Of a DNA stretch of 64,000 nt, positions 1 through 64,000 are shown in pieces. The stretch is from positions 1 through 64,000 of the forward strand of contig JAHITX010000040.1 in NCBI GenBank assembly GCA_018817425.1, in the 5' to 3' direction. The notes beneath the pieces are model-generated. The model was not told the DNA's origin and ran no database searches. It worked only from the letters and a program-made list of their open reading frames with translations. The DNA is from Pseudomonadota bacterium. Lineage in GTDB: Bacteria > Desulfobacterota > Desulfobacteria > Desulfobacterales > RPRI01. The stretch's first letter is position 1. Every line of letters begins with the position of its first letter. The translations under genes and the position numbers were made by a program.

Positions 1-142
1 GAGCCAGTTTCAAAACGCCCCATTTTGGCCGATCTCTGCGTTGGGCTCAAATTTCAATCCTCGAAATACTCAATGTATTCCTGTGGTTGAAATTTTCGCC
101 CGCCTTGAGCTTGACCAAACTGAAACGTTTTGAAAGTGGCTC
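1..142. repeat. Dispersed ~142-bp palindromic element, copy 1
   Basis: The ends are near-inverted: the left end reads GAGCCAGTTTCAAAACG and the reverse complement of the right end reads GAGCCACTTTCAAAACG. Inner segments also pair imperfectly, so the whole element can fold into one long hairpin. It has no ORF. Copies at 26610-26752 (inverted) and 31782-31946 are almost identical. It looks like a MITE- or REP-like non-autonomous repeat. The element starts at the first base of the window, so the left boundary could be cut. Confidence 0.85.
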
Positions 143-223
143 TTTATTCTAAATGTTTATAAACTATCTGGCTCATATGTGTAGTATATCTTTGCCGAGT
201 GTACAAATAACAGGGGAATAATT

Positions 224-1204
224 ATGATAAAAACAAGAATAACCGAATTGTTTGGTATTAAACGACCAATTGTTCAGGGCGGAATGATGTGGATAGCAGG
301 TGCAAAACTTGCATCTGCTGTTGCTAATGCCGGAGGAATAGGATTTATGGCGGCTCTTGCTTTTCCTGATGCCGAAAGCTTAAGAGAAGAAATAAAAAGA
401 TGTCGTAAAATGACAGAAAAACCCTTTGGAATTAATTTAACTTTTTTGCCTACATTGCGCCCGCCGGACTATCCGGCATATATTAAAGTATGTATAGAAG
501 AAGGTGTAAAGTTTATAGAAACCGCCGGGCAGAATCCGGAAAAATATATGGATCAGATAAAATCAGGCGGCATCAAAGTTGTGCATAAATGTACTTCCGT
601 AAGACATGCTGTAAAGGCCGAAAAAATCGGTTGTGATGTGATAAGCATTGACGGTTTTGAAGCGGCCGGACATCCGGGAGAAGATGATGTTACTTCATTG
701 ATTCTTATACCTCTTACAAGAGATGCTGTAAGTATTCCAATCATTGCATCCGGCGGCTTTGCAGATGGTCGCGGTCTTGTAGCAGCTCTTTCGCTTGGTG
801 CTGATGGTATCAACATGGGTACGCGCTTTGTTGCAACAAAAGAAGCTCCGGTACACGAAAATATAAAACAAGCCTTAATAAATCACAGTGAGCTTGATAC
901 ACGCCTTATCATGCGTTCTATGCGAAATACCGAAAGGGTTATTCATAATACTGCGGCAGATAAGGTTCTTGAAATAGAAAACCGTGGCAATATGCGTATT
1001 GAAGATATTGTTCCATATGTTTCAGGCCTTGTAGGAAAAGAGATGCAAAAATGCGGTGATATTGAAAAAGGAACTCTTGCGGCAGGTCAATGCATGGGAT
1101 TTATACGTGATATTCCGACATGCAAAGTACTGTTGGATCGTATTATGAAGCAGGCAGAAGAAATAGTTAAAGATATTGGGAATAAATTTCTCAGTTCTAC
1201 GTAA
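224..1204 (+). CDS. NAD(P)H-dependent flavin oxidoreductase (nitronate monooxygenase / FabK-like)
   Basis: This is a 326-residue FMN-binding TIM-barrel protein of the nitronate monooxygenase / enoyl-ACP reductase II superfamily. PIVQGGMMW lies at residues 15-23, GFEAAGHPG at 144-152, the phosphate-binding ASGGFADG at 175-182 and GADGINMGTRF at 192-202. The length fits the family (310-360). The start follows an AGGGGAA ribosome-binding site. Members either oxidise alkyl nitronates or reduce enoyl thioesters, and the sequence alone does not decide between them. An Old Yellow Enzyme-type reductase follows after a repeat, so the two may process related unsaturated or nitro substrates, but a shared transcript is not shown. 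Confidence 0.85.
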   Translation: MIKTRITELFGIKRPIVQGGMMWIAGAKLASAVANAGGIGFMAALAFPDAESLREEIKRCRKMTEKPFGINLTFLPTLRPPDYPAYIKVCIEEGVKFIETAGQNPEKYMDQIKSGGIKVVHKCTSVRHAVKAEKIGCDVISIDGFEAAGHPGEDDVTSLILIPLTRDAVSIPIIASGGFADGRGLVAALSLGADGINMGTRFVATKEAPVHENIKQALINHSELDTRLIMRSMRNTERVIHNTAADKVLEIENRGNMRIEDIVPYVSGLVGKEMQKCGDIEKGTLAAGQCMGFIRDIPTCKVLLDRIMKQAEEIVKDIGNKFLSST

Positions 1205-1235
1205 AACTTTAGCTCAATATCATTTTAGATAAAAC

Positions 1236-1317
1236 GATTCAAGGATTCGAGGGTTCAAGAGATAGATGAAAATATCATTTCACTTGAACCCTTGGCCCCT
1301 GGAATCCTTGAACCCTT
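1236..1317. repeat. Modular palindromic repeat (GGNTTCNA units), copy 1
   Basis: The left arm contains AAGGATTCGAGGGTTCAAG and the right arm is its imperfect complement, so the segment folds into a hairpin between two oxidoreductase genes. Each arm is built from near-repeats of an 8-base unit, GGNTTCNA. A related element lies at 37074-37167. It has no coding potential and could end or stabilise the upstream transcript. Confidence 0.75.
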
Positions 1318-1336
1318 AAAGCAATGAGAGGAAGCA

Positions 1337-2437
1337 ATGGCAAAGCTTTTTGAAGAAACACAAATTAATGGAATGACTCTGGCCAACCGGTTTGTACGTT
1401 CAGCTACATGGGAAGGTATGGCAAATGATGACGGCAGTGTTACACCTATGCTTATAGATTGTATGGTTGATCTTGTAAAAGGGGGTGTCGGACTGATTAT
1501 TTCCGGTCATGCATATGTCCAAAGGGTAGGGAAGGCAAGCTTTTTGCAACTCGGGGCTTATAGCGATGATTTACTTCCAGGCCTTACTGATATGGCTGAT
1601 GCGGTGCATAAAAACGGTGGTAAAATTGTGTTACAGATTGCTCATGCAGGTTTTTTTGCCAGAACGGATTTAACCAAAGTTTCTGCTCTCGCTGCTTCAG
1701 ATATGGGAAATTCTTCTAAAGTTCCTCACCGGGTTGTTTCCGTATCGGACATAAAACAAATTATAACAGATTTTGCCGAAGCTGCTAATAGAGCAAAGAA
1801 AGCAGGTTTTGACGGTGTTCAGATTCATACTGCTCACGGATATCTGTTAAGTCAGTTTTTATCGCCTGCTTTTAATAGTCGAATCGATGAATACGGAGGC
1901 AGTATTGAAAACAGATCAAGAATTTTAATAGATGTGCTCAAATCTGTAAGAAGTGTTGTAGGGCCGGATTATCCTGTAATGGTGAAAATCAATGTGGCTG
2001 ATTTTATAGAAAATGGCCTTGAGCTTAAAGATTCACTTAAAATTGGAAAAATGCTGGAATCCGAAGGCATAGATGCCGTAGAGCTTAGCGGAGGAGTTTT
2101 GACCGGCGATAAGCTTAGCCCAAGTCGCAAAGGAATAAATTCTGAAGAAAAGGAAGCATATTTTTTGAATGAGGCAAAAGCTTTCAGAGAAAAAATATCA
2201 GTGCCAATTATTCTTGTAGGAGGAAATCGTTCTTATCAAATGGCTGATAAAATAATTACGGAAGGTGCTGTGGATTATATATCCATGTGTCGTCCTTTAA
2301 TCAGAGAACCTGATCTTATTAACCGGTGGAAATCCGGAGATATTGAAAAATCCGCCTGTATTTCGGATAATAGGTGTTTTCGCCCGGCATTGACAGGAAA
2401 AGGCCTTTACTGTGTTAGTGATAAAAAACAGGGATGA
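1337..2437 (+). CDS. NADH:flavin oxidoreductase, Old Yellow Enzyme family
   Basis: This is a 366-residue FMN-dependent TIM barrel of the OYE family. NRFVRSATWE at residues 17-26 is the N-terminal flavin-contact signature. HTAHGYLLSQFLSPAFNSR at 164-182, followed by DEYGGSIENR, is the family's most diagnostic block. The protein ends soon after the barrel, so it lacks the C-terminal FAD/NAD domains of 2,4-dienoyl-CoA reductase. The tail has three cysteines (in SACISDNRCF and GLYC), fewer than a full 4Fe-4S motif. It probably reduces an activated C=C bond with NAD(P)H, and the substrate is unknown. GAGGAA lies upstream of the ATG. A degraded hydrolase copy begins directly after the stop. Confidence 0.88.
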   Translation: MAKLFEETQINGMTLANRFVRSATWEGMANDDGSVTPMLIDCMVDLVKGGVGLIISGHAYVQRVGKASFLQLGAYSDDLLPGLTDMADAVHKNGGKIVLQIAHAGFFARTDLTKVSALAASDMGNSSKVPHRVVSVSDIKQIITDFAEAANRAKKAGFDGVQIHTAHGYLLSQFLSPAFNSRIDEYGGSIENRSRILIDVLKSVRSVVGPDYPVMVKINVADFIENGLELKDSLKIGKMLESEGIDAVELSGGVLTGDKLSPSRKGINSEEKEAYFLNEAKAFREKISVPIILVGGNRSYQMADKIITEGAVDYISMCRPLIREPDLINRWKSGDIEKSACISDNRCFRPALTGKGLYCVSDKKQG

Positions 2438-2439
2438 TT

Positions 2440-2617
2440 ATGTCCGATAATGCTTGCAGTAACGGGAAGCGAAGATGAATTTGCGCCTCCTGATTTAGTC
2501 GAAAAGTTAGTATTAAATTTAAACAACATGGCTGTTGTGAAGGTTATTGTTGGTGCGAATCATTTTTTATTCGGATTTGAAGATGAACTGGCAGAAGTTC
2601 TTAACAGATATATTTAG
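2440..2617 (+). pseudogene. Internally deleted copy of the alpha/beta hydrolase at 5252-5878
   Basis: The segment opens with ATGTCCGA, matching the start of the intact hydrolase (ATGTCTGA). It then jumps directly to the sequence encoding LAVTGSED, which is about residue 150 of the intact protein. From there it runs in frame for about 55 residues to a TAG, with the final catalytic-histidine region (ANHFLFG, compared with ADHFFLGYE). About 430 bp, including the nucleophile elbow, are missing, so it cannot be an active hydrolase. The DNA match to 5690-5870 is obvious by eye, so this is a duplicated gene that later suffered an internal deletion. The reading frame changes at the junction. Confidence 0.85.
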
Positions 2618-3078
2618 CAGTCAGGCGGATTCATTAATTTCAGCTTATGCAATAATTTCTATTATATCAACAGCTATTCACTATTCAAGCTGTGACATCT
2701 GTTTCCCCTTACTGTTGAATTAATCAGTTCGGCGGCAGGCGGCTTCTCTTTTGAGGAATTGGGCCAGACCTTTGACGTTGAGTTTTCTCTGGAAAGGTTC
2801 AAGTTTTGAAACTTTGATTTTGCATGAGTTGAAAGTTTACAACCAAACTTAGGAACAACTGCATCGCGGTCAAATATTTTAGAAAATTGGATTTGCATGC
2901 TCTTCCAAACGGCCTCCATTGACGTTAAATCGGCATCTCTTATGATGTTTGTTAAAACTTTTGGATAAAGAATTCTGACCAAAATTTCTGGTTAGGTGTT
3001 GATAATAAATAAGGGATATTAAGGGGGTTGTTACCTTGTTCGATTTTCGATATATAATCTACTGTTATGATATTTTTG
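2618..3078. other. Intergenic stretch without a supported gene
   Basis: A 102-codon minus-strand frame (2982-2674, TTG start) exists but matches no family I recognise. It has no ribosome-binding site and an odd composition, so I do not call it. The stretch may be remnant mobile DNA. Confidence 0.5.
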
Positions 3079-3119
3079 TTGACGATGTGTGCCAATCGTA
3101 TATTATACACATTATGTGT
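3079..3119 (+). promoter_or_regulatory. vapBC promoter with overlapping operator dyad
   Basis: TTGACG (3079-3084) and TATTAT (3101-3106) are separated by 16 bp, which makes a good sigma-70 promoter. Immediately downstream is the dyad ACACAT-T-ATGTGT (3107-3119), overlapping the expected transcription start. Toxin-antitoxin operons of this type are usually autorepressed by the antitoxin and the complex at such dyads. That role is inferred here. Confidence 0.65.
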
Positions 3120-3133
3120 GTATGGAGCTTGCT

Positions 3134-3346
3134 ATGAGAACTAATATTGATATTAACGATGAACTATTGGAAGAGGCTTTTTCGGTCAGCCAAATGAGGA
3201 GTAAAAAAGATTTAATTCATGAAGCTTTGCTGGAATATATTAAATTAAAAAAAAGAAAAGATCTTACCGAATTAGCCGGAACAATAGAATTTTATGAAGG
3301 ATATAGCCATAAGGATTTGAGGAAGACAAGAAATGATTCTTGTTGA
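3134..3346 (+). CDS. vapB: VapB-type antitoxin (ribbon-helix-helix)
   Basis: This is a 70-residue antitoxin of a type II toxin-antitoxin pair. The N-terminus MRTNIDINDELLEEA is the typical beta-strand of VapB ribbon-helix-helix antitoxins (DUF2191-like), followed by two helices and a C-terminal tail expected to wrap the toxin. I chose the ATG at 3134 because GGAG sits 6 bases upstream. A frame open from 3089 would add 15 unlikely residues. The gene overlaps the toxin start by 14 bp, which is typical of translational coupling. It should neutralise VapC and repress the promoter at 3079-3119. Confidence 0.85.
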   Translation: MRTNIDINDELLEEAFSVSQMRSKKDLIHEALLEYIKLKKRKDLTELAGTIEFYEGYSHKDLRKTRNDSC

Positions 3347-3746
3347 TACCTCGGTCTGGATTCATATTCTTAGAGATAAAGGCGGCAAAATGGTGCAAGC
3401 CTTTCGTGAAAAAACAGCTTCAGAAATTATTGTGTTCAGTCGTTTTATTCAAATTGAATTGCTTCAGGGCGCAAAAGACGACTTTGAATGGAAACGCCTG
3501 GATGATTATTTATCAAGCCAGTATTATCTTGAAGCTAACGAAAATACTTGGAGGCATGCAGCAAGAATTTATTTTGAACTCCGAAAATCAGGCATTACTG
3601 TGAGCAGTACTATTGATTGCGGTATTGCCTGTATCGCAATGGAAGCAAAAGCTCTGTTACTGCACAGAGATCATGATTTTGAAAAAATTGCAGGAATAAG
3701 ACCTCTTGCGAATGAGTTTTTTGATCCGCTGAGTACTCAAAATTAA
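3333..3746 (+). CDS. vapC: VapC-type PIN-domain ribonuclease toxin
   Basis: This 137-residue PIN-domain protein is the toxin of the vapBC pair. The four expected acidic metal-binding residues are present: D5 (VDTSVW), E42 (QIELLQG), D95 (STIDCGIA) and D115 (HRDHDF). Length and order fit VapC (125-145 residues). Known VapC enzymes are Mg2+-dependent RNases that cleave tRNA or rRNA, and the target here cannot be read from sequence. The active site looks intact, so the module is probably functional. It lies in an accessory stretch with another toxin-antitoxin pair and an intron relic. Confidence 0.9.
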   Translation: MILVDTSVWIHILRDKGGKMVQAFREKTASEIIVFSRFIQIELLQGAKDDFEWKRLDDYLSSQYYLEANENTWRHAARIYFELRKSGITVSSTIDCGIACIAMEAKALLLHRDHDFEKIAGIRPLANEFFDPLSTQN

Positions 3747-4125
3747 TCCTTAGTTCATGAAAAATCCTTAACCGGCAAACTGAAGTAAAGAAGTATATGG
3801 TGTCACTCAAGCCTGCTTGAATTCTATTCAACAGGGAAGAATAAGGGACATGAGAATTATGCTCTTTATTTCCATACTTTCCAGATTAGCTACCCTATTG
3901 CAAAATATTCGGCGCTTAATCTCAAGGGCATCGTCTCTGAATTACCTTCGATCTATCTTAGACATAATAAAAACGAGTTCTGTACAAACGCCACGGTAGG
4001 GCCAACAACCGGATTGAGACGGTCGCAAAAAACGCACTGCTAATCCGCCGCTTTGGGCTTGCCAGTACCAAGCCGTATCAAATAGTCCTTGCCTATTTGT
4101 ATCCTAAATATTACAAACATAAATC
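3747..4125. other. Intergenic stretch, no gene seen
   Basis: About 380 bp between the two toxin-antitoxin modules. Base composition shifts from AT-rich to about 50% G+C near 4000, where imported DNA seems to begin. I see no convincing ORF, RNA or terminator. Confidence 0.5.
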
Positions 4126-4416
4126 CTGATTAGTATTCAGACTACGGACACATTCGATGCTTGGTTTGCCAGCCTGAAAGATAAACGGGCGATAGCACGC
4201 ATTCAAGCGCGCATCGACCGAGCCGTAGATGGCAATTTTGGTGAGTGTTCACCGGTGGGTAAAGGTGTATCGGAGATGCGAATTCACTATGGGCCGGGCT
4301 ATCGAGTGTATTTCGTACAGCGCTGCATGGAACTGGTGATCCTACTGGCAGGGGGCAACAAGTCTTCACAGAGCAAGGATATCAAGACCGCGCTACAACT
4401 GGCGGACAAATTATAG
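4126..4416 (+). CDS. RelE/HigB-like toxin without a canonical start codon
   Basis: Translation of this frame gives about 96 residues resembling addiction-module killer proteins of the phage Gp49/HigB type. The sequence runs through IQTTDTFDAWFASLKDK, ARIQARIDRAVDGNFGE, EMRIHYGPGYRVYF and LLAGGNKSSQSKDI, which is the family order. There is a TAA just upstream, and no ATG, GTG or TTG lies between it and the conserved N-terminus, only CTG (4126) or ATT codons. No ribosome-binding site is visible. Either a rare start codon is used or the start has mutated and the toxin is silenced. G+C is visibly higher than in the surroundings, suggesting transfer. The antitoxin follows 9 bp later. Confidence 0.7.
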   Translation: MISIQTTDTFDAWFASLKDKRAIARIQARIDRAVDGNFGECSPVGKGVSEMRIHYGPGYRVYFVQRCMELVILLAGGNKSSQSKDIKTALQLADKL

Positions 4417-4425
4417 GAGAACAAC

Positions 4426-4758
4426 ATGACATTGAAGTTGCGCAAATGGGATAGCGCCGAATATCTCAAAACCGATGAGGATATGGTCCTGTATCTTGAG
4501 GCCTGCATGGAAGAAGCTGGCGACGATGCAGCTTTCATTGCCAAAGCGCTTGGCAACATCGCCCGCGCCCGTGGAATGAGCCAACTTGCCAAAGACACCG
4601 GGTTGTGCCGAGAGAGCCTGTACAAAGCACTTTCCGGTGAGGGGAATCCGAGCTTTGCAACTATTTTGAAGGTAACACATGCGCTGGGATTCAAGCTGTA
4701 TGTTCAAGGGCAGAGAAAAGACAAACATAAAATTACAAAAATCACCCAACAAAGGTAA
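4426..4758 (+). CDS. HigA-like antitoxin (putative addiction module antidote, XRE-type HTH)
   Basis: This 110-residue protein matches the 'putative addiction module antidote' family that pairs with Gp49/HigB-like toxins. The N-terminus has WDSAEYLKTDEDMVLYLEAC. A helix-turn-helix follows, with QLAKDTGLCRESLYKALSG in the recognition region and then a conserved NPSFATILKVTHALGFKL. AGGAG sits 6 bases before the ATG. The toxin-first order is usual for this pair. The gene itself looks intact even though the toxin lacks a normal start. The last 20 residues are lysine-rich and run towards an intron relic, so the C-terminus may have been altered. Confidence 0.85.
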   Translation: MTLKLRKWDSAEYLKTDEDMVLYLEACMEEAGDDAAFIAKALGNIARARGMSQLAKDTGLCRESLYKALSGEGNPSFATILKVTHALGFKLYVQGQRKDKHKITKITQQR

Positions 4759-4774
4759 TATATCTGCGGAGGCA

Positions 4775-4954
4775 ATGGAGGAAAGGGGGTTGACCAAGGG
4801 GAATGCGTCAGAGCAAAACACGCTCCGGACACAGGGCCGGGTTGGTGTGCAAACTGCGCTTGGACGGATACGAAAGGCGGTAGAAAAGGATAGAAAACAA
4901 AAGTTCACAGCGCTGTATTATCATGTTTACAACGTAGATATGAGCTCAAATTGA
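4775..4954 (+). pseudogene. 5' stub of a group II intron reverse transcriptase/maturase
   Basis: From the ATG at 4775 the frame reads MEERGLTKGNASEQNT, then RVGVQTALGRIRKAVEKD, FTALYYHVYNVDM, and a TGA. This corresponds to the conserved N-terminus of LtrA-like intron-encoded proteins (…RVQTALDRIR…FTALLHHVYNID…). It stops just where the reverse transcriptase fingers should begin. No palm (YADD), maturase or endonuclease domain follows in any frame, and I see no domain V hairpin. It is therefore a truncated relic of a group II intron, with G+C above that of the host. Confidence 0.75.
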
Positions 4955-5251
4955 TCCTGCAACAATATTTTGGACATGAACCGTCATCTACACCCGGCTA
5001 TCCCTTATCGGTTTCCTCCCCAGGATTTCCCGACTCCGTTTCACTGGACACTGTATAATCAAAATATTTCTGTTGCCGCCAGCCGGATATGTTCGGCACT
5101 AAACGAGGCTGGTTTTTTCAGCCGCTGCCGCAATAAGTCCTCCACGGGCCAAGTGGTTTGCTTTTCTAAACAGACCTCCGGAACCCTGATGGATGGCAAT
5201 AACTGCTGTTGGATCAAACAGATTTCTATCAACTTCAAAAGGAGATAATCC
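4955..5251. other. G+C-richer remnant DNA upstream of the hydrolase
   Basis: About 300 bp with composition like the intron stub. A minus-strand frame ending near 5059 looks mildly coding (PVEDLLRQRLKKPASFSAEH) but has no start or family match, and it may be a fragment of a lost mobile gene. AAAGGAGA at the right end is the ribosome-binding site of the hydrolase. Confidence 0.4.
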
Positions 5252-5878
5252 ATGTCTGAAGAAATAATTAAAATTAATAGTGATGACAATATAATATTAG
5301 AGGGATTGTATGATCCGGGAACAAAAAAACATGGTGTTATCATCACTCATCCGCATCCTCTTTATGGCGGTGATATGTATAATAATGTTGTTGAAGCAAT
5401 CCAATCAGCATATCAAAAAAAAGGATACGCAACATTAAGATTTAATTTCAGAGGAGTGGGTGCAAGCGGCGGTACCTATGACGATGGCATTGGAGAACAA
5501 AAAGATATTATTGCCGGATATAAGTTTTTAAAAACAATGGATGTGGAACAAATTGATCTTTGCGGCTATTCATTCGGAACATGGGTTAATGCTCAAATTA
5601 AAGATCAAATTACAGTTAATTCATCTATTATGGTATCACCGCCTGTGGCTATGATGAAATTTGAAACTGATTTAAAAATTAATCATTTAATACTTGCAGT
5701 AACGGGAAGCGAAGATGGATTTGCGCCACCGGAACTGGTTGAAAAGTTTGTATCAAATTTAAACGGCACGGCTGATATAAAGGTTATTGATGGAGCGGAT
5801 CATTTCTTCTTAGGATATGAAGACAAACTGGCAGAAATTGTTGATAGTTATATAGCAGACAGGCAGCTTGGGAAATAA
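5252..5878 (+). CDS. Alpha/beta-fold hydrolase (COG2945-like)
   Basis: This is a 208-residue cytosolic alpha/beta hydrolase. The N-terminal segment has HGVIITHPHPLYGGDM, FNFRGVGASGGTYDDG and the nucleophile elbow GYSFGT (Ser near residue 107). ADHFF near 190 provides the catalytic histidine, and the acidic residue is probably in TGSEDGF. The short length without a lid matches COG2945 predicted hydrolases. The substrate is unknown. AAAGGAGATAATCC precedes the ATG. A partial, internally deleted duplicate lies at 2440-2617, and the DNA between the copies is full of toxin-antitoxin and intron sequence. Confidence 0.85.
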   Translation: MSEEIIKINSDDNIILEGLYDPGTKKHGVIITHPHPLYGGDMYNNVVEAIQSAYQKKGYATLRFNFRGVGASGGTYDDGIGEQKDIIAGYKFLKTMDVEQIDLCGYSFGTWVNAQIKDQITVNSSIMVSPPVAMMKFETDLKINHLILAVTGSEDGFAPPELVEKFVSNLNGTADIKVIDGADHFFLGYEDKLAEIVDSYIADRQLGK

Positions 5879-5920
5879 TATATCTGCAAGAAAAGAATAT
5901 TTTTAACTACATTATTTGTC

Positions 5921-5949
5921 TTGACACACAAAATCGATCTTTCTATAAT
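5921..5949 (+). promoter_or_regulatory. Consensus sigma-70 promoter without an adjacent gene
   Basis: TTGACA (5921-5926) and TATAAT (5944-5949) are both perfect and the spacer is 17 bp. Start of transcription is expected near 5956. The next protein-coding start is more than 250 bp away and a terminator intervenes at 6092-6116. Confidence 0.8.
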
Positions 5950-5955
5950 CTAAAA

Positions 5956-6116
5956 CAAATAGAAAATATTTACCATAGAATTCAAATCGTTATTACAATT
6001 ATAAACATTCATATGAAAAATAAACGGTAGTTTTTTTGAATTATTAAATTTGGAGTATAATATTTTTTGCTTGTAATAATTTTATAACAGGCCGCGAGAC
6101 AAACGCGGTTTTTTTT
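5956..6116 (+). ncRNA. Candidate small RNA or leader RNA (~160 nt)
   Basis: The span runs from the expected start of the consensus promoter to the end of an intrinsic terminator. It contains no ORF longer than a few codons (ATG AAA AAT AAA CGG TAG is the only short one). It could be a stand-alone small RNA or an attenuated leader of the MarR gene that starts at 6212. I recognise no known RNA family in it. Confidence 0.5.
6092..6116 (+). terminator. Rho-independent terminator
   Basis: CCGCG (6092-6096) pairs with CGCGG (6104-6108) across a 7-base loop, followed by eight T residues. It lies 215 bp after the hydrolase stop and about 95 bp before the MarR gene. Confidence 0.8.
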
Positions 6117-6211
6117 ATGCAAATTAAATGTCAGTATTTAATTCGGATCAGGCAAACACAATAAACAATATTACCTAAAGAGCAGGAATTGCCTTATGGC
6201 AATAATCACTA

Positions 6212-6721
6212 ATGCCAAAAAATACGAAACCCAAACAAATGTCTGAAAATAATTCAGTCCAAACGGAATATATTTATCCAACAACTTCACAAAAAGATAT
6301 AATTCATTCTATCCGAAGGCTTATGCAGGGAGCTGAACTTTACAATAAAGAGATTAATAAAAAATATAATATAAGCGCTGCCCAGGTCAACTGCTTGCTT
6401 GCTCTTAATGAGCACGGTCCTTTGCCACCCTCACAAATTGCAAAAATAATAATGGTTAATTCAAGCACCGTAACAAGTATTATCGACCGCTTGGAACAAA
6501 AAAACTTGGTGGAAAGGCAAAGGATATCCCACGACAGAAGAATTATAACGGTTCAGCTTACAGAAAGTGGGAAAACATTGGCTGAAAACGCTCCTTCTCC
6601 GATTCAGCAAAAAATAATCGACGGGGTAAAAAGGCTCACACCCCAGGAAGTTGAACATATTGTTAATGGCTTGAATATGCTTACAAATATGCTTGATGTT
6701 CAAGATCTTGAAGTTGATTAA
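6212..6721 (+). CDS. MarR-family transcriptional regulator
   Basis: This 169-residue winged-helix regulator carries the central LPPSQIAKIIMVNSSTVTSI recognition region and the wing DRLEQKNLVERQRISHDRR, near residues 72-108. The fold and length suit MarR, and it is reminiscent of EctR-type repressors. The 30-residue N-terminal extension is poorly conserved and the ATG has no clear ribosome-binding site, so a later ATG (6239) is possible. A 16-codon frame (6196-6246) with AGGA in front overlaps the start in another frame. The gene lies directly upstream of the methyltransferase cluster. Two palindromes in that cluster's promoter region are the obvious candidate binding sites. The ligand is unknown. 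Confidence 0.85.
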   Translation: MPKNTKPKQMSENNSVQTEYIYPTTSQKDIIHSIRRLMQGAELYNKEINKKYNISAAQVNCLLALNEHGPLPPSQIAKIIMVNSSTVTSIIDRLEQKNLVERQRISHDRRIITVQLTESGKTLAENAPSPIQQKIIDGVKRLTPQEVEHIVNGLNMLTNMLDVQDLEVD

Positions 6722-6826
6722 AAAAGCTACATCTCTCATTTATTCTTACCTTACTTTATAACCTTACTATCCTTTTTTTAAGATAAAAACCTTGACTTAT
6801 CCAATCCATTACTTTAGTGTTATTGT

Positions 6827-6876
6827 TTCAATACAAAATATATTGAATCAAATAATATTGATATAAAATATATCAA
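6827..6876 (+). promoter_or_regulatory. Two tandem palindromic operators before the mttB-like cluster
   Basis: Palindrome 1 is TTCAATA-N7-TATTGAA (6827-6847). Palindrome 2 is TTGATATA-AAA-TATATCAA (6858-6876). Both are perfect dyads sharing AAAATATAT, and their centres are 30 bp apart, about three helical turns. A TTGACT box (6792-6797) lies upstream. The size and symmetry suit a MarR dimer, and the regulator gene ends 105 bp upstream. Confidence 0.65.
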
Positions 6877-6930
6877 ATGAATAGATCATATAACCTACAT
6901 ATCTAATAATAAACCGGAGTGAGTAGATAA

Positions 6931-8160
6931 ATGAATTCGATAAATTTAAAAAAAGATCAGGTAGATAAATCAACAAATCTGTTGGGTGCTGATACTGTTG
7001 AGATGCTCCTTAAGTCTCATGATGATGCTCTCTGGATACTGGAAAATATGGGTGTAGGCTGCAAACAGGCTGATATCCAGAATGCTTTCCGGCAATTTGA
7101 ATCTGAAGGATTAGCTTTTCAGCATGAAGACCGGATATATGTTACCAGGGAGTTGGTGGAAAAATGTCTGTCTACAACTCCCGGTGTTGATGAATTTTTT
7201 GTTCCTTTAAACAGTTTTTTCATAGGTGGCACGGCCCCATACATTTATGATGATGAAAAAGGAATAGGTGGTATTTTCCCTACGCCCGAACATGTGGCCA
7301 AAATCGCACAAATTGCTGAAGAGCATGATGTTGTAGCCGGTATGGGCAGGGCTATAAAACTGAAAAATGAAGTAGTACAGATGAACATTATGGATAAATA
7401 CTGCTCAAAACCTCTCTATTTTGCAGTGACGTGCGATGCCTCACTGGAACGCGCCAAACAATTATGGGAAGAGAGAAAGAACATCATGATTGTTTTTTGC
7501 CTCACCCGTCCGCCTCTTGAGGTTAATGAAAATTTTTCTGAAAACTTTGTGAAGGTAGTAAAGGCCGGTCTGCCGGTTTTTATATCAGCAATGCCCATGG
7601 GAGGCATCAGTACTTCTTATTCCTATAATGGGGCACTGGCTATGACTCATGCTGAAGTGCTTTTTGGCATCTGTGCCGCTCAATTACTCAATCCCGGTGT
7701 AACTTGTATACATGCAGGTTTTCCGACCATCGCTGATCCTCGGATAGATTATAATCCCAATTACGGTTTGGTCAGTCATAATCTGTTAAACATTTTAATG
7801 ACACATCTTAACCTGATGCTGGATTTGCCGACATTTCAAAGCGCCGGCACTACCCATGAAGAGCATTTGACTCAAAAGGCTTTTGATGACGCCCGCATGG
7901 GACAGGCAATGTGTAAAAAATACGGGGTGCATATGATAAGACATCCCTTTTCTTTTTTAAGATATCTGATTGATTTTTCCATAGCTAAACTTGAAAAAGG
8001 CATTGAAATTGCCCAAGAGGTAACAGCTGATGACGCACCGGAAGTCAGGATGCCTGTTTATGATGAAAGAGGCATGGAATCCATTAAGACTATCGGGCTT
8101 GGTATGTATATGGATGATCCTCTTACTACGGCAAATTTCGGAAAAATATTTGTAAATTAA
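6931..8160 (+). CDS. MttB-family (trimethylamine methyltransferase-like) protein, short form A
   Basis: This 409-residue protein is of the COG5598 MttB superfamily, which transfers methyl groups from quaternary or tertiary amines to a corrinoid protein. Conserved blocks are GGTAPYIYDD (99-108), SAMPMGG (219-225), MTHAEVLFGI (239-248), HAGFPTIA (261-268) and SAGTTHEE (304-311). There is no in-frame TAG, so it is a non-pyrrolysine member. It is well below the usual 470-500 residues, mostly through a shorter N-terminus. No corrinoid protein or corrinoid methyltransferase partner is encoded nearby. A paralogue lies at 12223-13401. The substrate is unknown. GGAGTGAG precedes the start, and two palindromes flank the presumed promoter. 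Confidence 0.8.
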   Translation: MNSINLKKDQVDKSTNLLGADTVEMLLKSHDDALWILENMGVGCKQADIQNAFRQFESEGLAFQHEDRIYVTRELVEKCLSTTPGVDEFFVPLNSFFIGGTAPYIYDDEKGIGGIFPTPEHVAKIAQIAEEHDVVAGMGRAIKLKNEVVQMNIMDKYCSKPLYFAVTCDASLERAKQLWEERKNIMIVFCLTRPPLEVNENFSENFVKVVKAGLPVFISAMPMGGISTSYSYNGALAMTHAEVLFGICAAQLLNPGVTCIHAGFPTIADPRIDYNPNYGLVSHNLLNILMTHLNLMLDLPTFQSAGTTHEEHLTQKAFDDARMGQAMCKKYGVHMIRHPFSFLRYLIDFSIAKLEKGIEIAQEVTADDAPEVRMPVYDERGMESIKTIGLGMYMDDPLTTANFGKIFVN

Positions 8161-8175
8161 TAAAGGAGAAAAACA

Positions 8176-9789
8176 ATGTGTGGCATAGCAGGATGTATAG
8201 GAACACGTGACGTAGATACAATTAATCGTATGTTGGACGCACTTCCTCACAGGGGGCCCAATGATCGCGGACTTCATGTAAACGGAAACATTGTCTTTGG
8301 GCATACCAGACTTTCAATAGTTGATGTGGCTCAGGGTCATCAACCTATCATTAGCAGAGACGGAAACTCAGGTATTGTTTGTAATGGTGAGATTTATAAT
8401 TTCAGAAAACTTAGAAGAAAAATTGACTCAAAGTACAGTTTTCAAACCCAGTCTGATACCGAGACCGTCTTGCATCTCTATCGCGAAAAAGGGCCCGATT
8501 GCCTTAAAGAGCTTGACGGAATGTTTGCCTTTGCCGCTTATAATGGTGATGATTTTATGCTGGCAAGAGATCCTATCGGGATTAAACCTCTTTATTACGG
8601 CATACAGAACGGAAAAATGTATTTTTCTTCGGAATTAGGGGCAATGAGTCATGCCGGTTTGGATGAGGTTCATGAATTTCCGGCCGGACATTATTATACT
8701 CCAAAAGAAGGGTTTGTACAGTTTTATCGGGTGCCTGAGATTGAAGATCATATTCTTGCGGATATTGAGGAGTCATGCGAAATTATAAGAAAGACTTTCA
8801 TTGATGCAGTAAAAAAACGTTTATTGGCAGATCCTGAAGTGCCGGTAGGCTCTTTTTGCAGTGGTGGTCTCGACAGCAGTCTGGTGGCAGCTATAGCTGC
8901 TGATGAAATACCCAACCTGCACACATTTGTCGTAGGCATGCAAGATGAGTATGGCAATTTTAGTGATGATGTAAAAGCTGCACGTATCGCAGCCAAACAT
9001 ATCGGTTCAAATCATCATGAATACATCTTCACTGAAGATGAGTACTATGAAGCGCTTCCTACCGTGATCAATAAACTGGAAAGTTATGATCCATCTCTTG
9101 TCCGTTGTGCTTTGCCCTGTTACTTTACCTGTAAATGTGCTGCGGACTATGTAACGGTAGTACTTACCGGAGAAGGGGCTGATGAGCTTTTTGCCGGATA
9201 TCATTATATGAAAAATTTTCCAATTGACAAACTAAACGAAGAAGGCAGACGCTGTATCGGTAACCTTCATAATATTAATCTTCAAAGAGCTGACCGTATG
9301 GGTATGCTCTTTAGTCTTGAACTCAGAGTCCCGTTTTTAGACACTGCTATGGTTGATCTTTCCATGAAGATACCTCCTGAATTGAAAATTCGTGAACATA
9401 ATGGGGCAAAAATAGAAAAATGGATTTTAAGAAAGGCTTTCGAGGATACTAACTATCTGCCCGATGAAATACTGTGGCGCTACAAGGTTCAGTACACACA
9501 GGGTGCAGGTTGTGAGAGTCTTGGCGAATCTTTAGCTGAGAAAATGATTACTGAAGATGAATATATACAAATTAAAGAAGAAAATCCAACTGCTGTTATT
9601 AATAGCAGGGAAGCCGCCTATTATTTTAAGATTTTTCGCGAGTTTCATCCCCAGGATTCAATTCTTGGATCTATAGGAATATGGACCGGGTTTGATTTTG
9701 CAGAAGAAAGAGAAAAGGTTACAGGAACAGTTGACGGTGATCGCAAACATGAACGGGAAGAAAACGATAAAGAGACCATGGTGGCCTAG
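8176..9789 (+). CDS. Asparagine synthetase-like glutamine-hydrolysing amidotransferase
   Basis: This 537-residue AsnB-type enzyme begins MCGIAGCIG, so Cys2 becomes the N-terminal nucleophile of a class II glutaminase. HRGPND and the NGEIYN block follow. The synthetase domain holds the pyrophosphate loop SGGLDSS near residue 230 and TGEGADELFAGYHY near 330. Such enzymes adenylate a carboxylate and transfer glutamine-derived ammonia to it. It starts 15 bp after the methyltransferase with AAAGGAG, so the two are probably co-transcribed. In this context it may amidate a small molecule rather than aspartate. The last 20 residues are charged and unlike the family. Confidence 0.85.
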   Translation: MCGIAGCIGTRDVDTINRMLDALPHRGPNDRGLHVNGNIVFGHTRLSIVDVAQGHQPIISRDGNSGIVCNGEIYNFRKLRRKIDSKYSFQTQSDTETVLHLYREKGPDCLKELDGMFAFAAYNGDDFMLARDPIGIKPLYYGIQNGKMYFSSELGAMSHAGLDEVHEFPAGHYYTPKEGFVQFYRVPEIEDHILADIEESCEIIRKTFIDAVKKRLLADPEVPVGSFCSGGLDSSLVAAIAADEIPNLHTFVVGMQDEYGNFSDDVKAARIAAKHIGSNHHEYIFTEDEYYEALPTVINKLESYDPSLVRCALPCYFTCKCAADYVTVVLTGEGADELFAGYHYMKNFPIDKLNEEGRRCIGNLHNINLQRADRMGMLFSLELRVPFLDTAMVDLSMKIPPELKIREHNGAKIEKWILRKAFEDTNYLPDEILWRYKVQYTQGAGCESLGESLAEKMITEDEYIQIKEENPTAVINSREAAYYFKIFREFHPQDSILGSIGIWTGFDFAEEREKVTGTVDGDRKHEREENDKETMVA

Positions 9790-9845
9790 CTTTTTTTAAA
9801 GATAGTCTTTTATTACGGCAAAGTAAAATCCCACGCAAGAGTTGT

Positions 9846-9880
9846 GCTTTAGCTATTAGCTCTGGCTGTAGCTAAAGCTA
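9846..9880 (+). terminator. Hairpin, possible weak terminator or processing site
   Basis: GCTTTAGCTA (9846-9855) and TAGCTAAAGC (9869-9878) form a perfect 10-bp stem with a 13-base loop, followed by TATTTT. It sits in the 216-bp gap between the amidotransferase and the flavoprotein and may reduce read-through. Confidence 0.5.
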
Positions 9881-10005
9881 TTTTGGCTTACGGACAGTTA
9901 TATTTAATCCCTCAATATTTACTTGTCTCTTATATGATTCTTTTTCTTTGCCGACTCAATTCGTAATTTTTTATATAGATAATAAACCTTAAGGAGGTAA
10001 ATTTT

Positions 10006-11337
10006 ATGGCGTTTCCTACGCATTCAAAATACGTTATTATAGGAGCGGGGATTCACGGGCTTAGCACTGCTTTTCATCTATCCGGTGAATTAAAGAAAAG
10101 GGGCTCAGGGTCAGGAAAAGATATAATTGTTCTTGATAAAACTGCTATCGGAGCCGGAGCATCCGGAATCGCCTGTGGAGTTATAAGGAATAATTATTTT
10201 CAGGCAGCTATGCAGGAAATTATGATGCACAGCGTAAATGTATGGGATGAAGATGTTGAAGGTTATGGTTATTGGCCTGTTGGATATATGCAGATTTCGC
10301 CGGAAAGTATGCATGAAGGTGTATCCCAAATATATGAGCGGCAGAAAAAGCTTTCTTATGATTCAGTATTTATCGAAGGCGAAAAAGATTGCCTTGAATA
10401 CATGAAAAAAAATGTATTTGATGACTGGCAGGCACAAGGCGTAACTTCGATCCTTCACGAAAAAAGAGGAGGATACGCTCACAATGCCCGTGCTTTATAC
10501 AGACTTGCGGACAAAGCTGAAGCATTAGGCGTAAGGATATTAACAGGAGTCAAAGTGGAAGGTTTTGACTACAAGGATTGTATTACAGCCGTTGAAACCG
10601 ACAAGGGTAAGATTTCATGTGATTATGTGATTGCCGGACCGGGCCCATGGGGCAATAAGCTCTGGGAAATGATAGGTATGCCGGACAAAATAAATATTAA
10701 AGGTACAGACGGAAAGATTCATACGGATGTGAAAATGTGGACTTATCTGTCACTTCAGGAAGGTACACTTGGCGTAGATCCGGAATACGGTTATGATAAG
10801 TGGGGTAAGATGCCCCCGGTTATGCATGTGGACAGCAATTCTCCTCTGTATTCCAGTGAAGACGGTTCGCTGATCACGGACAAAATGTGGGGCATCTATT
10901 ATAAACCCGATTGTAATTTCAATGGTATTCAGGGAGGCGCTATGCCGAACCTTGTAGAAAAAGATGAAATAAACGTTGATCCCTATGGAATCGATTCACC
11001 GGATTTCATCGTAGGCCCTGAATTTGCCCATATGTGGACTTCTGCTTTGGCACATTGCCAAAAACGATATGAAAATAAATATCAATTATACAAAAATGAA
11101 CCTTCAGGCGGATTAGGAATCTTTACTCCGGATAATTTCCCTGTATTTGATGTGTTTAAACAAAATTGCTATATGATATTAGATTCCAGTCACGGTTATA
11201 AGATGATAGGTATTGGCAAGCTGGTGGCCCAGGAAATTTTGGGAGAAAAACAGGAGTTGTTAAAACCCTTCCGCTTTGATCGGTATGAAAAGGGAGAACT
11301 TCTTCCGGTATCCAGCAGTCCTTTTCCGTGGAGCTGA
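10006..11337 (+). CDS. FAD-dependent oxidoreductase (DAO / sarcosine oxidase-like)
   Basis: This 443-residue flavoprotein of the D-amino-acid oxidase family has a dinucleotide-binding GAGIHGLSTA at residues 13-22 and GAGASGIACG in the segment that contacts FAD. Later come VIAGPGPWGNKLW and a C-terminal DSSHGYKMIGIGKLVAQEI. Family members oxidise secondary or tertiary amines, for example N-methyl groups of sarcosine or dimethylglycine. AAGGAGG gives a strong ribosome-binding site. It lies between two MttB-like genes, so oxidation of an N-methylated compound is the natural guess, but the substrate is not readable. The 216-bp upstream gap may hold its own promoter. Confidence 0.82.
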   Translation: MAFPTHSKYVIIGAGIHGLSTAFHLSGELKKRGSGSGKDIIVLDKTAIGAGASGIACGVIRNNYFQAAMQEIMMHSVNVWDEDVEGYGYWPVGYMQISPESMHEGVSQIYERQKKLSYDSVFIEGEKDCLEYMKKNVFDDWQAQGVTSILHEKRGGYAHNARALYRLADKAEALGVRILTGVKVEGFDYKDCITAVETDKGKISCDYVIAGPGPWGNKLWEMIGMPDKINIKGTDGKIHTDVKMWTYLSLQEGTLGVDPEYGYDKWGKMPPVMHVDSNSPLYSSEDGSLITDKMWGIYYKPDCNFNGIQGGAMPNLVEKDEINVDPYGIDSPDFIVGPEFAHMWTSALAHCQKRYENKYQLYKNEPSGGLGIFTPDNFPVFDVFKQNCYMILDSSHGYKMIGIGKLVAQEILGEKQELLKPFRFDRYEKGELLPVSSSPFPWS

Positions 11338-11349
11338 TAAATAAGTAGA

Positions 11350-12201
11350 ATGGATATCACAATACTTGGTTCCGGCGGATGCATGATAATCCCAAAGCCT
11401 TTATGTAAATGCCGGGTTTGTAGTGAAGCAAGAGAAAAAGGGGGGCCTTATAGAAGAACAGGCCCCTCTGTTTTTATACATGATGAGAACATCCTTATTG
11501 ATACGCCTGTTGAAATTGCTTATCAATTAAACCGTTCAGGCATAGAGCAGATTAATTATCTTCTTTTTACACATCTGGACCCGGATCATGTAGAAGGCTT
11601 CAGGGTTGTGGAACAGATAACTCTGGATTTTCGCACATGGCGGGCCTACGAAGGTAAATGCATTAAACTTGTTTTGCCGGAAGAATTGTTTGGCCGCCTC
11701 GGGAATATTCAGTCATGTTATGGTTCAATAATAGACTTTTACCGTTTAAGTGGTTTTGTGCATTGTATTTCCTATAGCAAAAGCATAAAATTGGGTGCTG
11801 TTCGGGTAACTGCCATTCCTGTTGACCGTGGGAATCAGACAGCTTTTGTATATGTAATTCAAAAAAACTCTAAAAAGATAATTTATGCTCCATGCGATAT
11901 AAAACCATTTCCGGAAAGCAGGAAGGAAATACAAGATGCCGATCTGCTTATAATTCAGCCAGGCATATTTGAAAACGGCCTTAAACATGACTTTAAATAT
12001 CCGGATGATCATATCTCAAGAACTACGCTTTATACTTTTGAAGAAACACTAAAACTGGCAAAACGAATAAATTCAAAAAAGGTTTTGCTCACTCATATTG
12101 AAGAATACTGGAACAGAAGCTATGATGATTACAAGGAATTGGAAAAGCAATTCGATAACATCAAGTTTGCATATGACGGGTTAAGAATCAATATACAATA
12201 A
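11350..12201 (+). CDS. PhnP-like metallo-beta-lactamase-fold hydrolase
   Basis: This is a 283-residue MBL-fold enzyme. An N-terminal cysteine cluster, CKCRVC near residue 20 and then RRTGPSVFI, resembles the structural zinc loop of PhnP-type cyclic phosphodiesterases. The metal motif reads THLDPDH, with aspartate where HxHxDH has its second histidine. Later metal ligands may be CD (YAPCDI), DDH (PDDHIS) and THIEEYW. The substituted motif makes the chemistry uncertain. It starts 12 bp after the flavoprotein and is probably in its operon. It may open a cyclic phosphate or an ester made by the cluster. Confidence 0.75.
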   Translation: MDITILGSGGCMIIPKPLCKCRVCSEAREKGGPYRRTGPSVFIHDENILIDTPVEIAYQLNRSGIEQINYLLFTHLDPDHVEGFRVVEQITLDFRTWRAYEGKCIKLVLPEELFGRLGNIQSCYGSIIDFYRLSGFVHCISYSKSIKLGAVRVTAIPVDRGNQTAFVYVIQKNSKKIIYAPCDIKPFPESRKEIQDADLLIIQPGIFENGLKHDFKYPDDHISRTTLYTFEETLKLAKRINSKKVLLTHIEEYWNRSYDDYKELEKQFDNIKFAYDGLRINIQ

Positions 12202-12222
12202 ACAGCAGGATATCATAATAAA

Positions 12223-13401
12223 ATGGAATTAATTCAGCAAGCATATCTGGAAAGAATACATAATGACGCTCTTCGTGTTTTGGAAGAAGTCGGCGTTAAA
12301 TGTGAATCTATTAAAATAAGGCAGCTATTTGAGGAAACCGGCCTTGCTGCCTATGATGAATCTTCCGGGACAATCCATATTCTCTCGCCTCTGGTAGAAC
12401 AGGCTTTAAATACTGCTCCTAAACGGGATCAGTACTGGATTCCGGAAAATTCTTTCGGTGTTGGAGGAACAGCCCCTTTTGTTTATGATGATAACAGTGG
12501 AGAGTTGATTGAACCAAAAATTGAACATCTGGTAAAGATAGCCCAGCTTGTTGATAAAGCTGATGTGGTTGATTTTATGGCAAGAGGTGTGCTTATCGTT
12601 AAGCAGGAAGTAAAAGTGATGGATACAATAATTGAGCATTGCCGCAAACCCATATATGTGGCTGCCTTAACCGATGAAGGTATAGCCCGTGCCAAAGAAA
12701 TCCATGATACAAGAGGATTGATCACAGTGCAGTTTTCCATTATAAACAGCCCATTAAATATTATTGAGAGTATGGTAGATCCTTTTCTTTCATGTGTTAA
12801 AAGCGGTATTCCGATTTATGTATCGACCATGCCTATGGCGGGCCTGTCCGGTCCTTATTCCATGTCGGGACTTTTGACACTTACTCATGCCGAGGCGCTG
12901 TTTGGAATTACATTAACCCAGCTGGCAAACCCAGGCCTGATGGTTGTCCATGCGGGTCTGCCATCCATAGCCAATATCCGAAAAAATTATGCGGTTGATC
13001 TGGGTCTTATATCACATAATGTAGCAAATCTGCTGATAGAAAAAGTAAACAAGATGCTTGATATTCCATCTATCCAGACTGCCTGCACTACCAATGAGGA
13101 TAAACCGGGCAAAAGGGCGGAAGAAGATGCCATCAACGGTTTTGCAATGATGAAAAAATACGGCTTTCATCAGATGCGACATTCCTTTGGATTTTTAAAG
13201 GAATTGATCTCATTTTCAATACCTAAGTTAGAAAGACATATTGATTTATGTCGCGAAACAACTGCAAAGCAGTCCCCTGATTATGAACTGGAACCTTATG
13301 ATGAAGAAGGTCTTAATACAATTATCAGAAACGGAATCAATGCCAATTATATGAGAGATGAAAATACCCTTACAAATACAGGAAGATGCTTTTTAAACTA
13401 A
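12223..13401 (+). CDS. MttB-family (trimethylamine methyltransferase-like) protein, short form B
   Basis: This 392-residue paralogue of 6931-8160 shares GGTAPFVYDD (81-90), STMPMAGLSGPYS, LTHAEALFGI, HAGLPSIAN, GLISHN and QTACTTNED. Roughly two in five positions look identical by hand alignment. It has no internal TAG and no pyrrolysine. Like its partner it is about 80-100 residues shorter than characterised MttB or MtgB proteins. As I recall, many full-length family members carry SDSK-like residues where both copies have TTNED or TTHEE. The pair could act as a heteromer or on successive methyl groups. It follows the MBL gene by 21 bp and precedes the amidase by a few bases. Confidence 0.8.
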   Translation: MELIQQAYLERIHNDALRVLEEVGVKCESIKIRQLFEETGLAAYDESSGTIHILSPLVEQALNTAPKRDQYWIPENSFGVGGTAPFVYDDNSGELIEPKIEHLVKIAQLVDKADVVDFMARGVLIVKQEVKVMDTIIEHCRKPIYVAALTDEGIARAKEIHDTRGLITVQFSIINSPLNIIESMVDPFLSCVKSGIPIYVSTMPMAGLSGPYSMSGLLTLTHAEALFGITLTQLANPGLMVVHAGLPSIANIRKNYAVDLGLISHNVANLLIEKVNKMLDIPSIQTACTTNEDKPGKRAEEDAINGFAMMKKYGFHQMRHSFGFLKELISFSIPKLERHIDLCRETTAKQSPDYELEPYDEEGLNTIIRNGINANYMRDENTLTNTGRCFLN

Positions 13402-13417
13402 AAAAGGGATGAAACAA

Positions 13418-14338
13418 ATGAATGTAACTGTTTATCAGACAAGTCCCGTACTTCTGGATCTAAAGTCTAACCTGAAAGACATTATCGGCAAAATTCATCA
13501 GGGCAAAGAACAAGGAGCCCAGCTTATGGTATTTCCGGAACTTGCGTTAACAGGATATTTTGTTGGTAAACGACATCATAAAGTAGCACTTAGGCTTGAT
13601 TCCAAAGAAATCACGAAATTAGCCTCTGCCACAAAAGGTACGGCTGCAGTCATTGGTTTTATTGAGGAATCGCCTTCTATGAATTTTTATAATTCAGCTC
13701 TGGTGGCTATAGACGGAGAAATAGCTTTTGCCGTAAGAAAGCTGAATCTTCCCAACTATGGCGTTTTTGAAGAAAGAAAATTTTTTTCATCCGGAAAGCA
13801 TATTCCGGTTTTTAAACTACATGATTTTACTATTGCTGTCTTTATATGCAATGACCTCTGGCATCCTTCCCTGCCATATCTTGGCGTGACACAAAAAGCC
13901 GATATTTTTATTACAATATTCAATTCTTCTCAGGGTTCAATGGGGACAGCTTTTAGCAATATTGAAACTTGGTCGATTATAAATAGATTTTATTCCCGCG
14001 TTTTCGGTATTTATAATATATGCGCAAACCGGGTCGGAGAAGAAGGTCTTATAGAAAAAAGAGATATTAATTACACTGATGAATTATTGGACGATAATCC
14101 TGAACCTTACAGATTCTGGGGTGGAAGCGAAATACTTAATCCTTTTGGACAGGTTATAGCTCAGGCTAAAATGTATGAACCGGATGAAATTTCTGCCGAG
14201 TTATCAAGAGATTTGCTTCGACAAAAAAGAATTCTCCTGCCTTATTTAAGAAACGATGATCCTTATTTTACTCACCGGGAGCTTGGCCGTATTTTATTTG
14301 GTAGTGAAAAAGGACCTCCATTTAAACCTAAAATATAA
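13418..14338 (+). CDS. Nitrilase-superfamily carbon-nitrogen hydrolase
   Basis: This is about 306 residues with the Glu-Lys-Cys triad of the nitrilase superfamily. The glutamate is in FPELALTGY, the lysine in RKLNLPNYG and the cysteine in FICNDLWHPS. Such enzymes hydrolyse amides or nitriles, or act as glutaminase partners. AGGGATG overlaps the first possible ATG (13409), so the ATG at 13418 is preferred. It is the last gene of the methyltransferase cluster. With the amidotransferase upstream, it suggests that an amide is formed and later removed. A weak AT-only hairpin follows the stop. Confidence 0.85.
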   Translation: MNVTVYQTSPVLLDLKSNLKDIIGKIHQGKEQGAQLMVFPELALTGYFVGKRHHKVALRLDSKEITKLASATKGTAAVIGFIEESPSMNFYNSALVAIDGEIAFAVRKLNLPNYGVFEERKFFSSGKHIPVFKLHDFTIAVFICNDLWHPSLPYLGVTQKADIFITIFNSSQGSMGTAFSNIETWSIINRFYSRVFGIYNICANRVGEEGLIEKRDINYTDELLDDNPEPYRFWGGSEILNPFGQVIAQAKMYEPDEISAELSRDLLRQKRILLPYLRNDDPYFTHRELGRILFGSEKGPPFKPKI

Positions 14339-14525
14339 TTTTCACATTATATTTGGTTAATATTGATCAAAAATTATTAAGAATCTCAAATATATCAGAT
14401 TTTAATCGGCACATAGTGCAAAATTGTAGTTGTTATGTTTGTGCTTAATGATATATTTGCAAAATCGTTTATCTTTATCCGTTACGTTTTATTTTATATC
14501 ATGAAGCTTTGGTCTTTAAGTGATT

Positions 14526-15890
14526 ATGGAAACAATAGACAGAAAAAAAATAATAGAAAACATTCTTCATTTTATCGAAGAAAACAATGTGCAATCGCTT
14601 CAAGAACTTGTTGAAAACACGCATCCTGCTGACTTAGCTGAAATTTTACAGGCATTGGATAATGATAAACGTGATTATCTTTTTAGCCTGATGAATGCTG
14701 AGACTGCTTCATATGTTGTAACCGAGCTTGATGAGGTAACACGTCTTGATATAGTCAGTGATCTGAAAACAGAAAGATTGTCGGAAATTGTCGATGAAAT
14801 GGATTCCGACGATGCCGCAGATATTGTAGCTGAACTTCCCGAAAAGGTTCAAGAACAAGTACTTGCCAATATTGAACCGCAAGATAGGGCTGAAGTCGAA
14901 AAACTGTTGGTACATGATGAAGACAGCGCCGGTGGTATCATGGCGCTCGAGTATATTGCCGTTTATGAAGATCAGATAGTTGATGATGCCATTAGCGAGA
15001 TCCGGACCCGTGCTGAAGAGGTTGATGAAATATTTTACATCTATGCTGTGGACAGAGCAAACCGCTTAGTCGGTGTAGTTCCTATGAAGAGTTTGTTTCT
15101 TAGGAATCCAAAGCGCGTTATCAAGGACATAATGCACACCGACGTCATTTCCGTAGGTGTTGATATGGATCAGCAGGAAGTTGCAAATGTAGTAAGAAAA
15201 TATAATTTATCTGCTATTCCTGTTATTGACAAGCATAAGAGGCTTATTGGCCGTATTACAGTTGATGATATTGTAGATGTACTTCATGAAGAAGCAGATG
15301 AAGATATCCACCATATGGCCGGTATTACATACCAGGAATTTTCGCAGGAAACATCAACTTTTCGTATTACAAAAAACAGATTGCCATGGCTCATTGTTGC
15401 TTTTGTCGGAGAATTAATGGCTGCTATGGTTCTTAGCCGTTTTGAGGTTTCACTTATGGAAATCGCCGCACTTACCTTTTTTATTCCCGTAATTATGGCA
15501 ATGGGCGGTAATGCCGGAATTCAATCAAGTACTACAGTAGTGCGTAGCATGGCTTTAGGTGAAAGCGGCACCAGCTTGCGATCTAACTTTTTTCGGGAAT
15601 TTCGTGTTGCATTATTAAATGGTTTATCTATCGGAACCTTACTGGTGCTTGTGATTCAGGTATGGCCTAATATAGAAAAGCCTCTATTTCTTGGAGCTAT
15701 TATAGGCATTTCCATGCTGTTTGTAATTGTAAATTCTACTTTATTTGGTGCAGTTATACCTTATGCACTGAACAAATTAAAAATCGATCCGGCCATTGCA
15801 ACCGGTCCTTTTATAACAACATCAAATGATGTTTTCGGACTTCTCATATATCTAAGTATGGCTACTTATTATCTGAAACATTTGCGTTAA
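14526..15890 (+). CDS. mgtE: Magnesium transporter MgtE
   Basis: This is about 454 residues. The acidic N-terminal superhelical domain has ENTHPADLAEILQALDND and repeated DDAADIVAELPE. Two CBS domains lie around residues 130-255 (IMHTDVISVG and the DIVDVLHEEADEDI linker), followed by five membrane helices with MAMGGNAGIQSSTTVVRSMA and a GPFITTSNDVFGLLIYL end. This matches MgtE, a Mg2+-gated inner-membrane Mg2+ channel in which the cytosolic domains sense Mg2+. The frame also opens with GTG at 14520, but ATG at 14526 is preferred. The 180-bp leader shows no M-box that I can recognise. Confidence 0.93.
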   Translation: METIDRKKIIENILHFIEENNVQSLQELVENTHPADLAEILQALDNDKRDYLFSLMNAETASYVVTELDEVTRLDIVSDLKTERLSEIVDEMDSDDAADIVAELPEKVQEQVLANIEPQDRAEVEKLLVHDEDSAGGIMALEYIAVYEDQIVDDAISEIRTRAEEVDEIFYIYAVDRANRLVGVVPMKSLFLRNPKRVIKDIMHTDVISVGVDMDQQEVANVVRKYNLSAIPVIDKHKRLIGRITVDDIVDVLHEEADEDIHHMAGITYQEFSQETSTFRITKNRLPWLIVAFVGELMAAMVLSRFEVSLMEIAALTFFIPVIMAMGGNAGIQSSTTVVRSMALGESGTSLRSNFFREFRVALLNGLSIGTLLVLVIQVWPNIEKPLFLGAIIGISMLFVIVNSTLFGAVIPYALNKLKIDPAIATGPFITTSNDVFGLLIYLSMATYYLKHLR

Positions 15891-15907
15891 TGCATTGATG
15901 TTTCAAT

Positions 15908-16762
15908 TTACATGCTTTTGCTTTCAATTAATGCTTTTAACTTATCCCACTGTACTTCCCGGTTGATGACAGGCTTATTATTATTTTTGTAAGCATAAAG
16001 ATTTTCTTCAAAACTTGGTTTTGCCTTACTTTTATAAATAATTCCAAGTGGCCATGGAGATGATTCACATGCTTTGCTGAAAGCGGAATCCCTGTTTGTC
16101 GGATCGTAGCTATCGTCTATAACATATGTGTTTTCTTCATACCATTTCCATGTATTAATCTTGTTAAAGGATACACAGGGGGTAAAGGTGTCTACAAGGG
16201 CAAAACCTTTATGCTGTATTGCCTGTTTAAAAATATTTTTGCTTAAATCCTGATTGTGAATAGATGTCCTGGCAACAAAAGAAGCATTCAGGGATACAGC
16301 AACAGCCAATGGATTGAAAGGTTCCTCAAACACACCGTCAACCTGTAAGGGAGTCACAAACCCGAGTTGGCTGGTAGGCGAAGCCTGGCCTTTTGTGAGG
16401 CCGTAAACCATATTGTTGTGTACGATTATAGTAATATCGGGATTTCTGCGTATAGCATGTATAAAATGATTACCGCCCTCACCGTACATATCACCATCGC
16501 CACTTGTAATAATGACGTGCAGGTCGGGATTTGCCGCTTTAATCATCGTTGCCGGTGGTAAAGCCCTTCCATGAAGACCGTTAAAGAAGTTTGTACGAAG
16601 ATAATGTGGGGTTTTTGCTGCTTGCCCAATGCCTGATACCAGAACCAGGTTTTGAGGATTTATATCCAATTCGTTAAGAGTGCTTTTTAAGGCATTAAGT
16701 ATCCCAAAATTACCGCAGCCGGGGCACCATGCGATATCTGTTTTTTCTATATCAAAGTTCAT
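15908..16762 (-). CDS. 2-oxoacid:ferredoxin oxidoreductase, beta subunit (KorB-like)
   Basis: This 284-residue thiamine-diphosphate subunit has WCPGCGNFG at residues 12-20 and the TPP/Mg site [11 protein letters not shown] (88-98) with [16 protein letters not shown]. It belongs to the two-subunit 2-oxoglutarate/2-oxoacid oxidoreductases, which decarboxylate a 2-oxoacid to its acyl-CoA and reduce ferredoxin. The gene starts 13 bp after the alpha gene, in one operon, and ends 17 bp from convergent mgtE with no room for a long terminator. 2-oxoglutarate, the substrate of many KorAB enzymes, is likely but unproven. Confidence 0.9.
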
Positions 16763-16775
16763 TTCTTATCCTTTC

Positions 16776-18482
16776 TCAAGAAATTATTTCGGATATTTTC
16801 TCTGTGAGTTCTTCAACAGTAAACGGCAACCCGTTATATTTTAAAATCTTATGATTTATCTTAACTCCTGTTTCACGTAAAATCAGTTTTCCAAGTTGTG
16901 ATGTGGCATTGTTTTCAACAATAATCGTATTTTTGGCGGTTAAAAGAACTTGATGCAGATTTTCAGGCAATGGATAAACTTGTTGGAGTGCGATATGGGC
17001 AATATCTTTTTTGCCAAGGCACACCACGGCTTCTCTTACTATACGGTTTGTAGAACCCCAGCTGATAATAATTTTCCGGGAATTTGAAGGTCCATATATT
17101 TGAGCAGGAATGACAGATTCCTTGATAAGCGAGAGTTTTGCAAGACGCTTATCTACCATTTTTACCCTTAACTCCGGATCTTCGGTTATGTGCCCGGCCT
17201 CGTCATGTTCATCGCTATCTACCCCTATAAGTCCTTTGCCTTTACCCGGTATGCCGCGTGGTGAAATGCCGTCATCTGTAATCTTATATCGAAGATAATT
17301 TTCATCTGTTTCAATAATATGGTTTTCTATTTTAAGCTGATTTAAATCAAAGGGTGGTATGTTGTAATAAGTATCTACAAGATATTGATCAGTTAGAATA
17401 ATAACAGGAACCTGAAATTTGTCGGCAAGGTTAAAAGCTTTTTGGGTAATATAAAAAGCATTTTTTAAAGATCCCGGAGCAAGAATAATTCTTGGAAATT
17501 CTCCATGTCCGGCATAAAGCGCAAGCTCAAGATCTCCTTGTTCGGTACGTGTAGGCAGTCCTGTAGCTGGACCTGGCCGCTGGGCAAGGTGAATAACAAC
17601 CGGCATTTCAAGCATACCTGCTAAACTCAAGCCTTCAGCCATTAATGCAAAACCGCCTCCGGATGTTGTAACCATAGTCCTTGCACCGGCATACCATGCT
17701 CCGATTGCCATATTAATGGCTGCAATTTCATCTTCGGCTTGTTCAACTATTAATTCAAAATCATGGGCAACTTTAGCCATGAAAGTGATTACCCCTGTTC
17801 CTGGAGTCATTGGATAAGAAGTAATGCAGCGGCATCCGCCCGCGATTGCTCCCATGGCGATTGCCTCGGAACCGTTTATCATTATATCGGTTTGAATATC
17901 TGATATTGATAATTCAGGAAGCAAAACCGTATTGTTTTCCCGCAGTTTTCTGCCATGCTCAAAACCAAGATTGGCAGCCCGGATATTAAGTTCAACGACT
18001 TTATCGCCTTTTTTTTCAAAATACTTTCTTAAGTGGTTTTCCAAAATCTGATAGTCTGTTTTCAGCAAAGAAAGTATAATACCAAGTACGATGCTGTTTG
18101 AATAAATTTTGCTGCCAAGCTCTTTTGAGAGTTTGCTTAAAGGTATATCAATGATTTTCAAATTACTTTCCAGCACCTCATTGTCTCCGACAATAATTGT
18201 ATTTTCCGTGATACGTTTTTGGACTCTATGAAGCACTTGTTTATCTAAAGGTATAATAAGATCGATCCTGTCAATAGGAGCCTGTAGAGGATGTGAGCCT
18301 ACACGAATACTGGTAGTATTTGTTCCGCCGCGGACTCTTGACATGTATTCTTTTGTGGCAAAAACATAAAGATTATTTTGTTTGAGAATTTTTGTTAAAA
18401 GCTGCTCAATTGTCTGAATACCCTGGCCGGCTTCTCCACCGAGGACTATGGAGATGTCATTTGATGGTAGCGTTTGGGACAT
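16776..18482 (-). CDS. 2-oxoacid:ferredoxin oxidoreductase, fused gamma-alpha subunit (KorA-like)
   Basis: This 568-residue protein has a gamma domain first (LGGEAGQGIQTIEQ near residue 14) and the alpha domain from about 205 (NGSEAIAMGAIAGG, SYPMTPGTGV). The gamma-alpha fusion is typical of KorA-type enzymes. Together with the KorB-like subunit it makes low-potential reduced ferredoxin from 2-oxoacids, which links central carbon flow to enzymes such as the HdrA complex in this window. A strong GGAGGG lies upstream of the ATG. Confidence 0.9.
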   Translation of the reverse strand: MSQTLPSNDISIVLGGEAGQGIQTIEQLLTKILKQNNLYVFATKEYMSRVRGGTNTTSIRVGSHPLQAPIDRIDLIIPLDKQVLHRVQKRITENTIIVGDNEVLESNLKIIDIPLSKLSKELGSKIYSNSIVLGIILSLLKTDYQILENHLRKYFEKKGDKVVELNIRAANLGFEHGRKLRENNTVLLPELSISDIQTDIMINGSEAIAMGAIAGGCRCITSYPMTPGTGVITFMAKVAHDFELIVEQAEDEIAAINMAIGAWYAGARTMVTTSGGGFALMAEGLSLAGMLEMPVVIHLAQRPGPATGLPTRTEQGDLELALYAGHGEFPRIILAPGSLKNAFYITQKAFNLADKFQVPVIILTDQYLVDTYYNIPPFDLNQLKIENHIIETDENYLRYKITDDGISPRGIPGKGKGLIGVDSDEHDEAGHITEDPELRVKMVDKRLAKLSLIKESVIPAQIYGPSNSRKIIISWGSTNRIVREAVVCLGKKDIAHIALQQVYPLPENLHQVLLTAKNTIIVENNATSQLGKLILRETGVKINHKILKYNGLPFTVEELTEKISEIIS

Positions 18483-18779
18483 TAGTATACGCCCTCCTAT
18501 CGTTTTGAATTATAAAACATTAAATATTCAATAGGTTATACTGGTAGTTTTTACGATTGAACTATATAAATTTACGCGTTTCCCAATGCTTTCAATAAAA
18601 AATCAACTTTAGCTTAAGTTGAGCATACTTAATTATTAACGTTAACATTTATTTTAAATATCGCAAGAAAAAGATTTTGGAAAATAATTATATTTATTGC
18701 TAAATTTAACATGTTAAGGTAAATGAGTATCCTAAATATTTACGCCACAATTACTTTATGCTTATATAAAGGAGCTATT

Positions 18780-19259
18780 TTGGAAGGAAAAAAGATAAAA
18801 GACAGCCAGGTTACAACTATTCAGCAAATGACACATCTTGATGCTAACTTTGCCGGAAATGTGCATGGCGGGGTAGTAATGAAGCATATTGATTCCACCG
18901 CAGGAATTGTTGCTACCAGGCATGCGCAATGCAATGTTGTTACAGCTTCAATTGACCGTCTGGATTTTATCAGCCCGGTATATATAGGAGATTTATTAAT
19001 CTTGAAAGCCAGTGTTAATATGGTAGGCAAAACTTCTATGGAAATAGGTGTAAAGGTGGAAGCCCAAAATTATATTACCGGTGAAACCAGGACAACGGCA
19101 CTGGCTTATCTCACGTATGTTGCTTTAGATCAGAAAGGAAATCCTGCCTACGTTCCTCCGCTTATTCTTGAAAACGAAGAAGAAACCCGGAGAAACAGGG
19201 AGGCTGCGTCCAGAAGAGAAATGCGGCTTGCAGAAAGAAAAAGAGAAAAAAACAAATAA
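18780..19259 (+). CDS. Acyl-CoA thioesterase (hotdog fold, YciA/BACH-like)
   Basis: This is about 159 residues. GNVHGGVVMKHIDSTAGIVA carries the conserved HGG-xxx-D-x-AG signature of acyl-CoA thioesterases, followed by RLDFISPVYIGDLL. It hydrolyses acyl-CoA to free acid and CoA, with chain preference unknown. I chose TTG at 18780 because AAAGGAG sits 6 bases upstream. An ATG at 18723 would add 19 residues that do not look like the family. The C-terminus is a charged helix (RREMRLAERKREKNK). Confidence 0.85.
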   Translation: MEGKKIKDSQVTTIQQMTHLDANFAGNVHGGVVMKHIDSTAGIVATRHAQCNVVTASIDRLDFISPVYIGDLLILKASVNMVGKTSMEIGVKVEAQNYITGETRTTALAYLTYVALDQKGNPAYVPPLILENEEETRRNREAASRREMRLAERKREKNK

Positions 19260-19321
19260 AGTATGATTCACATGTGCTTTTCAACCAAACGGCAATTAAT
19301 TTATGAAAAGTACTATATAAA

Positions 19322-19681
19322 TCAATTGCCAAGAAGTTCTTTTTGTAACCATTCTTTTACATCGCCTTCAATTGAATAAACACCCTTATTATTTCCTATA
19401 GAGTCTAAGAAGAGTTCTTTAACTTTATTCGGCAATTTTATTTTGGCAAGTTCTGTTGCTTCATCCGAATTTCTGCGTATGAGATATACCACCGGCTCTT
19501 TTCCCCAGGTATTTACTACAAAATAGAATGAAACATCCTCTTTTCCCCGGATTACATAATTACCCCGTGTCCAGTTATTGCCCCATTCCAGATAAAGCCT
19601 GACGGCTTCTTCAGGAGTCATTTCCCAGTCGATGTTGTCTAACAGATCCTGATCATTTCTAATCTCTTCGATACTTAACAT
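19322..19681 (-). CDS. DVU0772-like conserved protein
   Basis: This is a 119-residue soluble protein. DWEMTPEEAVRLYLEWGNNW and SFYFVVNTWGKEPVVYLI resemble the small DVU0772-type family known from sulfate reducers. The recognition is from memory and the function is unknown. It is the last gene of the minus-strand run that begins at 24745 and lies 12 bp from the ParB-like gene. Confidence 0.65.
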   Translation of the reverse strand: MLSIEEIRNDQDLLDNIDWEMTPEEAVRLYLEWGNNWTRGNYVIRGKEDVSFYFVVNTWGKEPVVYLIRRNSDEATELAKIKLPNKVKELFLDSIGNNKGVYSIEGDVKEWLQKELLGN

Positions 19682-19693
19682 GTATATACCCTT

Positions 19694-20656
19694 TTAAATT
19701 TCTTTTGAAAGTATTTTACGTAATACCGGATTTTCTATCAGTTTGTTAAGATATTTAGTTTGTTCATTCAGGTCTGTGATTTTTTTAAACTCCATGTTTA
19801 TATGAAAAGAACTGCCTTCGAAATTAGGAGGTGGTATCAGCTTGATTCCTTCAATAAGATTAAGTTTTTTTAAATTATTTTCAAATTCAGTTTCAAACTG
19901 TATAAGAGTTGGGAAACGTCTTTTTTTAAGGTGATTTCTAATTAAACGTGTTTTTTGATTTCTATCAATATTTTTATCGTTTAAAATATTACTTAAATTA
20001 TCTTCTTTTAACAAATCTGCAATAGTGATATTTTCATTTACGGCGATTTCATAACAAAGCGTAAGAAACTCTCTTTGCTTATTAAGGCTAAGCTTTAATT
20101 TATCGAAAATAATGGCAATATCGGTTCCTGTTTGATTATATTCCGGTTTTGTGAGTTCAAGAGCCATTGCCAGAGAAAGTGTATCAGAAAGAATATATTT
20201 TTGTATTATAACCGGCAAATCGCAAAGCTTTATAATTTTTTTAATCAAAACAGGATTGTCGGGAAGGCCAAGTGAAAAAGCGGCTTCAGGCAAAGCTTTT
20301 TCTTCAAAATAGCTTGAAACCATTTTATAGCATTTCGATATTTCAATTAAATTTAATTGCCTTTGAAATGAATTATCACTTATAGCGATCTTGACATATT
20401 CAAGAGAACTATCGTTTTTGCAAAGCACTCTCGCAACTAAATCTGACTTTCCGAGACTTTGTATTGCCTTAATTCGCCTGAAACCGCTTATAATGGAATA
20501 TCCGGAATTATTTATAAGCAGTATTGGCGGGTTGATAAGCCCGTTGTTATTAATTGAACGGGCAAGGGTATCTATGTTTTCTTCTGTTGTTATTCTAAAA
20601 GTGTCATCTTCTAATAAAATCGAAGATAAAAAGACAAGTTCTTCTTTCCATATCAT
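19694..20656 (-). CDS. ParB/Spo0J-like nuclease-domain protein
   Basis: This 320-residue protein has an N-terminal ParB-like fold: [17 protein letters not shown] near residues 28-44, and [16 protein letters not shown], the GxRR nucleotide-binding motif, near 54-69. A helical middle region follows. Unlike chromosomal ParB it has no obvious dimerisation domain, no parA neighbour and no parS site that I see. Its start overlaps the purC stop by 4 bp. It is more likely a regulatory or nucleotide-binding relative than a segregation protein. Confidence 0.7.
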
Positions 20657-21543
20657 AATTCAGTGCCGCTAAGACGCTTTAATGCTTCCATGTATTTGCT
20701 GCGGGTGTCATCAATAACATTTTTTGGAAGAGAAGGCGCAGGTGGATTCTTATCCCACTTGATCGAAGATAGATAATCTCTCAAATATTGTTTATCAAAA
20801 CTTGATTGAGGCCCTCCCGGTTTATAAGAATTTTCCGGCCAGAATCTTGATGAATCCGGAGTAAGGATTTCATCTATTATAATAATTTCATTTTCAAGAA
20901 GTCCGAATTCAAATTTTGTATCAGCAATTATAATACCTTTTTGGAGTGCGAATTGCGCCCCTTTATTATATATTTCAATACTTAATTTTTTTATAGTTTC
21001 AGCCAGATCTTTTCCTATTCTTTTGACAGTTTCATCAAAATCTATATTTATATCATGAAAGCCTACTTCTTCTTTTGTTGAAGGAGTAAAAATTGGTTCA
21101 GGCAGCTTATCGGATTCTTTCAAACCTTTTGGAAGTTTTATACCGCAAATTTCTCCACTTTCTTTATAAGAATTCCATCCTGATCCTGATAAATATCCTC
21201 TTACAACACATTCAATAGGAAGTGGATTTGTTTTTATTACAAGCATGCTTCTTTGATTTAAGATGTCAGCATATTGCCTGCATTTTGAAGGATAATCATT
21301 AACATTTCCTGAAATAACATGATTTTTAATTACGGATTTCATCATATCAAACCAGAACAAGGATATTTTCGAAAGAATTTTTCCTTTATCCGGTATAGGG
21401 TCGGGCATTACTACATCAAAAGCAGAAATTCTGTCTGTTGCAACCATTAAAAGTTTATCATCAAGATCATAAATATCTCTTACTTTTCCTCTTTTAATAA
21501 GTTTAATATCTTTAAAATCAGTTTCACAAATTGCTTGCGTCAT
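20653..21543 (-). CDS. purC: Phosphoribosylaminoimidazole-succinocarboxamide synthase
   Basis: This 296-residue SAICAR synthetase performs purine biosynthesis step 8, joining CAIR and aspartate with ATP. The family blocks are present: [63 protein letters not shown] and [10 protein letters not shown]. The longer form (about 290-300 residues) is usual in this clade. It abuts the PilZ gene and overlaps the ParB-like gene, so it is transcribed inside what looks like a signalling operon. Confidence 0.95.
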
Positions 21544-21900
21544 TTAAATTTCCTTTTCATTCTTTTCTGTTGTAAAATTATCAATATATACTTTTAAAAT
21601 CTCAAGGTTAGGTTTAGTGATCGGATTAAATTTAATACCTATTTTATATTTGTCTTTGCTGTCTTGTATTGTATGAATTACTATGCCTTTAATTTCCACC
21701 AAAGATTCTTTCAGAGCAATAGACACCAAAACAGTGCTTTCGTTATTAATCAAAAAATGTGTTTCGAGAAGAATTCCTGATTCCGAAACATTAATAGTTC
21801 TGCCTGTCCCTTGTTTCACTAGTAAATCATTTTCATAAACTTCTATATGCAATAAGTTAAGCGAATTAAATCTTGAGTGTTTTCTCTTGTTTTCTGTCAT
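21544..21900 (-). CDS. PilZ-domain protein
   Basis: This is about 118 residues forming a single PilZ domain. RKHSR (RxxxR) lies near the N-terminus and NVSESG ((D/N)xSxxG) about 35 residues later, so both c-di-GMP-binding motifs are present. ATG 21900 (MTENKRKH) is preferred over 21927 because AAGG lies upstream. It is probably a c-di-GMP sensor for the neighbouring PATAN and MglA proteins. The target is inferred only from position. Confidence 0.8.
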   Translation of the reverse strand: MTENKRKHSRFNSLNLLHIEVYENDLLVKQGTGRTINVSESGILLETHFLINNESTVLVSIALKESLVEIKGIVIHTIQDSKDKYKIGIKFNPITKPNLEILKVYIDNFTTEKNEKEI

Positions 21901-21952
21901 GGTATTTGCCTTTGGGATATAATGCACTACGATTTATGAATATAACATACAT

Positions 21953-23125
21953 TTATGATGATGATGATTTTCTATGCAGTTCACTTGCAACCATTGTTGT
22001 AGCAGAGATACATGATCCGATATTTTCCAGGATATTTTTAAAGGTTAACGAAAGATTATCGTATTCTTTTTGAATATTTCCTGTTTCAATGGCGGTAGCT
22101 TTGATGTTTGTTGAGCCTAAAACCGATGCTGAATGCGGTTCCTGACCAATATTAATGAAGGGAATTTGCCCTATATAATCTCCGGCACTAAGATTTACTA
22201 TTGGGAGATAGCCGTTTTTTGTGTTACGGACTATCAAAACCTCCCCTTCTGTTATTTTATAACATTTATTATTGGGTGAGCCCTGTTCGATTAGTATTTT
22301 CTTATTTTGCAAAATATCTTTTACATTTATTTTATTTAAATAGGTATCAATCATCATTGTTGTTTGTGTTTGCAATCTATTGTCAAGACTTTTTATTATC
22401 TCTTTCATTTCGGAAGATAATTTGGTAAACTCACCGTAAAGCCTTTGCGAATCCAGCAGGCCGAGTTGCACTGTTCCAACAGCTTTTGCTGAAGCATTTC
22501 TTACCCTATCCCCAGGCATAACCGCTGAAATGCTACCGATAAATGATCCATCGCTAAGTCTTAAAATCTTTACGGTACCTTTATCAGTTTCTTTAATGAT
22601 TTCAACTGTTCCTTCCAATACTGTCCACATCCAGTTGCCGTATTTGCCTTCTTCAACTATTTTGTTGCCATCAAAATGTTCTTCTTCGTCAACAACATAG
22701 GCATAATCAACGAGTGGGCCTCTGATAACGGGAATGGCAGATTGTTTATCAGAGCTTCCTGAAGGTTTTTTTTCGAAAGAAACAGGACCAAGTTTTTCTA
22801 TCTGGCCGTCATCAAGCAGTCTTAAAGCATCTAAGGTAATTTCCATTCTGCTTTTTTGTACGACATTTTTTAAATTTACTTCTTCCTGGTAAAATTCATA
22901 GTCACCGTCAATCCATCCAAAAAGAGCATATGCGGCATCAACGCCCCTTTTTGTTCCTGCAGAAGCATCAACAATATTTCCTTTTACAAAATACATTAAT
23001 CCCGGATCGGAAGAATATTTACTCTTAATCTTTAAAACACCTGTGCTTGAGTTTGTGCCAAAAATCTGGAATAATTCTCCAAGATTAAGAAAATTTAAAT
23101 TTCCGGAAAGTGATATATTACTCAT
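21953..23125 (-). CDS. PATAN/DUF4388 protein with two cyclic-nucleotide-binding-like domains
   Basis: This is a 390-residue protein. Residues 1-90 are a DUF4388/PATAN domain (LNFLNLGELFQIFG, GVLKIKS, GLMYFVKGNIVDA, ALFGWIDGDYEF). Two cyclic-nucleotide-binding-like beta-rolls follow, at about 140-235 (WMWTVLEGTVEII) and 270-365 (NKCYKITEGEVLIV, LSAGDYIG). The phosphate-binding cassette is poorly conserved, so ligand binding is uncertain. It ends 5 bp before the MglA-type GTPase gene would start, in the same operon. It may be an effector or scaffold of that GTPase. Confidence 0.75.
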   Translation of the reverse strand: MSNISLSGNLNFLNLGELFQIFGTNSSTGVLKIKSKYSSDPGLMYFVKGNIVDASAGTKRGVDAAYALFGWIDGDYEFYQEEVNLKNVVQKSRMEITLDALRLLDDGQIEKLGPVSFEKKPSGSSDKQSAIPVIRGPLVDYAYVVDEEEHFDGNKIVEEGKYGNWMWTVLEGTVEIIKETDKGTVKILRLSDGSFIGSISAVMPGDRVRNASAKAVGTVQLGLLDSQRLYGEFTKLSSEMKEIIKSLDNRLQTQTTMMIDTYLNKINVKDILQNKKILIEQGSPNNKCYKITEGEVLIVRNTKNGYLPIVNLSAGDYIGQIPFINIGQEPHSASVLGSTNIKATAIETGNIQKEYDNLSLTFKNILENIGSCISATTMVASELHRKSSSS

Positions 23126-23129
23126 TTAT

Positions 23130-23753
23130 CTATTGAGCCCAGTTAAATTCCTTTTGCAAATGAACCAGAGTCAGTTTTAAACACTCTTTTAATGTTGCTC
23201 CTACACCCTGACCCGACAAAGCACTTGCCGGGAAGTGCGGAACTTTGAGTTGTTTGTTAAGATCATTTTGCAGTTTTTCTATAGACATTATCGGTATAGT
23301 GTTACCGGGAATATTGGCTATATCTCTTTTATTGTATTGAAGTATGAGAGGAATTTTAAAAATATTGAGCCCGCATTCTTTCAGGTTCTGATCAAGATCT
23401 TTAAGCGAAAGCATATTTTTTTCGCGTCTGATAGCAAAAGAATCGGCTACAAATACAATTCCGTCCGCACCCTTTAAAACCAGTTTTCTGGTAGAACTGT
23501 ATTGAACCTGTCCTGGAACGGTATACAGTTGTACTTTAACGTCGCACCCTTTGATTTTACCAAGCCCCATGGGAAGGAAATCAAAAAAGAGGGTTCTGTC
23601 CCCCTCGGTATTGATCGTGACCATTTGGTCGGAAACCTGTTTTTTATAAGTTTTGAAAATATATTCGAGATTGGTGGTCTTACCGGATCTTCCCGGGCCG
23701 TAAAATACAATTTTACATTCAATCTCGCGACTTTTTAGGTTAAAAACCGCCAT
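23130..23753 (-). CDS. MglA-type small Ras-like GTPase
   Basis: This 207-residue GTPase has the P-loop GPGRSGKT at residues 19-26, switch II TVPGQ at 78-82 (TVPG instead of DxxG, a hallmark of MglA), and NKRD at 141-144. Bacterial MglA proteins control polarity and motility with an MglB activator. No MglB/roadblock gene is adjacent, and the PATAN and PilZ proteins are. The adjacent genes may replace MglB as regulators, but that is inference. Confidence 0.88.
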   Translation of the reverse strand: MAVFNLKSREIECKIVFYGPGRSGKTTNLEYIFKTYKKQVSDQMVTINTEGDRTLFFDFLPMGLGKIKGCDVKVQLYTVPGQVQYSSTRKLVLKGADGIVFVADSFAIRREKNMLSLKDLDQNLKECGLNIFKIPLILQYNKRDIANIPGNTIPIMSIEKLQNDLNKQLKVPHFPASALSGQGVGATLKECLKLTLVHLQKEFNWAQ

Positions 23754-23788
23754 CTAACATAACTCCGAACATAGTGATAAGTAAAATG

Positions 23789-24745
23789 CTAGTCAGTAAA
23801 CATTTTTAGATCAAGGCTGTAATTTCCCTTTTTAGGGCCAGAGTCGATCTTTGAAAAAGCAAGTATAACACCCGAGCCGTTCAAGATGGCAATTGGTGAA
23901 TAAAATTGAATATTATTTAATTTTAAACCTGTTTTAAATTTATCTATAAATAGTTTTTCCCTGCCAGAAACAATAAGGCTAACCACATTCTCTGATTGAA
24001 ACGCAACATCAAGAAGAATTTCCGGGCCTTTATCCAATGTAATTCCAACAGAATTTATATCTAAAAATTCTTCTTCATCATCGTTTAACTCTGGGATATC
24101 CAACAAAGGTTTTGTTGAATGTTTTTGCTCATCAGCTTTTTCAGTGATTATATTTTGTACATCTACATTTTCCTTCACTTCTTCCGCAAGAATTTTATTT
24201 TCAATTCCTTTTTCTTTTAAAAGGTTTTCTAAAAAAAACTTTATTTTTTCTTCTTGCCCTGAGGAAAAGATACCGAGCTTCAACCATTCTCTATATTGAG
24301 AAAGAGCATTATCTGCTCCGGAAGATGCGAAATAGCATCTTAAAATATTTTTGGCGGCCACAAGCCGTAAAGAGTCTGTTTTTAATAATTCATTAAATTC
24401 TTTTATAGCTCTCTCAAATTGGCCGAATTTAGTAAGTATTATTGCTCCTTCAAGGGTTGCTGATTCTTTATCGTTTGAAAAAGCAAATTTTTCTTTGATC
24501 AAATTTTGTGTATCATCAGAAAGTTCAGGTATTTTTAAATCATTATATTTAGATATAATCTGCTTTAACGACTCCATTGTATTATTAATACCTTCAAGCA
24601 ATTGCCGGCTGTTTTCAGGCTTTATGTTTTTTTTAATAAGTTCTTTAGCATTTTTATAGGTTGCCATGGCTTCGTTCAATAAACCCTGACTTTTGTATAT
24701 TTCCGCTTCCTGCAAAACAGATTTAATTTGTTCCTTGATACCCAT
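23789..24745 (-). CDS. TPR-like helical protein of unknown function
   Basis: This is a 318-residue protein. The first 180 residues are helical with TPR-like periodicity (LNEAMATYKNAKELIKKN, FGQFERAIKEFNELLKTDSL). The C-terminal 90 residues look like a beta-rich domain (GPEILLDVAFQSENVVSLI). I do not recognise a family. It is the first gene of the minus-strand operon, 35 bp upstream of the MglA-type gene, and may act as a partner or adaptor. Confidence 0.6.
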   Translation of the reverse strand: MGIKEQIKSVLQEAEIYKSQGLLNEAMATYKNAKELIKKNIKPENSRQLLEGINNTMESLKQIISKYNDLKIPELSDDTQNLIKEKFAFSNDKESATLEGAIILTKFGQFERAIKEFNELLKTDSLRLVAAKNILRCYFASSGADNALSQYREWLKLGIFSSGQEEKIKFFLENLLKEKGIENKILAEEVKENVDVQNIITEKADEQKHSTKPLLDIPELNDDEEEFLDINSVGITLDKGPEILLDVAFQSENVVSLIVSGREKLFIDKFKTGLKLNNIQFYSPIAILNGSGVILAFSKIDSGPKKGNYSLDLKMFTD

Positions 24746-25004
24746 AAATGATCAACTCGCTAAATTATTAATAAGTAAAAATTTAAATTAGCATGCTCTT
24801 TAGTAATTTTAATTTAATACCTTATTTTAATACAAAATGTCAACACTTCAGAAAATATTAGAAAGAATATGATTATTATAACAAATTTACTTCTTATAAA
24901 TTGGCTTTATTGTTTCAGTAATATTTTTTCAACATAAAACATATTGACAATAATTAAAATTGTTATTACCTGAAATTCATCGTATCAGATATTTCAAACT
25001 TCAC

Positions 25005-25038
25005 CCGAGGACCGAGCTTATCTTTCCTCGGCCTTTTT
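25005..25038 (+). terminator. Terminator-like hairpin in the mdh leader
   Basis: CCGAGG (25005-25010) pairs with CCTCGG (25026-25031), followed by CCTTTTT. It stands between the divergent TPR gene and mdh, downstream of a TTGACA box (24944-24949), so it could attenuate mdh. The rest of 24746-25096 is AT-rich and shows nothing else clear. Confidence 0.6.
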
Positions 25039-25087
25039 AAAAAACTTATTGCGAACCATCATAAAATATAACTATTAATTGGTTTAA

Positions 25088-26032
<945 letters not shown>

Positions 26033-26082
26033 ATACTGTTTAATTTGATGGTATAGCAGAAAAAACATGGTGATAAATAAAA

Positions 26083-26583
26083 ATGGAACTTACCGATATA
26101 GCGCCTATTGAAAAATGGATTGAACTGGAAAAACAAATAAACATAAAATCAGGTCTTTGTGCTAATGTGTTTGATATTAAAGGAATACGAATAAGTGATT
26201 TTCAAAAATGGCCGAACAAACTTTGCCCTGAAATTAAGGCAACTGATAAGGGGCAAAGTTTCATATGCGCTGTGGCTCATATGAACCTTGCAGCTTTGGC
26301 AAAGCAAACAAAAAAAGAAGTTATCGAAGAATGTGACGCAGGACTTGTCAAGATTATTTATCCTATATTTGTAAAAGATGAATTTGTTGGTGCAGTCGGA
26401 GCCTGTGGTTTGTTGCTTGATGATGGGGAAGCTGACACATTTCTGATTAACAAAATAACGGAAATTGAAGAAGAAAAACTTGACAGACTTTCATGCGATA
26501 TTTCAAGTATAAGCACGAAAGAGGCTGAAGAATTAGCACAATTTATAAAAGAAGAAATTGATAAAATGATAGGTGATATATAA
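26083..26583 (+). CDS. PocR sensory-domain protein
   Basis: This 166-residue stand-alone PocR ligand-binding domain reads IEKWIELEKQINIKSGLCAN, then CPEIKATDKGQSFICAVAH, ECDAGLVKIIYPIFV and GAVGACGLLL. PocR domains bind small hydrocarbon-type ligands or heme and metal in some regulators. Four or more conserved cysteines may bind a cofactor. No output domain is attached, so it must act through a partner. It lies 50 bp after mdh and is followed by a palindromic repeat and convergent hdr genes. Confidence 0.8.
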   Translation: MELTDIAPIEKWIELEKQINIKSGLCANVFDIKGIRISDFQKWPNKLCPEIKATDKGQSFICAVAHMNLAALAKQTKKEVIEECDAGLVKIIYPIFVKDEFVGAVGACGLLLDDGEADTFLINKITEIEEEKLDRLSCDISSISTKEAEELAQFIKEEIDKMIGDI

Positions 26584-26609
26584 ATTAACGGGCTTAAATA
26601 AAGCCAGTT

Positions 26610-26752
26610 GAGCCACTTTCAAAACGTTTCAGTTTGGTCAAGCTCAAGGCGGGAGAAAATTTCAACCACAGGAATACATTTAGTATTTCGAGGATTGAAA
26701 TTTAAGCCCAACGCTTAAGATCGGCCAAAATGGGGCGTTTTGAAACTGGCTC
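26610..26752. repeat. Dispersed ~142-bp palindromic element, copy 2 (inverted)
   Basis: This is the reverse complement of copy 1, with the same ends (GAGCCACTTTCAAAACG and CGTTTTGAAACTGGCTC). It fills the space between a PocR gene and the convergent hdrD-like gene. It could serve as a bidirectional terminator there. Confidence 0.88.
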
Positions 26753-26762
26753 CGTTAATTTC

Positions 26763-27974
26763 TTATTTCTTTACCATTGCCTCTGCCGCAAGAGCAGCCA
26801 CTGTATCAACCTTAACATCCAGCTTATAATATTTTACTATTTCAGTTAACTGTCTGTGACAAGATAAACATGCTGTTGCCAAATGCTTTACGTCGGTTGT
26901 TTTGATCTGATCTGCCTTGGCTTTGCCTGAAATCATCCTTCGTTTAGTGCTGGTGCTGTCCTGAAGCAAGGCTCCACCGCCTCCGCAGCAAACAGCATCG
27001 ATACGATTAGGTGTAAGCTCGACTACTCCTTCGCACATATGCGCAAGCAATTTCCTGGGTGCTTCAAAAATACCTGATTTTCGCCCAAGATTGCATGGAT
27101 CATGATAGGCAATTGGATAAGGATAAGCTTTTGGGTTTAGATTGATCACACCTTTTTCCACCATATCAAGCGTAACTTCAACAATGCTTAAGACTTTAAA
27201 ATTCGGTTTTTTGCCGATCACTTCTTCTGCCCGTTTCCGCAATGTAAGAAAACCGTGTCCGCATTCAGAAAGCACCAGATTTTCAATTTCGAGTTCTTCG
27301 GCTGCTTCTATTATCTGAAGCAGCATCTTCTTTTCGATATTTTCATCACCTGCAAAATATCCCCAGTTGGTAACATCCGTATGACGACTTGACATGGTCC
27401 ATGTTTCGCCGAAGGCATTAAAAAGTCTTGCCATTGCCTGAAGATGTAAGATATTGGTCCCCAATTCGCGGGGATTAGGAAGATATAAATATTTCACACC
27501 TTTTTGTTCAGTAGGGATTGCTGTTTTTGAACCATCCATTTCATCAGCGAGTTCTTCATTCACCCATTCAATAGTTTCAACAAAATCCTCCCGGGTAAAC
27601 CCATTTACATCTCCTGTCTCAAGGCGGGTCTGGATTCCATGTTTAATGTCGGGAGGCATTTTCTCTATTGCAAGAGGCAGTGATCTTGCTTTGCGTGCAA
27701 CTTCTTCCATTACTATTCCCATGGGGCATTCCACTGTGCAGTGATTACAAAGCATGCAGTCCCAGATCATATGGCTTTGTGCGAGCAAGTCATCCAGGCC
27801 AAGCTGAGCCATGCGCACCATTTGCCGCGGGTCAGGCCCTCCTTCTCCTTCATACCAGCTACAGCGTGAAACACAAATGCCGCATGTCATGCACTCGTTT
27901 ATATTATCGCCTTTATCTTTTTTATTAAGTATGCTCAGAAACGGTGAGTCAATACATATCTTTGCGTTGTTCAT
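26763..27974 (-). CDS. HdrD-like (HdrC-HdrB) iron-sulfur protein
   Basis: This is a 403-residue protein. Two 4Fe-4S ferredoxin motifs lie at C28/C31/C34/C38 (CMTCGICVSRC) and C73/C76/C79/C83 (CMLCNHCTVEC), giving an HdrC-like part. The rest is HdrB-like, with CCG-type segments DPCNLGRKSG, DAVCCGGGGALLQ and ACLSCHRQLTEI. The second CCG motif is complete, the first partial (SECGHG). It overlaps the hdrA-like stop/start by 4 bp and should form a complex with that protein that moves electrons between ferredoxin/NADH and a disulfide or other acceptor. Confidence 0.85.
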   Translation of the reverse strand: MNNAKICIDSPFLSILNKKDKGDNINECMTCGICVSRCSWYEGEGGPDPRQMVRMAQLGLDDLLAQSHMIWDCMLCNHCTVECPMGIVMEEVARKARSLPLAIEKMPPDIKHGIQTRLETGDVNGFTREDFVETIEWVNEELADEMDGSKTAIPTEQKGVKYLYLPNPRELGTNILHLQAMARLFNAFGETWTMSSRHTDVTNWGYFAGDENIEKKMLLQIIEAAEELEIENLVLSECGHGFLTLRKRAEEVIGKKPNFKVLSIVEVTLDMVEKGVINLNPKAYPYPIAYHDPCNLGRKSGIFEAPRKLLAHMCEGVVELTPNRIDAVCCGGGGALLQDSTSTKRRMISGKAKADQIKTTDVKHLATACLSCHRQLTEIVKYYKLDVKVDTVAALAAEAMVKK

Positions 27975-30487
27975 GATACCTCCTTATCCAAAACCGATGT
28001 AGAAATAATCCTGGCAATTTTTACCGGCTCATTGGCTGCTACACTAAAATGTCTGATTGTTGTTTCAGGCAGCCCTGTATATTTTACTATCAGATTGGCT
28101 TTTTCAGCAGCAAATTTGTTCCCTTTTAAGGAACGGCAGTTTCCTTCATGACATGCAGCAATAATTACCCTTTTTGCGCCGTTTAGTAACTGTTGAAGCA
28201 TCATTGCTTCACCAATCCTGCCGGCACAGGGAACATGTATGATTTTGCTGTTTTCATCAGAAAATATCCCCATATTCTTTGCAGATTTAAGCGCAAGCTC
28301 CCCTGAGCGTTCACAGGCAAATATTACAGTTTCGGGAGCTGTTTTTTCTAATGAAACAAAATCGGATTCTCCAACAACAGCAATTGCTTCTGCCGGACAA
28401 TGCGAAACGCATATTCCGCAGCCGAAGCAGGCATCCGGGACAATCACAGGTCTGTAATTGTTTTTAATTATTACTGCCGAATGGGGACATACCCGGTAAC
28501 AGGTCAGGCATCTGGCACATTTGTTTTCATTAATCGCTGGTAAAAGTTTTGTTTTTACATCACGATTTACAAGCGCTTCAAGTGATGCCTTTACTGCTTT
28601 GATCTCGCGTTTTGTATCCGTTTTATCGGTTTCATCATGACACGAACCAATGAAAAATATACCGCGTCTCGGACTTCCTACATTGCGATGCCGCACATTG
28701 GCAGACTGGAGAAATCCTTCCACATCACATTGCTGACGTAAAATACCGGCAATTTCTGAGGCTCCAACCGGAAGGCCGATTATTTCCGGTATTACCAGCA
28801 TGTCACATTCCAGAGTTAGTCGGATACCGGGAAGTGTGGCTTCATTCATTTCAAGCACAACATTGCTGTTGTCAGTAGCTATAGAAACCTGTGCCGGATC
28901 ATTTACTCTTAAAAACCTTACTCCTTTGTTGCGTGCATTATTGTAAAGCTTGTTTCCTTCCAGTCCATGAACCAGCATTTTTTCCATTATAATAACAGCT
29001 GTACTTTCCTTTTCAGCAAGTGTTATTGCCAAATTGAGACAAGTCCGTGCCTGATCTTTCCATTCCTGTCCGTGCCGGTCAAGCCAGAATGCAACGGTTT
29101 TTGGCATTTTGGCAGGTGTATTTTCAATAATATTTATAAACTGAGACAAAGATTGAATTTTGTCGGAATTAACAATGTCAGTATCTGCAACCATTTGTGT
29201 ATCACTTGCCACAATAATAGCTGCTGCTTTTACGCAATGTTTATGTTCATCGATAATAAATGACAATTCATATTGTCCAACGGTTCCTTTTACTGAACGT
29301 AAGCTCACGCCTGTAAAAGATTTAACGCCGGGTATCTCAGGTGATTGCTGATTACCTGTATTAAGTTGCAATACCTGCCATCCGTCTTTTGCCAGAGACT
29401 GACATATAGTCCCGGAATCTTTTGATTCGCCAAGTACTACGATACTGGCCTTTTTCTCTGTTTCCGGTGATATGTTTAAATCCTGTATGATTTTATTGGC
29501 TGCAATGATACCCTGATCTTTTGCGGAAAGTATGTCTGTGGGACCTTGTACCACACCTGCGGCATAAATACCGGGTGGCAAAGCGTCACTGTCCACAAAT
29601 CCCCATTGATCCGGTTTTACATCCAGCTGCTGTGCAATATCATCTATTTCCATACATGGCCCAATACCAACTGCAAGTACAATCAGATCAAAATGACGGG
29701 CGGTTCTTGCGCCTGTTTCCGGGTGTTCATGAATAACAGTCAATTTTTCTTTTTCATGATCGGATAAAATTTTCCCGGGAACTCCCTGAATCAGATTTAT
29801 ATGTGATTTAATATAAGCTGCCTGGGTTCGAAACTCTTTACCTATAACCTGAAGGTCAATGTTAAATACTGTTATTTGGGCTTCGGGTATGTCATTAAGG
29901 ATTTTATTTGCCTGACGCATAGCTGTTTTACAGCATACCTGAGAGCAATAATCTCTGCCTTGCTCACGGTTTCTGGAACCAACGCACTGAATAAAAGCAA
30001 TTGCAGGGGATGGGTTATCCGGTAGAATTTCTTTTAACCGTTCCTGTTTTAATAAATTATTAAGATCGGCAGTAGTAATTACCTGATCATAAACCCCGTA
30101 TCCCAAATCAGGTAGTTTTGATGCATCAAAAGGGGTCATGCCGGTAGCCAGCAAAACAGCATTGGTTGAGATAGTATCGGATGATTCATTATTTAGCGCT
30201 GTTTCAAATCCTTCAATGTTTTTTTTGATTCCGGCTATACTGCTTTTCAGATGTATTGTTGTGTTTTTCAGGTTATCTATCTTATCAGTCAGTTCTGCAC
30301 TAAGGCAGGCGCCGCAGTTCTGACATTCATTAGTTGCCATGCATGCCCAGTCAAATGCCTTGCCACCCAGATATGCGCGTTTTTCCACAAGATGAACTGA
30401 GATACCAAAATCATCAAGTGTTTTAGCGGCAGCCATTCCTGCAACACCTCCTCCTACTACTAAAACACTCGGAGTTGATTTGTTCAT
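27971..30487 (-). CDS. HdrA-MvhD fusion flavoprotein (HdrA/QmoB-like)
   Basis: This is an 838-residue protein. It has an N-terminal FAD domain (VVGGGVAGMAAAKTL), a cysteine cluster (NECQNCGAC), and CVGSRNREQGRDYCSQVCC, which binds the HdrA cluster. After an ill-defined flavin-like middle, two ferredoxin motifs follow (CARCLTCYRVCP and CFGCGICVSHCP), and an MvhD-like C-terminal domain (FACERSG, HVPCAGRIG, CHEGNCR). Such proteins bifurcate or confurcate electrons in sulfate reducers and methanogens. AGGAGG is the ribosome-binding site and a good promoter lies at 30568-30596. No selenocysteine TGA is visible. Confidence 0.88.
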   Translation of the reverse strand: MNKSTPSVLVVGGGVAGMAAAKTLDDFGISVHLVEKRAYLGGKAFDWACMATNECQNCGACLSAELTDKIDNLKNTTIHLKSSIAGIKKNIEGFETALNNESSDTISTNAVLLATGMTPFDASKLPDLGYGVYDQVITTADLNNLLKQERLKEILPDNPSPAIAFIQCVGSRNREQGRDYCSQVCCKTAMRQANKILNDIPEAQITVFNIDLQVIGKEFRTQAAYIKSHINLIQGVPGKILSDHEKEKLTVIHEHPETGARTARHFDLIVLAVGIGPCMEIDDIAQQLDVKPDQWGFVDSDALPPGIYAAGVVQGPTDILSAKDQGIIAANKIIQDLNISPETEKKASIVVLGESKDSGTICQSLAKDGWQVLQLNTGNQQSPEIPGVKSFTGVSLRSVKGTVGQYELSFIIDEHKHCVKAAAIIVASDTQMVADTDIVNSDKIQSLSQFINIIENTPAKMPKTVAFWLDRHGQEWKDQARTCLNLAITLAEKESTAVIIMEKMLVHGLEGNKLYNNARNKGVRFLRVNDPAQVSIATDNSNVVLEMNEATLPGIRLTLECDMLVIPEIIGLPVGASEIAGILRQQCDVEGFLQSANVRHRNVGSPRRGIFFIGSCHDETDKTDTKREIKAVKASLEALVNRDVKTKLLPAINENKCARCLTCYRVCPHSAVIIKNNYRPVIVPDACFGCGICVSHCPAEAIAVVGESDFVSLEKTAPETVIFACERSGELALKSAKNMGIFSDENSKIIHVPCAGRIGEAMMLQQLLNGAKRVIIAACHEGNCRSLKGNKFAAEKANLIVKYTGLPETTIRHFSVAANEPVKIARIISTSVLDKEVS

Positions 30488-30567
30488 AATTTCCTCCTGA
30501 TTATTATATTTATAGAGGTATATCTTTGAAATATTAAATTAGATATTTTGCAATTATCATATGCAAC

Positions 30568-30596
30568 CATAAACTAATTATTATAATGAATGTCAA
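30568..30596 (-). promoter_or_regulatory. Sigma-70 promoter of the hdrA-like operon
   Basis: On the minus strand TTGACA (30596-30591) and TTTATG (30573-30568) are 17 bp apart, 81 bp upstream of the hdrA-like start. A 14-bp tandem repeat sits immediately upstream of the -35 box. Confidence 0.65.
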
Positions 30597-30602
30597 TCGG
30601 AA

Positions 30603-30630
30603 TATTTTTACGATAGTATTTTTACGATAG
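30603..30630 (-). repeat. Tandem 14-bp repeat, possible activator site
   Basis: TATTTTTACGATAG occurs twice head to tail with no mismatch. On the minus strand it spans about -42 to -69 relative to the expected hdrA-like start site. An operator role is inferred only from position. Confidence 0.6.
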
Positions 30631-30745
30631 GGTACATTCAACAATCTGAAAAAAGAATCCTAAGTTATGGCAGCCTGCTTTCACCTGACTTATTGATTGT
30701 AGACAAAGAAAAACCATGATAGTAAGAAAAAAGGAGCGCAGTCTT

Positions 30746-31119
30746 ATGAATTGGTATTTCTTTCTATTGAACCTTATGACCGCAAAGACTGGGCAATGGA
30801 AAATGCTTTGGTTTTTGCTTTTGTTGTTTTTTTGGGCATGTCTTACAAACGACTGCCTCTATCTCGTATTTCATATACATTGATTTTCTTTTTTCTTATC
30901 TTGCATGAAATAGGCACACAGGGTGACATATGGGATGCTCATAAGGATATGACATTGGCAAGCTTGGGTGCGCTGGTCACAATGTTAATAACAATGTGCA
31001 TAAACTTGTACCTGCAAAAAGATTTTGCAAAGCAATGGTCTGAAAGCTTAAGAATCAAACACTTGGAACCATTAGGTGAAGATGAAATTATCAGGCTTTT
31101 GAAACAAAAAGAAAAATGA
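30746..31119 (+). pseudogene. Internally deleted, frameshifted DUF2238 (YjdF-like) membrane protein gene
   Basis: The frame from 30751 reads IEPYDRKDWAMENALVF, SYKRLPLSRISYTLIFFF, LHEIG and then directly TQGDIWDAHKDMTLASLGA. In DUF2238/YjdF proteins the first part ends in LHxxGAHYTYSEVP, and about 90-100 residues (with an RLGHFFQG-type block) separate it from LGTQGD(I/V)WD. Those residues are absent here. The junction lies at a shared GGCACA-like sequence. The only good start, ATG 30746 with AAGGAG upstream, is in another frame, so there is also a frameshift. I treat it as a relic, although a short two- or three-helix protein could still be made. Confidence 0.75.
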
Positions 31120-31246
31120 TTACCGGTAAAGCAAAGTGAAAAAGGAGCAGAAGAAAATCAATAAGATTTTTTAAATGATACTATTATCATCACCTTATCG
31201 ACATGCTCCGATATGCATATCCTATAATAGTTCTGTAAATAAAATT

Positions 31247-31283
31247 GTTTGGTTATGATTTGCATACGCACTCATAACCAAAC
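31247..31283. repeat. Perfect 12-bp inverted repeat
   Basis: GTTTGGTTATGA (31247-31258) and TCATAACCAAAC (31272-31283) form a stem with a 13-base loop. The right arm and the 16 bases after it match 19283-19306 at 22 of 24 positions, so it is probably part of a small dispersed repeat. Confidence 0.6.
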
Positions 31284-31322
31284 GGAACTTAATTTATGAC
31301 AATTGCCATAGCTATTCATATT

Positions 31323-31607
31323 TCAATAACTTCTTCTTTTAAATGATTTTTTCTGTTGTTTTTTACCGCCAGGATCGGCCGGATTCACTTTGATATTGTT
31401 GCCATCTATGCGTTTTCCGTTTAGTGCCTTGATAGCTTGATCCGCTTCTGAATTACTTGGCATTTCAATAAACGCGAATCCTTTTGCTTTTCCTGTAAAT
31501 TTGTCTTTTATCAACTTGATGGTTTCAACTTCTCCGAATTCGATAAATAATGTTTTCAAGGCTTCTTCTGTGGTTGCAGGAGCTAAATTCCCGATATAAA
31601 TATTCAT
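31323..31607 (-). CDS. RRM-type RNA-binding protein
   Basis: This is a 94-residue single RNA-recognition-motif protein. RNP2 is MNIYIGNL and RNP1 is KGFAFIEM near residues 42-49, followed by a basic tail (GGKKQQKKSFKRRSY). Such small RRM proteins are common in cyanobacteria and Desulfobacterota and are often cold-inducible. I chose ATG 31607 with AAAGGAT upstream, because the frame open to 31652 would put 15 extra residues before RNP2. It lies beside a cold-shock gene in the same direction. Confidence 0.9.
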   Translation of the reverse strand: MNIYIGNLAPATTEEALKTLFIEFGEVETIKLIKDKFTGKAKGFAFIEMPSNSEADQAIKALNGKRIDGNNIKVNPADPGGKKQQKKSFKRRSY

Positions 31608-31781
31608 TTGATTATCCTTTCTCAATGAATTCAGTAAAAAGGGTCTAAACAAGACCAGCTCATCCCTTTGGGTATAACTTTTTGTTGTAAGTTAATTAGT
31701 GAGATCTTATTTAAGACCTTTGCATAAACACTCTAGAATTAACATCAAGGGCATGGCAAATACGAGCCATAAAAAACTCTT

Positions 31782-31946
31782 GAGCCAGTTTCAAAACGCC
31801 CCATTTTGGCCGATCTTAAGCGTTGGGCTTAAATTTCGCACGAAGTGAAGCTTTAGCGCTATCCTCGAAATACTCAATGTATTCCTGTGGTTGAAATATT
31901 CGCCCGCCTTGAGCTTGACCAAACTGAAACGTTTTGAAAGTGGCTC
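31782..31946. repeat. Dispersed palindromic element, copy 3 (165 bp)
   Basis: It has the same orientation and ends as copy 1, with about 23 extra bases (GCACGAAGTGAAGCTTTAGC and a few more) replacing two bases near the left third. It lies between the cold-shock and RRM genes. The extra piece shows the element tolerates insertion without loss of its ends. Confidence 0.88.
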
Positions 31947-31978
31947 TCTTAGTTTGTCTGTATGTGAAACCCTGAAAA

Positions 31979-32017
31979 ATAAAGGGCATCCCATAGTTTA
32001 CAATGGAATGCCCTTAT
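31979..32017 (-). terminator. Rho-independent terminator of the cold-shock gene
   Basis: On the minus strand AAGGGCATTCCAT pairs with ATGGGATGCCCTT (one mismatch) around a short loop and is followed by TATTTTT. It starts 14 bp after the stop. Confidence 0.8.
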
Positions 32018-32030
32018 TATAGAAAAAAAA

Positions 32031-32231
32031 TTATCTCACAGTAACGTTTACTGCTGATGGTCCTTTTTGACCCTGTTCTATTTCAAAAGAAACCTTGTCA
32101 CCTTCTCTAAGGCTTTTAAAACCGGTTGCGTTGATTGCTGAATGGTGAACAAAAACATCGGGTCCATCTTCCTGTTCAATAAAGCCGAAACCCTTTTTAT
32201 CGTTAAACCACTTGACGGTTCCATTTACCAT
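32031..32231 (-). CDS. Cold-shock protein, CspA family
   Basis: This 66-residue OB-fold nucleic-acid chaperone is complete. [18 protein letters not shown] carries RNP1, and DVFVHHSAI carries RNP2. It binds single-stranded RNA or DNA and melts secondary structure. GGGAGG is the ribosome-binding site. The long AT-rich upstream region, with an imperfect hairpin near 32282-32324, may be a structured leader such as those that regulate csp genes, though this is not shown. Confidence 0.95.
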
Positions 32232-32848
32232 AATAACATCCTCCCTTTTTTCTTTGTTAAATTAAAATTTTCAAAATTTTAAACTGGAGGATGTAACACG
32301 TGGAAATAACATGTTCCTTCAGTAAAAAACGCTTTGCCAGACAATCAGAACCTTGTTGAATTTTGAGATATTAGCAGTTTTTTTGCTAAAAGCAAGATAT
32401 ATTTATTTATATAAAGCTCTTTTTAAAGCCTGAATATAACCGTTTGATATACGCTGACTAATCTTGGCCCAAAGTACAAAATTAACTTTCCCCAAATTCT
32501 TTTACTTCAATATACGAAACTTCTTAGCAGTAATCCAACCTGTAAATAGAGCTGTCAGTGTCAAAATGTAAATAGTTTTAGTCATCTTTTTATTGTATCA
32601 AAGATGCTGATAAGACTGCTAATTATTTAACTTGAAGGTTATAGTAGTGTGTGATATTTCAACGTAACATAGCATTATAAAAAAATTATTATTCCATTAA
32701 TCGGCAGCGTGCTTCCTTTTGGCTTGCTTGGAACTCGTCCTAATATATGGATTACTGGAAATGCTATCCTATGTTTCTACTGAGCCACTTTCAAATAGCC
32801 AAAAGCAGGTGGCTTTGGAATATATAAGCCTGCTCGTAAAAGAGAACG
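32232..32848. other. Long upstream region of the cold-shock gene; fragment of the dispersed repeat
   Basis: About 600 bp without a gene. The part nearest the cold-shock gene is its probable promoter and leader. At 32782-32795 a 14-base match to the dispersed element's end (GAGCCACTTTCAAA) occurs alone, so it may be a remnant. From about 32700 the G+C content rises towards the lipoprotein gene. Confidence 0.5.
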
Positions 32849-33373
32849 CTATGGCTTGGAACCCATGCAGTAGTCTTGAACCTTGGCCGCATTCCGCTTG
32901 TTGAGAGTGATCGGCAACCGCTGCCAGTTCTGGGAGGTTCCAACGCCGTCGTCCCAGCTTTTGACTGTCTTGCCATTGGAATCAACGAGTTCATAATGGC
33001 AGTCCAAGGAACATGCTCCCGCCCCGAACCCCACAAGGATGCGGGCGGCAGTACTGCCAGGATTGTAGCTGGTGATGGTCATTTTTAACAGGTAAGATCC
33101 AGGTCGGCGTTGGAAGTCGGAATTTTTCTGAATCAGGGCAGAGCTGAACCCAAAATCACGCAAGCGGCGCACCATGTTAGGTTCCATGAACGAACCAACC
33201 TCGTTCCGATATTGCCACTGGCGAGACTCCATGGTAGACGGGTTGCCGCGGTCGGACAGGATATCAATGTGAATCTTTTCTCCGCTCGATGTCACAGGCA
33301 TGGCCCGTTGTGTTGCACATCCGCTTGCCACAACCAGTCCCAAGAACAGTATGAAATAACTTATTGCTTTCAT
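32849..33373 (-). CDS. DUF4410-like lipoprotein
   Basis: This is a 174-residue exported protein. The N-terminus MKAISYFILFLGLVVASGC is a lipoprotein signal with Cys19 as the lipidated residue. The mature part has LLKMTITSYNPGSTAARILV, GFGAGACSLDCHYELVD and SWDDGVGTS, typical of DUF4410. It probably sits in the outer or inner membrane, and its function is unknown. G+C is well above the neighbouring genes, suggesting recent acquisition. It ends in an odd YCMGSKP tail, so the 3' end may be altered. Confidence 0.75.
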   Translation of the reverse strand: MKAISYFILFLGLVVASGCATQRAMPVTSSGEKIHIDILSDRGNPSTMESRQWQYRNEVGSFMEPNMVRRLRDFGFSSALIQKNSDFQRRPGSYLLKMTITSYNPGSTAARILVGFGAGACSLDCHYELVDSNGKTVKSWDDGVGTSQNWQRLPITLNKRNAAKVQDYCMGSKP

Positions 33374-33387
33374 ATAATAAACTCCTT

Positions 33388-34740
33388 TCAGATTTGTTCA
33401 CGTATTTTAGCAAGAGTTGACTCAACCAGATCTTTTATTTCCAGGAGCCTTTTTTCCGACATTGCTTCAAATCTAAGCACAAGAGCAGGTTGTGTGTTGG
33501 ATGCGCGTACAAGACCCCATCCATCATCAAAGAGAACTCTTACCCCATCGATATCTATAATATTATTTGATTTTCTAAAATGCTCCGTTACTTTTTTAAC
33601 AAGTGCAAATTTCTTGTCATCAGGACAATCAACTCTTAATTCAGGTGTTGAATAAGTTTTAGGAATATCGGATAATAGTTCGGAAATCTTCTTTCCGGTT
33701 TTTGAGATAATTTCAAGAAGCCTGCAAGACGCATATAGTGCATCATCAAAGCCAAAATAACGATCTGCAAAAAACATATGCCCGCTCATTTCTCCTGCAA
33801 GCTCTGCTTTTTCTTCTTTCATTTTTTTCTTTATTAATGAATGTCCGGTTTTCCACATGATTGCACGACCACCATGCTTTTCTATGTCGTCATACATGGT
33901 TTTTGAACACTTGACTTCAGAGATGAAAGTTGCGCCTGGTTTTCTTGACAGGATTTCCCTTGAAAATATAATCATGAGCTGATCGCCGTAAATTATATTT
34001 CCTTTCTCATCAACTACACCTAAACGGTCGCCATCTCCGTCATATCCTATGCCAATATCAAGTTGCTTTTCCCTGACAAGCTCAATAAGGTCAGTCATGT
34101 TTTTTAATACTGTAGGATCAGCTTCATGATTGGGAAATGTCCCATCCATATCGCAGTAGAGATCATATACTTCACATCCGAGATTTTTTAATACCGGGAT
34201 GGCAACAACACCTGCCGTACCGTTTCCGGCATCTATTCCTACCTTAAGGCTATTGGAAATAGATATATTGTTTTGCACAAATTCTTTATAGGGAGTAAGA
34301 ACATCGGAAGAAGAAAGTAAACCATTTCCTGAAACAAAAGATTTATTCTTGATGATATCAAGTATGTCAAGAAGTTGTTTGCCATGAAGCGAATCTGGGC
34401 CAATGCATATCTTAAAACCGTTGTATTCCGGTGGATTATGGCTTGCGGTTACCATTACGCCGCCTTGCAATTTTAAATGCCCAATTGAAAAATATAAAAC
34501 AGGCGTAGGACAAATACCAATATCTGTTACATTGCAACCGGTTGATCGCAAACCTTCAATTACTTTATCTGAATAATTGTCTGAAGTTAATCGGCAATCG
34601 CGCCCGACAGAGAGATTTGATTTGCCGTGTTTAAGAAGATAGGTGCCAATTCCTTTTCCTAGCAGAACAACATCTTCTTCATTAAGATCCTTATCTGTTA
34701 TACCTCTTATATCGTATTCTCTGAAAATCTCCGGATTCAT
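33388..34740 (-). CDS. Phosphomannomutase/phosphoglucomutase
   Basis: This is a 450-residue alpha-D-phosphohexomutase of the AlgC/ManB type. It has FREYDIRG at the start, the phosphoserine loop VTASHNPPEYNGFK near residues 96-109, the metal site YDGDGDRLG, and the sugar-binding GEMSGHMFF. It interconverts 1- and 6-phosphates of mannose or glucose for cell-surface polysaccharides. It follows uppP by 15 bp or so, in the same direction, so both serve envelope synthesis. Confidence 0.92.
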   Translation of the reverse strand: MNPEIFREYDIRGITDKDLNEEDVVLLGKGIGTYLLKHGKSNLSVGRDCRLTSDNYSDKVIEGLRSTGCNVTDIGICPTPVLYFSIGHLKLQGGVMVTASHNPPEYNGFKICIGPDSLHGKQLLDILDIIKNKSFVSGNGLLSSSDVLTPYKEFVQNNISISNSLKVGIDAGNGTAGVVAIPVLKNLGCEVYDLYCDMDGTFPNHEADPTVLKNMTDLIELVREKQLDIGIGYDGDGDRLGVVDEKGNIIYGDQLMIIFSREILSRKPGATFISEVKCSKTMYDDIEKHGGRAIMWKTGHSLIKKKMKEEKAELAGEMSGHMFFADRYFGFDDALYASCRLLEIISKTGKKISELLSDIPKTYSTPELRVDCPDDKKFALVKKVTEHFRKSNNIIDIDGVRVLFDDGWGLVRASNTQPALVLRFEAMSEKRLLEIKDLVESTLAKIREQI

Positions 34741-34755
34741 TAATTAACCCCTTAT

Positions 34756-35577
34756 TTATAATGCTAAAATTATACTAAATATTCCGATTGCCAAACAGTA
34801 TGGTGAAAAATAATGGAGTCGTCCTTTTTGTACTACATATAAAAGAAATTTGAGAGCAAAATAACCGGACGCACATGATGAAATGACCCCGGCTAAAATT
34901 GTTCCTAAAGGTATTAAATTGCTATTAGACATATCTGCAAAACTTATAATTGAAGCCCCCACAATAGCCGGGATGGAAAGAAGAAAAGAATATTTTGCAG
35001 CTGTTTTACGATTCAACCCTAAAAACAATCCTGTAGTTATTGTGGTTCCTGATCTTGATAATCCGGGTATTATAGCAAGACCCTGGATTATGCCAATAAT
35101 TAGAGCATCTTTAAATGAAAAAAGTTCATTTTCTTTCGGTGATTTTTTTATAAAGCGGGTACAATATAAAATAAGCCCTGTCAATAAAAGCATTGTACCT
35201 GCAATCAAAACCGATGAAAAAAGCCGATCTGCTATCTTGTGAAACATAAGGCCTATGATTGCTGTAGGAACTGATCCTACAACAATCAATAATGCAAACT
35301 TGGTTTCTGAATCATCTTTTGAAAAAGCAAATGAGCCGGTCTTTAACGCCATTTTACAATAACGAAAAACTGCCACAAAGATTGCTTTGATATCCTTGTG
35401 AAAAAAAACAACAACTGCAGCAAGTGTTCCAAGATGGACACTGATGTCAAAAAGCAATTCCGCTTCTTTCAATCCGAATAGATGCTGAAAAAGCACTAAA
35501 TGCCCGGAACTGCTTACCGGAAGAAATTCTGTAAGTCCCTGTATGATTCCCAAGATTATTGCCTGAAAGATATCCAT
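34756..35577 (-). CDS. uppP: Undecaprenyl-diphosphatase UppP (BacA)
   Basis: This is a 273-residue, roughly eight-helix inner-membrane enzyme. The motif IQGLTEFLPVSSSGHLVLF at the N-terminus and IQGLAIIPGLSRSGTTITT near residue 160 are the two active-site repeats. It dephosphorylates undecaprenyl pyrophosphate to recycle the lipid carrier and confers bacitracin tolerance. It is the second gene of the rtcB-uppP-phosphomutase series, spaced by tens of bases. Confidence 0.95.
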   Translation of the reverse strand: MDIFQAIILGIIQGLTEFLPVSSSGHLVLFQHLFGLKEAELLFDISVHLGTLAAVVVFFHKDIKAIFVAVFRYCKMALKTGSFAFSKDDSETKFALLIVVGSVPTAIIGLMFHKIADRLFSSVLIAGTMLLLTGLILYCTRFIKKSPKENELFSFKDALIIGIIQGLAIIPGLSRSGTTITTGLFLGLNRKTAAKYSFLLSIPAIVGASIISFADMSNSNLIPLGTILAGVISSCASGYFALKFLLYVVQKGRLHYFSPYCLAIGIFSIILAL

Positions 35578-35605
35578 ATGAAATTATTCTTCCTCTTTAA
35601 AACTG

Positions 35606-37039
35606 TCATCCTTTTAAAACGGCCATTGGTTTAAGTTTTGCAACCTTTCTTGCAATACCTGCTCCATGTACAGAATTTACTACTTCGGAAACATTTTTGT
35701 ATGCTTCCGGCATTTCCTCACCAAGTGTTGATCTTCCGGTCCATCTGACATATATTCCTCTGTCTTCCAGCTCGCGGGCAATGGATCGACCCTTGCTTTT
35801 TTTTAAGGCGGCTGTTCGGCTCAAGACTCGTCCTGCGCCGTGGCAAGTTGATCCAAAAGTTTCTTTCATGGCGTTTTCGCATCCGACAAGGACATAAGAA
35901 GCCCTTCCCATATCACCTGGGACAAGTACCGGCTGACCTACAGCTCTGTATTTTTCACAAACTGATTCGTGTCCGGGAGGAAAAGCTCTTGTAGCTCCCT
36001 TTCTGTGAACACATACAACTTTGCTTTTCCCATCTACTATGTGGGTTTCTTTTTTAGCAATATTATGACAAACATCATACACAAGATTCATTCCAAGATC
36101 TTTAGGTCCTATTTTAAGAACGCGCATTAATACTTCCCGTGCTTTGTGCATAAGTATTTGCCTGTTAGCCCATGCATAATTGGCGGCACACGCCATGGCA
36201 TTAAAATAGCGCATTCCCTCAGAAGACTGGATCATTGCACAGGCAAGCTGTCTGTCCGGAATTTCTATACCGGTCTTGTTAATGTTTTTAGCCATGTGTG
36301 CCAGAAAATCATCACAGATCTGATATCCCAATCCTCTTGACCCGGAATGCAGCATAACAGTAACCTGGCCTTCAAAAAGACCAAATACTCGCGCAACATC
36401 TAAATCATAAATTTTTTCAACCAATCCGATTTCAAGAAAATGATTCCCGGAACCAAGAGTTCCAAGCTGTTTCAGACCGCGTCCAAGCGCTTTATCACTA
36501 ACTGTATCAGGGTCAGCGTTTGGCATACACCCAAAATCTTCCGTATGCTCTATGTCGGATTCATTGGCCATGCCATGCCGCAATGCCCACTTGCTCCCTT
36601 CTTTTAACACTTTCTTTTCTTCGGAATAAGCCAGTTTTATGTTGCCTGTTGATCCGACACCTGATGGGATATTCTGGTACAGCGAGTTAACAAGATCTTC
36701 AAGTTTTCCTTTTACATCTTTTTCGCAAAGCTTTGTATTTGCAAGGCGGACTCCACAATTAATATCATAGCCTACTCCTCCCGGAGATATGATTCCGGTT
36801 TCCCAGTCAAACGCAGCGACTCCTCCAATGGGAAAACCATATCCCCAGTGGATATCGGGCATTGCTAAAGAAGCTTTTATTATTCCGGGAAGAGTTGCCA
36901 CATTTGCAACCTGTTTTACTGCTTCTTCCTGCTTTATGCTTTCAATCAACGAATTGCCGGCATATATAATACCGGGAACGCGCATCTGTCCTGATTTGGG
37001 AACTTCCCATCTGTAATCATCTATTTTTCTTAATTCCAT
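35606..37039 (-). CDS. rtcB: tRNA-splicing/RNA-repair ligase RtcB
   Basis: This 477-residue RtcB carries the metal-site cysteine in GGVGYDINCGVRL, the guanylylated-histidine region FPPGHESV and CHGAGRVLSR, and the end NSVHGAGIARKV. It joins 2',3'-cyclic phosphate and 5'-OH RNA ends with GTP and Mn2+. No intein is present. Archease lies just upstream, separated by a palindromic repeat, which fits the usual partnership. The RNA that it repairs cannot be told from the sequence. Confidence 0.95.
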   Translation of the reverse strand: MELRKIDDYRWEVPKSGQMRVPGIIYAGNSLIESIKQEEAVKQVANVATLPGIIKASLAMPDIHWGYGFPIGGVAAFDWETGIISPGGVGYDINCGVRLANTKLCEKDVKGKLEDLVNSLYQNIPSGVGSTGNIKLAYSEEKKVLKEGSKWALRHGMANESDIEHTEDFGCMPNADPDTVSDKALGRGLKQLGTLGSGNHFLEIGLVEKIYDLDVARVFGLFEGQVTVMLHSGSRGLGYQICDDFLAHMAKNINKTGIEIPDRQLACAMIQSSEGMRYFNAMACAANYAWANRQILMHKAREVLMRVLKIGPKDLGMNLVYDVCHNIAKKETHIVDGKSKVVCVHRKGATRAFPPGHESVCEKYRAVGQPVLVPGDMGRASYVLVGCENAMKETFGSTCHGAGRVLSRTAALKKSKGRSIARELEDRGIYVRWTGRSTLGEEMPEAYKNVSEVVNSVHGAGIARKVAKLKPMAVLKG

Positions 37040-37073
37040 ACAATCAACTGCTATCGACTAAAGCCTATAATTT

Positions 37074-37167
37074 GAGGATTCGAGGATTCCAGGGGTCAAG
37101 GGTTCAAATGAAAATTTTACGTACATCTATGTCTCGAACCCTCGAATCCTTGAACCCTTGATCCCTT
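37074..37167. repeat. Modular palindromic repeat (GGNTTCNA units), copy 2
   Basis: The left arm is GAGGATTCGAGGATTCCAGG followed by GGTCAAGGGTTCAA. The right arm is its imperfect complement. The 8-base unit recurs four times in each arm. It is related to 1236-1317 and lies between archease and rtcB. Confidence 0.75.
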
Positions 37168-37172
37168 TTGGT

Positions 37173-37586
37173 TTACACATCAAATATAATCCTTGCCTTC
37201 CATTTTGAACCTGCCGGTTCAACCTTGATCTGGTGGTAAGTGACAGCCTTTATTTCGTTCTTTATTATATGGCAGCCTGAAACAAAGTCTTCATATTTAA
37301 TATTTGCGGTTATGGTAAATTCCGAAAGTGAAATTATCTTTGTACTCTTAACAAGCATGGCTTTTCCAGTAAAGAGATATAAAAGTTCCCTGAGCCAGTT
37401 AACCATAAGATCGGGCCAGTCCTGGCCTGTCACAGTGATGGAAGTTTCCGACAAAGAAAGGAGGGTGCCTGTATCCGTTAAAAGATCATACATTGCAAAG
37501 GCTGCGTTTTCAAAAAGATCTTCAAGCTTAAAACCAAAAACCTCTATTCCTATATCGGCGGTATGATCTATTGTTTTATACTTCAC
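37173..37586 (-). CDS. Archease
   Basis: This is a 137-residue archease, a cofactor that speeds turnover of RtcB. It opens with KTIDHTADIGIEVFG, which holds the typical D and H residues, and ends with the acidic pattern PAGSKWKARIIFDV. Its start overlaps the stop of the moeA-PBP gene by 4 bp. It is the natural partner of rtcB, 134 bp away. Confidence 0.92.
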   Translation of the reverse strand: MKYKTIDHTADIGIEVFGFKLEDLFENAAFAMYDLLTDTGTLLSLSETSITVTGQDWPDLMVNWLRELLYLFTGKAMLVKSTKIISLSEFTITANIKYEDFVSGCHIIKNEIKAVTYHQIKVEPAGSKWKARIIFDV

Positions 37587-39511
37587 AACAATATTTCGCC
37601 GGTTTTCTTTGTGCTATAGCCGCCTAATGTTTCGACATGTTTTTTAAATTCCGCGCTATTAATTATATCAAGAAGTATTTTAATGTTTTCGGTCTCAAAA
37701 TAAATCTCCGGGATAACAAGATCGTATTGTTCTGTTACTACCGGTATGAAATCAAGACCAAGTGCTTTTGCTGCTGCAAATATACCAAGACCCACATCAA
37801 TAGCACCGCTTAAAATGTTAACTGCAACAGACATATGTGTGAACTCTTCGTTATCGTATCCGTTTATCTGTGCAGGATTTATTCCCAGCTGATTTAACCT
37901 GTAATCAAGAAGAATCCTTGTTCCTGAGCCGCCCTGCCTGTTTATAAATTTTATATCTTTACGGGCAAGGTCTTCAATTCCATTTATATTTTTTGGATTT
38001 CCTTTTGCAACAATGAGTCCCTGATCCCTGAAAACCAGGTGGACAAGCTTTACTTTAATATCGGGAAGATATCTTTTAATGTATGATATATTGTAAGAAC
38101 CATCAGTTGTATCAAGAAGATGTGAACCGGCAATATGACATGCACCGTTTTTAATTGCCATAAGGCCACCCATGCTGCCCACATGGCTTGAAGAAAGAGT
38201 TAAGCTGTTTTGACCTGCTTTCATGCTGTCTGCAAGAATGTCGAGTGAATTATCATGGCTTCCAACAACTACGATTGTATTGTTTATAGAAGAAAGAGGG
38301 CGAATAAGCTCTGCAGTCACAGGTTCTTGTGCGTTTATTCCCTCAACGTTGTTAGGTATGCGAATAATTCCATCTGCTTCTGTAATTGTAGTTATACATC
38401 CGGCTCCTCTTGGAAGAGATGTTGCTATTATCCTTTCACCAACCTTTCCCAGTTTTACACGCAAAAATTCTTCTACACCAAGTTTTGATGTGATTTTTTT
38501 TGCCGGCACGACCTGAATTTTTTGTCTTTCTTTTTCCGGTTGCCCCAGCAGTTTACATATTATTGGTTGTACCAGTTGTTCGAACGCAACTATCGCAGAT
38601 ACAGGGTAGCCGGGAATTCCAAAAACCGGTTTGTTTTTAACTTTGCCTATTACTACCGGTTTTCCCGGCATCATGGTAACTCCATGAATAAAAACCTCGC
38701 CGATATCTGAAATAACTTTTTTGGCATAATCTTCAGATCCGGCTGATGAACCGCCGAGAACAAGTACTATGTCACAGTCGGCATTTACTGCTTTAAGGAC
38801 AGCTTCTTTAATTCTATCGGTATCATCTGCGATTTTATCGTATCTTTCATAAATGCCTCCGGTAGATTCAACCATTTTGCCTAAGACAAAAGAATTTGTT
38901 TCAAAAATCTGCCCCGGTTTAAGCTGATCAATGTTGGAATTTTCCCAGTCAACAAGTTCGGAGCCGGTTGGGATTATGATTGCCTTAGGTTTTTTCCTTA
39001 CAGAAACAGAGAATATTCCACCTGAAAGAAGTGCGCCGACACAGTATGGTGTTATTACATGATTCTGGGCAAACAGCAGTTCGGTTGCCACTATGTCTTC
39101 GCCCATTTTCCTTACATGTTGCCACGGTACGGCAGGCATTTCGATTTCAACCGAGTTTTCATCTATAATATTTACGTTTTCTATCATTATTACCGAGTTT
39201 GTATTTTCTGGAAGAACATGCCCTGTATTAAGAAAAAAAATATCTTTGTTTACTATAAGTTTTTTGGGGTTGGTTTCACTTGCGCCAAAGGTGGTTTCCG
39301 CCTTTACTGCTATACCGTCCATTGCAGCAGCATGGAAATTAGGGGAAGAAAGTCTGGCAAAAACCGGTTCTGCAAGAACCCGACCTACCGAATCAGGAAC
39401 CAAAATCTTTTCTCCTGAAAGTCTTTCAAGGTGGGAAAATTTGTTGAATAAAATATTTTTTGCATCTGCAAGAGTGTTCATTGCAAGATATACATTGCGG
39501 ATGTTACTCAT
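37583..39511 (-). CDS. MoeA fused to a PBP-like domain (molybdopterin molybdenumtransferase)
   Basis: This is a 642-residue protein. Residues 1-410 are MoeA (AAAMDGIAVKAETTFGASE, VLGGSSAGSEDY, FGIPGYPVSAIVAF). Residues 415-642 are a periplasmic-binding-protein fold (GSHDNSLDILADSM, FINRQGGSGTRILLDYRLNQ, AVNILSGAIDVGLGI), as seen in molybdate- or tungstate-sensing LysR-like domains. MoeA inserts molybdenum or tungsten into adenylylated molybdopterin. The fused domain probably senses an oxyanion or cofactor. A second moeA without the fusion is at 43234-44460. Confidence 0.9.
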   Translation of the reverse strand: MSNIRNVYLAMNTLADAKNILFNKFSHLERLSGEKILVPDSVGRVLAEPVFARLSSPNFHAAAMDGIAVKAETTFGASETNPKKLIVNKDIFFLNTGHVLPENTNSVIMIENVNIIDENSVEIEMPAVPWQHVRKMGEDIVATELLFAQNHVITPYCVGALLSGGIFSVSVRKKPKAIIIPTGSELVDWENSNIDQLKPGQIFETNSFVLGKMVESTGGIYERYDKIADDTDRIKEAVLKAVNADCDIVLVLGGSSAGSEDYAKKVISDIGEVFIHGVTMMPGKPVVIGKVKNKPVFGIPGYPVSAIVAFEQLVQPIICKLLGQPEKERQKIQVVPAKKITSKLGVEEFLRVKLGKVGERIIATSLPRGAGCITTITEADGIIRIPNNVEGINAQEPVTAELIRPLSSINNTIVVVGSHDNSLDILADSMKAGQNSLTLSSSHVGSMGGLMAIKNGACHIAGSHLLDTTDGSYNISYIKRYLPDIKVKLVHLVFRDQGLIVAKGNPKNINGIEDLARKDIKFINRQGGSGTRILLDYRLNQLGINPAQINGYDNEEFTHMSVAVNILSGAIDVGLGIFAAAKALGLDFIPVVTEQYDLVIPEIYFETENIKILLDIINSAEFKKHVETLGGYSTKKTGEILL

Positions 39512-39650
39512 TTTTTATAATTATCTCCAAATAATTTATGATATTCTAAAATAAATAAGTGAGCCTTATTCCACACACGGTTGTTTTGTTTGCAGGCTCA
39601 ATAATATATTTATACGGATGTTACTAAAATACTTCTTTTTTTTGCAAACA

Positions 39651-40661
39651 TTACCACACACCACTTATATGAACTCCGCAGTAAGGGCACTTGCTGTTTT
39701 TGATAATATTTTTTTTCACAAAAAATCCAAGCCGCTCGATAAGAATTTTTTTGCAATTATAACAGAAAGTGCTTTCTCCATTTTCACCAGGAACATTTCC
39801 GATATAAACATATTTAAGGCCGCACTTTATGCCTGTTTGTCTTGCCAAAAGCAGAGTTTCAAGAGGAGTGGGCTTGAGGTCTAAGAGTTTATATGTTGGA
39901 TGAAACCTGCTTATATGCCATGGAGTTTCAGGCCCGATGGATTCAACAAGAAAATTGGCCAGCTTTTCGAACTCTTTTATGCTGTCATTTAATCCCGGAA
40001 TGATAAGAGTTGTAACTTCTATCCATATGCCAAGGGATTTCATTTCCATTAAAGTGTTTTTGACATGTTCAAGTTTTGCGCCGCAATATTTTTTGTAAAA
40101 ATCTTCATTAAATGATTTTAAATCAACATTTGCAGCATCGACATTTGGGTGTATCATGGAAAGAGCTTCTTTTGTCATGTAGCCGTTTGTTACAAAAATA
40201 TTTTTTAAGCCATTGTTTAGCGCAAGTATTGCAGTGTCACGGGCAAATTCAAAAAAAACAGTTGGTTCCGTATAGGTATAGGAAATACTGCTGCATTTTC
40301 CTTTTATAGCCGAAGCAACAACATCTTGGGGTGTAAAAGAGTCTCCTGCTATTAAACCATTATAATCTGAAGGCATCTGGGAAATATCAGAGTTCTGGCA
40401 GAAAAGGCATTTAAAATTGCAACCCACAGTTGCAACTGAATATGTAAGACTTTTTGGCAAAAAATGGAAAAGAGGTTTTTTTTCTATCGGATCAATATGG
40501 GATGCAATAAGTTTGCTGTAAACCAGTGTTTCAAGCAGCCCGTCTTTGTTTTCCCTGACCCCGCAGATTCCTCTTTTTCCGTTACCGATAACACATCTAT
40601 GGTTGCAAAGGGCGCATTCTATTTTATTATTTTGAAGTTTTTCGTAAAGAAGAGCTTCCAC
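39651..40661 (-). CDS. AmmeMemoRadiSam-type radical SAM protein (AmrS-like)
   Basis: This is a 336-residue radical SAM enzyme related to pyruvate formate-lyase activators. An N-terminal zinc-type segment (CALCNHRCVI, RGICGVRENK) precedes the cluster motif C81-x3-C85-x2-C88 (GCNFKCLFCQN). A C-terminal cysteine pair (FCYNCKK, KCPYCGVHISG) may bind zinc. The AMMECR1 and Memo partner genes are not in the window. Its start overlaps the preceding methyltransferase gene by 35 bp. Confidence 0.85.
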   Translation of the reverse strand: MEALLYEKLQNNKIECALCNHRCVIGNGKRGICGVRENKDGLLETLVYSKLIASHIDPIEKKPLFHFLPKSLTYSVATVGCNFKCLFCQNSDISQMPSDYNGLIAGDSFTPQDVVASAIKGKCSSISYTYTEPTVFFEFARDTAILALNNGLKNIFVTNGYMTKEALSMIHPNVDAANVDLKSFNEDFYKKYCGAKLEHVKNTLMEMKSLGIWIEVTTLIIPGLNDSIKEFEKLANFLVESIGPETPWHISRFHPTYKLLDLKPTPLETLLLARQTGIKCGLKYVYIGNVPGENGESTFCYNCKKILIERLGFFVKKNIIKNSKCPYCGVHISGVW

Positions 40662-41439
40662 CTATCGATTCTCCAAGTACAGGCTTTCCGCTGATTGCAC
40701 CAGTGGTTTGTTTACCCGTATATTTAATTGCAAGAGGTTTTGTTCTGAATCGCGGAATCAGAGTAACAACAATCCCAACAAATGGCCCAAAAGGGTATTT
40801 TTTTATAAAGTCGGGTTTTTCAAATTTGTTGGTAATTATACCGGACTTAAAAGTAAACCCATATACTGTTCCCCATGATATCGGAACATCTCCCAATAGC
40901 TCCTTTATCATATATTTAATTTCCAGGATATTGAAAAACTTTGCATGCCTGTACACTGTTTTAGAAAAATAATTTTTGATACGAATACCAAAAACATCAA
41001 AAGACAAACTATTTAGAATACCGACAAATAGTTTGTCTTTTGCCACTCTGCAAGCTTCTTCCAGTGCTTTTTTGGGGTCATCAATAAATTCCAGTGTAGT
41101 AAAAAAAGAAGCATAATTAAAGGAATTATCATCAAATGGAAGATCTTCTGCAAAACATAGGCGAAACTCTGCCTGGTTCCCGATTTTTTTTATAGCACAA
41201 TCCAACATATATTTTGAGGGATCGATACCTGTTACACAAAGCCCCTTTTCAATATAGGGAGAAATGCTTTCACCGGTTCCGCAACCTATATCAAGAAGAG
41301 TTTCACCCTTTGCAGGTTTTAGCATATCTATCATGAGTTTTTTTTCAAGGGAGTAAACAGATCTGTTATGAGGTTTCTCAAACCAATTTTTGTATTCAAT
41401 GGTATCTTTGAAATTAAAAACATAGCCCATTATGATCAT
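40627..41439 (-). CDS. SAM-dependent methyltransferase (class I)
   Basis: This is a 270-residue methyltransferase. Motif I is TLLDIGCGTGES near residue 47, then FAEDLPFDDNSFNYASFFT and ALEEACRVAKDKLFVGIL. The fold resembles the UbiE/COQ5-like group. Its substrate is unknown. The stop lies 35 bp inside the next gene (amrS-like), suggesting coupling. A methyltransferase next to a radical SAM enzyme may act on the same unknown molecule, but this rests on position only. Confidence 0.8.
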   Translation of the reverse strand: MIIMGYVFNFKDTIEYKNWFEKPHNRSVYSLEKKLMIDMLKPAKGETLLDIGCGTGESISPYIEKGLCVTGIDPSKYMLDCAIKKIGNQAEFRLCFAEDLPFDDNSFNYASFFTTLEFIDDPKKALEEACRVAKDKLFVGILNSLSFDVFGIRIKNYFSKTVYRHAKFFNILEIKYMIKELLGDVPISWGTVYGFTFKSGIITNKFEKPDFIKKYPFGPFVGIVVTLIPRFRTKPLAIKYTGKQTTGAISGKPVLGESIGGSSSLRKTSK

Positions 41440-41519
41440 CTATTATAGAATAGTAAAATTGTAAGTTATTATTTGCGATATGATTTGCGCTTTACTATCT
41501 GATAGCCTGTATTCTATAT

Positions 41520-43040
41520 TTAAGTTTCTTTGTCTTCAGCTATTTCAGAGGTTTTTAAATGACTTTTTTTTCTGTATCGGTGCTTTTTTGGGGGCTGTAC
41601 TGTTTGCTGTTGTTTATCTTCCAATACGGTTGTTTCTTGTTGCTCTGGCACAGGAGGAGTAAACCCGAAAAAAGTTCCTGGGAAATAATCCTTTTTAATT
41701 TTTTCTTTCGTTTTTATTGGTTGAATTCTTTTTGTTTTTGCAACTTCTTTCTCGGGGCTTTTTTTCTTTTTATCTCCATACCGCTTTTTGATAAAATCAG
41801 TCTTGCATTTATCTTCAAGATACCAATCATCATCAGCCCAAACCACAGGGATTTTATAACCGATTTTGTTTTCAATATTTTCCAGATTTAAGACAAATTC
41901 ATCGCATGATAAAGAAATTGCGATTCCCTCTTTTCCAGCTCTGGCGGTTCGGCCAATCCTATGAACATATATCTCTCCATCATGAGGAAGATCGTAATTA
42001 AATACATGCGATATATCTTCCACATGTATACCTCGGGATGCAACATCGGTTGCAACAAGAATCTTTATATTGCCTTTTTTATATCTTTCCATCAAACTAA
42101 AGCGTTTTGTCTGAGGCAGATCTCCTGTTATTCCTTCTGCCGGATATCCGTTTCCTTTAAGCTTTCTGGCCAGCCACTCCACACCTGATTTTGTATTCAC
42201 AAAAACCAGAATTCTTTCCCATTTTTCACGCTTAAGAAGCCCCAATAGAAGAGATAGTTTGCTTTCTTTGGAAACGTGAAAAAGAATCTGATTTATACCA
42301 TCAACGACCACATCTTCCGGAGTAACAGAAATAAATTCGGGCAGATTCATGTATTCATAAGTTAATTCCAGGACTCTGTGAGAAAGGGTGGCTGAAAAAA
42401 GCATGGATTGTCTTTTTGAATAATTGGGAAGTTTTTGCAGAATATATCGCATATCCTTTGCAAAACCAAGATCAAGAAGGCGATCGGCTTCATCTATTAC
42501 AACGATCTTTATCCCTTCTGTCTTAAATATGCCCTGTTTAAAATAATCAATAATTCTGCCAGGAGTACATATTACAACATCTACTCCTTTTTTGAGAGTA
42601 TCAGCCTGCTTCTGATAGTCAATTCCCCCTATTACCTGCATAAGCGTTAATTCAGTATGCTTAAAAAGAATAACTGCCTCATCATATATTTGCTGAGCCA
42701 GTTCTCTTGTTGGCGTTACGATAAGAGCAGACGGCAAACCGGGCATTTTGTTTTCAAGTAAAAGAAGACGTGAAGCAATGGTCGTAAGAAAGGCTGCTGT
42801 TTTTCCTGTACCCGTCTGGGCTTGCCCTGCTACATCATGTCCTTCAAGTGATAGCGGAAGTACTCTGGCTTGTATGGGAGTGCAAAGAGTAAAGCCTGCA
42901 CTCTTTAATCCCATTAATACATTTGATGGGATTTTGAACTCATCGAAGTTGGTATTTGTAAGAAAGTTTGGTTTTTCAGCACGCTTTGGAACCGAAGTTT
43001 CCAAAAGCTCATCCTCATCCGGCATTATTTCCCTCGGCAT
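41520..43040 (-). CDS. DEAD-box ATP-dependent RNA helicase
   Basis: This 506-residue helicase has the Q motif (FTLCTPIQARVLP), motif I AQTGTGKT at 74-81, PTRELAQQ, VIDEADRLLDLGF, SATLS and HRIGRTARAGKEG. The C-terminal 110 residues are basic and proline-rich (KKKSPEKEVAKTK, PPKKHRYRKKSHLK), a likely RNA-binding tail. It unwinds RNA, probably in ribosome assembly or decay. It is read away from moeA across a divergent promoter region. Confidence 0.9.
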   Translation of the reverse strand: MPREIMPDEDELLETSVPKRAEKPNFLTNTNFDEFKIPSNVLMGLKSAGFTLCTPIQARVLPLSLEGHDVAGQAQTGTGKTAAFLTTIASRLLLLENKMPGLPSALIVTPTRELAQQIYDEAVILFKHTELTLMQVIGGIDYQKQADTLKKGVDVVICTPGRIIDYFKQGIFKTEGIKIVVIDEADRLLDLGFAKDMRYILQKLPNYSKRQSMLFSATLSHRVLELTYEYMNLPEFISVTPEDVVVDGINQILFHVSKESKLSLLLGLLKREKWERILVFVNTKSGVEWLARKLKGNGYPAEGITGDLPQTKRFSLMERYKKGNIKILVATDVASRGIHVEDISHVFNYDLPHDGEIYVHRIGRTARAGKEGIAISLSCDEFVLNLENIENKIGYKIPVVWADDDWYLEDKCKTDFIKKRYGDKKKKSPEKEVAKTKRIQPIKTKEKIKKDYFPGTFFGFTPPVPEQQETTVLEDKQQQTVQPPKKHRYRKKSHLKTSEIAEDKET

Positions 43041-43133
43041 ATTATCAAGAATATAATAAAGTTTGTTTTAATATAGTAAATTATACACTGTTATCTTATT
43101 ATTACAAGTTTTTGATCTCTGCAATCTATTCTT

Positions 43134-43162
43134 TTGACATTTAATAAAGCTATCGATATTGT
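43134..43162 (+). promoter_or_regulatory. Sigma-70 promoter of moeA
   Basis: TTGACA (43134-43139), a 17-bp spacer and TATTGT (43157-43162) lie in the divergent gap. Expected transcription start is near 43170, giving a leader of about 65 nt. Confidence 0.65.
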
Positions 43163-43233
43163 TAGTAAAACAAAATATTTGATGAAAGATTCAAATAAAA
43201 AATAAAAACAAATTGTTAAACACAGGATTGTTA

Positions 43234-44460
43234 ATGAAAGATTTTTTTAAAGTTATAGATCTGGATAAAGTTTTTGAATATATTTCTTTGTTTGAAACTG
43301 TTGAAACAGAGGAAATTTCTCTAAAAAACACACATTGGCGGATTCTTGCAGAAAATATTATTGCAGATGCCGATCTTCCTCCTTTTCTTCGTTCAACTAT
43401 GGATGGCTATGCTGTCTGTGCTTCTTCGACATTTGGCGCATCAGAGGAAAATCCGGCATATCTGAATGTTGCAGGGCAAATAGCAATGGGCGAAACCCCT
43501 TCATTTTCGGTTATGCAGGGGGAAGCTGCCAGAATATCAACAGGCGGAATGCTTCCAAATGGTGCTGACAGCGTTGTTATGATTGAACATACGGAAATAT
43601 TGGATGAAAAAACAATAGAAATATATAAAAGCATCGCACCCGGGCATAATATAATCGAAAAAGGAGAGGATTTTCTTAAAGGAAATGTGATGCTTGCAAA
43701 GGGCAGAAGAATTAGACCGCAGGAAACCGGATTGCTTGCCGCTTTCGGAATAGAAAAAGTAAAAGTTTATAAAAAGCCTGTAATCAGTATAATTTCAACC
43801 GGGGACGAGGTAGTGCCAGTTTCAAAGATTCCTCGTTTTGGGCAAATAAGAGATATAAATTCATATACTCTTTCAGACCAGGTTGCGGAAGCTGGAGGGA
43901 TTCCTTTAACTTTTGGAATAGTTAAAGATAATTATAATAATCTTTTGGATATATGCAAAAAAGCTCTTTTGGAGTCTGATATGGTTCTGATTTCCGGAGG
44001 AAGTTCTGTAGGTGCCCGCGATTTTACAATTGAGGTGTTATCTAATCTTCCGGATTCCGAGATAATTGTTCATGGTATTTCTATCAGTCCCGGTAAACCG
44101 ACAATTCTTGCAAGGTCAGGCAAAAAGGCAATATGGGGTATTCCCGGACATGTGGTTTCCGCTATGGTTGTTTTTACCGCAGTAGTTAAGCCCTTTATTG
44201 AAAAGATTAGCGGGAATAATTTGCAACCTAACATTCCCTCTATTTCTGCACAACTTACAAGAAATATTGCTTCAGCCCAGGGAAGAACCGATTATATCAG
44301 GGTTCGACTGACTGAAGAAGAAGGTATCGTATTGGCAGAACCTGTTTTGGGAAAATCCGGTCTGATAAATACTATGGTCAAAGCAGATGGGTTCATAAAA
44401 ATCGGTGTAAACACTGAAGGGCTTGAAAAAGGTTCAATGGTACGGGTCATATTTCAGTAA
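43234..44460 (+). CDS. moeA: Molybdopterin molybdenumtransferase MoeA
   Basis: This is a 408-residue MoeA without fusion. It has STMDGYAVCASSTFGASEEN near residue 50, STGDEVV, INSYTLSDQV, ISGGSSVGARDFT and IWGIPGHVVSAMVVF. It links molybdate to adenylylated molybdopterin. ATG 43234 follows AGGATT and is preferred over TTG at 43213. Together with the fused copy at 37583-39511, two MoeA paralogues occur in 7 kb, which may separate Mo from W or serve two cofactor forms. Confidence 0.92.
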   Translation: MKDFFKVIDLDKVFEYISLFETVETEEISLKNTHWRILAENIIADADLPPFLRSTMDGYAVCASSTFGASEENPAYLNVAGQIAMGETPSFSVMQGEAARISTGGMLPNGADSVVMIEHTEILDEKTIEIYKSIAPGHNIIEKGEDFLKGNVMLAKGRRIRPQETGLLAAFGIEKVKVYKKPVISIISTGDEVVPVSKIPRFGQIRDINSYTLSDQVAEAGGIPLTFGIVKDNYNNLLDICKKALLESDMVLISGGSSVGARDFTIEVLSNLPDSEIIVHGISISPGKPTILARSGKKAIWGIPGHVVSAMVVFTAVVKPFIEKISGNNLQPNIPSISAQLTRNIASAQGRTDYIRVRLTEEEGIVLAEPVLGKSGLINTMVKADGFIKIGVNTEGLEKGSMVRVIFQ

Positions 44461-44477
44461 TATGATTATAGTTGTGT

Positions 44478-44563
44478 GGTGCCGAAGCGGGGACTTGAAC
44501 CCCGATGGAGAATCCTCCACTAGACCCTGAACCTAGCGCGTCTACCAGTTCCGCCACTTCGGC
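44478..44563 (-). tRNA. tRNA-Leu (anticodon CAG)
   Basis: On the minus strand the molecule begins GCCGAAG and ends CTTCGGCACCA, so the acceptor stem is perfect and CCA is encoded. The anticodon loop is TTCAGGG, giving CAG and reading CUG. A long variable arm (TGGAGGATTCTCCA region) is typical of leucine tRNA. The T loop contains GGTTCAAGTCC. The length is 86 nt. Confidence 0.95.
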
Positions 44564-44653
44564 ACAAATAAAACATTGCTTTAAATTCAAGGTTAAGGTA
44601 ATTAATTTCTTTTAAGTATTTTGTCAAGTTTATTATTGGGGTCTTAACATATA

Positions 44654-45589
44654 ATGAAAGTTATAAATAACATTGATTCAATTAAAAATCCATTTAAAAA
44701 TGCCGTAGTAACTATAGGAAATTTTGATGGAGTACATATAGGTCACCAGGCACTTTTCCATGCAGTTATTGAAAAAGCAGATGCTATAAACGGAACATCA
44801 GTAGCTATCACCTTTAATCCGCACCCGATTAAGATTTTAAGACAAAACGGGCGACTTCCGCTTATTACAATTCATGAGCAGAAAATTGAACTTATTGAAA
44901 AAACAGGGCTGGATGTCTTGATATGTATTCCTTTTACTCCAAAATTTGCTCAATTACCGGCATTGGAATTTGTAAGGGATTTGCTTATTAATAAGGTAGG
45001 AATGAAAGCTATTGTTGTTGGAAACGATTATGCTTTCGGTAAAAATCGGGAAGGAAATACCGAATTTTTAAAAGCTTGCTCTAAGGAATATGGCTTTGAA
45101 GTTATTGTGGCTGACTGGGTATCGGTTACAAATACAATGCCCGGACGAATCAGCAGCACAAAAATTCGCAACCTTGTAGAAGATGGCAATGTGGCAGAAG
45201 CACAACAGCTTCTTGGCAGATATTACCAGGTAAGGGGGATAGTTGCCACAGGCCGTGACAGGGGAGGCAAACTTCTTGGTTTTCCTACTGCAAATTTACA
45301 GATAGTAGATGAGTTATGTCCCCAAAAAGGAGTTTATGCCGTAACTGTTGAATATAATGGATTAAAGTATAAAGGCGTAGCAAACATTGGTTACAGTCCC
45401 ACATTTGATGATCATATTTTCACTATCGAAGTTCATATGCTTGAATTTAATGAAAATATATATGGCAAGAACATCAGAATAAATTTTGTTGAAAGAATCA
45501 GAGATGAGTTGAAGTTTTCCGGCATTTCGGAACTTTCGGAACAAATAAAAAAAGATATAGATAAAGCACGCAGCATACTTTCATTGTAG
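44654..45589 (+). CDS. ribF: Bifunctional riboflavin kinase/FAD synthetase
   Basis: This is a 311-residue RibF. The N-terminal adenylyltransferase domain has GNFDGVHIGHQ, TFNPHPIKI and ISSTKIRNLV. The C-terminal riboflavin kinase has GRDRGGKLLGFPTANL near residue 200, and the family's GVYAV. It makes FMN and FAD from riboflavin and ATP. No FMN riboswitch is visible in the 90 bp upstream. It heads a series of plus-strand housekeeping genes. Confidence 0.95.
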   Translation: MKVINNIDSIKNPFKNAVVTIGNFDGVHIGHQALFHAVIEKADAINGTSVAITFNPHPIKILRQNGRLPLITIHEQKIELIEKTGLDVLICIPFTPKFAQLPALEFVRDLLINKVGMKAIVVGNDYAFGKNREGNTEFLKACSKEYGFEVIVADWVSVTNTMPGRISSTKIRNLVEDGNVAEAQQLLGRYYQVRGIVATGRDRGGKLLGFPTANLQIVDELCPQKGVYAVTVEYNGLKYKGVANIGYSPTFDDHIFTIEVHMLEFNENIYGKNIRINFVERIRDELKFSGISELSEQIKKDIDKARSILSL

Positions 45590-45599
45590 CTTCAATCAA

Positions 45600-46673
45600 A
45601 TGAACAAAAACAAAACAATTTCGTTTGTTATCGGGACAGCAATATCTGTTGCAGCAATTTATATTTCATTCCGAAATATTCCTGTTGATGATTTATTGCA
45701 ATATATTACATCCATAAACTATTTATGGGCAATCCCGGCGGGTTTGGTAGGATTATCAACTTTTATTTTCAGAGCTTTAAGATGGCAGGCAATACTGAAA
45801 CCAGTCCGAAAAATAAGCTTTGTTCAGTCTTTTCATCCTGTTATGATAAGTTTTATGATAAACTGTATATTACCAGGCAGGGTAGGGGAAGCTGCAAGAC
45901 CTGCCATACTATTAAAGAATGAAAAGCTGCCTTTTTCAACAGGGTTGGCTACAGTAGCTGTCGATCGTTTGTTTGATGTTATTTTTATGTTTCTAATTTT
46001 TTTGCTTATAATGGCAAATATTACAATAAAACCTGATTTGGTTATTGATTTTGGAGGCTACCATTTAAATAAAGATGTTCTTACATCAGCAGGAAGAAAT
46101 ATTATTGTAATGGGCGTAATGATTATTTTGGGTATATTTTTATTATTATTTGATAAAACAAGAAGGATCATAGACTATTTGATATCTAAACTGCCTGTTG
46201 TTTTTTTCCTGGCCGGGGCAGCTTTTAAAAAAAAAATTGAAGACAGGTTTTGTATTCCGGCACAAAAAATCCTTAAAAATTTTTCAGACGGTTTTTTACT
46301 TATAAAGAGTCCAAAGATCATTTTGATTTGTATTTTTTATACAATGATTATCTGGTTTCTTTGCGCTGTTTCATATTACCTGCTGTCGTTTGGTTGTCCA
46401 CGAATTGATATATCTTTTATGGAATTTACAGCAGTAATGATTATTGTTTGTTTTTTCATAGCCCTTCCTTCAGTTCCTGGATACTGGGGGCTTTGGGAAG
46501 CAGGTGGTATATTTTCTATGGCCCTTTTCGGGGTATCTGCAAAGGATGCCGCAGGTTATACTTTAATAAATCATTTTATACAAATTATTCCGGTAGTAAT
46601 AATGGGTCTTGTGTCTGCAATGATAACAGGTATAACAATAAGAAAGGCTGCATCTATAAAACAAGAAGGTTAA
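45600..46673 (+). CDS. Lysylphosphatidylglycerol synthase TM-domain (flippase-like) protein
   Basis: This is a 357-residue inner-membrane protein with about eight helices. NCILPGRVGEAARPAILL near residue 82 and LPSVPGYWGLWEAGGIFSM near 290 are the typical motifs of the UPF0104/YbhN-AglD-type family. Members move or flip lipid-linked molecules, with substrate unknown. It starts 10 bp after ribF and ends 3 bp before def. Confidence 0.85.
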   Translation: MNKNKTISFVIGTAISVAAIYISFRNIPVDDLLQYITSINYLWAIPAGLVGLSTFIFRALRWQAILKPVRKISFVQSFHPVMISFMINCILPGRVGEAARPAILLKNEKLPFSTGLATVAVDRLFDVIFMFLIFLLIMANITIKPDLVIDFGGYHLNKDVLTSAGRNIIVMGVMIILGIFLLLFDKTRRIIDYLISKLPVVFFLAGAAFKKKIEDRFCIPAQKILKNFSDGFLLIKSPKIILICIFYTMIIWFLCAVSYYLLSFGCPRIDISFMEFTAVMIIVCFFIALPSVPGYWGLWEAGGIFSMALFGVSAKDAAGYTLINHFIQIIPVVIMGLVSAMITGITIRKAASIKQEG

Positions 46674-46676
46674 CAA

Positions 46677-47189
46677 ATGGCATTACTTGATATACTTACA
46701 TATCCTGACAGGTTTTTGAAAAATGCCGCAAAGCCGGTAACGGATATTAACGGTGCTCTTCAAAAAATTATAGATGATATGATAGAGACTATGTACAGGG
46801 CCCCAGGCATCGGGCTTGCATCAATCCAGATCGGATGCGATAAAAGTATAATAGTTTATGATATAGATCAGGAAGAAAAACCAAAATCGATACAAGTGCT
46901 TTTAAATCCTGTAATCATTGAAACCGAGGGAGAAACTCTTTCGCAAAGCGAAGGTTGCTTAAGTGTTCCCGATTTAAGATCGGATGTGAAAAGAGCAGAT
47001 TCAGTAATTGTTGAAGCTCTAGACAGGGAAGGAAATCCATTAAGAATAGAAGCAAATGATCATCTTGCCATTGTTTTACAGCATGAGATAGATCATTTGA
47101 ATGGAGTTTTGTTTATAGACAGGATCAGCGCATTAAAGCGGGAACTTTATAAAAGGCGCGTTAAGAAGCTTTTGAAACAAAATGAATAA
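46677..47189 (+). CDS. def: Peptide deformylase
   Basis: This 170-residue deformylase carries GIGLASIQIG, EGCLSVP and QHEIDHLNGVLF, the three metal-site motifs (Cys, two His and Glu). It removes formyl from nascent N-terminal methionine. Its end overlaps fmt by 8 bp, as in many bacteria. Confidence 0.95.
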   Translation: MALLDILTYPDRFLKNAAKPVTDINGALQKIIDDMIETMYRAPGIGLASIQIGCDKSIIVYDIDQEEKPKSIQVLLNPVIIETEGETLSQSEGCLSVPDLRSDVKRADSVIVEALDREGNPLRIEANDHLAIVLQHEIDHLNGVLFIDRISALKRELYKRRVKKLLKQNE

Positions 47190-48123
47190 GCAACGAATAA
47201 TATTTATGGGTACTCCGGACTTTGCTGTGCCGTCTTTAAAAGCTTTGCATAATACCGGTTATGAAGTTGTGCTTGTTGTAACACAACCGGATCGTCCCAA
47301 AGGAAGAGGCAGAAAACTGGTATTTACTCCGGTTAAAGAAACTGCACTTGAGTTAGGTTACAGTATCGCTCAACCCTTATCCATTAAAACATCTGAATTT
47401 TCCGACATGATCTCTTCGCTTTGTCCGGATTTGTTTGTAGTAATAGCTTTTGGCCATATACTACCGAAAAACATCCTTGATATATCAAAAAAAGGCGCAA
47501 TTAACCTCCATGCTTCTTTGCTTCCAAAATACCGCGGGCCTGCTCCCATTCAGTGGGCGGTGATAAACAGAGAAAAAAAAACCGGCATAACGGCTATGCT
47601 TATGGATGAGGGGCTTGATACCGGTGATATTTTATTGTCTACCGAAGTTATAATTTCTTCTAAAGATACTTCTTCTTCACTTCATGACCGCATGGCAATT
47701 GTAGCTTCCGATCTTTTAATAAAGACTCTATCCGGAATTAAAGCAAACACCATAAATCCGGTGCCTCAGGATCATTCTCTTGCCACTTATGCACCTTTGC
47801 TTAAGAAAATAGACGGCCGTATAAACTGGTCAAAAACAGCAAAAGAAATTGAAGCTTTCATTCGGGGTATAAACCCGTGGCCTGGCGCTTTTACCATGCA
47901 TGGGGATAAACGGCTCAAGATCTTTGATGCAGATGTTATTCCAGGCAGTGTAAAACAGGTTCCCGGAACGATAGTCGGCGAGACAAGGGATCATCTTTTT
48001 GTTGCAACAGGTGATGGCATTTTGTCAATAAAGGATATTCAGGAAGAATCCGGAAAGCGTCAAGATATAAAAAATTATTTATGCGGCTGCAATAATATTA
48101 CACAAGGAACTGTTTTGGTATAA
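47182..48123 (+). CDS. fmt: Methionyl-tRNA formyltransferase
   Basis: This 313-residue enzyme has FMGTPDFAVPSL at the start, INLHASLLPKYRGPAPIQWA with the catalytic Asn/His/Asp region, and a C-terminal OB domain (INPWPGAFT). It formylates initiator Met-tRNA using 10-formyl-THF. It pairs with overlapping def and is followed by rsmB in the order common to bacteria. Confidence 0.95.
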   Translation: MNKQRIIFMGTPDFAVPSLKALHNTGYEVVLVVTQPDRPKGRGRKLVFTPVKETALELGYSIAQPLSIKTSEFSDMISSLCPDLFVVIAFGHILPKNILDISKKGAINLHASLLPKYRGPAPIQWAVINREKKTGITAMLMDEGLDTGDILLSTEVIISSKDTSSSLHDRMAIVASDLLIKTLSGIKANTINPVPQDHSLATYAPLLKKIDGRINWSKTAKEIEAFIRGINPWPGAFTMHGDKRLKIFDADVIPGSVKQVPGTIVGETRDHLFVATGDGILSIKDIQEESGKRQDIKNYLCGCNNITQGTVLV

Positions 48124-48146
48124 ATAGAAAATATGAACTATGAAAA

Positions 48147-49541
48147 ATGAATAAATCCCAGATAAATGGCAATAATGATTCGCTTTTTGCAAACGATACC
48201 CGAACTTTGGCTCTTCATTTATTGAACAAGATAGATAAGAAAAAGTATACTCTTGATAACCTCCTCGAAGAATTCCAAAGAAAATATGATCTCCCTAAAA
48301 GGGAAAAGGCTTTATTTAATGCCCTTGTTTATGGAGTACTAAGATGGCGTAGCCGGTTAGACTGGATAATACAACAATTTTCCAAACAGCCTTTGGAAAA
48401 AACCAATGCTGAAATTTTAAATATTCTTCGCCTTGGACTATTTCAAATTATACATCTAAACAGGATTCCCATTTCTGCGGCAGTTAATACTTCCGTTGAA
48501 ATTGCAAAACATGTAGCAGGAATTAAAAGTTCAGGATATGTGAATGCTGTATTAAGAAGAACCGGACGAGAATATAAATCTCTTTGTTTTCCTGATATAA
48601 ATAATAAGCCCGAATATGCCATTTCTGTAAATAAATCTTTTCCTGAATGGATGATAAAAAGATGGATCGGACTCCTAGGGAAAAAATCGGCTATTGATCT
48701 GTGCGATGCCATTAACAACATTCCTCCTATCACAATACGGGTAAACATACTTAAAACAAACCGCAATGAGCTTATTGATTGTATTGAATCAGAAGTCCAG
48801 GATGTCAGCCGGACAGTTTGTTCGCCCAACGGAGTCTCTTTTTTGCGCCCAAAGAAGCCTATTTCCGAAATGGAAGCCTTTCAAAAAGGATGGTTTCAGG
48901 TACAGGATGAAGCCGCCCAGCTTGTAGCTTTGCTTTTGGATCCGGAACCAGGGGAAACCATAATGGATGCCTGCGCCGGACTTGGAGGGAAAACAGGACA
49001 TATCGGTCAGTTAATGAAAAACAAAGGCAGTATTACAGCAATAGATTACGAGAAAGAAAAATTGCTTAAGCTAAACCTTGATATGGAAAGACTTGGCATA
49101 ACAAATGTTAAAACATCCATGGGAGATCTTGGTGATCCTGTTTTTCTTAAAAACTATTCCGGAAAGTTTGACCGGATTCTAATTGATGCTCCCTGTTCAA
49201 GTATGGGCGTTATACGCAGGAATCCTGATATTAAATGGAAACTGACCGAAGAAAAACTGTTATTTTATCAAAAAAGGCAATTTCTTTATTTAGACAATCT
49301 TTCAATGGTTCTGAAACCGGGGGGAATTATAGTGTATGCAGTGTGCAGCACCGAACCGGAAGAGAACGAAGAAGTAATAAGTAAATTCTTATTAAAACAT
49401 CCAGATTTTATAATTGATGACATACGTTGTTTCTCAAAGATTTTTGAGCCTTTTGTAAACAGTGAAGGATTTATCAAAACATACCCTCATATTAATAATA
49501 TGGATGGCTTTTTTATTGCACGTCTAAAACGGAGGATATGA
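48147..49541 (+). CDS. rsmB: 16S rRNA m5C967 methyltransferase RsmB
   Basis: This is a 464-residue protein. The N-terminal NusB-like domain has ALHLLNKIDKKKYTLDNLL and LNILRLGLFQIIHL. The SAM domain has DACAGLGGKTGHI, IDAPCSSMGVIRRNPDIKW and YAVCSTEPEENEEVI, so both catalytic cysteines are present. It methylates C967 of 16S rRNA. The downstream sensor kinase starts 43 bp later and may share read-through. Confidence 0.93.
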   Translation: MNKSQINGNNDSLFANDTRTLALHLLNKIDKKKYTLDNLLEEFQRKYDLPKREKALFNALVYGVLRWRSRLDWIIQQFSKQPLEKTNAEILNILRLGLFQIIHLNRIPISAAVNTSVEIAKHVAGIKSSGYVNAVLRRTGREYKSLCFPDINNKPEYAISVNKSFPEWMIKRWIGLLGKKSAIDLCDAINNIPPITIRVNILKTNRNELIDCIESEVQDVSRTVCSPNGVSFLRPKKPISEMEAFQKGWFQVQDEAAQLVALLLDPEPGETIMDACAGLGGKTGHIGQLMKNKGSITAIDYEKEKLLKLNLDMERLGITNVKTSMGDLGDPVFLKNYSGKFDRILIDAPCSSMGVIRRNPDIKWKLTEEKLLFYQKRQFLYLDNLSMVLKPGGIIVYAVCSTEPEENEEVISKFLLKHPDFIIDDIRCFSKIFEPFVNSEGFIKTYPHINNMDGFFIARLKRRI

Positions 49542-49584
49542 TGCTGTAGGTTTCAACACTTGGAGACCTATATGAGGTGATAAA

Positions 49585-51024
49585 TTGTTTAGAGTCAAAA
49601 GCTTCTCCTTAAACATACGCAAAAAAATAATCGTTGGTCTTACAATATGTCTTCTTGTAATAGGTTTTGTCGGGGGAAATTCATACCGGTTTTTGCATCA
49701 GATAGAACAGAAACAGCACCTTGTTGAAGTTGCCGATGATCTCAGCAATATAGTACTTGAGATAAGGCGGTATGAAAAAAACTTTCTTTTATATGGTTCA
49801 CAGGACGACCTGTCAGAGAATAGGAGTTATATTAAAAAGGGCCTTGAAGTTCTTTCAAACATTTCCGCTGATATGAAAAAAAAGAAAGGTGCGCCTCAGA
49901 TCGGATTGATTGAAAAGGGATTAATAGAGTATGAAAAGCTGATGGATCAGATGGCTGTTTGTGTAGTAGGGGGAAGGAAAGACTGTGAAAATGATCTGGA
50001 AGACAGGCTGCGGGCGGAAGGGAAAAATCTTGTAGACAGGTCAATAGCCCTTGTCAGTTTTGAAAGGGAAAGGATTCTTGCTATAATCGGGCAACTTAAA
50101 AAACATATCATCATTAATGTTACATTATTTTTATCAATGGGTATGTTTTTAATACCGATGATGGCAAGAAAGATAATAAAGCCTTTGAGGATAATTGAAA
50201 AAACAACGGTCCAGATAGCAAACGGGAATTTTTCTTTTATTCCGGTTCAAAATACAAGGGATGAAACACAGCGTGTAGTTGAAGCATTCAACCGCATGGT
50301 TGCAGAACTTGAAAAACGCCAGGAACAACTGGTTCAAACAAAAAAATTGTCATCAATAGGGATTCTTACTTCAGGTGTTGCCCATCAGCTTAACAATCCA
50401 CTAAACAATATTTCAACTTCCTGCCAGATACTTTTGGAAGAAGGCCGTGATGCTGAACCCGAGTTTATGCACAGAATGCTTTTAAATATTGAACAGGAAG
50501 TAAACAGGGCAAGAGATACCGTGAAAGGGCTTTTGGAATTTTCCCGTGACAGAGATTTTGCTCTGGCTCCGGTTTCTCTTGATGAAGTGGCAGAGCGTTC
50601 AATCAGGCTTGTTTCAAGCCAGGTGCCTTCCGGAATCGAAATACAAAAGGATATACCTAAAGATTTGGTGCTTGATATAGATATGCAGCGAATTCAGGAA
50701 GTATTTCTGAATTTAATCATAAATGCTGTTCAGGCTATTGAAAGCACATCAGGTCTTATAAAAATATCGGCAAAGCCGGATCATGCTGTCGGAATGGCTG
50801 TGATAAATTTTGAGGATACGGGCGTCGGCATACCTGAAGATAATTTCGATATGATTTTCGATCCTTTTTTTACTACAAAAGAAGTTGGTATGGGAACCGG
50901 CCTTGGACTTTCGATAGTATACGGAATTGTGCAACAGCATAAAGGTTCCATTTCGGTTGAGAGCAAGGTAGGCGAGGGCACAAGATTTATAATTCATCTT
51001 CCACTTCATAAACAACGGGCATGA
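49585..51024 (+). CDS. Membrane sensor histidine kinase
   Basis: This is a 479-residue kinase. Transmembrane helix 1 is near residues 14-30 (IIVGLTICLLVIGFVGG) and helix 2 near 173-193. Between them is an extracytoplasmic helical domain of about 140 residues. A HAMP-like linker, then the H box GVAHQLNNPLNNI near 265, NAVQAIE, DTGVGIP, DPFFTTK and GTGLGLSI follow. It starts with TTG after GAGGTGA. The operon with the sigma-54 regulator makes it the cognate kinase. The stimulus is unknown, but the neighbouring UspA/TauE genes suggest a redox or sulfur-related stress. Confidence 0.88.
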   Translation: MFRVKSFSLNIRKKIIVGLTICLLVIGFVGGNSYRFLHQIEQKQHLVEVADDLSNIVLEIRRYEKNFLLYGSQDDLSENRSYIKKGLEVLSNISADMKKKKGAPQIGLIEKGLIEYEKLMDQMAVCVVGGRKDCENDLEDRLRAEGKNLVDRSIALVSFERERILAIIGQLKKHIIINVTLFLSMGMFLIPMMARKIIKPLRIIEKTTVQIANGNFSFIPVQNTRDETQRVVEAFNRMVAELEKRQEQLVQTKKLSSIGILTSGVAHQLNNPLNNISTSCQILLEEGRDAEPEFMHRMLLNIEQEVNRARDTVKGLLEFSRDRDFALAPVSLDEVAERSIRLVSSQVPSGIEIQKDIPKDLVLDIDMQRIQEVFLNLIINAVQAIESTSGLIKISAKPDHAVGMAVINFEDTGVGIPEDNFDMIFDPFFTTKEVGMGTGLGLSIVYGIVQQHKGSISVESKVGEGTRFIIHLPLHKQRA

Positions 51025-51035
51025 AGGAGACTATA

Positions 51036-52397
51036 ATGACGGCTAAAACCGCCCGGATATTAATTGTAGATGATGAACAGATTGCAAGAGAGAATCTGGA
51101 TCATGTCCTTAATAAAGAAGGATATGAAACCGTGCCGGTTGAAAACGGAATTGCAGCCTTAAAAGAGCTTGAAAAAGCGGAATTTGATCTTGTGCTGACA
51201 GATCTTAAAATGCAGGTAGTTGACGGCCTTAAGGTTCTTGAAAAGACAAAAGAGCTTTATCCTGCAACAGAAGTTATTATTATAACGGGATACGCTACTG
51301 TTGCTACGGCAGTTGAAGCAATGCAAAGAGGTGCATTTTATTATATACCAAAGCCTGTCAAAATAGAGGAAGTCCGTATTCTTGTGAGGCAGGCGCTTGA
51401 AAAGAAATCTTTAAAAAAAGAAGTTGCGGAACTTAAACTTCGTATCGGAAGCAAAAAAGAAATTACTTTTATTACCGGCAATAATGCTAAAATGGACAAT
51501 CTGAAAAAAACTGTTGAACAGATTGCTCCAACTGATTGTACAGCTCTTATACTCGGTGAAACCGGAACCGGTAAGGAACTAGTAGCTAAAATGATTCACA
51601 AGCTGAGCAACCGTTGTGAGAAAAGATTTCTTGCAGTAAACTGCGGGGCATTTAATGAGGAACTTCTTGCAAATGAACTTTTCGGGCATGAAAAAGAAGC
51701 TTTTACAGGGGCACGCGGAATAAAAAAAGGTTTGCTGGAAGCAGCTGAAGGAGGAACTGTTTTTTTGGATGAAATAGGCGATATGCCGCTTTCGATGCAG
51801 GTAAAGCTTTTAAGAGTTTTGCAGGACAGGACATTAATCAGGGTAGGGGGGACTGATGAAATTTCTGTTGATATTCGAATAATTGCTGCTACAAATAAGA
51901 ATCTTGCATTGGAGATCGAGGAAGGAAATTTCCGTCAGGATTTATTTTACCGTATCAATGTCATAACACTTCATGTTCCGCCTCTTTCGGAAAGAAAAGA
52001 AAGCATTCCGGTTTTGAGCATGCATTTTATAAAAAAATATTCAGAGAACCAGGGGAAAAATATTATAAATATTTCTGATGAAGTAATGGCTATTCTTGAA
52101 AGCTATGAGTATCCCGGTAATATCAGAGAACTGGAGAATATCATGGAACATGCTGTGGCAATGGCGGATGGAAATACAATTACAATGCGTCATCTTCCGC
52201 CGGATTTCCAGCAGCTTAAATTCAGGATACAAAGCAGGCGGCAAAGAGAATTTCTTACGCTGGAAGAAAATGAAATGGAGTATATTGCATGGGTACTCGA
52301 TCAGGTGGAGAATAAAAAAATAAAAGCAGCTGAAATCCTGGGTATAGACAGGGTTTCATTATGGAGAAAGTTAAGACGCTATAACCTTGATACATAG
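51036..52397 (+). CDS. Sigma-54-dependent response regulator (NtrC-like)
   Basis: This is about 453 residues. The receiver comes first (LIVDDEQIAREN, phosphoacceptor Asp in VLTDLKM near residue 56). The AAA+ domain has GETGTGKE near 174 and VFLDEIGD. The C-terminal Fis-type HTH is AAEILGIDRVSLWRKLRR. The sigma-54-contact loop reads EAFTGA, not the usual GAFTGA. AAGGAG lies before ATG 51036, and the earlier ATG (51021) overlaps that site. It probably acts at the dyads 54506-54607. The gene's stop abuts the Lon stop with no space. Confidence 0.9.
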   Translation: MTAKTARILIVDDEQIARENLDHVLNKEGYETVPVENGIAALKELEKAEFDLVLTDLKMQVVDGLKVLEKTKELYPATEVIIITGYATVATAVEAMQRGAFYYIPKPVKIEEVRILVRQALEKKSLKKEVAELKLRIGSKKEITFITGNNAKMDNLKKTVEQIAPTDCTALILGETGTGKELVAKMIHKLSNRCEKRFLAVNCGAFNEELLANELFGHEKEAFTGARGIKKGLLEAAEGGTVFLDEIGDMPLSMQVKLLRVLQDRTLIRVGGTDEISVDIRIIAATNKNLALEIEEGNFRQDLFYRINVITLHVPPLSERKESIPVLSMHFIKKYSENQGKNIINISDEVMAILESYEYPGNIRELENIMEHAVAMADGNTITMRHLPPDFQQLKFRIQSRRQREFLTLEENEMEYIAWVLDQVENKKIKAAEILGIDRVSLWRKLRRYNLDT

Positions 52398-54419
52398 CTA
52401 TTGTATAACCAATTTCACAATAAAAGGGATTTCTTCCGCAAGCACAATTTCTATACCTTCTTTGGCTTCCGGTTCAAGATTTGTAACATCCGTTTCATTG
52501 CGTTTGGGAAAAACAACAGTTTTGATTCCGCTTCGCTGAGCGGCAAGAATTTTTTCACGAATTCCGCTTATACCTAATATCCTTCCGCTTAATGTAATCT
52601 CACCTGTCATAGCAATATCGTTTCTTGCCGGTTTTCCTGTTAAAAGAGAAATTAGGGCAACGGCAATTGTGATACCTGCTGAAGGTCCATCTTTTGGTAT
52701 TGCTCCTGAAGGAATATGAATATGAATGTCGCGTTCATTAAAAAAATCCGGATCTATTCCGAACTGCTCAGCATTGCTTCTAACAAAACTTAATGCTGTC
52801 TGCGCCGATTCCTGCAAAACATTTCCCATTGATCCTGTCAGTATAAGCTGACGGTTTCCTTTCATCAGGCTTGCTTCAATGAAAATAATTTCTCCCCCGA
52901 ATTCAGTCCACACAAGACCAGTTGTTATGCCGGCTTTATTTTCTCTTTCAGCAATTTCATGTGTGAATTTTCTGGGGCCAAGAAGTTTTTCAATAAGTAT
53001 ATCATCAACTGTTATCGAATCTGCATTATTAGGTCCGTTGCCGTTTTGAAGAAAAAGTCTTGCCATTTTACGAAATATTGTTGCAATTTCACGCTCAAAA
53101 TTACGAAGCCCTGCTTCCTGCGTGTAGTCATTTACTATTTTAGATATGGCATTATCTAATAATTCAATATTAAAACCGACCAAACCATGCTCTTTGATCT
53201 GCTTTGGTATAAGATGAAGCTTTGCGATATTTCTTTTTTCTTTTTCCGTGTAACCGGAAAAACGAATTACTTCCAGCCTGTCTAAAAGAGGAGCAGGAAG
53301 CTTTTCAACCATATTAGCTGTTGATATAAACATTACACCCGAAAGATCAAAAGGTGCATCAAGATAATGGTCGGTGAAATTGCTGTTTTGCTCAGGATCA
53401 AGAATCTCTAAGAGAACCGAAGCCGGATCACCATGAAAATCCTGTCCGATTTTATCAATTTCATCAAGCATAAAAACCGGATTACATGTTCCTGCGCGTT
53501 TTATCTCATTAATAATTCTTCCGGGCATTGCTCCAACATATGTTCTTCGGTGCCCGCGTAAATCAGCTTCATCTCTTAGCCCTGCAAGTGATATACGAAC
53601 AAATTTTCTTCCTAAAGCCTCTGCAATAGATCTTCCGACCGAAGTCTTGCCGGTTCCGGGAGGGCCTGCAAAACAAAGTACCGGGCTGCGGGTCATTTGT
53701 ATATGCTTTTTCTTATCAATAATCTGTCGAACTGTTTGGCGAAGCTCATCTAAGTTTATAGGTTTGGGAAGATAGTGGAATGCGCCTTTTTTTAATGCGT
53801 TTACAGCTGAACTGACGGTTGCAAATCCGGTTATCATAACAAGTTCGGTATGGGGAGATATTTTTTTTGCAGATTCCAGCAATTGAATGCCGTCCATCTT
53901 TTCCATTTTGAGATCGGTTAATATCAAATCTATGTGGTGTTCTTTTAAGATATTTACCGCTTCAAGCCCGTTTGCTGCCGTACTTATTGCATAACCTTCT
54001 TTGCGCAATATATATTCAAGGTTATTTCTTGCTATTTCCTCATCATCAACAACTAATATATGAAATTTCTGTATACTGAAAAGGGTTCTTACGGAAAGAT
54101 ATTCAAGCACGCGTTCTTTGATGGCATTCAAACCGTAATGTTTGGATTCCATTATTTTTTCAGCGTTTTTTAAATCAAGATTGTCATCTGTGAAAGTATG
54201 CCAAGGCAGAGATAGGAGGTATTCGATATAATTAAAGCCTATACTGTATTCCGGTGTTGAAATATCCATGTTTTCCATGCGTTCCAGTTCTCTGATTGCG
54301 ACAGAGGCGAGAGAATCGGATAATCCTGCCTTTTCGACTAAAGTACGTAAGTCTGAGAGTTCCTGATTAGGTCTTTTATTCTCTTCAGCTTGTTTTTCAG
54401 GCTTTTTTGTAAAAATCAT
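52398..54419 (-). CDS. Lon-type protease with an inserted response-regulator receiver domain
   Basis: This is a 673-residue protein. Residues 20-112 are the helical linker of Lon (YIEYLLSLPWHTF, YGLNAIKERVLEYLSVRTL). Residues 120-235 are a complete receiver: D125/D126, phosphoacceptor D169, T197 and K219. Residues 245-480 are AAA+ (Walker A GPPGTGKTS at 252-260, Walker B VFMLDEID). The protease domain has Ser580 (DGPSAG) and Lys623 (REKILA), an intact dyad. The N-terminal substrate-binding LAN domain of standard Lon is absent. The receiver is nested exactly between linker and AAA+, so phosphorylation could gate proteolysis. AAAGGATGG precedes the start. Confidence 0.92.
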   Translation of the reverse strand: MIFTKKPEKQAEENKRPNQELSDLRTLVEKAGLSDSLASVAIRELERMENMDISTPEYSIGFNYIEYLLSLPWHTFTDDNLDLKNAEKIMESKHYGLNAIKERVLEYLSVRTLFSIQKFHILVVDDEEIARNNLEYILRKEGYAISTAANGLEAVNILKEHHIDLILTDLKMEKMDGIQLLESAKKISPHTELVMITGFATVSSAVNALKKGAFHYLPKPINLDELRQTVRQIIDKKKHIQMTRSPVLCFAGPPGTGKTSVGRSIAEALGRKFVRISLAGLRDEADLRGHRRTYVGAMPGRIINEIKRAGTCNPVFMLDEIDKIGQDFHGDPASVLLEILDPEQNSNFTDHYLDAPFDLSGVMFISTANMVEKLPAPLLDRLEVIRFSGYTEKEKRNIAKLHLIPKQIKEHGLVGFNIELLDNAISKIVNDYTQEAGLRNFEREIATIFRKMARLFLQNGNGPNNADSITVDDILIEKLLGPRKFTHEIAERENKAGITTGLVWTEFGGEIIFIEASLMKGNRQLILTGSMGNVLQESAQTALSFVRSNAEQFGIDPDFFNERDIHIHIPSGAIPKDGPSAGITIAVALISLLTGKPARNDIAMTGEITLSGRILGISGIREKILAAQRSGIKTVVFPKRNETDVTNLEPEAKEGIEIVLAEEIPFIVKLVIQ

Positions 54420-54505
54420 AATCCCATCCTTTTTAGATATTAAAGCTCATTTTTATTTATCGAAAAATAAAGACAATAGCAACTGTTTCCGGTCGTTAAG
54501 ATGGC

Positions 54506-54699
54506 GTTGCATTTAGCAACGGCCAATCACATAATGTAACATAGATATAACAATCTGAAATAATTATAAAATATATTTAGCTAAAATATAATGTTGCATA
54601 TTGCAATAAATACGAAAAACGAGACAAAGCCTATAACATGATATATATAATTATGATAGATAGTTATAGTTAGTTATAATATATGGCATAATAATTGAA
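54506..54699 (+). promoter_or_regulatory. Candidate sigma-54 promoter with two upstream dyads
   Basis: GTTGCATTTAGCAAC (54506-54520) and GTTGCATATTGCAAT (54593-54607) share the dyad TTGC-N5-GCAA. They lie about 170 and 85 bp upstream of TGGCAT-AATAA-TTGAA (54684-54699), which is close to TGGCAC-N5-TTGCA (the -12 GC is GA here). The spacing suits NtrC-type enhancer sites. The neighbouring regulator is the candidate binder. Confidence 0.55.
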
Positions 54700-54772
54700 A
54701 CACATAAAGTTAACAAGACAGAATGCTTTTATCTGAATATCTGTAAATTTATATAAAAAGGTTAAGCTATTC

Positions 54773-55543
54773 GTGAATATAAAAAGTGATTCAAAAAACA
54801 GCAGAATGGAAGAATGCAGAAAAATCCTGGTTGTTGGAGAAGAAGGCTTATTTTCAGAAAGCTTAATCGATTATGCAGTTCAAGTAGCAAAGCGCCTTAA
54901 TTATAATATTCTTTCGGTAAGTGTTATGCAAAAAGGTTTGGAAGAAGTATCCGGGAAGCCCGGAGAATTTCTTAACAATTTATTTAGAATGAAAGCTGAA
55001 TCTGGCGGGATAGGGTATGACAATTTGCTTCGATACGGAGATTCAGGGATAATAGCTGAGAAAATTATTCATGAAATAAGAAGGATAGGATTTATAATAA
55101 CCGGATCTGATGAAAGCAAGGAGAAGATTGCGGCTGAAGTTACGATTCCGGTTTTTAGCGTTTTTACAAATAAAAATATAAAAGGAGGAAAGAAAATGGC
55201 TGAAGAAATCAAGCAAAAGAAACCGGTAGGTAAAACATTGGGCTATGGTGCAATAAGTTTAGCTCTCTATGCAGCGGTTTTTACGAATACCGATACAATA
55301 ACAGATTATTTCACAAGGGGTGGGTGGTATTCGGCGTTGCCGATTTTGACTGTTTTTGCTTTTTCATTTGCTCACGGAGCATTTGCCAGTAATTTTTGGT
55401 CTCTTATGGGAATTGAAGCGGCTCATACTGATACCAAGGTTGTTACTATTGAAAAGAGTGTTAAAGATGATGTGCGGTCAAATAAAGTTGCAAGGAAAAG
55501 ACCGCGGGCTCGTGCATACATCAATCCTTTTCACAGACTATAA
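54773..55543 (+). CDS. UspA-like domain joined to a small membrane protein
   Basis: This is a 256-residue protein. The first 140 residues are a divergent UspA fold (CRKILVVGEEGLFSESLIDY, IITGSDESKEKI, VTIPVFSVF). The rest has two membrane helices (TLGYGAISLALYAAVF, LPILTVFAFSFAHGAF) and a basic tail (ARKRPRARAYINP). GTG 54773 starts it. A strong AAAGGAGG precedes an in-frame ATG at 55196, so a separate 115-residue membrane protein may be made from the same reading frame. It is the first gene of the UspA/TauE series and is probably driven by the sigma-54 promoter. Confidence 0.7.
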   Translation: MNIKSDSKNSRMEECRKILVVGEEGLFSESLIDYAVQVAKRLNYNILSVSVMQKGLEEVSGKPGEFLNNLFRMKAESGGIGYDNLLRYGDSGIIAEKIIHEIRRIGFIITGSDESKEKIAAEVTIPVFSVFTNKNIKGGKKMAEEIKQKKPVGKTLGYGAISLALYAAVFTNTDTITDYFTRGGWYSALPILTVFAFSFAHGAFASNFWSLMGIEAAHTDTKVVTIEKSVKDDVRSNKVARKRPRARAYINPFHRL

Positions 55544-55620
55544 ATTAAAAAAGCAAACAGTTTTTAAAGTGTAGAATATATATTAATTTATATCGCTAAT
55601 AAATATTTTGAGGAGGAGAT

Positions 55621-56685
55621 ATGCAGGATTTAGCAGTGGAGAGTTTAAAATTTATTGATTTAAATCTTATGTCGATATTGTTTTTGTTTGTAATTGGTTT
55701 TATCGGAGGGCTTGTAAGCGGTTTTATCGGATCAGGCGGAGCATTTGTTCTTACTCCGGGCATGATGAGTCTTGGAGTGCCGGGCACAGTAGCTGTGGCA
55801 AGCAATATGTGTCATAAGTTCCCAAAAGCTATGGTGGGGGCATTTAAACGCTTTAAATACGGTCAGGTGGATCTAAAGCTTGGAATTGTTACGGCGGCTT
55901 CAGCAGTAGTGGGAGTTCAGGTTGGAATTCAGATTCAGCATTACATCCTCGAGAAATGGGGTGAAGCCGGATCCAATCTGTATGTAAGTTTGGCTTTTGT
56001 TGTTATTCTTGTGCTAGTTGGTGGGTACGTTTTTTTTGATGCATGGAAGATAGCCAAAACCGGAGGCGTTGAGAAGGTAACCATGCTGGCTCGGAAACTC
56101 CAGTCTATAAATCTTCCGCCTATGATTCATTTCAAAAAGGCAAATCTAACAATATCATTATGGTTTACTATCCCTGTCGGTTTTGCTGCAGGAATGCTGG
56201 CAGCAACGATTGCTGTTGGTGGTTTTGTAGGTGTACCAGGAATGATATATGTAGTTGGAGCATCAAGTATCATAGCTTCAGCAACGGAGCTGGTAATAGC
56301 GTTTATTATGGGTTTAGGGGGTTCTATAAACTGGGCAATGCATGGAATGATTGATATACGTCTCACTCTTCTTATTCTTGCAGGATCTCTTTTTGGTGTT
56401 CAGTTGGGGGCAATAGGAACAACATATGTAAAAGATCATATGATCAAAATTGTAATGGGTACAATCATGCTTCTTGTTGCGGTCAGCAGAGGGCTTGCAA
56501 TACCAAAGTATTTAGATCAGCTAGGCCTGGTATCTATGAACGCAGGAGATATAAATCTGATGACGAAGATAAGCTTTGGAATAATGTGTTTTGCTCTTGT
56601 AACCGGCGCATTAATTATACTAGGAAGCATGTGGAAAGCAAGATCACCCAGGTTTGCAACAGAAGAAAGTTATGGGAAGGCATAA
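55621..56685 (+). CDS. TauE/SafE-family anion permease
   Basis: This is a 354-residue inner-membrane protein with about eight helices. The N-terminal half has FIGSGGAFVLTPGMMSLGVP with SNMCHKFPKAM. The second repeat has ATIAVGGFVGVPGMIYVVGA. TauE/SafE members export sulfite, sulfoacetate or related organosulfur anions. GGAGGAGAT precedes ATG 55621. A perfect terminator follows the gene. In a sulfate reducer, sulfite or sulfate movement is a plausible function. Confidence 0.85.
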   Translation: MQDLAVESLKFIDLNLMSILFLFVIGFIGGLVSGFIGSGGAFVLTPGMMSLGVPGTVAVASNMCHKFPKAMVGAFKRFKYGQVDLKLGIVTAASAVVGVQVGIQIQHYILEKWGEAGSNLYVSLAFVVILVLVGGYVFFDAWKIAKTGGVEKVTMLARKLQSINLPPMIHFKKANLTISLWFTIPVGFAAGMLAATIAVGGFVGVPGMIYVVGASSIIASATELVIAFIMGLGGSINWAMHGMIDIRLTLLILAGSLFGVQLGAIGTTYVKDHMIKIVMGTIMLLVAVSRGLAIPKYLDQLGLVSMNAGDINLMTKISFGIMCFALVTGALIILGSMWKARSPRFATEESYGKA

Positions 56686-56721
56686 TATATTATGATACAT
56701 TAATTAATATGGGTTAAGTCA

Positions 56722-56768
56722 AAATAAGGGGTATGAAAATAATATTTTCATACCCCTTATTTCTTTGA
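56722..56768 (+). terminator. Strong rho-independent terminator after the TauE/SafE gene
   Basis: AAATAAGGGGTATGAAAAT (56722-56740) and its exact complement (56744-56762) form a 19-bp stem with a 3-base loop, followed by TTTCTTTGATTTTT. Confidence 0.9.
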
Positions 56769-56904
56769 TTTTTAGCAAAGGCGGGTATATTATTAAAAAA
56801 GATAGTATTTATAGTTGTGGTCCCATATGGGGGTTGGCCCCTTCTGCCCAGCGGCTTTAAGCTTATGGACAGCATACCATTTAATCCGGGAAAGGAGGAG
56901 TATT

Positions 56905-57714
56905 ATGTCAATCATAACTATTTCCAGAGCTTCATACAGCGGTGGAGAGGAGGTTGCTGAAAAGGTTGCAAAAAAACTGGGGTATGATCGTATTTCAAGA
57001 GAGATCCTTTTAGATGCATCTGAAATGTTTCATATACCCGAGATAAAGCTTGCAAGGGCCATTAGTGATGCACCTTCCATTCTTGATCGTTTCAACAATG
57101 GTAAAGAGATGTATGTTACCTATATTCAGACGGCGCTTTTAAAATATCTGCGTGAAGATGACATTGTTTATCATGGGCTTGCAGGTCATTTTTTTGTAAG
57201 AAACATAAAGCATGTGCTCAAGGTCCGTATTATAGCAGACATGGAAGACAGAATCAGAATAGAAATGAAAAGAGAAAAAGTAAATGAGGAAAAGGCGCTT
57301 AAAACCATAAAAAAAGATGATGAGCAGAGAAGAAAATGGAGTCATTTTTTATATGGGATAGATACATGGGATAACAGCTTATATGATTTGATACTTCATA
57401 TTAAAAACATAACAACAGATGATGCAGCAGATATAATTTGTCATACGGCATCGCTTGAGCATTTTAAAACGACTCCCGAATCACAAAAAAGCATTGAAGA
57501 TCTTGCTTTGGCGGCAGAGGTCAGGGCTGAATTATTTGATTTATGCCCATATGTGGAAACAAGTGCCAATGATGGCATAGTGAGCGTAGTAGCCAGAGTT
57601 CACGAATATCAGAGATCCAATATTTCTCCCGAGTTGATATCAAAAGCAGAAAGAGTAAATGGTGTTAAAGGTATCAAAATGAAAGTTTTGCCAATTACCG
57701 TATATACCGATTAG
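56905..57714 (+). CDS. Cytidylate kinase-like family protein
   Basis: This is about 269 residues. It begins MSIITISRASYSGGEEVAEK, a P-loop-like start of the 'cytidylate kinase-like' group, and continues DRISREILLDASE, AGHFFVRNIKHVLKVRI and DDEQRRKWSHFLYG. It is probably an ATP-binding protein, not the true Cmk. C-terminal residues 215-269 form a small ferredoxin-like or BON-type fold (TSANDGIVSVVARVHE, VNGVKGIKMKVLP). GGAGGAG lies just before ATG 56905. Homologues often accompany UspA and TauE genes in this clade, but the role is unknown. Confidence 0.78.
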   Translation: MSIITISRASYSGGEEVAEKVAKKLGYDRISREILLDASEMFHIPEIKLARAISDAPSILDRFNNGKEMYVTYIQTALLKYLREDDIVYHGLAGHFFVRNIKHVLKVRIIADMEDRIRIEMKREKVNEEKALKTIKKDDEQRRKWSHFLYGIDTWDNSLYDLILHIKNITTDDAADIICHTASLEHFKTTPESQKSIEDLALAAEVRAELFDLCPYVETSANDGIVSVVARVHEYQRSNISPELISKAERVNGVKGIKMKVLPITVYTD

Positions 57715-57751
57715 ATCAGGCTGTATTTATAAAGTGTTTTTAGCGTAGATT

Positions 57752-58558
57752 ATGGGATTATATGACAAAATATTAGTTGCAGTTGATGGTTCCGATGCAA
57801 GTCTTCATGCACTATCTGAATCTATAAAACTTTCTTACTGGGTAAGGGGAAGTGTTTGTGCGATTTATGTTGCGCCTTCGTATGAAGGTGATTTGAGTTT
57901 AACGGGTGTTAAGAATCTGGATGCATTGTTAAGCGAACCCTGTAAAATCACTCTTGCTAAAATAAAAGAAACTGTTGAACAAATTGATGCCTCCATTCAG
58001 GCTTTGTGCTTGGAAGGTGAACCTTTTGAGAAAATAATGGAATATGCTGAAAAAGAGGGTTTTGATCTTATAGTTGCCGGGGTTGAAAAGAAAAATACCT
58101 TATACAGGACGCTAATTAAAGGGGTTGCGGAAAAAATAATCCGTTATGGTTCAAAAGATATTCTTATAATACCGCAAAACACTTCAATCGGCTGGGATAA
58201 AATCCTTGTTTCAAAAAATAAATCCCAACATGATGGAATGGCAGTTAAAAAAGCAATGGAAATTACAAAAGCATATGGTGGGGAATTGCTTATTATAGAT
58301 GATAATATAAATAAAAAAGAAGTTATTAATGGAATAAATAAACTTTCTTCCAAAATTGTGTTTAAAACAATTATAAAAAATGGAAATGGACCGAAAGCAA
58401 TCTTAGATACTGCTTTTGAAAATAATACTGATTTAATTATCATGAGCTCTTTATTCAAAAAAAGTATCAGGAATTTAATTTTCAAAAATACCATTGAAAA
58501 AGTAGTTTTATCTTCAACCTGCCCTGTGCTGGTTGTATCCGAGAGCCTTGTCAGTTAA
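57752..58558 (+). CDS. Universal stress protein (two UspA domains)
   Basis: This is a 268-residue tandem UspA. Domain 1 (residues 1-145) has KILVAVDGSDASLHAL and the nucleotide-type GVAEKIIRYGSKDILII. Domain 2 (150-268) has KILVSKNKSQHDGMAV and NTIEKVVLSSTCPVLVV and is more diverged. It probably binds ATP and takes part in starvation or oxidative stress. It is 37 bp after the cytidylate-kinase-like gene. Confidence 0.88.
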   Translation: MGLYDKILVAVDGSDASLHALSESIKLSYWVRGSVCAIYVAPSYEGDLSLTGVKNLDALLSEPCKITLAKIKETVEQIDASIQALCLEGEPFEKIMEYAEKEGFDLIVAGVEKKNTLYRTLIKGVAEKIIRYGSKDILIIPQNTSIGWDKILVSKNKSQHDGMAVKKAMEITKAYGGELLIIDDNINKKEVINGINKLSSKIVFKTIIKNGNGPKAILDTAFENNTDLIIMSSLFKKSIRNLIFKNTIEKVVLSSTCPVLVVSESLVS

Positions 58559-58597
58559 ATAAAAATTTATAATAAACTAATATGAAAGGAAAATAAT

Positions 58598-58846
58598 ATG
58601 CCTCCGGTAAAAATGTATTCGCTTAGTACTTGCAGACATTGTAAAGACGCCAAAAAATATTTTGATGAATGCACAATAAATTATGATTTTGTTGATGTAG
58701 ATCTTTTAAAGGGAAAAGAAAGAAATGAAATCCTTGAAGAGATAAAAAAAATTAATCCCGATTGTTCTTTTCCTACAATAATAATAGGCGATAAGGTAGT
58801 TGCCGGCTTTAAAGAAGAAGAAATCAAGGAGGCGTTAGGAATATAA
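58598..58846 (+). CDS. Glutaredoxin-like protein
   Basis: This is an 82-residue thioredoxin-fold protein with a CRHC active site (STCRHCKDAKKYF). The cis-proline segment is SFPTIIIGDKVVAGF. It should reduce disulfides or glutathione-like mixed disulfides. Its stop is directly followed by the ATG of the FTR-like gene, so the two probably work together. Confidence 0.9.
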   Translation: MPPVKMYSLSTCRHCKDAKKYFDECTINYDFVDVDLLKGKERNEILEEIKKINPDCSFPTIIIGDKVVAGFKEEEIKEALGI

Positions 58847-59179
58847 ATGGAACCTGAAATACTATATGAAATGTTAAAAAAAGTTCAGGAACCCAAGGGG
58901 TATTATTTTAATAAAGACAAAGCAGTAGTAATAGATCTGCTTGAGTCCCTTTGTTTCAATAAAGAACGCTATGGATATATGGCATGTCCATGCAGGCTCG
59001 CATCCGGAGACAGAAAAAATGATGAAGATATAATATGTCCTTGCGTATATAGGGTTAAAGATGTGAAACAATACGGGAGTTGCTATTGCGGTCTTTATGT
59101 CTCAAAAGAATGGAACGAAGATACCGATGAACATGAATATGTTCCTGAAAGAAGGCCGGGATCAAGAATGATATTTTAA
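58847..59179 (+). CDS. Ferredoxin-thioredoxin reductase catalytic-subunit-like protein
   Basis: This is a 110-residue FTR-beta-like protein. Cysteines occur as CPC (47-49), CPC (64-66) and CYC (79-81). The canonical motif is CPC-X16-CPC-X8-CHC, and here the gaps are 14 and 12. It should hold a 4Fe-4S cluster next to a redox disulfide and pass electrons from ferredoxin to the adjacent glutaredoxin-like protein. The gene ends 3 bp before the convergent YkgJ gene. Confidence 0.82.
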   Translation: MEPEILYEMLKKVQEPKGYYFNKDKAVVIDLLESLCFNKERYGYMACPCRLASGDRKNDEDIICPCVYRVKDVKQYGSCYCGLYVSKEWNEDTDEHEYVPERRPGSRMIF

Positions 59180-59182
59180 AAA

Positions 59183-59965
59183 TTATCTTTGCTGGATATT
59201 TTTATTTTTTATCCCCCATAAAAAATATTTTATCCAGGCAAAGCCTAATTTTAATAATGCCGTATCATTGGTTTTTATTTTTGATAAAAGATCGTATTTG
59301 ATTTTGTAGCGCTTTAAAAAGCTGCTTTTGAATACAAAGTCTTTGAAACTGTCAATATTATAAGTAGCCATAAAAGCCATTTTTGCTTTTGATCCTTCAG
59401 GGCCTTCGCTTCCCCAAGGGTTGTTTTTAAAAAGGCTTGCAAGCTCACCCCACTGGGCAGTCATTTGATTATGTATAGATGCATCCTGATCTTTTGCCCA
59501 TGAAGATGCTGTCCACTTTTTGTTTTCATGTTGTCCCAGACAAAAATCGGGCGGTTTAAAAAAATAGATTGGCATATTTTCTTTTCTCTTAGCATCATAA
59601 AAGATACCCTGCTCAACTGGAAAAGTCCGGCAGGTATCGGGTCTGTCAATATAAACGGAACAACCTTTTTCAGTTAAAAAAGGGCATGTTTTCTCATAAG
59701 ATTCAGACATTCGCAAAAGTACATCAGGGAAAAACCCTGAAGGACGCATAACTATATCGATATATTTTTCAAGAAATTCATCTGAAGAAATTCCAAGCTT
59801 ATTTTTAAGCCTTAAAACATCATATGGATATAAAAACAGATTGATATTACGGCAGCATTTATTAAAACAGGTAAGTTCGCTGTGGCATTGAAAAGAAAAA
59901 ACCTCATCATCTTTGAGCATGCCTTCTGACAGGCTATCAATATTATCTAATTCTATATATTTCAT
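59183..59965 (-). CDS. YkgJ-family cysteine cluster protein
   Basis: This is a 260-residue protein. An N-terminal CHSELTCFNKCCRNINLF and a second group (CPFLTEKGCSVYIDRPDTC) make the CxxxCxxCC-type zinc/iron cluster of YkgJ. The C-terminal half is helical and specific to this group. The function is unproven. It probably binds a metal and may help metal-center or flagellar-type assembly in other bacteria. Confidence 0.82.
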   Translation of the reverse strand: MKYIELDNIDSLSEGMLKDDEVFSFQCHSELTCFNKCCRNINLFLYPYDVLRLKNKLGISSDEFLEKYIDIVMRPSGFFPDVLLRMSESYEKTCPFLTEKGCSVYIDRPDTCRTFPVEQGIFYDAKRKENMPIYFFKPPDFCLGQHENKKWTASSWAKDQDASIHNQMTAQWGELASLFKNNPWGSEGPEGSKAKMAFMATYNIDSFKDFVFKSSFLKRYKIKYDLLSKIKTNDTALLKLGFAWIKYFLWGIKNKNIQQR

Positions 59966-60275
59966 ATTTCGCTACGATCACATACTATTTGCAAATTTTT
60001 ATTGCCAAAAACAATGCATGTTATTAATCTGTTTAAAATTTTACCTTGCCGTTGCAAAGTGAAATTGAAGTAAACCACATACGGAGATCTTTCGTCAAGA
60101 CCTTGATGTTACTATACGACTATTATATTAAATGTTGATATACGGCATTCATTTTTTGACAAAGAAAAAAATCGGCTTGATACAATTTAATTATTCAAAA
60201 TAAATACTTTTTTCTTGACACATTCAGTTAATTTATTTAAAAGTATCAGATTCTAAAAATACAGGAGTTTTCGTT
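59966..60275 (+). promoter_or_regulatory. Upstream region of rplM with a sigma-70 promoter
   Basis: TTGACA (60215-60220), a 17-bp spacer and TAAAAG (60238-60243) give a promoter with a leader of about 25 nt. Another TTGACA near 60155 has weaker -10 choices. The rest of the 310 bp shows no gene or clear L13 leader structure. Confidence 0.55.
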
Positions 60276-60710
60276 GTGAAAAAATATACATACAGTGCAA
60301 AGAATACAGATAATCAAGATAAATGGGTAATCATTGATGCAAACGGAGCTATACTTGGAAGGCTTGCAACGAATGTAGCTTCACGTCTAAGAGGTAAAAA
60401 TAATCCCTTGTTTACCCCTCATGTAGATATGGGCGAAAGCGTTATTGTAATTAATGCTGATAAAATTGCTCTTACCGGAAGAAAACTGGAACAGAAACGC
60501 TATTATAGACATAGCGGATATGTAGGTGGTCTTAAAGAAATTAATGCAAAAAAACTTCTTGAAAAAAAGCCCGAAGATATTATCCGGTTTGCAGTAAAAG
60601 GTATGTTACCCAAAAACAAGCTGGGAGCTAAGCTTTATAAAAAACTCAAAGTTTATGCCGGAGATAAGCACCCTCATGAAGCCCAGACGCCTGAGATAAT
60701 TACACTTTGA
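60276..60710 (+). CDS. rplM: Ribosomal protein L13
   Basis: This 144-residue uL13 has [40 protein letters not shown] and [12 protein letters not shown]. It starts with GTG after AGGAG and is followed by rpsI after 26 bp, the universal L13-S9 order. Confidence 0.96.
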
Positions 60711-60736
60711 TAATACTTTTTTTATTGGGGAATTAA

Positions 60737-61132
60737 ATGGAGAAACAAAACATATTTTATGCCACCGGAAGACGAAAAAGCGCTATCGCTAAAACTTGGA
60801 TGAAACCGGGAACGGGACAGGTTATAATTAACGATAAACCTATCGAAGATTATTTTAAGATTGAATCAGCAAGAATTAATTTAATCAGGCCTTTTGTAAT
60901 TACCAATACGCTTGGAACATTTGATGTTAAAGTCCGCGTTTTGGGTGGTGGGATTACCGGACAGTCAGGCGCAGTCAGATTGGGTATAACAAGAGCTCTT
61001 ATCCAATCAAACCCTGATTTAAGGTCGGTTTTGAAAAAAGCAGGTTTTGTAAAAAGAGATCCAAGAATAAAAGAAAGAAAGAAATATGGTCAAAAAGGCG
61101 CAAGAGCAAGATTTCAGTTCTCGAAACGTTAG
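60737..61132 (+). CDS. rpsI: Ribosomal protein S9
   Basis: This is a 131-residue uS9 with ATGRRKSAIAKTWMKPG, GGGITGQSGAVRLGITRALI and the conserved C-terminal basic tail (RKKYGQKGARARFQFSKR), whose last residues reach the P site. It ends the L13-S9 operon, and a bidirectional terminator follows at 61216-61270. Confidence 0.96.
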   Translation: MEKQNIFYATGRRKSAIAKTWMKPGTGQVIINDKPIEDYFKIESARINLIRPFVITNTLGTFDVKVRVLGGGITGQSGAVRLGITRALIQSNPDLRSVLKKAGFVKRDPRIKERKKYGQKGARARFQFSKR

Positions 61133-61215
61133 AATATCAGGCTTGTATTATTTATATGCCTTTGCATAAGATGCCATCTTAAACTATATAAATCTTAATC
61201 CAATTCAAAAAACAA

Positions 61216-61270
61216 ACAGCGAATAGCATATATCCTGATTTACTTACTGCTATTCGCTGTGATTTTATTT
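61216..61270 (+). terminator. Terminator after rpsI, possibly bidirectional
   Basis: ACAGCGAATAGCA (61216-61228) and TGCTATTCGCTGT (61248-61260) form a perfect 13-bp stem with GATTTTATTT after it, between converging operons. Confidence 0.8.
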
Positions 61271-61325
61271 ACCAACCTATTAACTTCTGATTTTATCTTG
61301 CCCTTAACCTTGAACCTGCATTAAC

Positions 61326-62327
61326 TTACTTTATATATTTTCCATATTCCTCTTTTGCCTCATTATATAAATCTTTTTCATACCCGAAATATCGGGGAGA
61401 AAAATGAAAAATGGTAAATTGTTTTGTTTTTGCCATAGCTGCCAGATAGCCGGCCTGTCTTGCAGTGAGATGGAATTTCTTTTCCGCAAGTGCACAATCC
61501 TTGTGCAGAAAACTCGCCTCTATATAAAGATGGTCAGAATTTTTTGCAAATTCAATTATTTTATCTATGTTGTATTTATTGAATGCTACATCTCCAATAT
61601 AGGTTATTTTCTGGCCCTCAGTCATTAATACTATCTTTTTGGAAAGCTCACCAAGTATAAATTTTTTTTTGTTTTCATTTACAAAAACCTCAAATTCAGA
61701 ATCAGGATCTTGTTGCTTAAACAGTGCATCTTTTAAATTTTTAAGCCATGGACCGATTTCAAGTCCTAAAGCTTCAACATTTTCTTTAATTATGTTTATA
61801 TGAAAGCGTTCTTTTATTGAAAAGCCAAGACATGGTATTTCATGGTCCAGGATTAAAGTAGAGATACTAAAAGCCGGTTCTTCAAAAAGGATTTTGTTAA
61901 ACCCGGTTATTATTACTTTGGAATCAGGATAAAATTTGTTGATACAGCGGTATGTTTTTGTTAGTTGTTGATTCGGCTTGATTTCTGTTGCATGCAGAAT
62001 TAAGGAATTAGTGTAATTTTGAACAAGATTCCATGAATACCCTGCGAGTTTGCCTTCGATATTATTTAAAAAACCTTCCGGTCCATAAAGATGAATATCT
62101 TTGTTTCGTCCCAGAGAAAGGCGCAGCAGCCTGTCAAAACCTGAGAAATGATCCATGTGGGTATGTGATACAAAAACATGACTGATTTTAAGTATATCTT
62201 TTGATGAAAGAGAATAAATATCTCCAAGATCAAATAACACAGCCCGTTTATCAAAGAGAAAAGAAATAAATAATCCGGGATCATCGAAAGGACCGTTTAC
62301 TGTCCTTGGATGAAAAATGGGACGCAT
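61326..62327 (-). CDS. RNase Z-like metallo-beta-lactamase-fold hydrolase
   Basis: This is a 333-residue MBL-fold enzyme. VSHTHMDHFSGFDRLLR holds the intact HxHxDH motif, ILDHEIPCLGFSI and EASFLHKDCALAEKKFHLTA are RNase Z-like, and ends FHFSPRY. RNase Z-like proteins process tRNA 3' ends, but the lack of a clear exosite and the length make the activity uncertain. Its ATG overlaps the upstream stop as TAATG, so translation is coupled. Confidence 0.82.
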   Translation of the reverse strand: MRPIFHPRTVNGPFDDPGLFISFLFDKRAVLFDLGDIYSLSSKDILKISHVFVSHTHMDHFSGFDRLLRLSLGRNKDIHLYGPEGFLNNIEGKLAGYSWNLVQNYTNSLILHATEIKPNQQLTKTYRCINKFYPDSKVIITGFNKILFEEPAFSISTLILDHEIPCLGFSIKERFHINIIKENVEALGLEIGPWLKNLKDALFKQQDPDSEFEVFVNENKKKFILGELSKKIVLMTEGQKITYIGDVAFNKYNIDKIIEFAKNSDHLYIEASFLHKDCALAEKKFHLTARQAGYLAAMAKTKQFTIFHFSPRYFGYEKDLYNEAKEEYGKYIK

Positions 62328-62749
62328 TATGCTGATAGAAATTTCATAACCTGTTTGTTAATGCAATTATACAGATCTTCATCAGAACCAAAAATTTCAA
62401 TAATATCTTTATGTTTTATGAGTTGTTCAATTACAAAAGATGTTACATAAAGCGAAACTACATTGGGTTGAGAAAGCAGATTTCTATAGGGAGCAATAAC
62501 GAAATCTATGTCGAAATCTTCAGACCGGGTTAATTTTTCAAGACACATCCGAATTTGTTCTTCAGAACTGTTTTTGTTGGTAGTTTCTATGAGGTTATCT
62601 TCTATAAGCTTTGTAGTAATAGCATTGGAAAGTGGCTCATAACACTCTTTAACAGTGTTAATTGCTTGTCTGCGAGCATATTCTTTTGAAGATTCAATTT
62701 TTGATAAAATACTTGATTCTCTGTTACTTGCCCGGAATACCTTGGCCAT
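62327..62749 (-). CDS. Hypothetical protein upstream of the RNase Z-like gene
   Basis: This is about 140 residues, soluble and helical, with no domain I recognise (FRASNRESSILSKIESSKEY, EQLIKHKDIIEIFGSDEDL). The ATG at 62749 is better placed after GGGGA than the ATG at 62755. It is coupled to the downstream MBL gene by TAATG, which suggests a shared task. Confidence 0.65.
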   Translation of the reverse strand: MAKVFRASNRESSILSKIESSKEYARRQAINTVKECYEPLSNAITTKLIEDNLIETTNKNSSEEQIRMCLEKLTRSEDFDIDFVIAPYRNLLSQPNVVSLYVTSFVIEQLIKHKDIIEIFGSDEDLYNCINKQVMKFLSA

Positions 62750-62897
62750 TTGCATTCCCCTATATTATTGATTAAGATTGGCAGCTTAATAAAAATAACT
62801 TTACTTAAAACTGCATATTTTGTTTTGGTATTGCCTTTTATTACAAGCTAAAAAGTTGTTGTATAATAATTGCACATAGACAGAAATGCAAGGGAAA

Positions 62898-64000
62898 TTA
62901 TATATTTTCTATAACAAGCTGGATAGATTTATTTCCGTTCCACCGGTTCCATCGAAGCCTAAATGCAATTTGCTCAAAAAAATCTATTTCAGGCATATCT
63001 TTATCGATATTAAAATGTATAGCATTGTAAACAAGATTTATATTTCCTGTTTTATCACTTAAAACCATACGTCTGTGATTTTCTCCGACTATATCTGAAG
63101 AAATTACACTAATGTTTCGTGCAAGAAAAACCGGCTCCGGGTTTCCCGTCCCAAAAGGCTTTAAAGACTCGATTTCATCAATGAAATCCGCGCATATCTC
63201 ATCAAAAGCAAGCTCATAGTCTATACATATATCTGTCAACAGATCTTCGGAATGAGATATTTGTAAAACAGTATTTTCAAATTCACGCTCAAACAAGCTT
63301 AAGTTTTGTATCTTTATTGTTACCCCTGCCGCCATGGAATGACCGCCAAAAGCTTCTAAAAGATTAGAACAAGCCGCAAGACCTTCGTATAAATCAAAAT
63401 AAGAAGTACTTCTTCCGGAACCTTTTGCTATGTCATCTTTTTGTGCAAAAAGTATGGTTGGGCGGTTATATCTTTCGACAAGCTTTGAAGCAATTATGCC
63501 AAGTACTCCTTCGTGCCAGCTATGGTGTGAAAGAACAATGGATTTTTTTAAAAGTATGTTGGGATTATTTTGTATATATTCTAAAATTTCATTAAAGATC
63601 TTTTTTTCTATATTTTGTCTTTTTATATTCATCGAATTCATTTGCCGGGCGATATTATCCGCAGTATTAGGATTATTTGTCAAAAGAAGTTTGACTGCGT
63701 CTTTTGCATTATCAACTCTTCCCATTGCATTTATGCGGGGGGCAAGCCTGAAGGCAATATCTTCTGAATCAATACTGTTTTTGCAATTACTTGCCTTAAC
63801 TAAAGCATTTATTCCCGGCCTTTTGCCGGAATTGATAAGATCAAGCCCGGTTTTTGTGAGAATTCTGTTTTCTTCCAGCAGTGGTACCATATCTGCAACG
63901 GTGCCAAGAGCAATAAGATCACAAAGGTTCTTAAGGTTTGGTTCCGGATGCGTATCCCAGAAATGCATGTCGCGCAAATGTTTCCTGAGACAAATAACAA
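62898..64000 (-). CDS. recJ: Single-stranded-DNA exonuclease RecJ, C-terminal part (runs off the window)
   Basis: The frame is open to the window edge, so the N-terminus lies outside. The visible part has the end of the DHH domain (LCDLIALGTVADMVPL), the DHHA1 domain with APRINAMGRVDNA and SGRSTSYFDLYEGLAA plus AFGGHSMAAGV, and the OB fold (LKPFGTGNPEPVF). RecJ degrades 5' ended single-stranded DNA in repair and recombination. About 367 residues are seen out of a usual 560-580. Confidence 0.92.
   Translation of the reverse strand, partial: VICLRKHLRDMHFWDTHPEPNLKNLCDLIALGTVADMVPLLEENRILTKTGLDLINSGKRPGINALVKASNCKNSIDSEDIAFRLAPRINAMGRVDNAKDAVKLLLTNNPNTADNIARQMNSMNIKRQNIEKKIFNEILEYIQNNPNILLKKSIVLSHHSWHEGVLGIIASKLVERYNRPTILFAQKDDIAKGSGRSTSYFDLYEGLAACSNLLEAFGGHSMAAGVTIKIQNLSLFEREFENTVLQISHSEDLLTDICIDYELAFDEICADFIDEIESLKPFGTGNPEPVFLARNISVISSDIVGENHRRMVLSDKTGNINLVYNAIHFNIDKDMPEIDFFEQIAFRLRWNRWNGNKSIQLVIENI

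Follow-up and report, generated by a model that had tools for sequence, protein, structure and literature searches.

We suggest, with about as much confidence as doubt, that the unit at 5921-6116 of the window (the whole 64,000-nt stretch of DNA that was analysed) is an approximately 160-nt 5' leader of a marR-family gene, which would end early at an intrinsic terminator and feed marR by read-through. Judged from their sequence, the promoter and the terminator that bound this unit are real signals, and they are kept between two sister species. The features on which the argument turns are as follows, "sister" being the related genome G006 with its orthologous locus L051:

5921-5949, + strand: sigma70-type promoter TTGACA-17-TATAAT, matching the consensus at 12/12 positions; TTGACA-17-TATACT in the sister
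5956-6117, + strand: predicted terminated RNA of about 160 nt, its start placed from the -10 element; homologous stretch L051:1611-1752
6089-6116, + strand: intrinsic terminator, a hairpin with a CCGCG/CGCGG core followed by T8; the sister has the same stem core and T tract but with another loop
6161-6195, + strand: 35-nt block before marR, 34/35 identical in the sister
6196-6246, + strand: 16-codon frame that overlaps the start of marR; the sister has it open as well, but without the ATG
6212-6721, + strand: marR-family regulator gene (Pfam PF01047, E 1.3e-17; codon-position pattern), starting at 6212 or, less likely, at 6239
6821-6841, + strand, upstream of the mttB-like gene: probable MarR operator, the best matrix match in the 64-kb window

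Layout of the unit and the proposed leader

The promoter and the terminator share the + strand in a 333-nt gap between the end of an alpha/beta-hydrolase gene at 5878 and the marR start at 6212, and 140 bp separate the end of TATAAT at 5949 from the start of the hairpin near 6089-6092. The terminator reads CCGCG-AGACAAA-CGCGG and then TTTTTTTT at 6092-6116, i.e. a stem of five all-GC core pairs (eight with the outer pairs), a seven-base loop and eight Ts; folded alone it gives -10.3 kcal/mol with a z-score of -3.3 in the window and of -2.55 in the sister. The + strand of the gap (5879-6211) has no open reading frame of at least 60 aa. Within the 160-nt span the longest ATG/GTG/TTG frame that lies wholly inside has 8 codons, a Shine-Dalgarno-like lead was not seen, and no frame contained entirely in the RNA has a start that is shared with the sister. 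Thus, the first-pass annotation was right to describe a perfect promoter and a terminator 140 bp apart with no gene between them, and about 160 nt without coding potential between the hydrolase and marR genes. Upstream of the hydrolase gene lie a VapB/PIN toxin-antitoxin pair and an HI1420-type addiction-module antidote gene (3089-3746 and 4426-4758).

A perfect promoter arose in 1/2000 dinucleotide shuffles of the 333-nt gap, as did a strict terminator, and when a pair was defined as a promoter of at least 11/12 with a terminator 60-260 nt away, both strands of the 64-kb window held one such pair, the 5921/6116 unit, versus none in 30 shuffles of the window. A loose scan of the window gave no excess of either kind of site (11 promoter-like sites against a mean of 11.6, two terminator-like sites against 3.0), so that site quality alone, and not site number, stands out. 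Similarly, the exact string TTGACA-N17-TATAAT occurs five times in the 5.12-Mb genome versus three times for the reversed control pattern; by itself the perfect promoter string is therefore not rarer than chance allows and is weak evidence, and the case is carried by its pairing with the terminator and by conservation.

The arrangement is that of an early-terminated leader: the promoter lies upstream, the intrinsic terminator lies between promoter and gene, and all are on one strand. In the window, the stretch from the terminator to marR has no promoter-like site of at least 9/12 and its consensus matches are very poor, which makes read-through from the strong promoter the simplest model for the supply of marR. 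In the same region of the sister there are promoter-like sites at 9/12, e.g. TTGAGA-17-AACAAT. We suggest that RNA polymerase would start at the strong promoter at 5921, that most transcription would stop at the terminator at 6116 to give the leader RNA of about 160 nt, and that a minority of polymerases would read through into marR, which would depend on them. A strong start combined with a fixed, presumably unregulated early stop would keep the supply of the repressor low and steady, and the repressor would act on the predicted operator before the downstream mttB-like gene.

Understood in this way, the marR leader looks like an ordinary, known kind of control element. Control by early termination within 5' UTRs is documented, and in E. 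coli such transcript ends have been located by 3'-end sequencing (PMC7815308). In common with the early-terminated E. coli 5' UTRs, the marR unit has a promoter, a predicted untranslated leader, an intrinsic terminator and a gene on one strand; unlike them, its leader is predicted from sequence, and it lacks a conserved element to make the stop conditional. Our literature search found nothing on a MarR-family leader RNA with attenuation or terminator read-through, which we do not take as absence in print. If the proposal is true, it adds one more case in which a terminator built into the leader holds down the expression of a regulator, here in bacteria that are uncultured and Desulfobacterota-like. 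It would also be a small example, within one genus, of a repressor shifting from operator-type self-control to leader-type control, but it raises no long-standing question.

Conservation in the sister species

The marR-mttB locus is present in two of the ten genomes of the genus that were examined, the source genome and G006. Before the orthologous marR of G006 we find TTGACA-17-TATACT, a CCGCG hairpin with a 7-nt loop and T8. The gene upstream of the unit differs between the two genomes (abhydrolase in the window, OmpA-like in G006, by our reading of the open reading frames) and the convincing alignment begins just before the promoter, identity ahead of it being 17/31. Because the unit is kept before marR despite the different upstream gene, it belongs to the marR locus.

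As a neutral yardstick we used four-fold degenerate sites in marR and in the three downstream genes, at which 444/595 positions (74.6%) are identical. Against this rate the terminator stem and T-tract are identical at 19/19 positions with a changed loop (p ~0.004, for a segment picked after the alignment had been seen). Taken as a whole, the promoter (-35 to -10) is no better kept than the four-fold sites (22/29 identical), its -10 reading TATACT in the sister; 15 nt around the -35 element are unbroken in the sister (p 0.012, again for a segment chosen after seeing the alignment). The block at 6161-6195, at 34/35, differs from the four-fold rate with p 0.0005 when picked in the same post-alignment manner, and the stretch that precedes it is identical at only 29/43 positions. 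This block may be a marR promoter, an operator of another factor or a ribosome site; being better kept than the promoter, it could hold a marR promoter that is invisible to the consensus scan, which counts against the leader reading, and the TTGAGA-17-AACAAT match of the sister lies close to it. Since only two genomes carry the unit, all of this conservation amounts to one comparison.

The RNA body and alternative readings

Between its two ends the RNA is close to neutral: 76/109 positions are identical in the sister and 20 columns are lost there (lower-tail p 0.15). This drift is expected of a spacer of which the ends alone matter, as in the early-terminated leader that we favor. It speaks against the most tenable of the alternatives, a stand-alone sRNA gene that makes a trans-acting RNA of about 160 nt, with a separate marR promoter within 6161-6195, as the body shows no sequence constraint (76/109 versus 444/595 at the four-fold sites). 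Its fold as a whole is also unremarkable, with z-scores of -1.28 for 5956-6120 and of -0.91 in the sister. At the gathering threshold, Rfam identifies only a tRNA at 44480-44563 in the whole window, and a known RNA family for the leader was rejected after a permissive search of 5880-6260 gave a best E of 0.96 (21.1 bits against a gathering threshold of 55). The source genome yielded no second copy at a convincing score. On the other side, the unit has its own promoter and terminator in an intergenic gap with no open reading frame, and a block kept at 34/35 is what a separate marR promoter or operator could look like. Intergenic promoters combined with rho-independent terminators are the features from which sRNAscanner predicts sRNAs (PMC2916834), and the marR-upstream gap has exactly both signals and no open reading frames; it differs from sRNA genes of that type in having no conserved body or structure, in its absence from Rfam and in keeping its place before marR. 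Taking both sides together, we regard an sRNA gene as possible but doubtful.

The distribution of the unit bears on a further alternative, namely that it is a remnant or noise: an old unit that has lost its gene, or fortuitous signals, with a terminator that merely insulates marR from upstream transcription. In a DNA search of 96 relatives only G006 matched over the greater part of the query (E 2.2e-30), and the second-best hit reached E 6.9e-4 over 54 nt; the matches at E<=1 in 81 of the 96 are taken as AT-rich noise. A covariance model built from both sequences found 2/291 genomes of the order, both of them in the model, and among 35 sources including the window it again recovered only those two, with the next at E 3.9. 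No marR relative was detected in viral contigs. The marR search gave 33 loci, of which the 26 at 62-92% identity (L051-L076) were scanned and seven at 27-43% (L077-L083) were left out, for a promoter of at least 10/12 and a terminator within 650 nt upstream or up to the contig limit (less than 650 nt in L059 and L074). Only the sister locus L051 had both upstream of marR; the other 25 orthologues (62-68% identity; from Desulfobacteraceae, Desulfobacterales, Desulfobacteria or Deltaproteobacteria, nearly all metagenome assemblies) had a terminator in 0/25 and a promoter-like site in 4/25. The first-pass annotation had proposed to judge the unit by its conservation in relatives and by a covariance search. 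The unit is kept in one sister and lacking in 25/25 more distant orthologues, and among the 291 genomes the covariance search recovered only the two from which the model was built. This narrow distribution, the neutral body and a promoter at the neutral level of identity are what a remnant or noise would give. Such an origin nevertheless appears unlikely to us given that neither the terminator stem and T-tract nor the 15 nt around the -35 element have changed since the split from the sister, although neutral sites differ by 25%.

The leader might instead be an attenuator under regulation, by a riboswitch, a leader peptide or protein-dependent antitermination. The order of promoter, leader, terminator and regulator gene could be cited for this, as could a short body helix in which two pairs show two-sided changes from one species to the other. 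We consider it very unlikely, as the 5' arm of the terminator has no pairing partner of at least 5 nt in the leader, partners of the 3' arm are limited to 5-6 nt with G-U pairs, the 160 nt hold no leader frame with a visible ribosome site, the body is neutral with its 20 lost columns, and the two covarying pairs (of 21 from RNAalifold on the two species) come from only two AT-rich sequences and are not evidence. An sRNA or an attenuated leader, as the first-pass annotation had proposed, was nonetheless the right pair of choices for a unit that is kept in the sister; what the comparison did not bear out is constraint inside the RNA or an antiterminator.

The marR start and the probable MarR operator

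The 16-codon frame at 6196-6246 exists, as the first-pass annotation had noted, and was thought to add to the idea of leader control. In the sister the same TGA is reached, the ATG at 6196 is TAT and another ATG lies 12 nt upstream. Its ten differences from the sister fall 4/5/1 on codon positions 1/2/3, the reverse of selection on a peptide, and leader-peptide selection is therefore not supported; the differences in the marR frame at 6212-6300 fall 4/1/8, as marR coding predicts. A leader peptide was rejected on the lost ATG and the 4/5/1 pattern, the stop being kept, and the frame is accordingly a weak argument for leader control. In both species its TGA overlaps a further in-frame ATG of marR, at 6239 (ATGTCTGA in the window, ATGCCTGA in the sister), so that translation of marR may be coupled to the 16-codon frame.

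In MarR-family repressors an operator near the marR start is the general pattern. The protein studied here has a MarR domain, and its distant orthologues have an operator-like motif resembling TTTGAGCTAAAA close to the start of marR, directly before the gene and without any leader, which counts against a leader in the window. The species pair departs from this pattern in that its best motif match is upstream of the mttB-like gene, the place before marR being taken by a leader unit. We scored operators with a matrix of 16 operator-like sites from distant orthologues, aligned by eye and none of them from this species pair. The site at 6821-6841 scores 12.2 bits and its counterpart in the sister 12.6, compared with 11.2 for the runner-up elsewhere in the window and 9.8 for one of the training sites; given the small margin between 12.2 and 11.2, the position before the mttB-like gene carries the weight. 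A MarR operator before marR was rejected, the best candidate there scoring only 9.0 bits (6061-6081, minus strand). With the best match before the mttB-like gene and nothing comparable before marR, the predicted sites fit a MarR that represses the mttB operon and not strongly itself.

A more elaborate version of the leader would be specific to the genus, the conserved early terminator setting the MarR level, translation being coupled to the short overlapping frame, and the whole taking the place of the autoregulatory operator found before marR in distant orthologues. We consider this combination quite improbable.

The motif shared near the marR start, of the form TTATTTGAGCTAAAAAATT, is found in L023, L029, L031, L056, L064, L075, L076 and others, and is probably the MarR operator. 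The marR-mttB intergenic region (6719-6930) contains AT-rich inverted repeats in addition to the probable operator and differs from the sister at a handful of positions over about 215 nt; the four-fold sites of mttB are less kept (141/167). The cluster that follows at 6931-14338 begins with an MttB-like methyltransferase, which matches the trimethylamine family model only in part, and also encodes an asparagine-synthase-like amidotransferase, an FAD oxidase, a PhnP-like metallohydrolase, a second MttB-like protein and a nitrilase-like protein. Neighbours similar to this cluster follow the MarR orthologue in several other loci.

Follow-up and report, generated by a model that had tools for sequence, protein, structure and literature searches.

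Whether a histidine kinase can switch proteolysis directly, through a receiver domain that forms part of the protease itself, is a question raised by a bacterium of the sulfate-reducer type whose Lon has an intact two-component receiver (REC) built in. To our knowledge, no AAA+ protease has been shown to be switched by aspartate phosphorylation within its own chain. In Caulobacter, the single-domain receiver CpdR tunes the substrate choice of ClpXP, and a two-component receiver thus controls an AAA+ protease as proposed here, although CpdR is separate from ClpXP and the receiver of the present protein, termed REC-Lon, is part of the protease chain. The locus was analyzed within a window of 64,000 nucleotides (contig JAHITX010000040.1; Table 1), and we give a probability of roughly 0.6 to the reading of REC-Lon as the protease branch of a signaling system with three components, in which it would share a kinase with a transcriptional regulator and be gated by phosphorylation.

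Placement of the receiver within the Lon chain

The plus strand of 52398-54419 contains stop codons throughout, and the coding strand is the minus strand. Pfam domains span residues 121-231 (Response_reg), 248-388 (AAA), 409-460 (Lon_lid), and 471-672 (Lon_C) of the product, which contains both the Lon-clade AAA+ module with its Walker A and B motifs and the protease domain with its Ser-Lys dyad, and scores 704.8 bits against the NCBIfam Lon equivalog TIGR00763 (cut-off 608). The receiver has the REC fold with its acidic pair, phospho-Asp, Thr/Ser, and Lys, the residues D125/D126, D169, T197, and K219 all being found at the positions for which a complete receiver had been claimed. Lon structures (3m6a) align in two pieces, to residues 20-114 and 242-667, and the receiver lies precisely in the gap; together with the predicted structure, this confirms the original prediction of a receiver nested between the Lon linker and the AAA+ module. 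That prediction also held that the usual N-terminal substrate domain is missing, and Pfam returned no LON substrate-binding domain for the window protein, the result being identical for 16 of 16 relatives. Because of this absence REC-Lon is, by its sequence, a Lon-derived variant and not a standard LonA. LonA (MEROPS S16; B. subtilis LonA, 3m6a) shares with it the linker, AAA+ module, lid, and Ser-Lys protease domain at 38% identity, whereas REC-Lon is without the N-terminal LON domain and carries the ∼120-residue receiver between linker and AAA+ module.

Table 1. Features of the REC-Lon locus, with positions in the window
Feature	Position	Strand	Evidence or remark
REC-Lon protease gene	52398..54419	-	673 aa, ATG start
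Lon helical linker, residues 20-116	54072..54362	-	phmmer to 3m6a residues 9-103; model helices
Inserted receiver domain, residues 120-243	53691..54062	-	Pfam PF00072 2.7e-30; model
Phospho-acceptor Asp169	53913..53915	-	kept in 71/71 relatives
Lon AAA+ module and lid, residues 246-460	53040..53684	-	Pfam PF00004, PF22667
Lon S16 protease domain, residues 471-672	52404..53009	-	Pfam PF05362 1.1e-79
Catalytic Ser580	52680..52682	-	kept in 70/70 relatives
Catalytic Lys623	52551..52553	-	kept in 70/70 relatives
HAMP/HisKA/HATPase sensor kinase, likely phosphodonor	49585..51024	+	Pfam, linkage
NtrC-type response regulator (REC, Sigma54_activat, HTH_8)	51021..52397	+	Pfam
Operator-like palindrome GTTGCATTTAGCAAC, REC-Lon-proximal	54506..54520	none	motif search
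Second palindrome GTTGCATATTGCAAT, 87 bp from first	54593..54607	none	motif search
Divergent gene, syntenic with Usp-like/membrane proteins	54773..55543	+	synteny; L193 syntenic gene matches Usp
TauE/SafE (TSUP) anion transporter, candidate regulated target	55621..56685	+	Pfam PF01925 4e-36
Cytidylate-kinase-like protein	56815..57714	+	PF13189
Tandem universal stress protein	57752..58558	+	PF00582

An AlphaFold2 model of REC-Lon, built with 57 sequences (pLDDT 83, pTM 0.73), contains a complete (βα)5 receiver between the linker helix (residues 98-116) and the AAA+ strand (residues 247-251), with three residues on either side of the receiver at 120-243. The long α5 of the receiver (residues 223-243) enters the AAA+ core, and the modeled chain passes from linker helix to receiver, α5, and AAA+ strand without a flexible tether. 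Overlaid on B. subtilis Lon (3m6a), the model gives a target TM of 0.91 and an rmsd of 3.1 Å, and by this match the receiver is an insertion that leaves the Lon frame in place. On the evidence of the model, a signal may be conveyed via α5. NtrC/DctD-type regulators are alike in having a receiver directly N-terminal to an AAA+ ring ATPase and joined to it via α5, and the REC-Lon receiver is related to that of the partner NtrC-type regulator; REC-Lon differs from them in that its output is proteolysis and not transcription, and its AAA+ module belongs to the Lon clade and not to the σ54-activator clade.

Conservation and spread of REC-Lon

A homologue search found that the insertion of a receiver into Lon recurs, and the resulting 72 non-redundant REC-Lons formed the set in which conservation was assessed, members outside the counts given here having gaps at the position concerned. 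The phospho-Asp D169, together with K219 and Pro220, is invariant among readable sequences (71/71), which rules out a degenerate remnant from which the phospho-Asp has been lost; position 126 holds 69 Asp and 2 Glu, and position 197 holds 67 Thr and 4 Ser. The Ser580/Lys623 dyad, already taken to be intact in the window protein, is in place there and in the relatives (70/70), and Walker A K258 and Walker B D319/E320 are present in 72/72. In a Lon-core tree of 50 sequences, 25 of them REC-Lons and 25 canonical Lons, a branch supported at 100% SH-aLRT separates the REC-Lons from the rest, which include the three canonical Lons encoded alongside the window's REC-Lon. Since the active sites are invariant and the REC-Lons form a single clade, a chance, decayed, or one-off fusion was ruled out. 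The three canonical genes (contigs C23, C30, and C61; loci L002-L004) have open frames of 792-815 aa.

Scanning one genome per species yielded 32 REC-Lons (L009-L039 and L042) among the best 80 Lon relatives. Whole-genome searches returned REC-Lon in 34 of 147 genomes at the level of the class and a match spanning the receiver in 34 of 297 at the level of the phylum, plus one truncated match; canonical Lons in the phylum search match REC-Lon only from about residue 240. None of 24 Nitrospirota genomes gave a REC-Lon at a strict cut-off, and Nitrospirota relatives (Thermodesulfovibrio) have been reported (Rajeev et al., 2011; PMC3333781). A plasmid search returned no full REC-Lon match.

The invariant receiver residues bear on the reading in which Lon is always active and the receiver, whether phosphorylated or not, serves as a targeting or adaptor module, recruiting substrates or tethering the protease to the kinase or regulator, in the manner of CpdR with ClpXP. 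This would suit a protein that has lost its substrate-binding N-domain, has the receiver as its sole added domain, and keeps an otherwise ordinary Lon core with intact AAA+ and protease motifs. A pure tether, however, needs no invariant phospho-Asp, Thr, and Lys, so that the 71/71 conservation favors switching, and the direct connection of α5 to the AAA+ module in the model suits allostery; we regard a targeting role as unlikely. Phospho-gating of REC-Lon proteolysis is a reasonable proposal, by which the phosphorylated receiver would alter its α4-β5-α5 face within Lon and, through the α5 that runs into the first AAA+ strand, would control assembly of the Lon hexamer or the coupling of its ATPase. 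Because the Lon substrate domain is gone and three ordinary Lons are encoded in the same genome, REC-Lon would probably be a narrow, signal-gated degrader and not an enzyme of general quality control.

A proposed shared kinase and the Desulfovibrio vulgaris counterpart

The genes for the NtrC-type regulator and REC-Lon end tail to tail, and the kinase gene precedes that of the regulator. The kinase at 49585 had been singled out as the possible switch of proteolysis, and its place beside REC-Lon is backed by recurrent linkage, while gating by this kinase is still presumptive. Of 49 loci with sufficient flanking sequence, 41 have regulator and kinase linked to REC-Lon and eight have no linked regulator inside the fetched range; a universal stress protein (Usp) is linked in 54 of 65 loci and a divergent TauE in 45 of 65. 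The same linkages occur around canonical Lon in 0 of 48 loci, which include other lineages and serve as a control for Lon genes generally, not as a phylogenetically matched one.

Within its own genome, the Lon receiver has its best REC match in that of the partner regulator (3e-36, the next being 1e-24). In the REC tree, Lon receivers group with those of the linked regulators (94% SH-aLRT) and with three other receivers of the genome, though with so small a number of alignment columns such trees cannot pin down where the Lon receiver came from. Going by these sequences, direct duplication from the partner regulator's receiver is likely, if not proven. Recent copying of the neighboring receiver was rejected, identity between the two receivers being 50.1% within a locus vs 49.3% between loci. 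Both families have an α1 signature, I-A-R-x-N (I129, A130, R131, and N133), in which N133 is 100% conserved in each and is not the leading residue in 20 other receivers of the genome. The α1 helix is the main kinase-contact helix of receivers, and the common signature is consistent with one kinase serving both. The membrane kinase would then be the phosphodonor both for the receiver of the NtrC-type regulator and for the one inserted in Lon. Two receivers of similar α1 signature beside one kinase would also fit a phosphate sink, in which the main role of the Lon receiver is to draw phosphoryl groups off the kinase, with proteolysis left uncontrolled; this is very improbable, as it leaves unexplained both the invariant Ser/Lys and Walker motifs and an insertion exactly at the joint of linker and AAA+ module.

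The shared-kinase reading has a published precedent in gene content. The D. vulgaris genes DVU3303-3305 were named a ‘three-component system’, in which the response regulator DVU3303 includes a Lon protease, DVU3304 is the kinase, and DVU3305 is the regulator, and phosphorylation was suggested to be possibly required for DVU3303 protease activity (Rajeev et al., 2011; PMC3333781). REC-Lon is thus not uncharacterized in kind, as first supposed, the kind having been described in 2011 (PMC3333781) and given a mutant phenotype in 2023 (PMC10102598). The literature searched held no report of a kinase phosphorylating REC-Lon or of phosphorylation altering its proteolysis. What is new here, as far as we have checked, is how far the family extends, that its active sites are invariant, that it forms one clade, and that its loci carry palindromes in pairs. 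The window likewise encodes REC-Lon, a histidine kinase, and a σ54-type (NtrC-type) regulator together, with a Usp/anion-transporter operon adjoining, but REC-Lon is convergent to the kinase and regulator in the window whereas the D. vulgaris genes form one operon. A Desulfovibrionaceae metagenome-assembled genome (MAG) carries the same gene set with one palindrome and a REC-Lon 55-56% identical to that of the window over its full length. This gene set matches the published DVU3298-3305 content and ties the window's locus to that of D. vulgaris, the likeness to DVU3303 being one to its published description and to this relative rather than to its own sequence.

In a transposon-fitness study, DVU3303, DVU3304, and DVU3305 showed co-fitness >0.9 and one mutant phenotype; under chlorate, a mutant disrupted in any one of them is at an advantage, and the target transporter DVU3299 is needed (PMC10102598). 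That all three mutants are fitter in chlorate, with DVU3299 needed, suggests a common direction of action for protease and regulator, although equal phenotypes could also arise from polarity, the three genes lying in one operon. The two would then push the pathway the same way, the regulator acting on transcription and the protease on a protein, for which the transporter and a stress protein are candidates. The same data weigh on the idea that REC-Lon is a feedback protease that ends the signal by destroying the phosphorylated regulator or the kinase. Its linkage with both would fit such a role, and related receivers could form mixed dimers; yet loss of the protease in D. vulgaris mimics loss of the kinase or regulator (co-fitness >0.9), the opposite of what an antagonist would do unless the insertions are polar, and we consider this feedback role distinctly improbable. 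The REC-Lon family is widespread, and D. vulgaris, a genetically tractable species, offers a counterpart whose mutant phenotype is already known.

Paired palindromes and the candidate regulated operon

Upstream of REC-Lon there is a strong excess of short words akin to TTGCA/TGCAAC, which make up the palindrome RTTGC-N5-GCAAY. A strict RTTGC-N5-GCAAY core occurs in 39 of 69 upstream regions (0.42 in shuffles) and two strict copies in 28 of 69 (0.00 in shuffles), and the 5-base spacer alone is enriched, with 68 sites vs 0-5 for other spacers. The copies lie 85-90 bp apart in 25 cases, and palindrome density is 1.12 per kb upstream of REC-Lon vs 0.022 elsewhere in the loci. With a weight matrix, a pair 83-92 bp apart was found in the divergent promoter region of 47 of 69 loci against 0.03 expected from shuffles; as these upstream regions also supplied the training set of the matrix, the strict counts are the cleaner test, and the shuffles preserved base composition, not dinucleotides, while related genomes are not independent. 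The REC-Lon locus has the genome's only pair at the conserved spacing. A wider palindrome regulon was rejected, the other genomic copies (exact or one-mismatch) being single and, among those examined, mostly inside genes.

Next to REC-Lon in the window, the Usp/anion-transporter genes together with the paired palindromes form a candidate regulated operon. The pair is a candidate operator, and the linked regulator would bind both palindromes in the interval that separates REC-Lon from the stress/anion-transporter operon, which agrees with the published control by DVU3305 of its own operon and of DVU3302-3298 through a conserved site (PMC3333781). The regulator carries EAFTGA instead of GAFTGA (among its relatives, EAFTGA in 31/54 and GAFTGA in 14/54), compared with GAFSGA in DVU3305 (PMC4641369). 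A σ54 promoter before REC-Lon was ruled out in the window, where no -24/-12 consensus lies in the 450 bases upstream. Given the EAFTGA motif and the missing consensus, the regulator may act at REC-Lon other than as a standard σ54 activator.

Across these lines, we infer the shared kinase, the gating, the substrate, and the regulator as binder of the palindromes. The fullest version, a one-polypeptide phospho-gated AAA+ protease in which a single kinase acts on a transcription factor and on a protease of the Lon type at the same time, with the palindrome pair 83-92 bp apart as operator, is put forward tentatively, as somewhat doubtful in its entirety. If true, it would mean a joint resetting of how much of one target, be it an anion transporter or the stress proteins that partner it, is made and how much is destroyed. 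Conserved candidate operator sites are now at hand for the REC-Lon loci.

Several smaller observations concern this region. The product of the divergent gene at 54773..55543 gave no Pfam match above threshold in the window copy, and no Rfam match to an RNA element was obtained. At locus L140 (10491-12305), which has no TauE, a CitMHS/TrkA-C anion transporter sits in the divergent operon. Downstream (3′) of the Usp operon in the window, 58598-59179 encodes a glutaredoxin followed by a ferredoxin-thioredoxin-reductase catalytic-chain-like protein, an arrangement also present in L030. Between the two palindromes (54521-54592) lie an AT-rich block and, ∼20 bp before the REC-Lon-proximal palindrome, a conserved TGTTRCA half-site (TGTTACA, minus strand).
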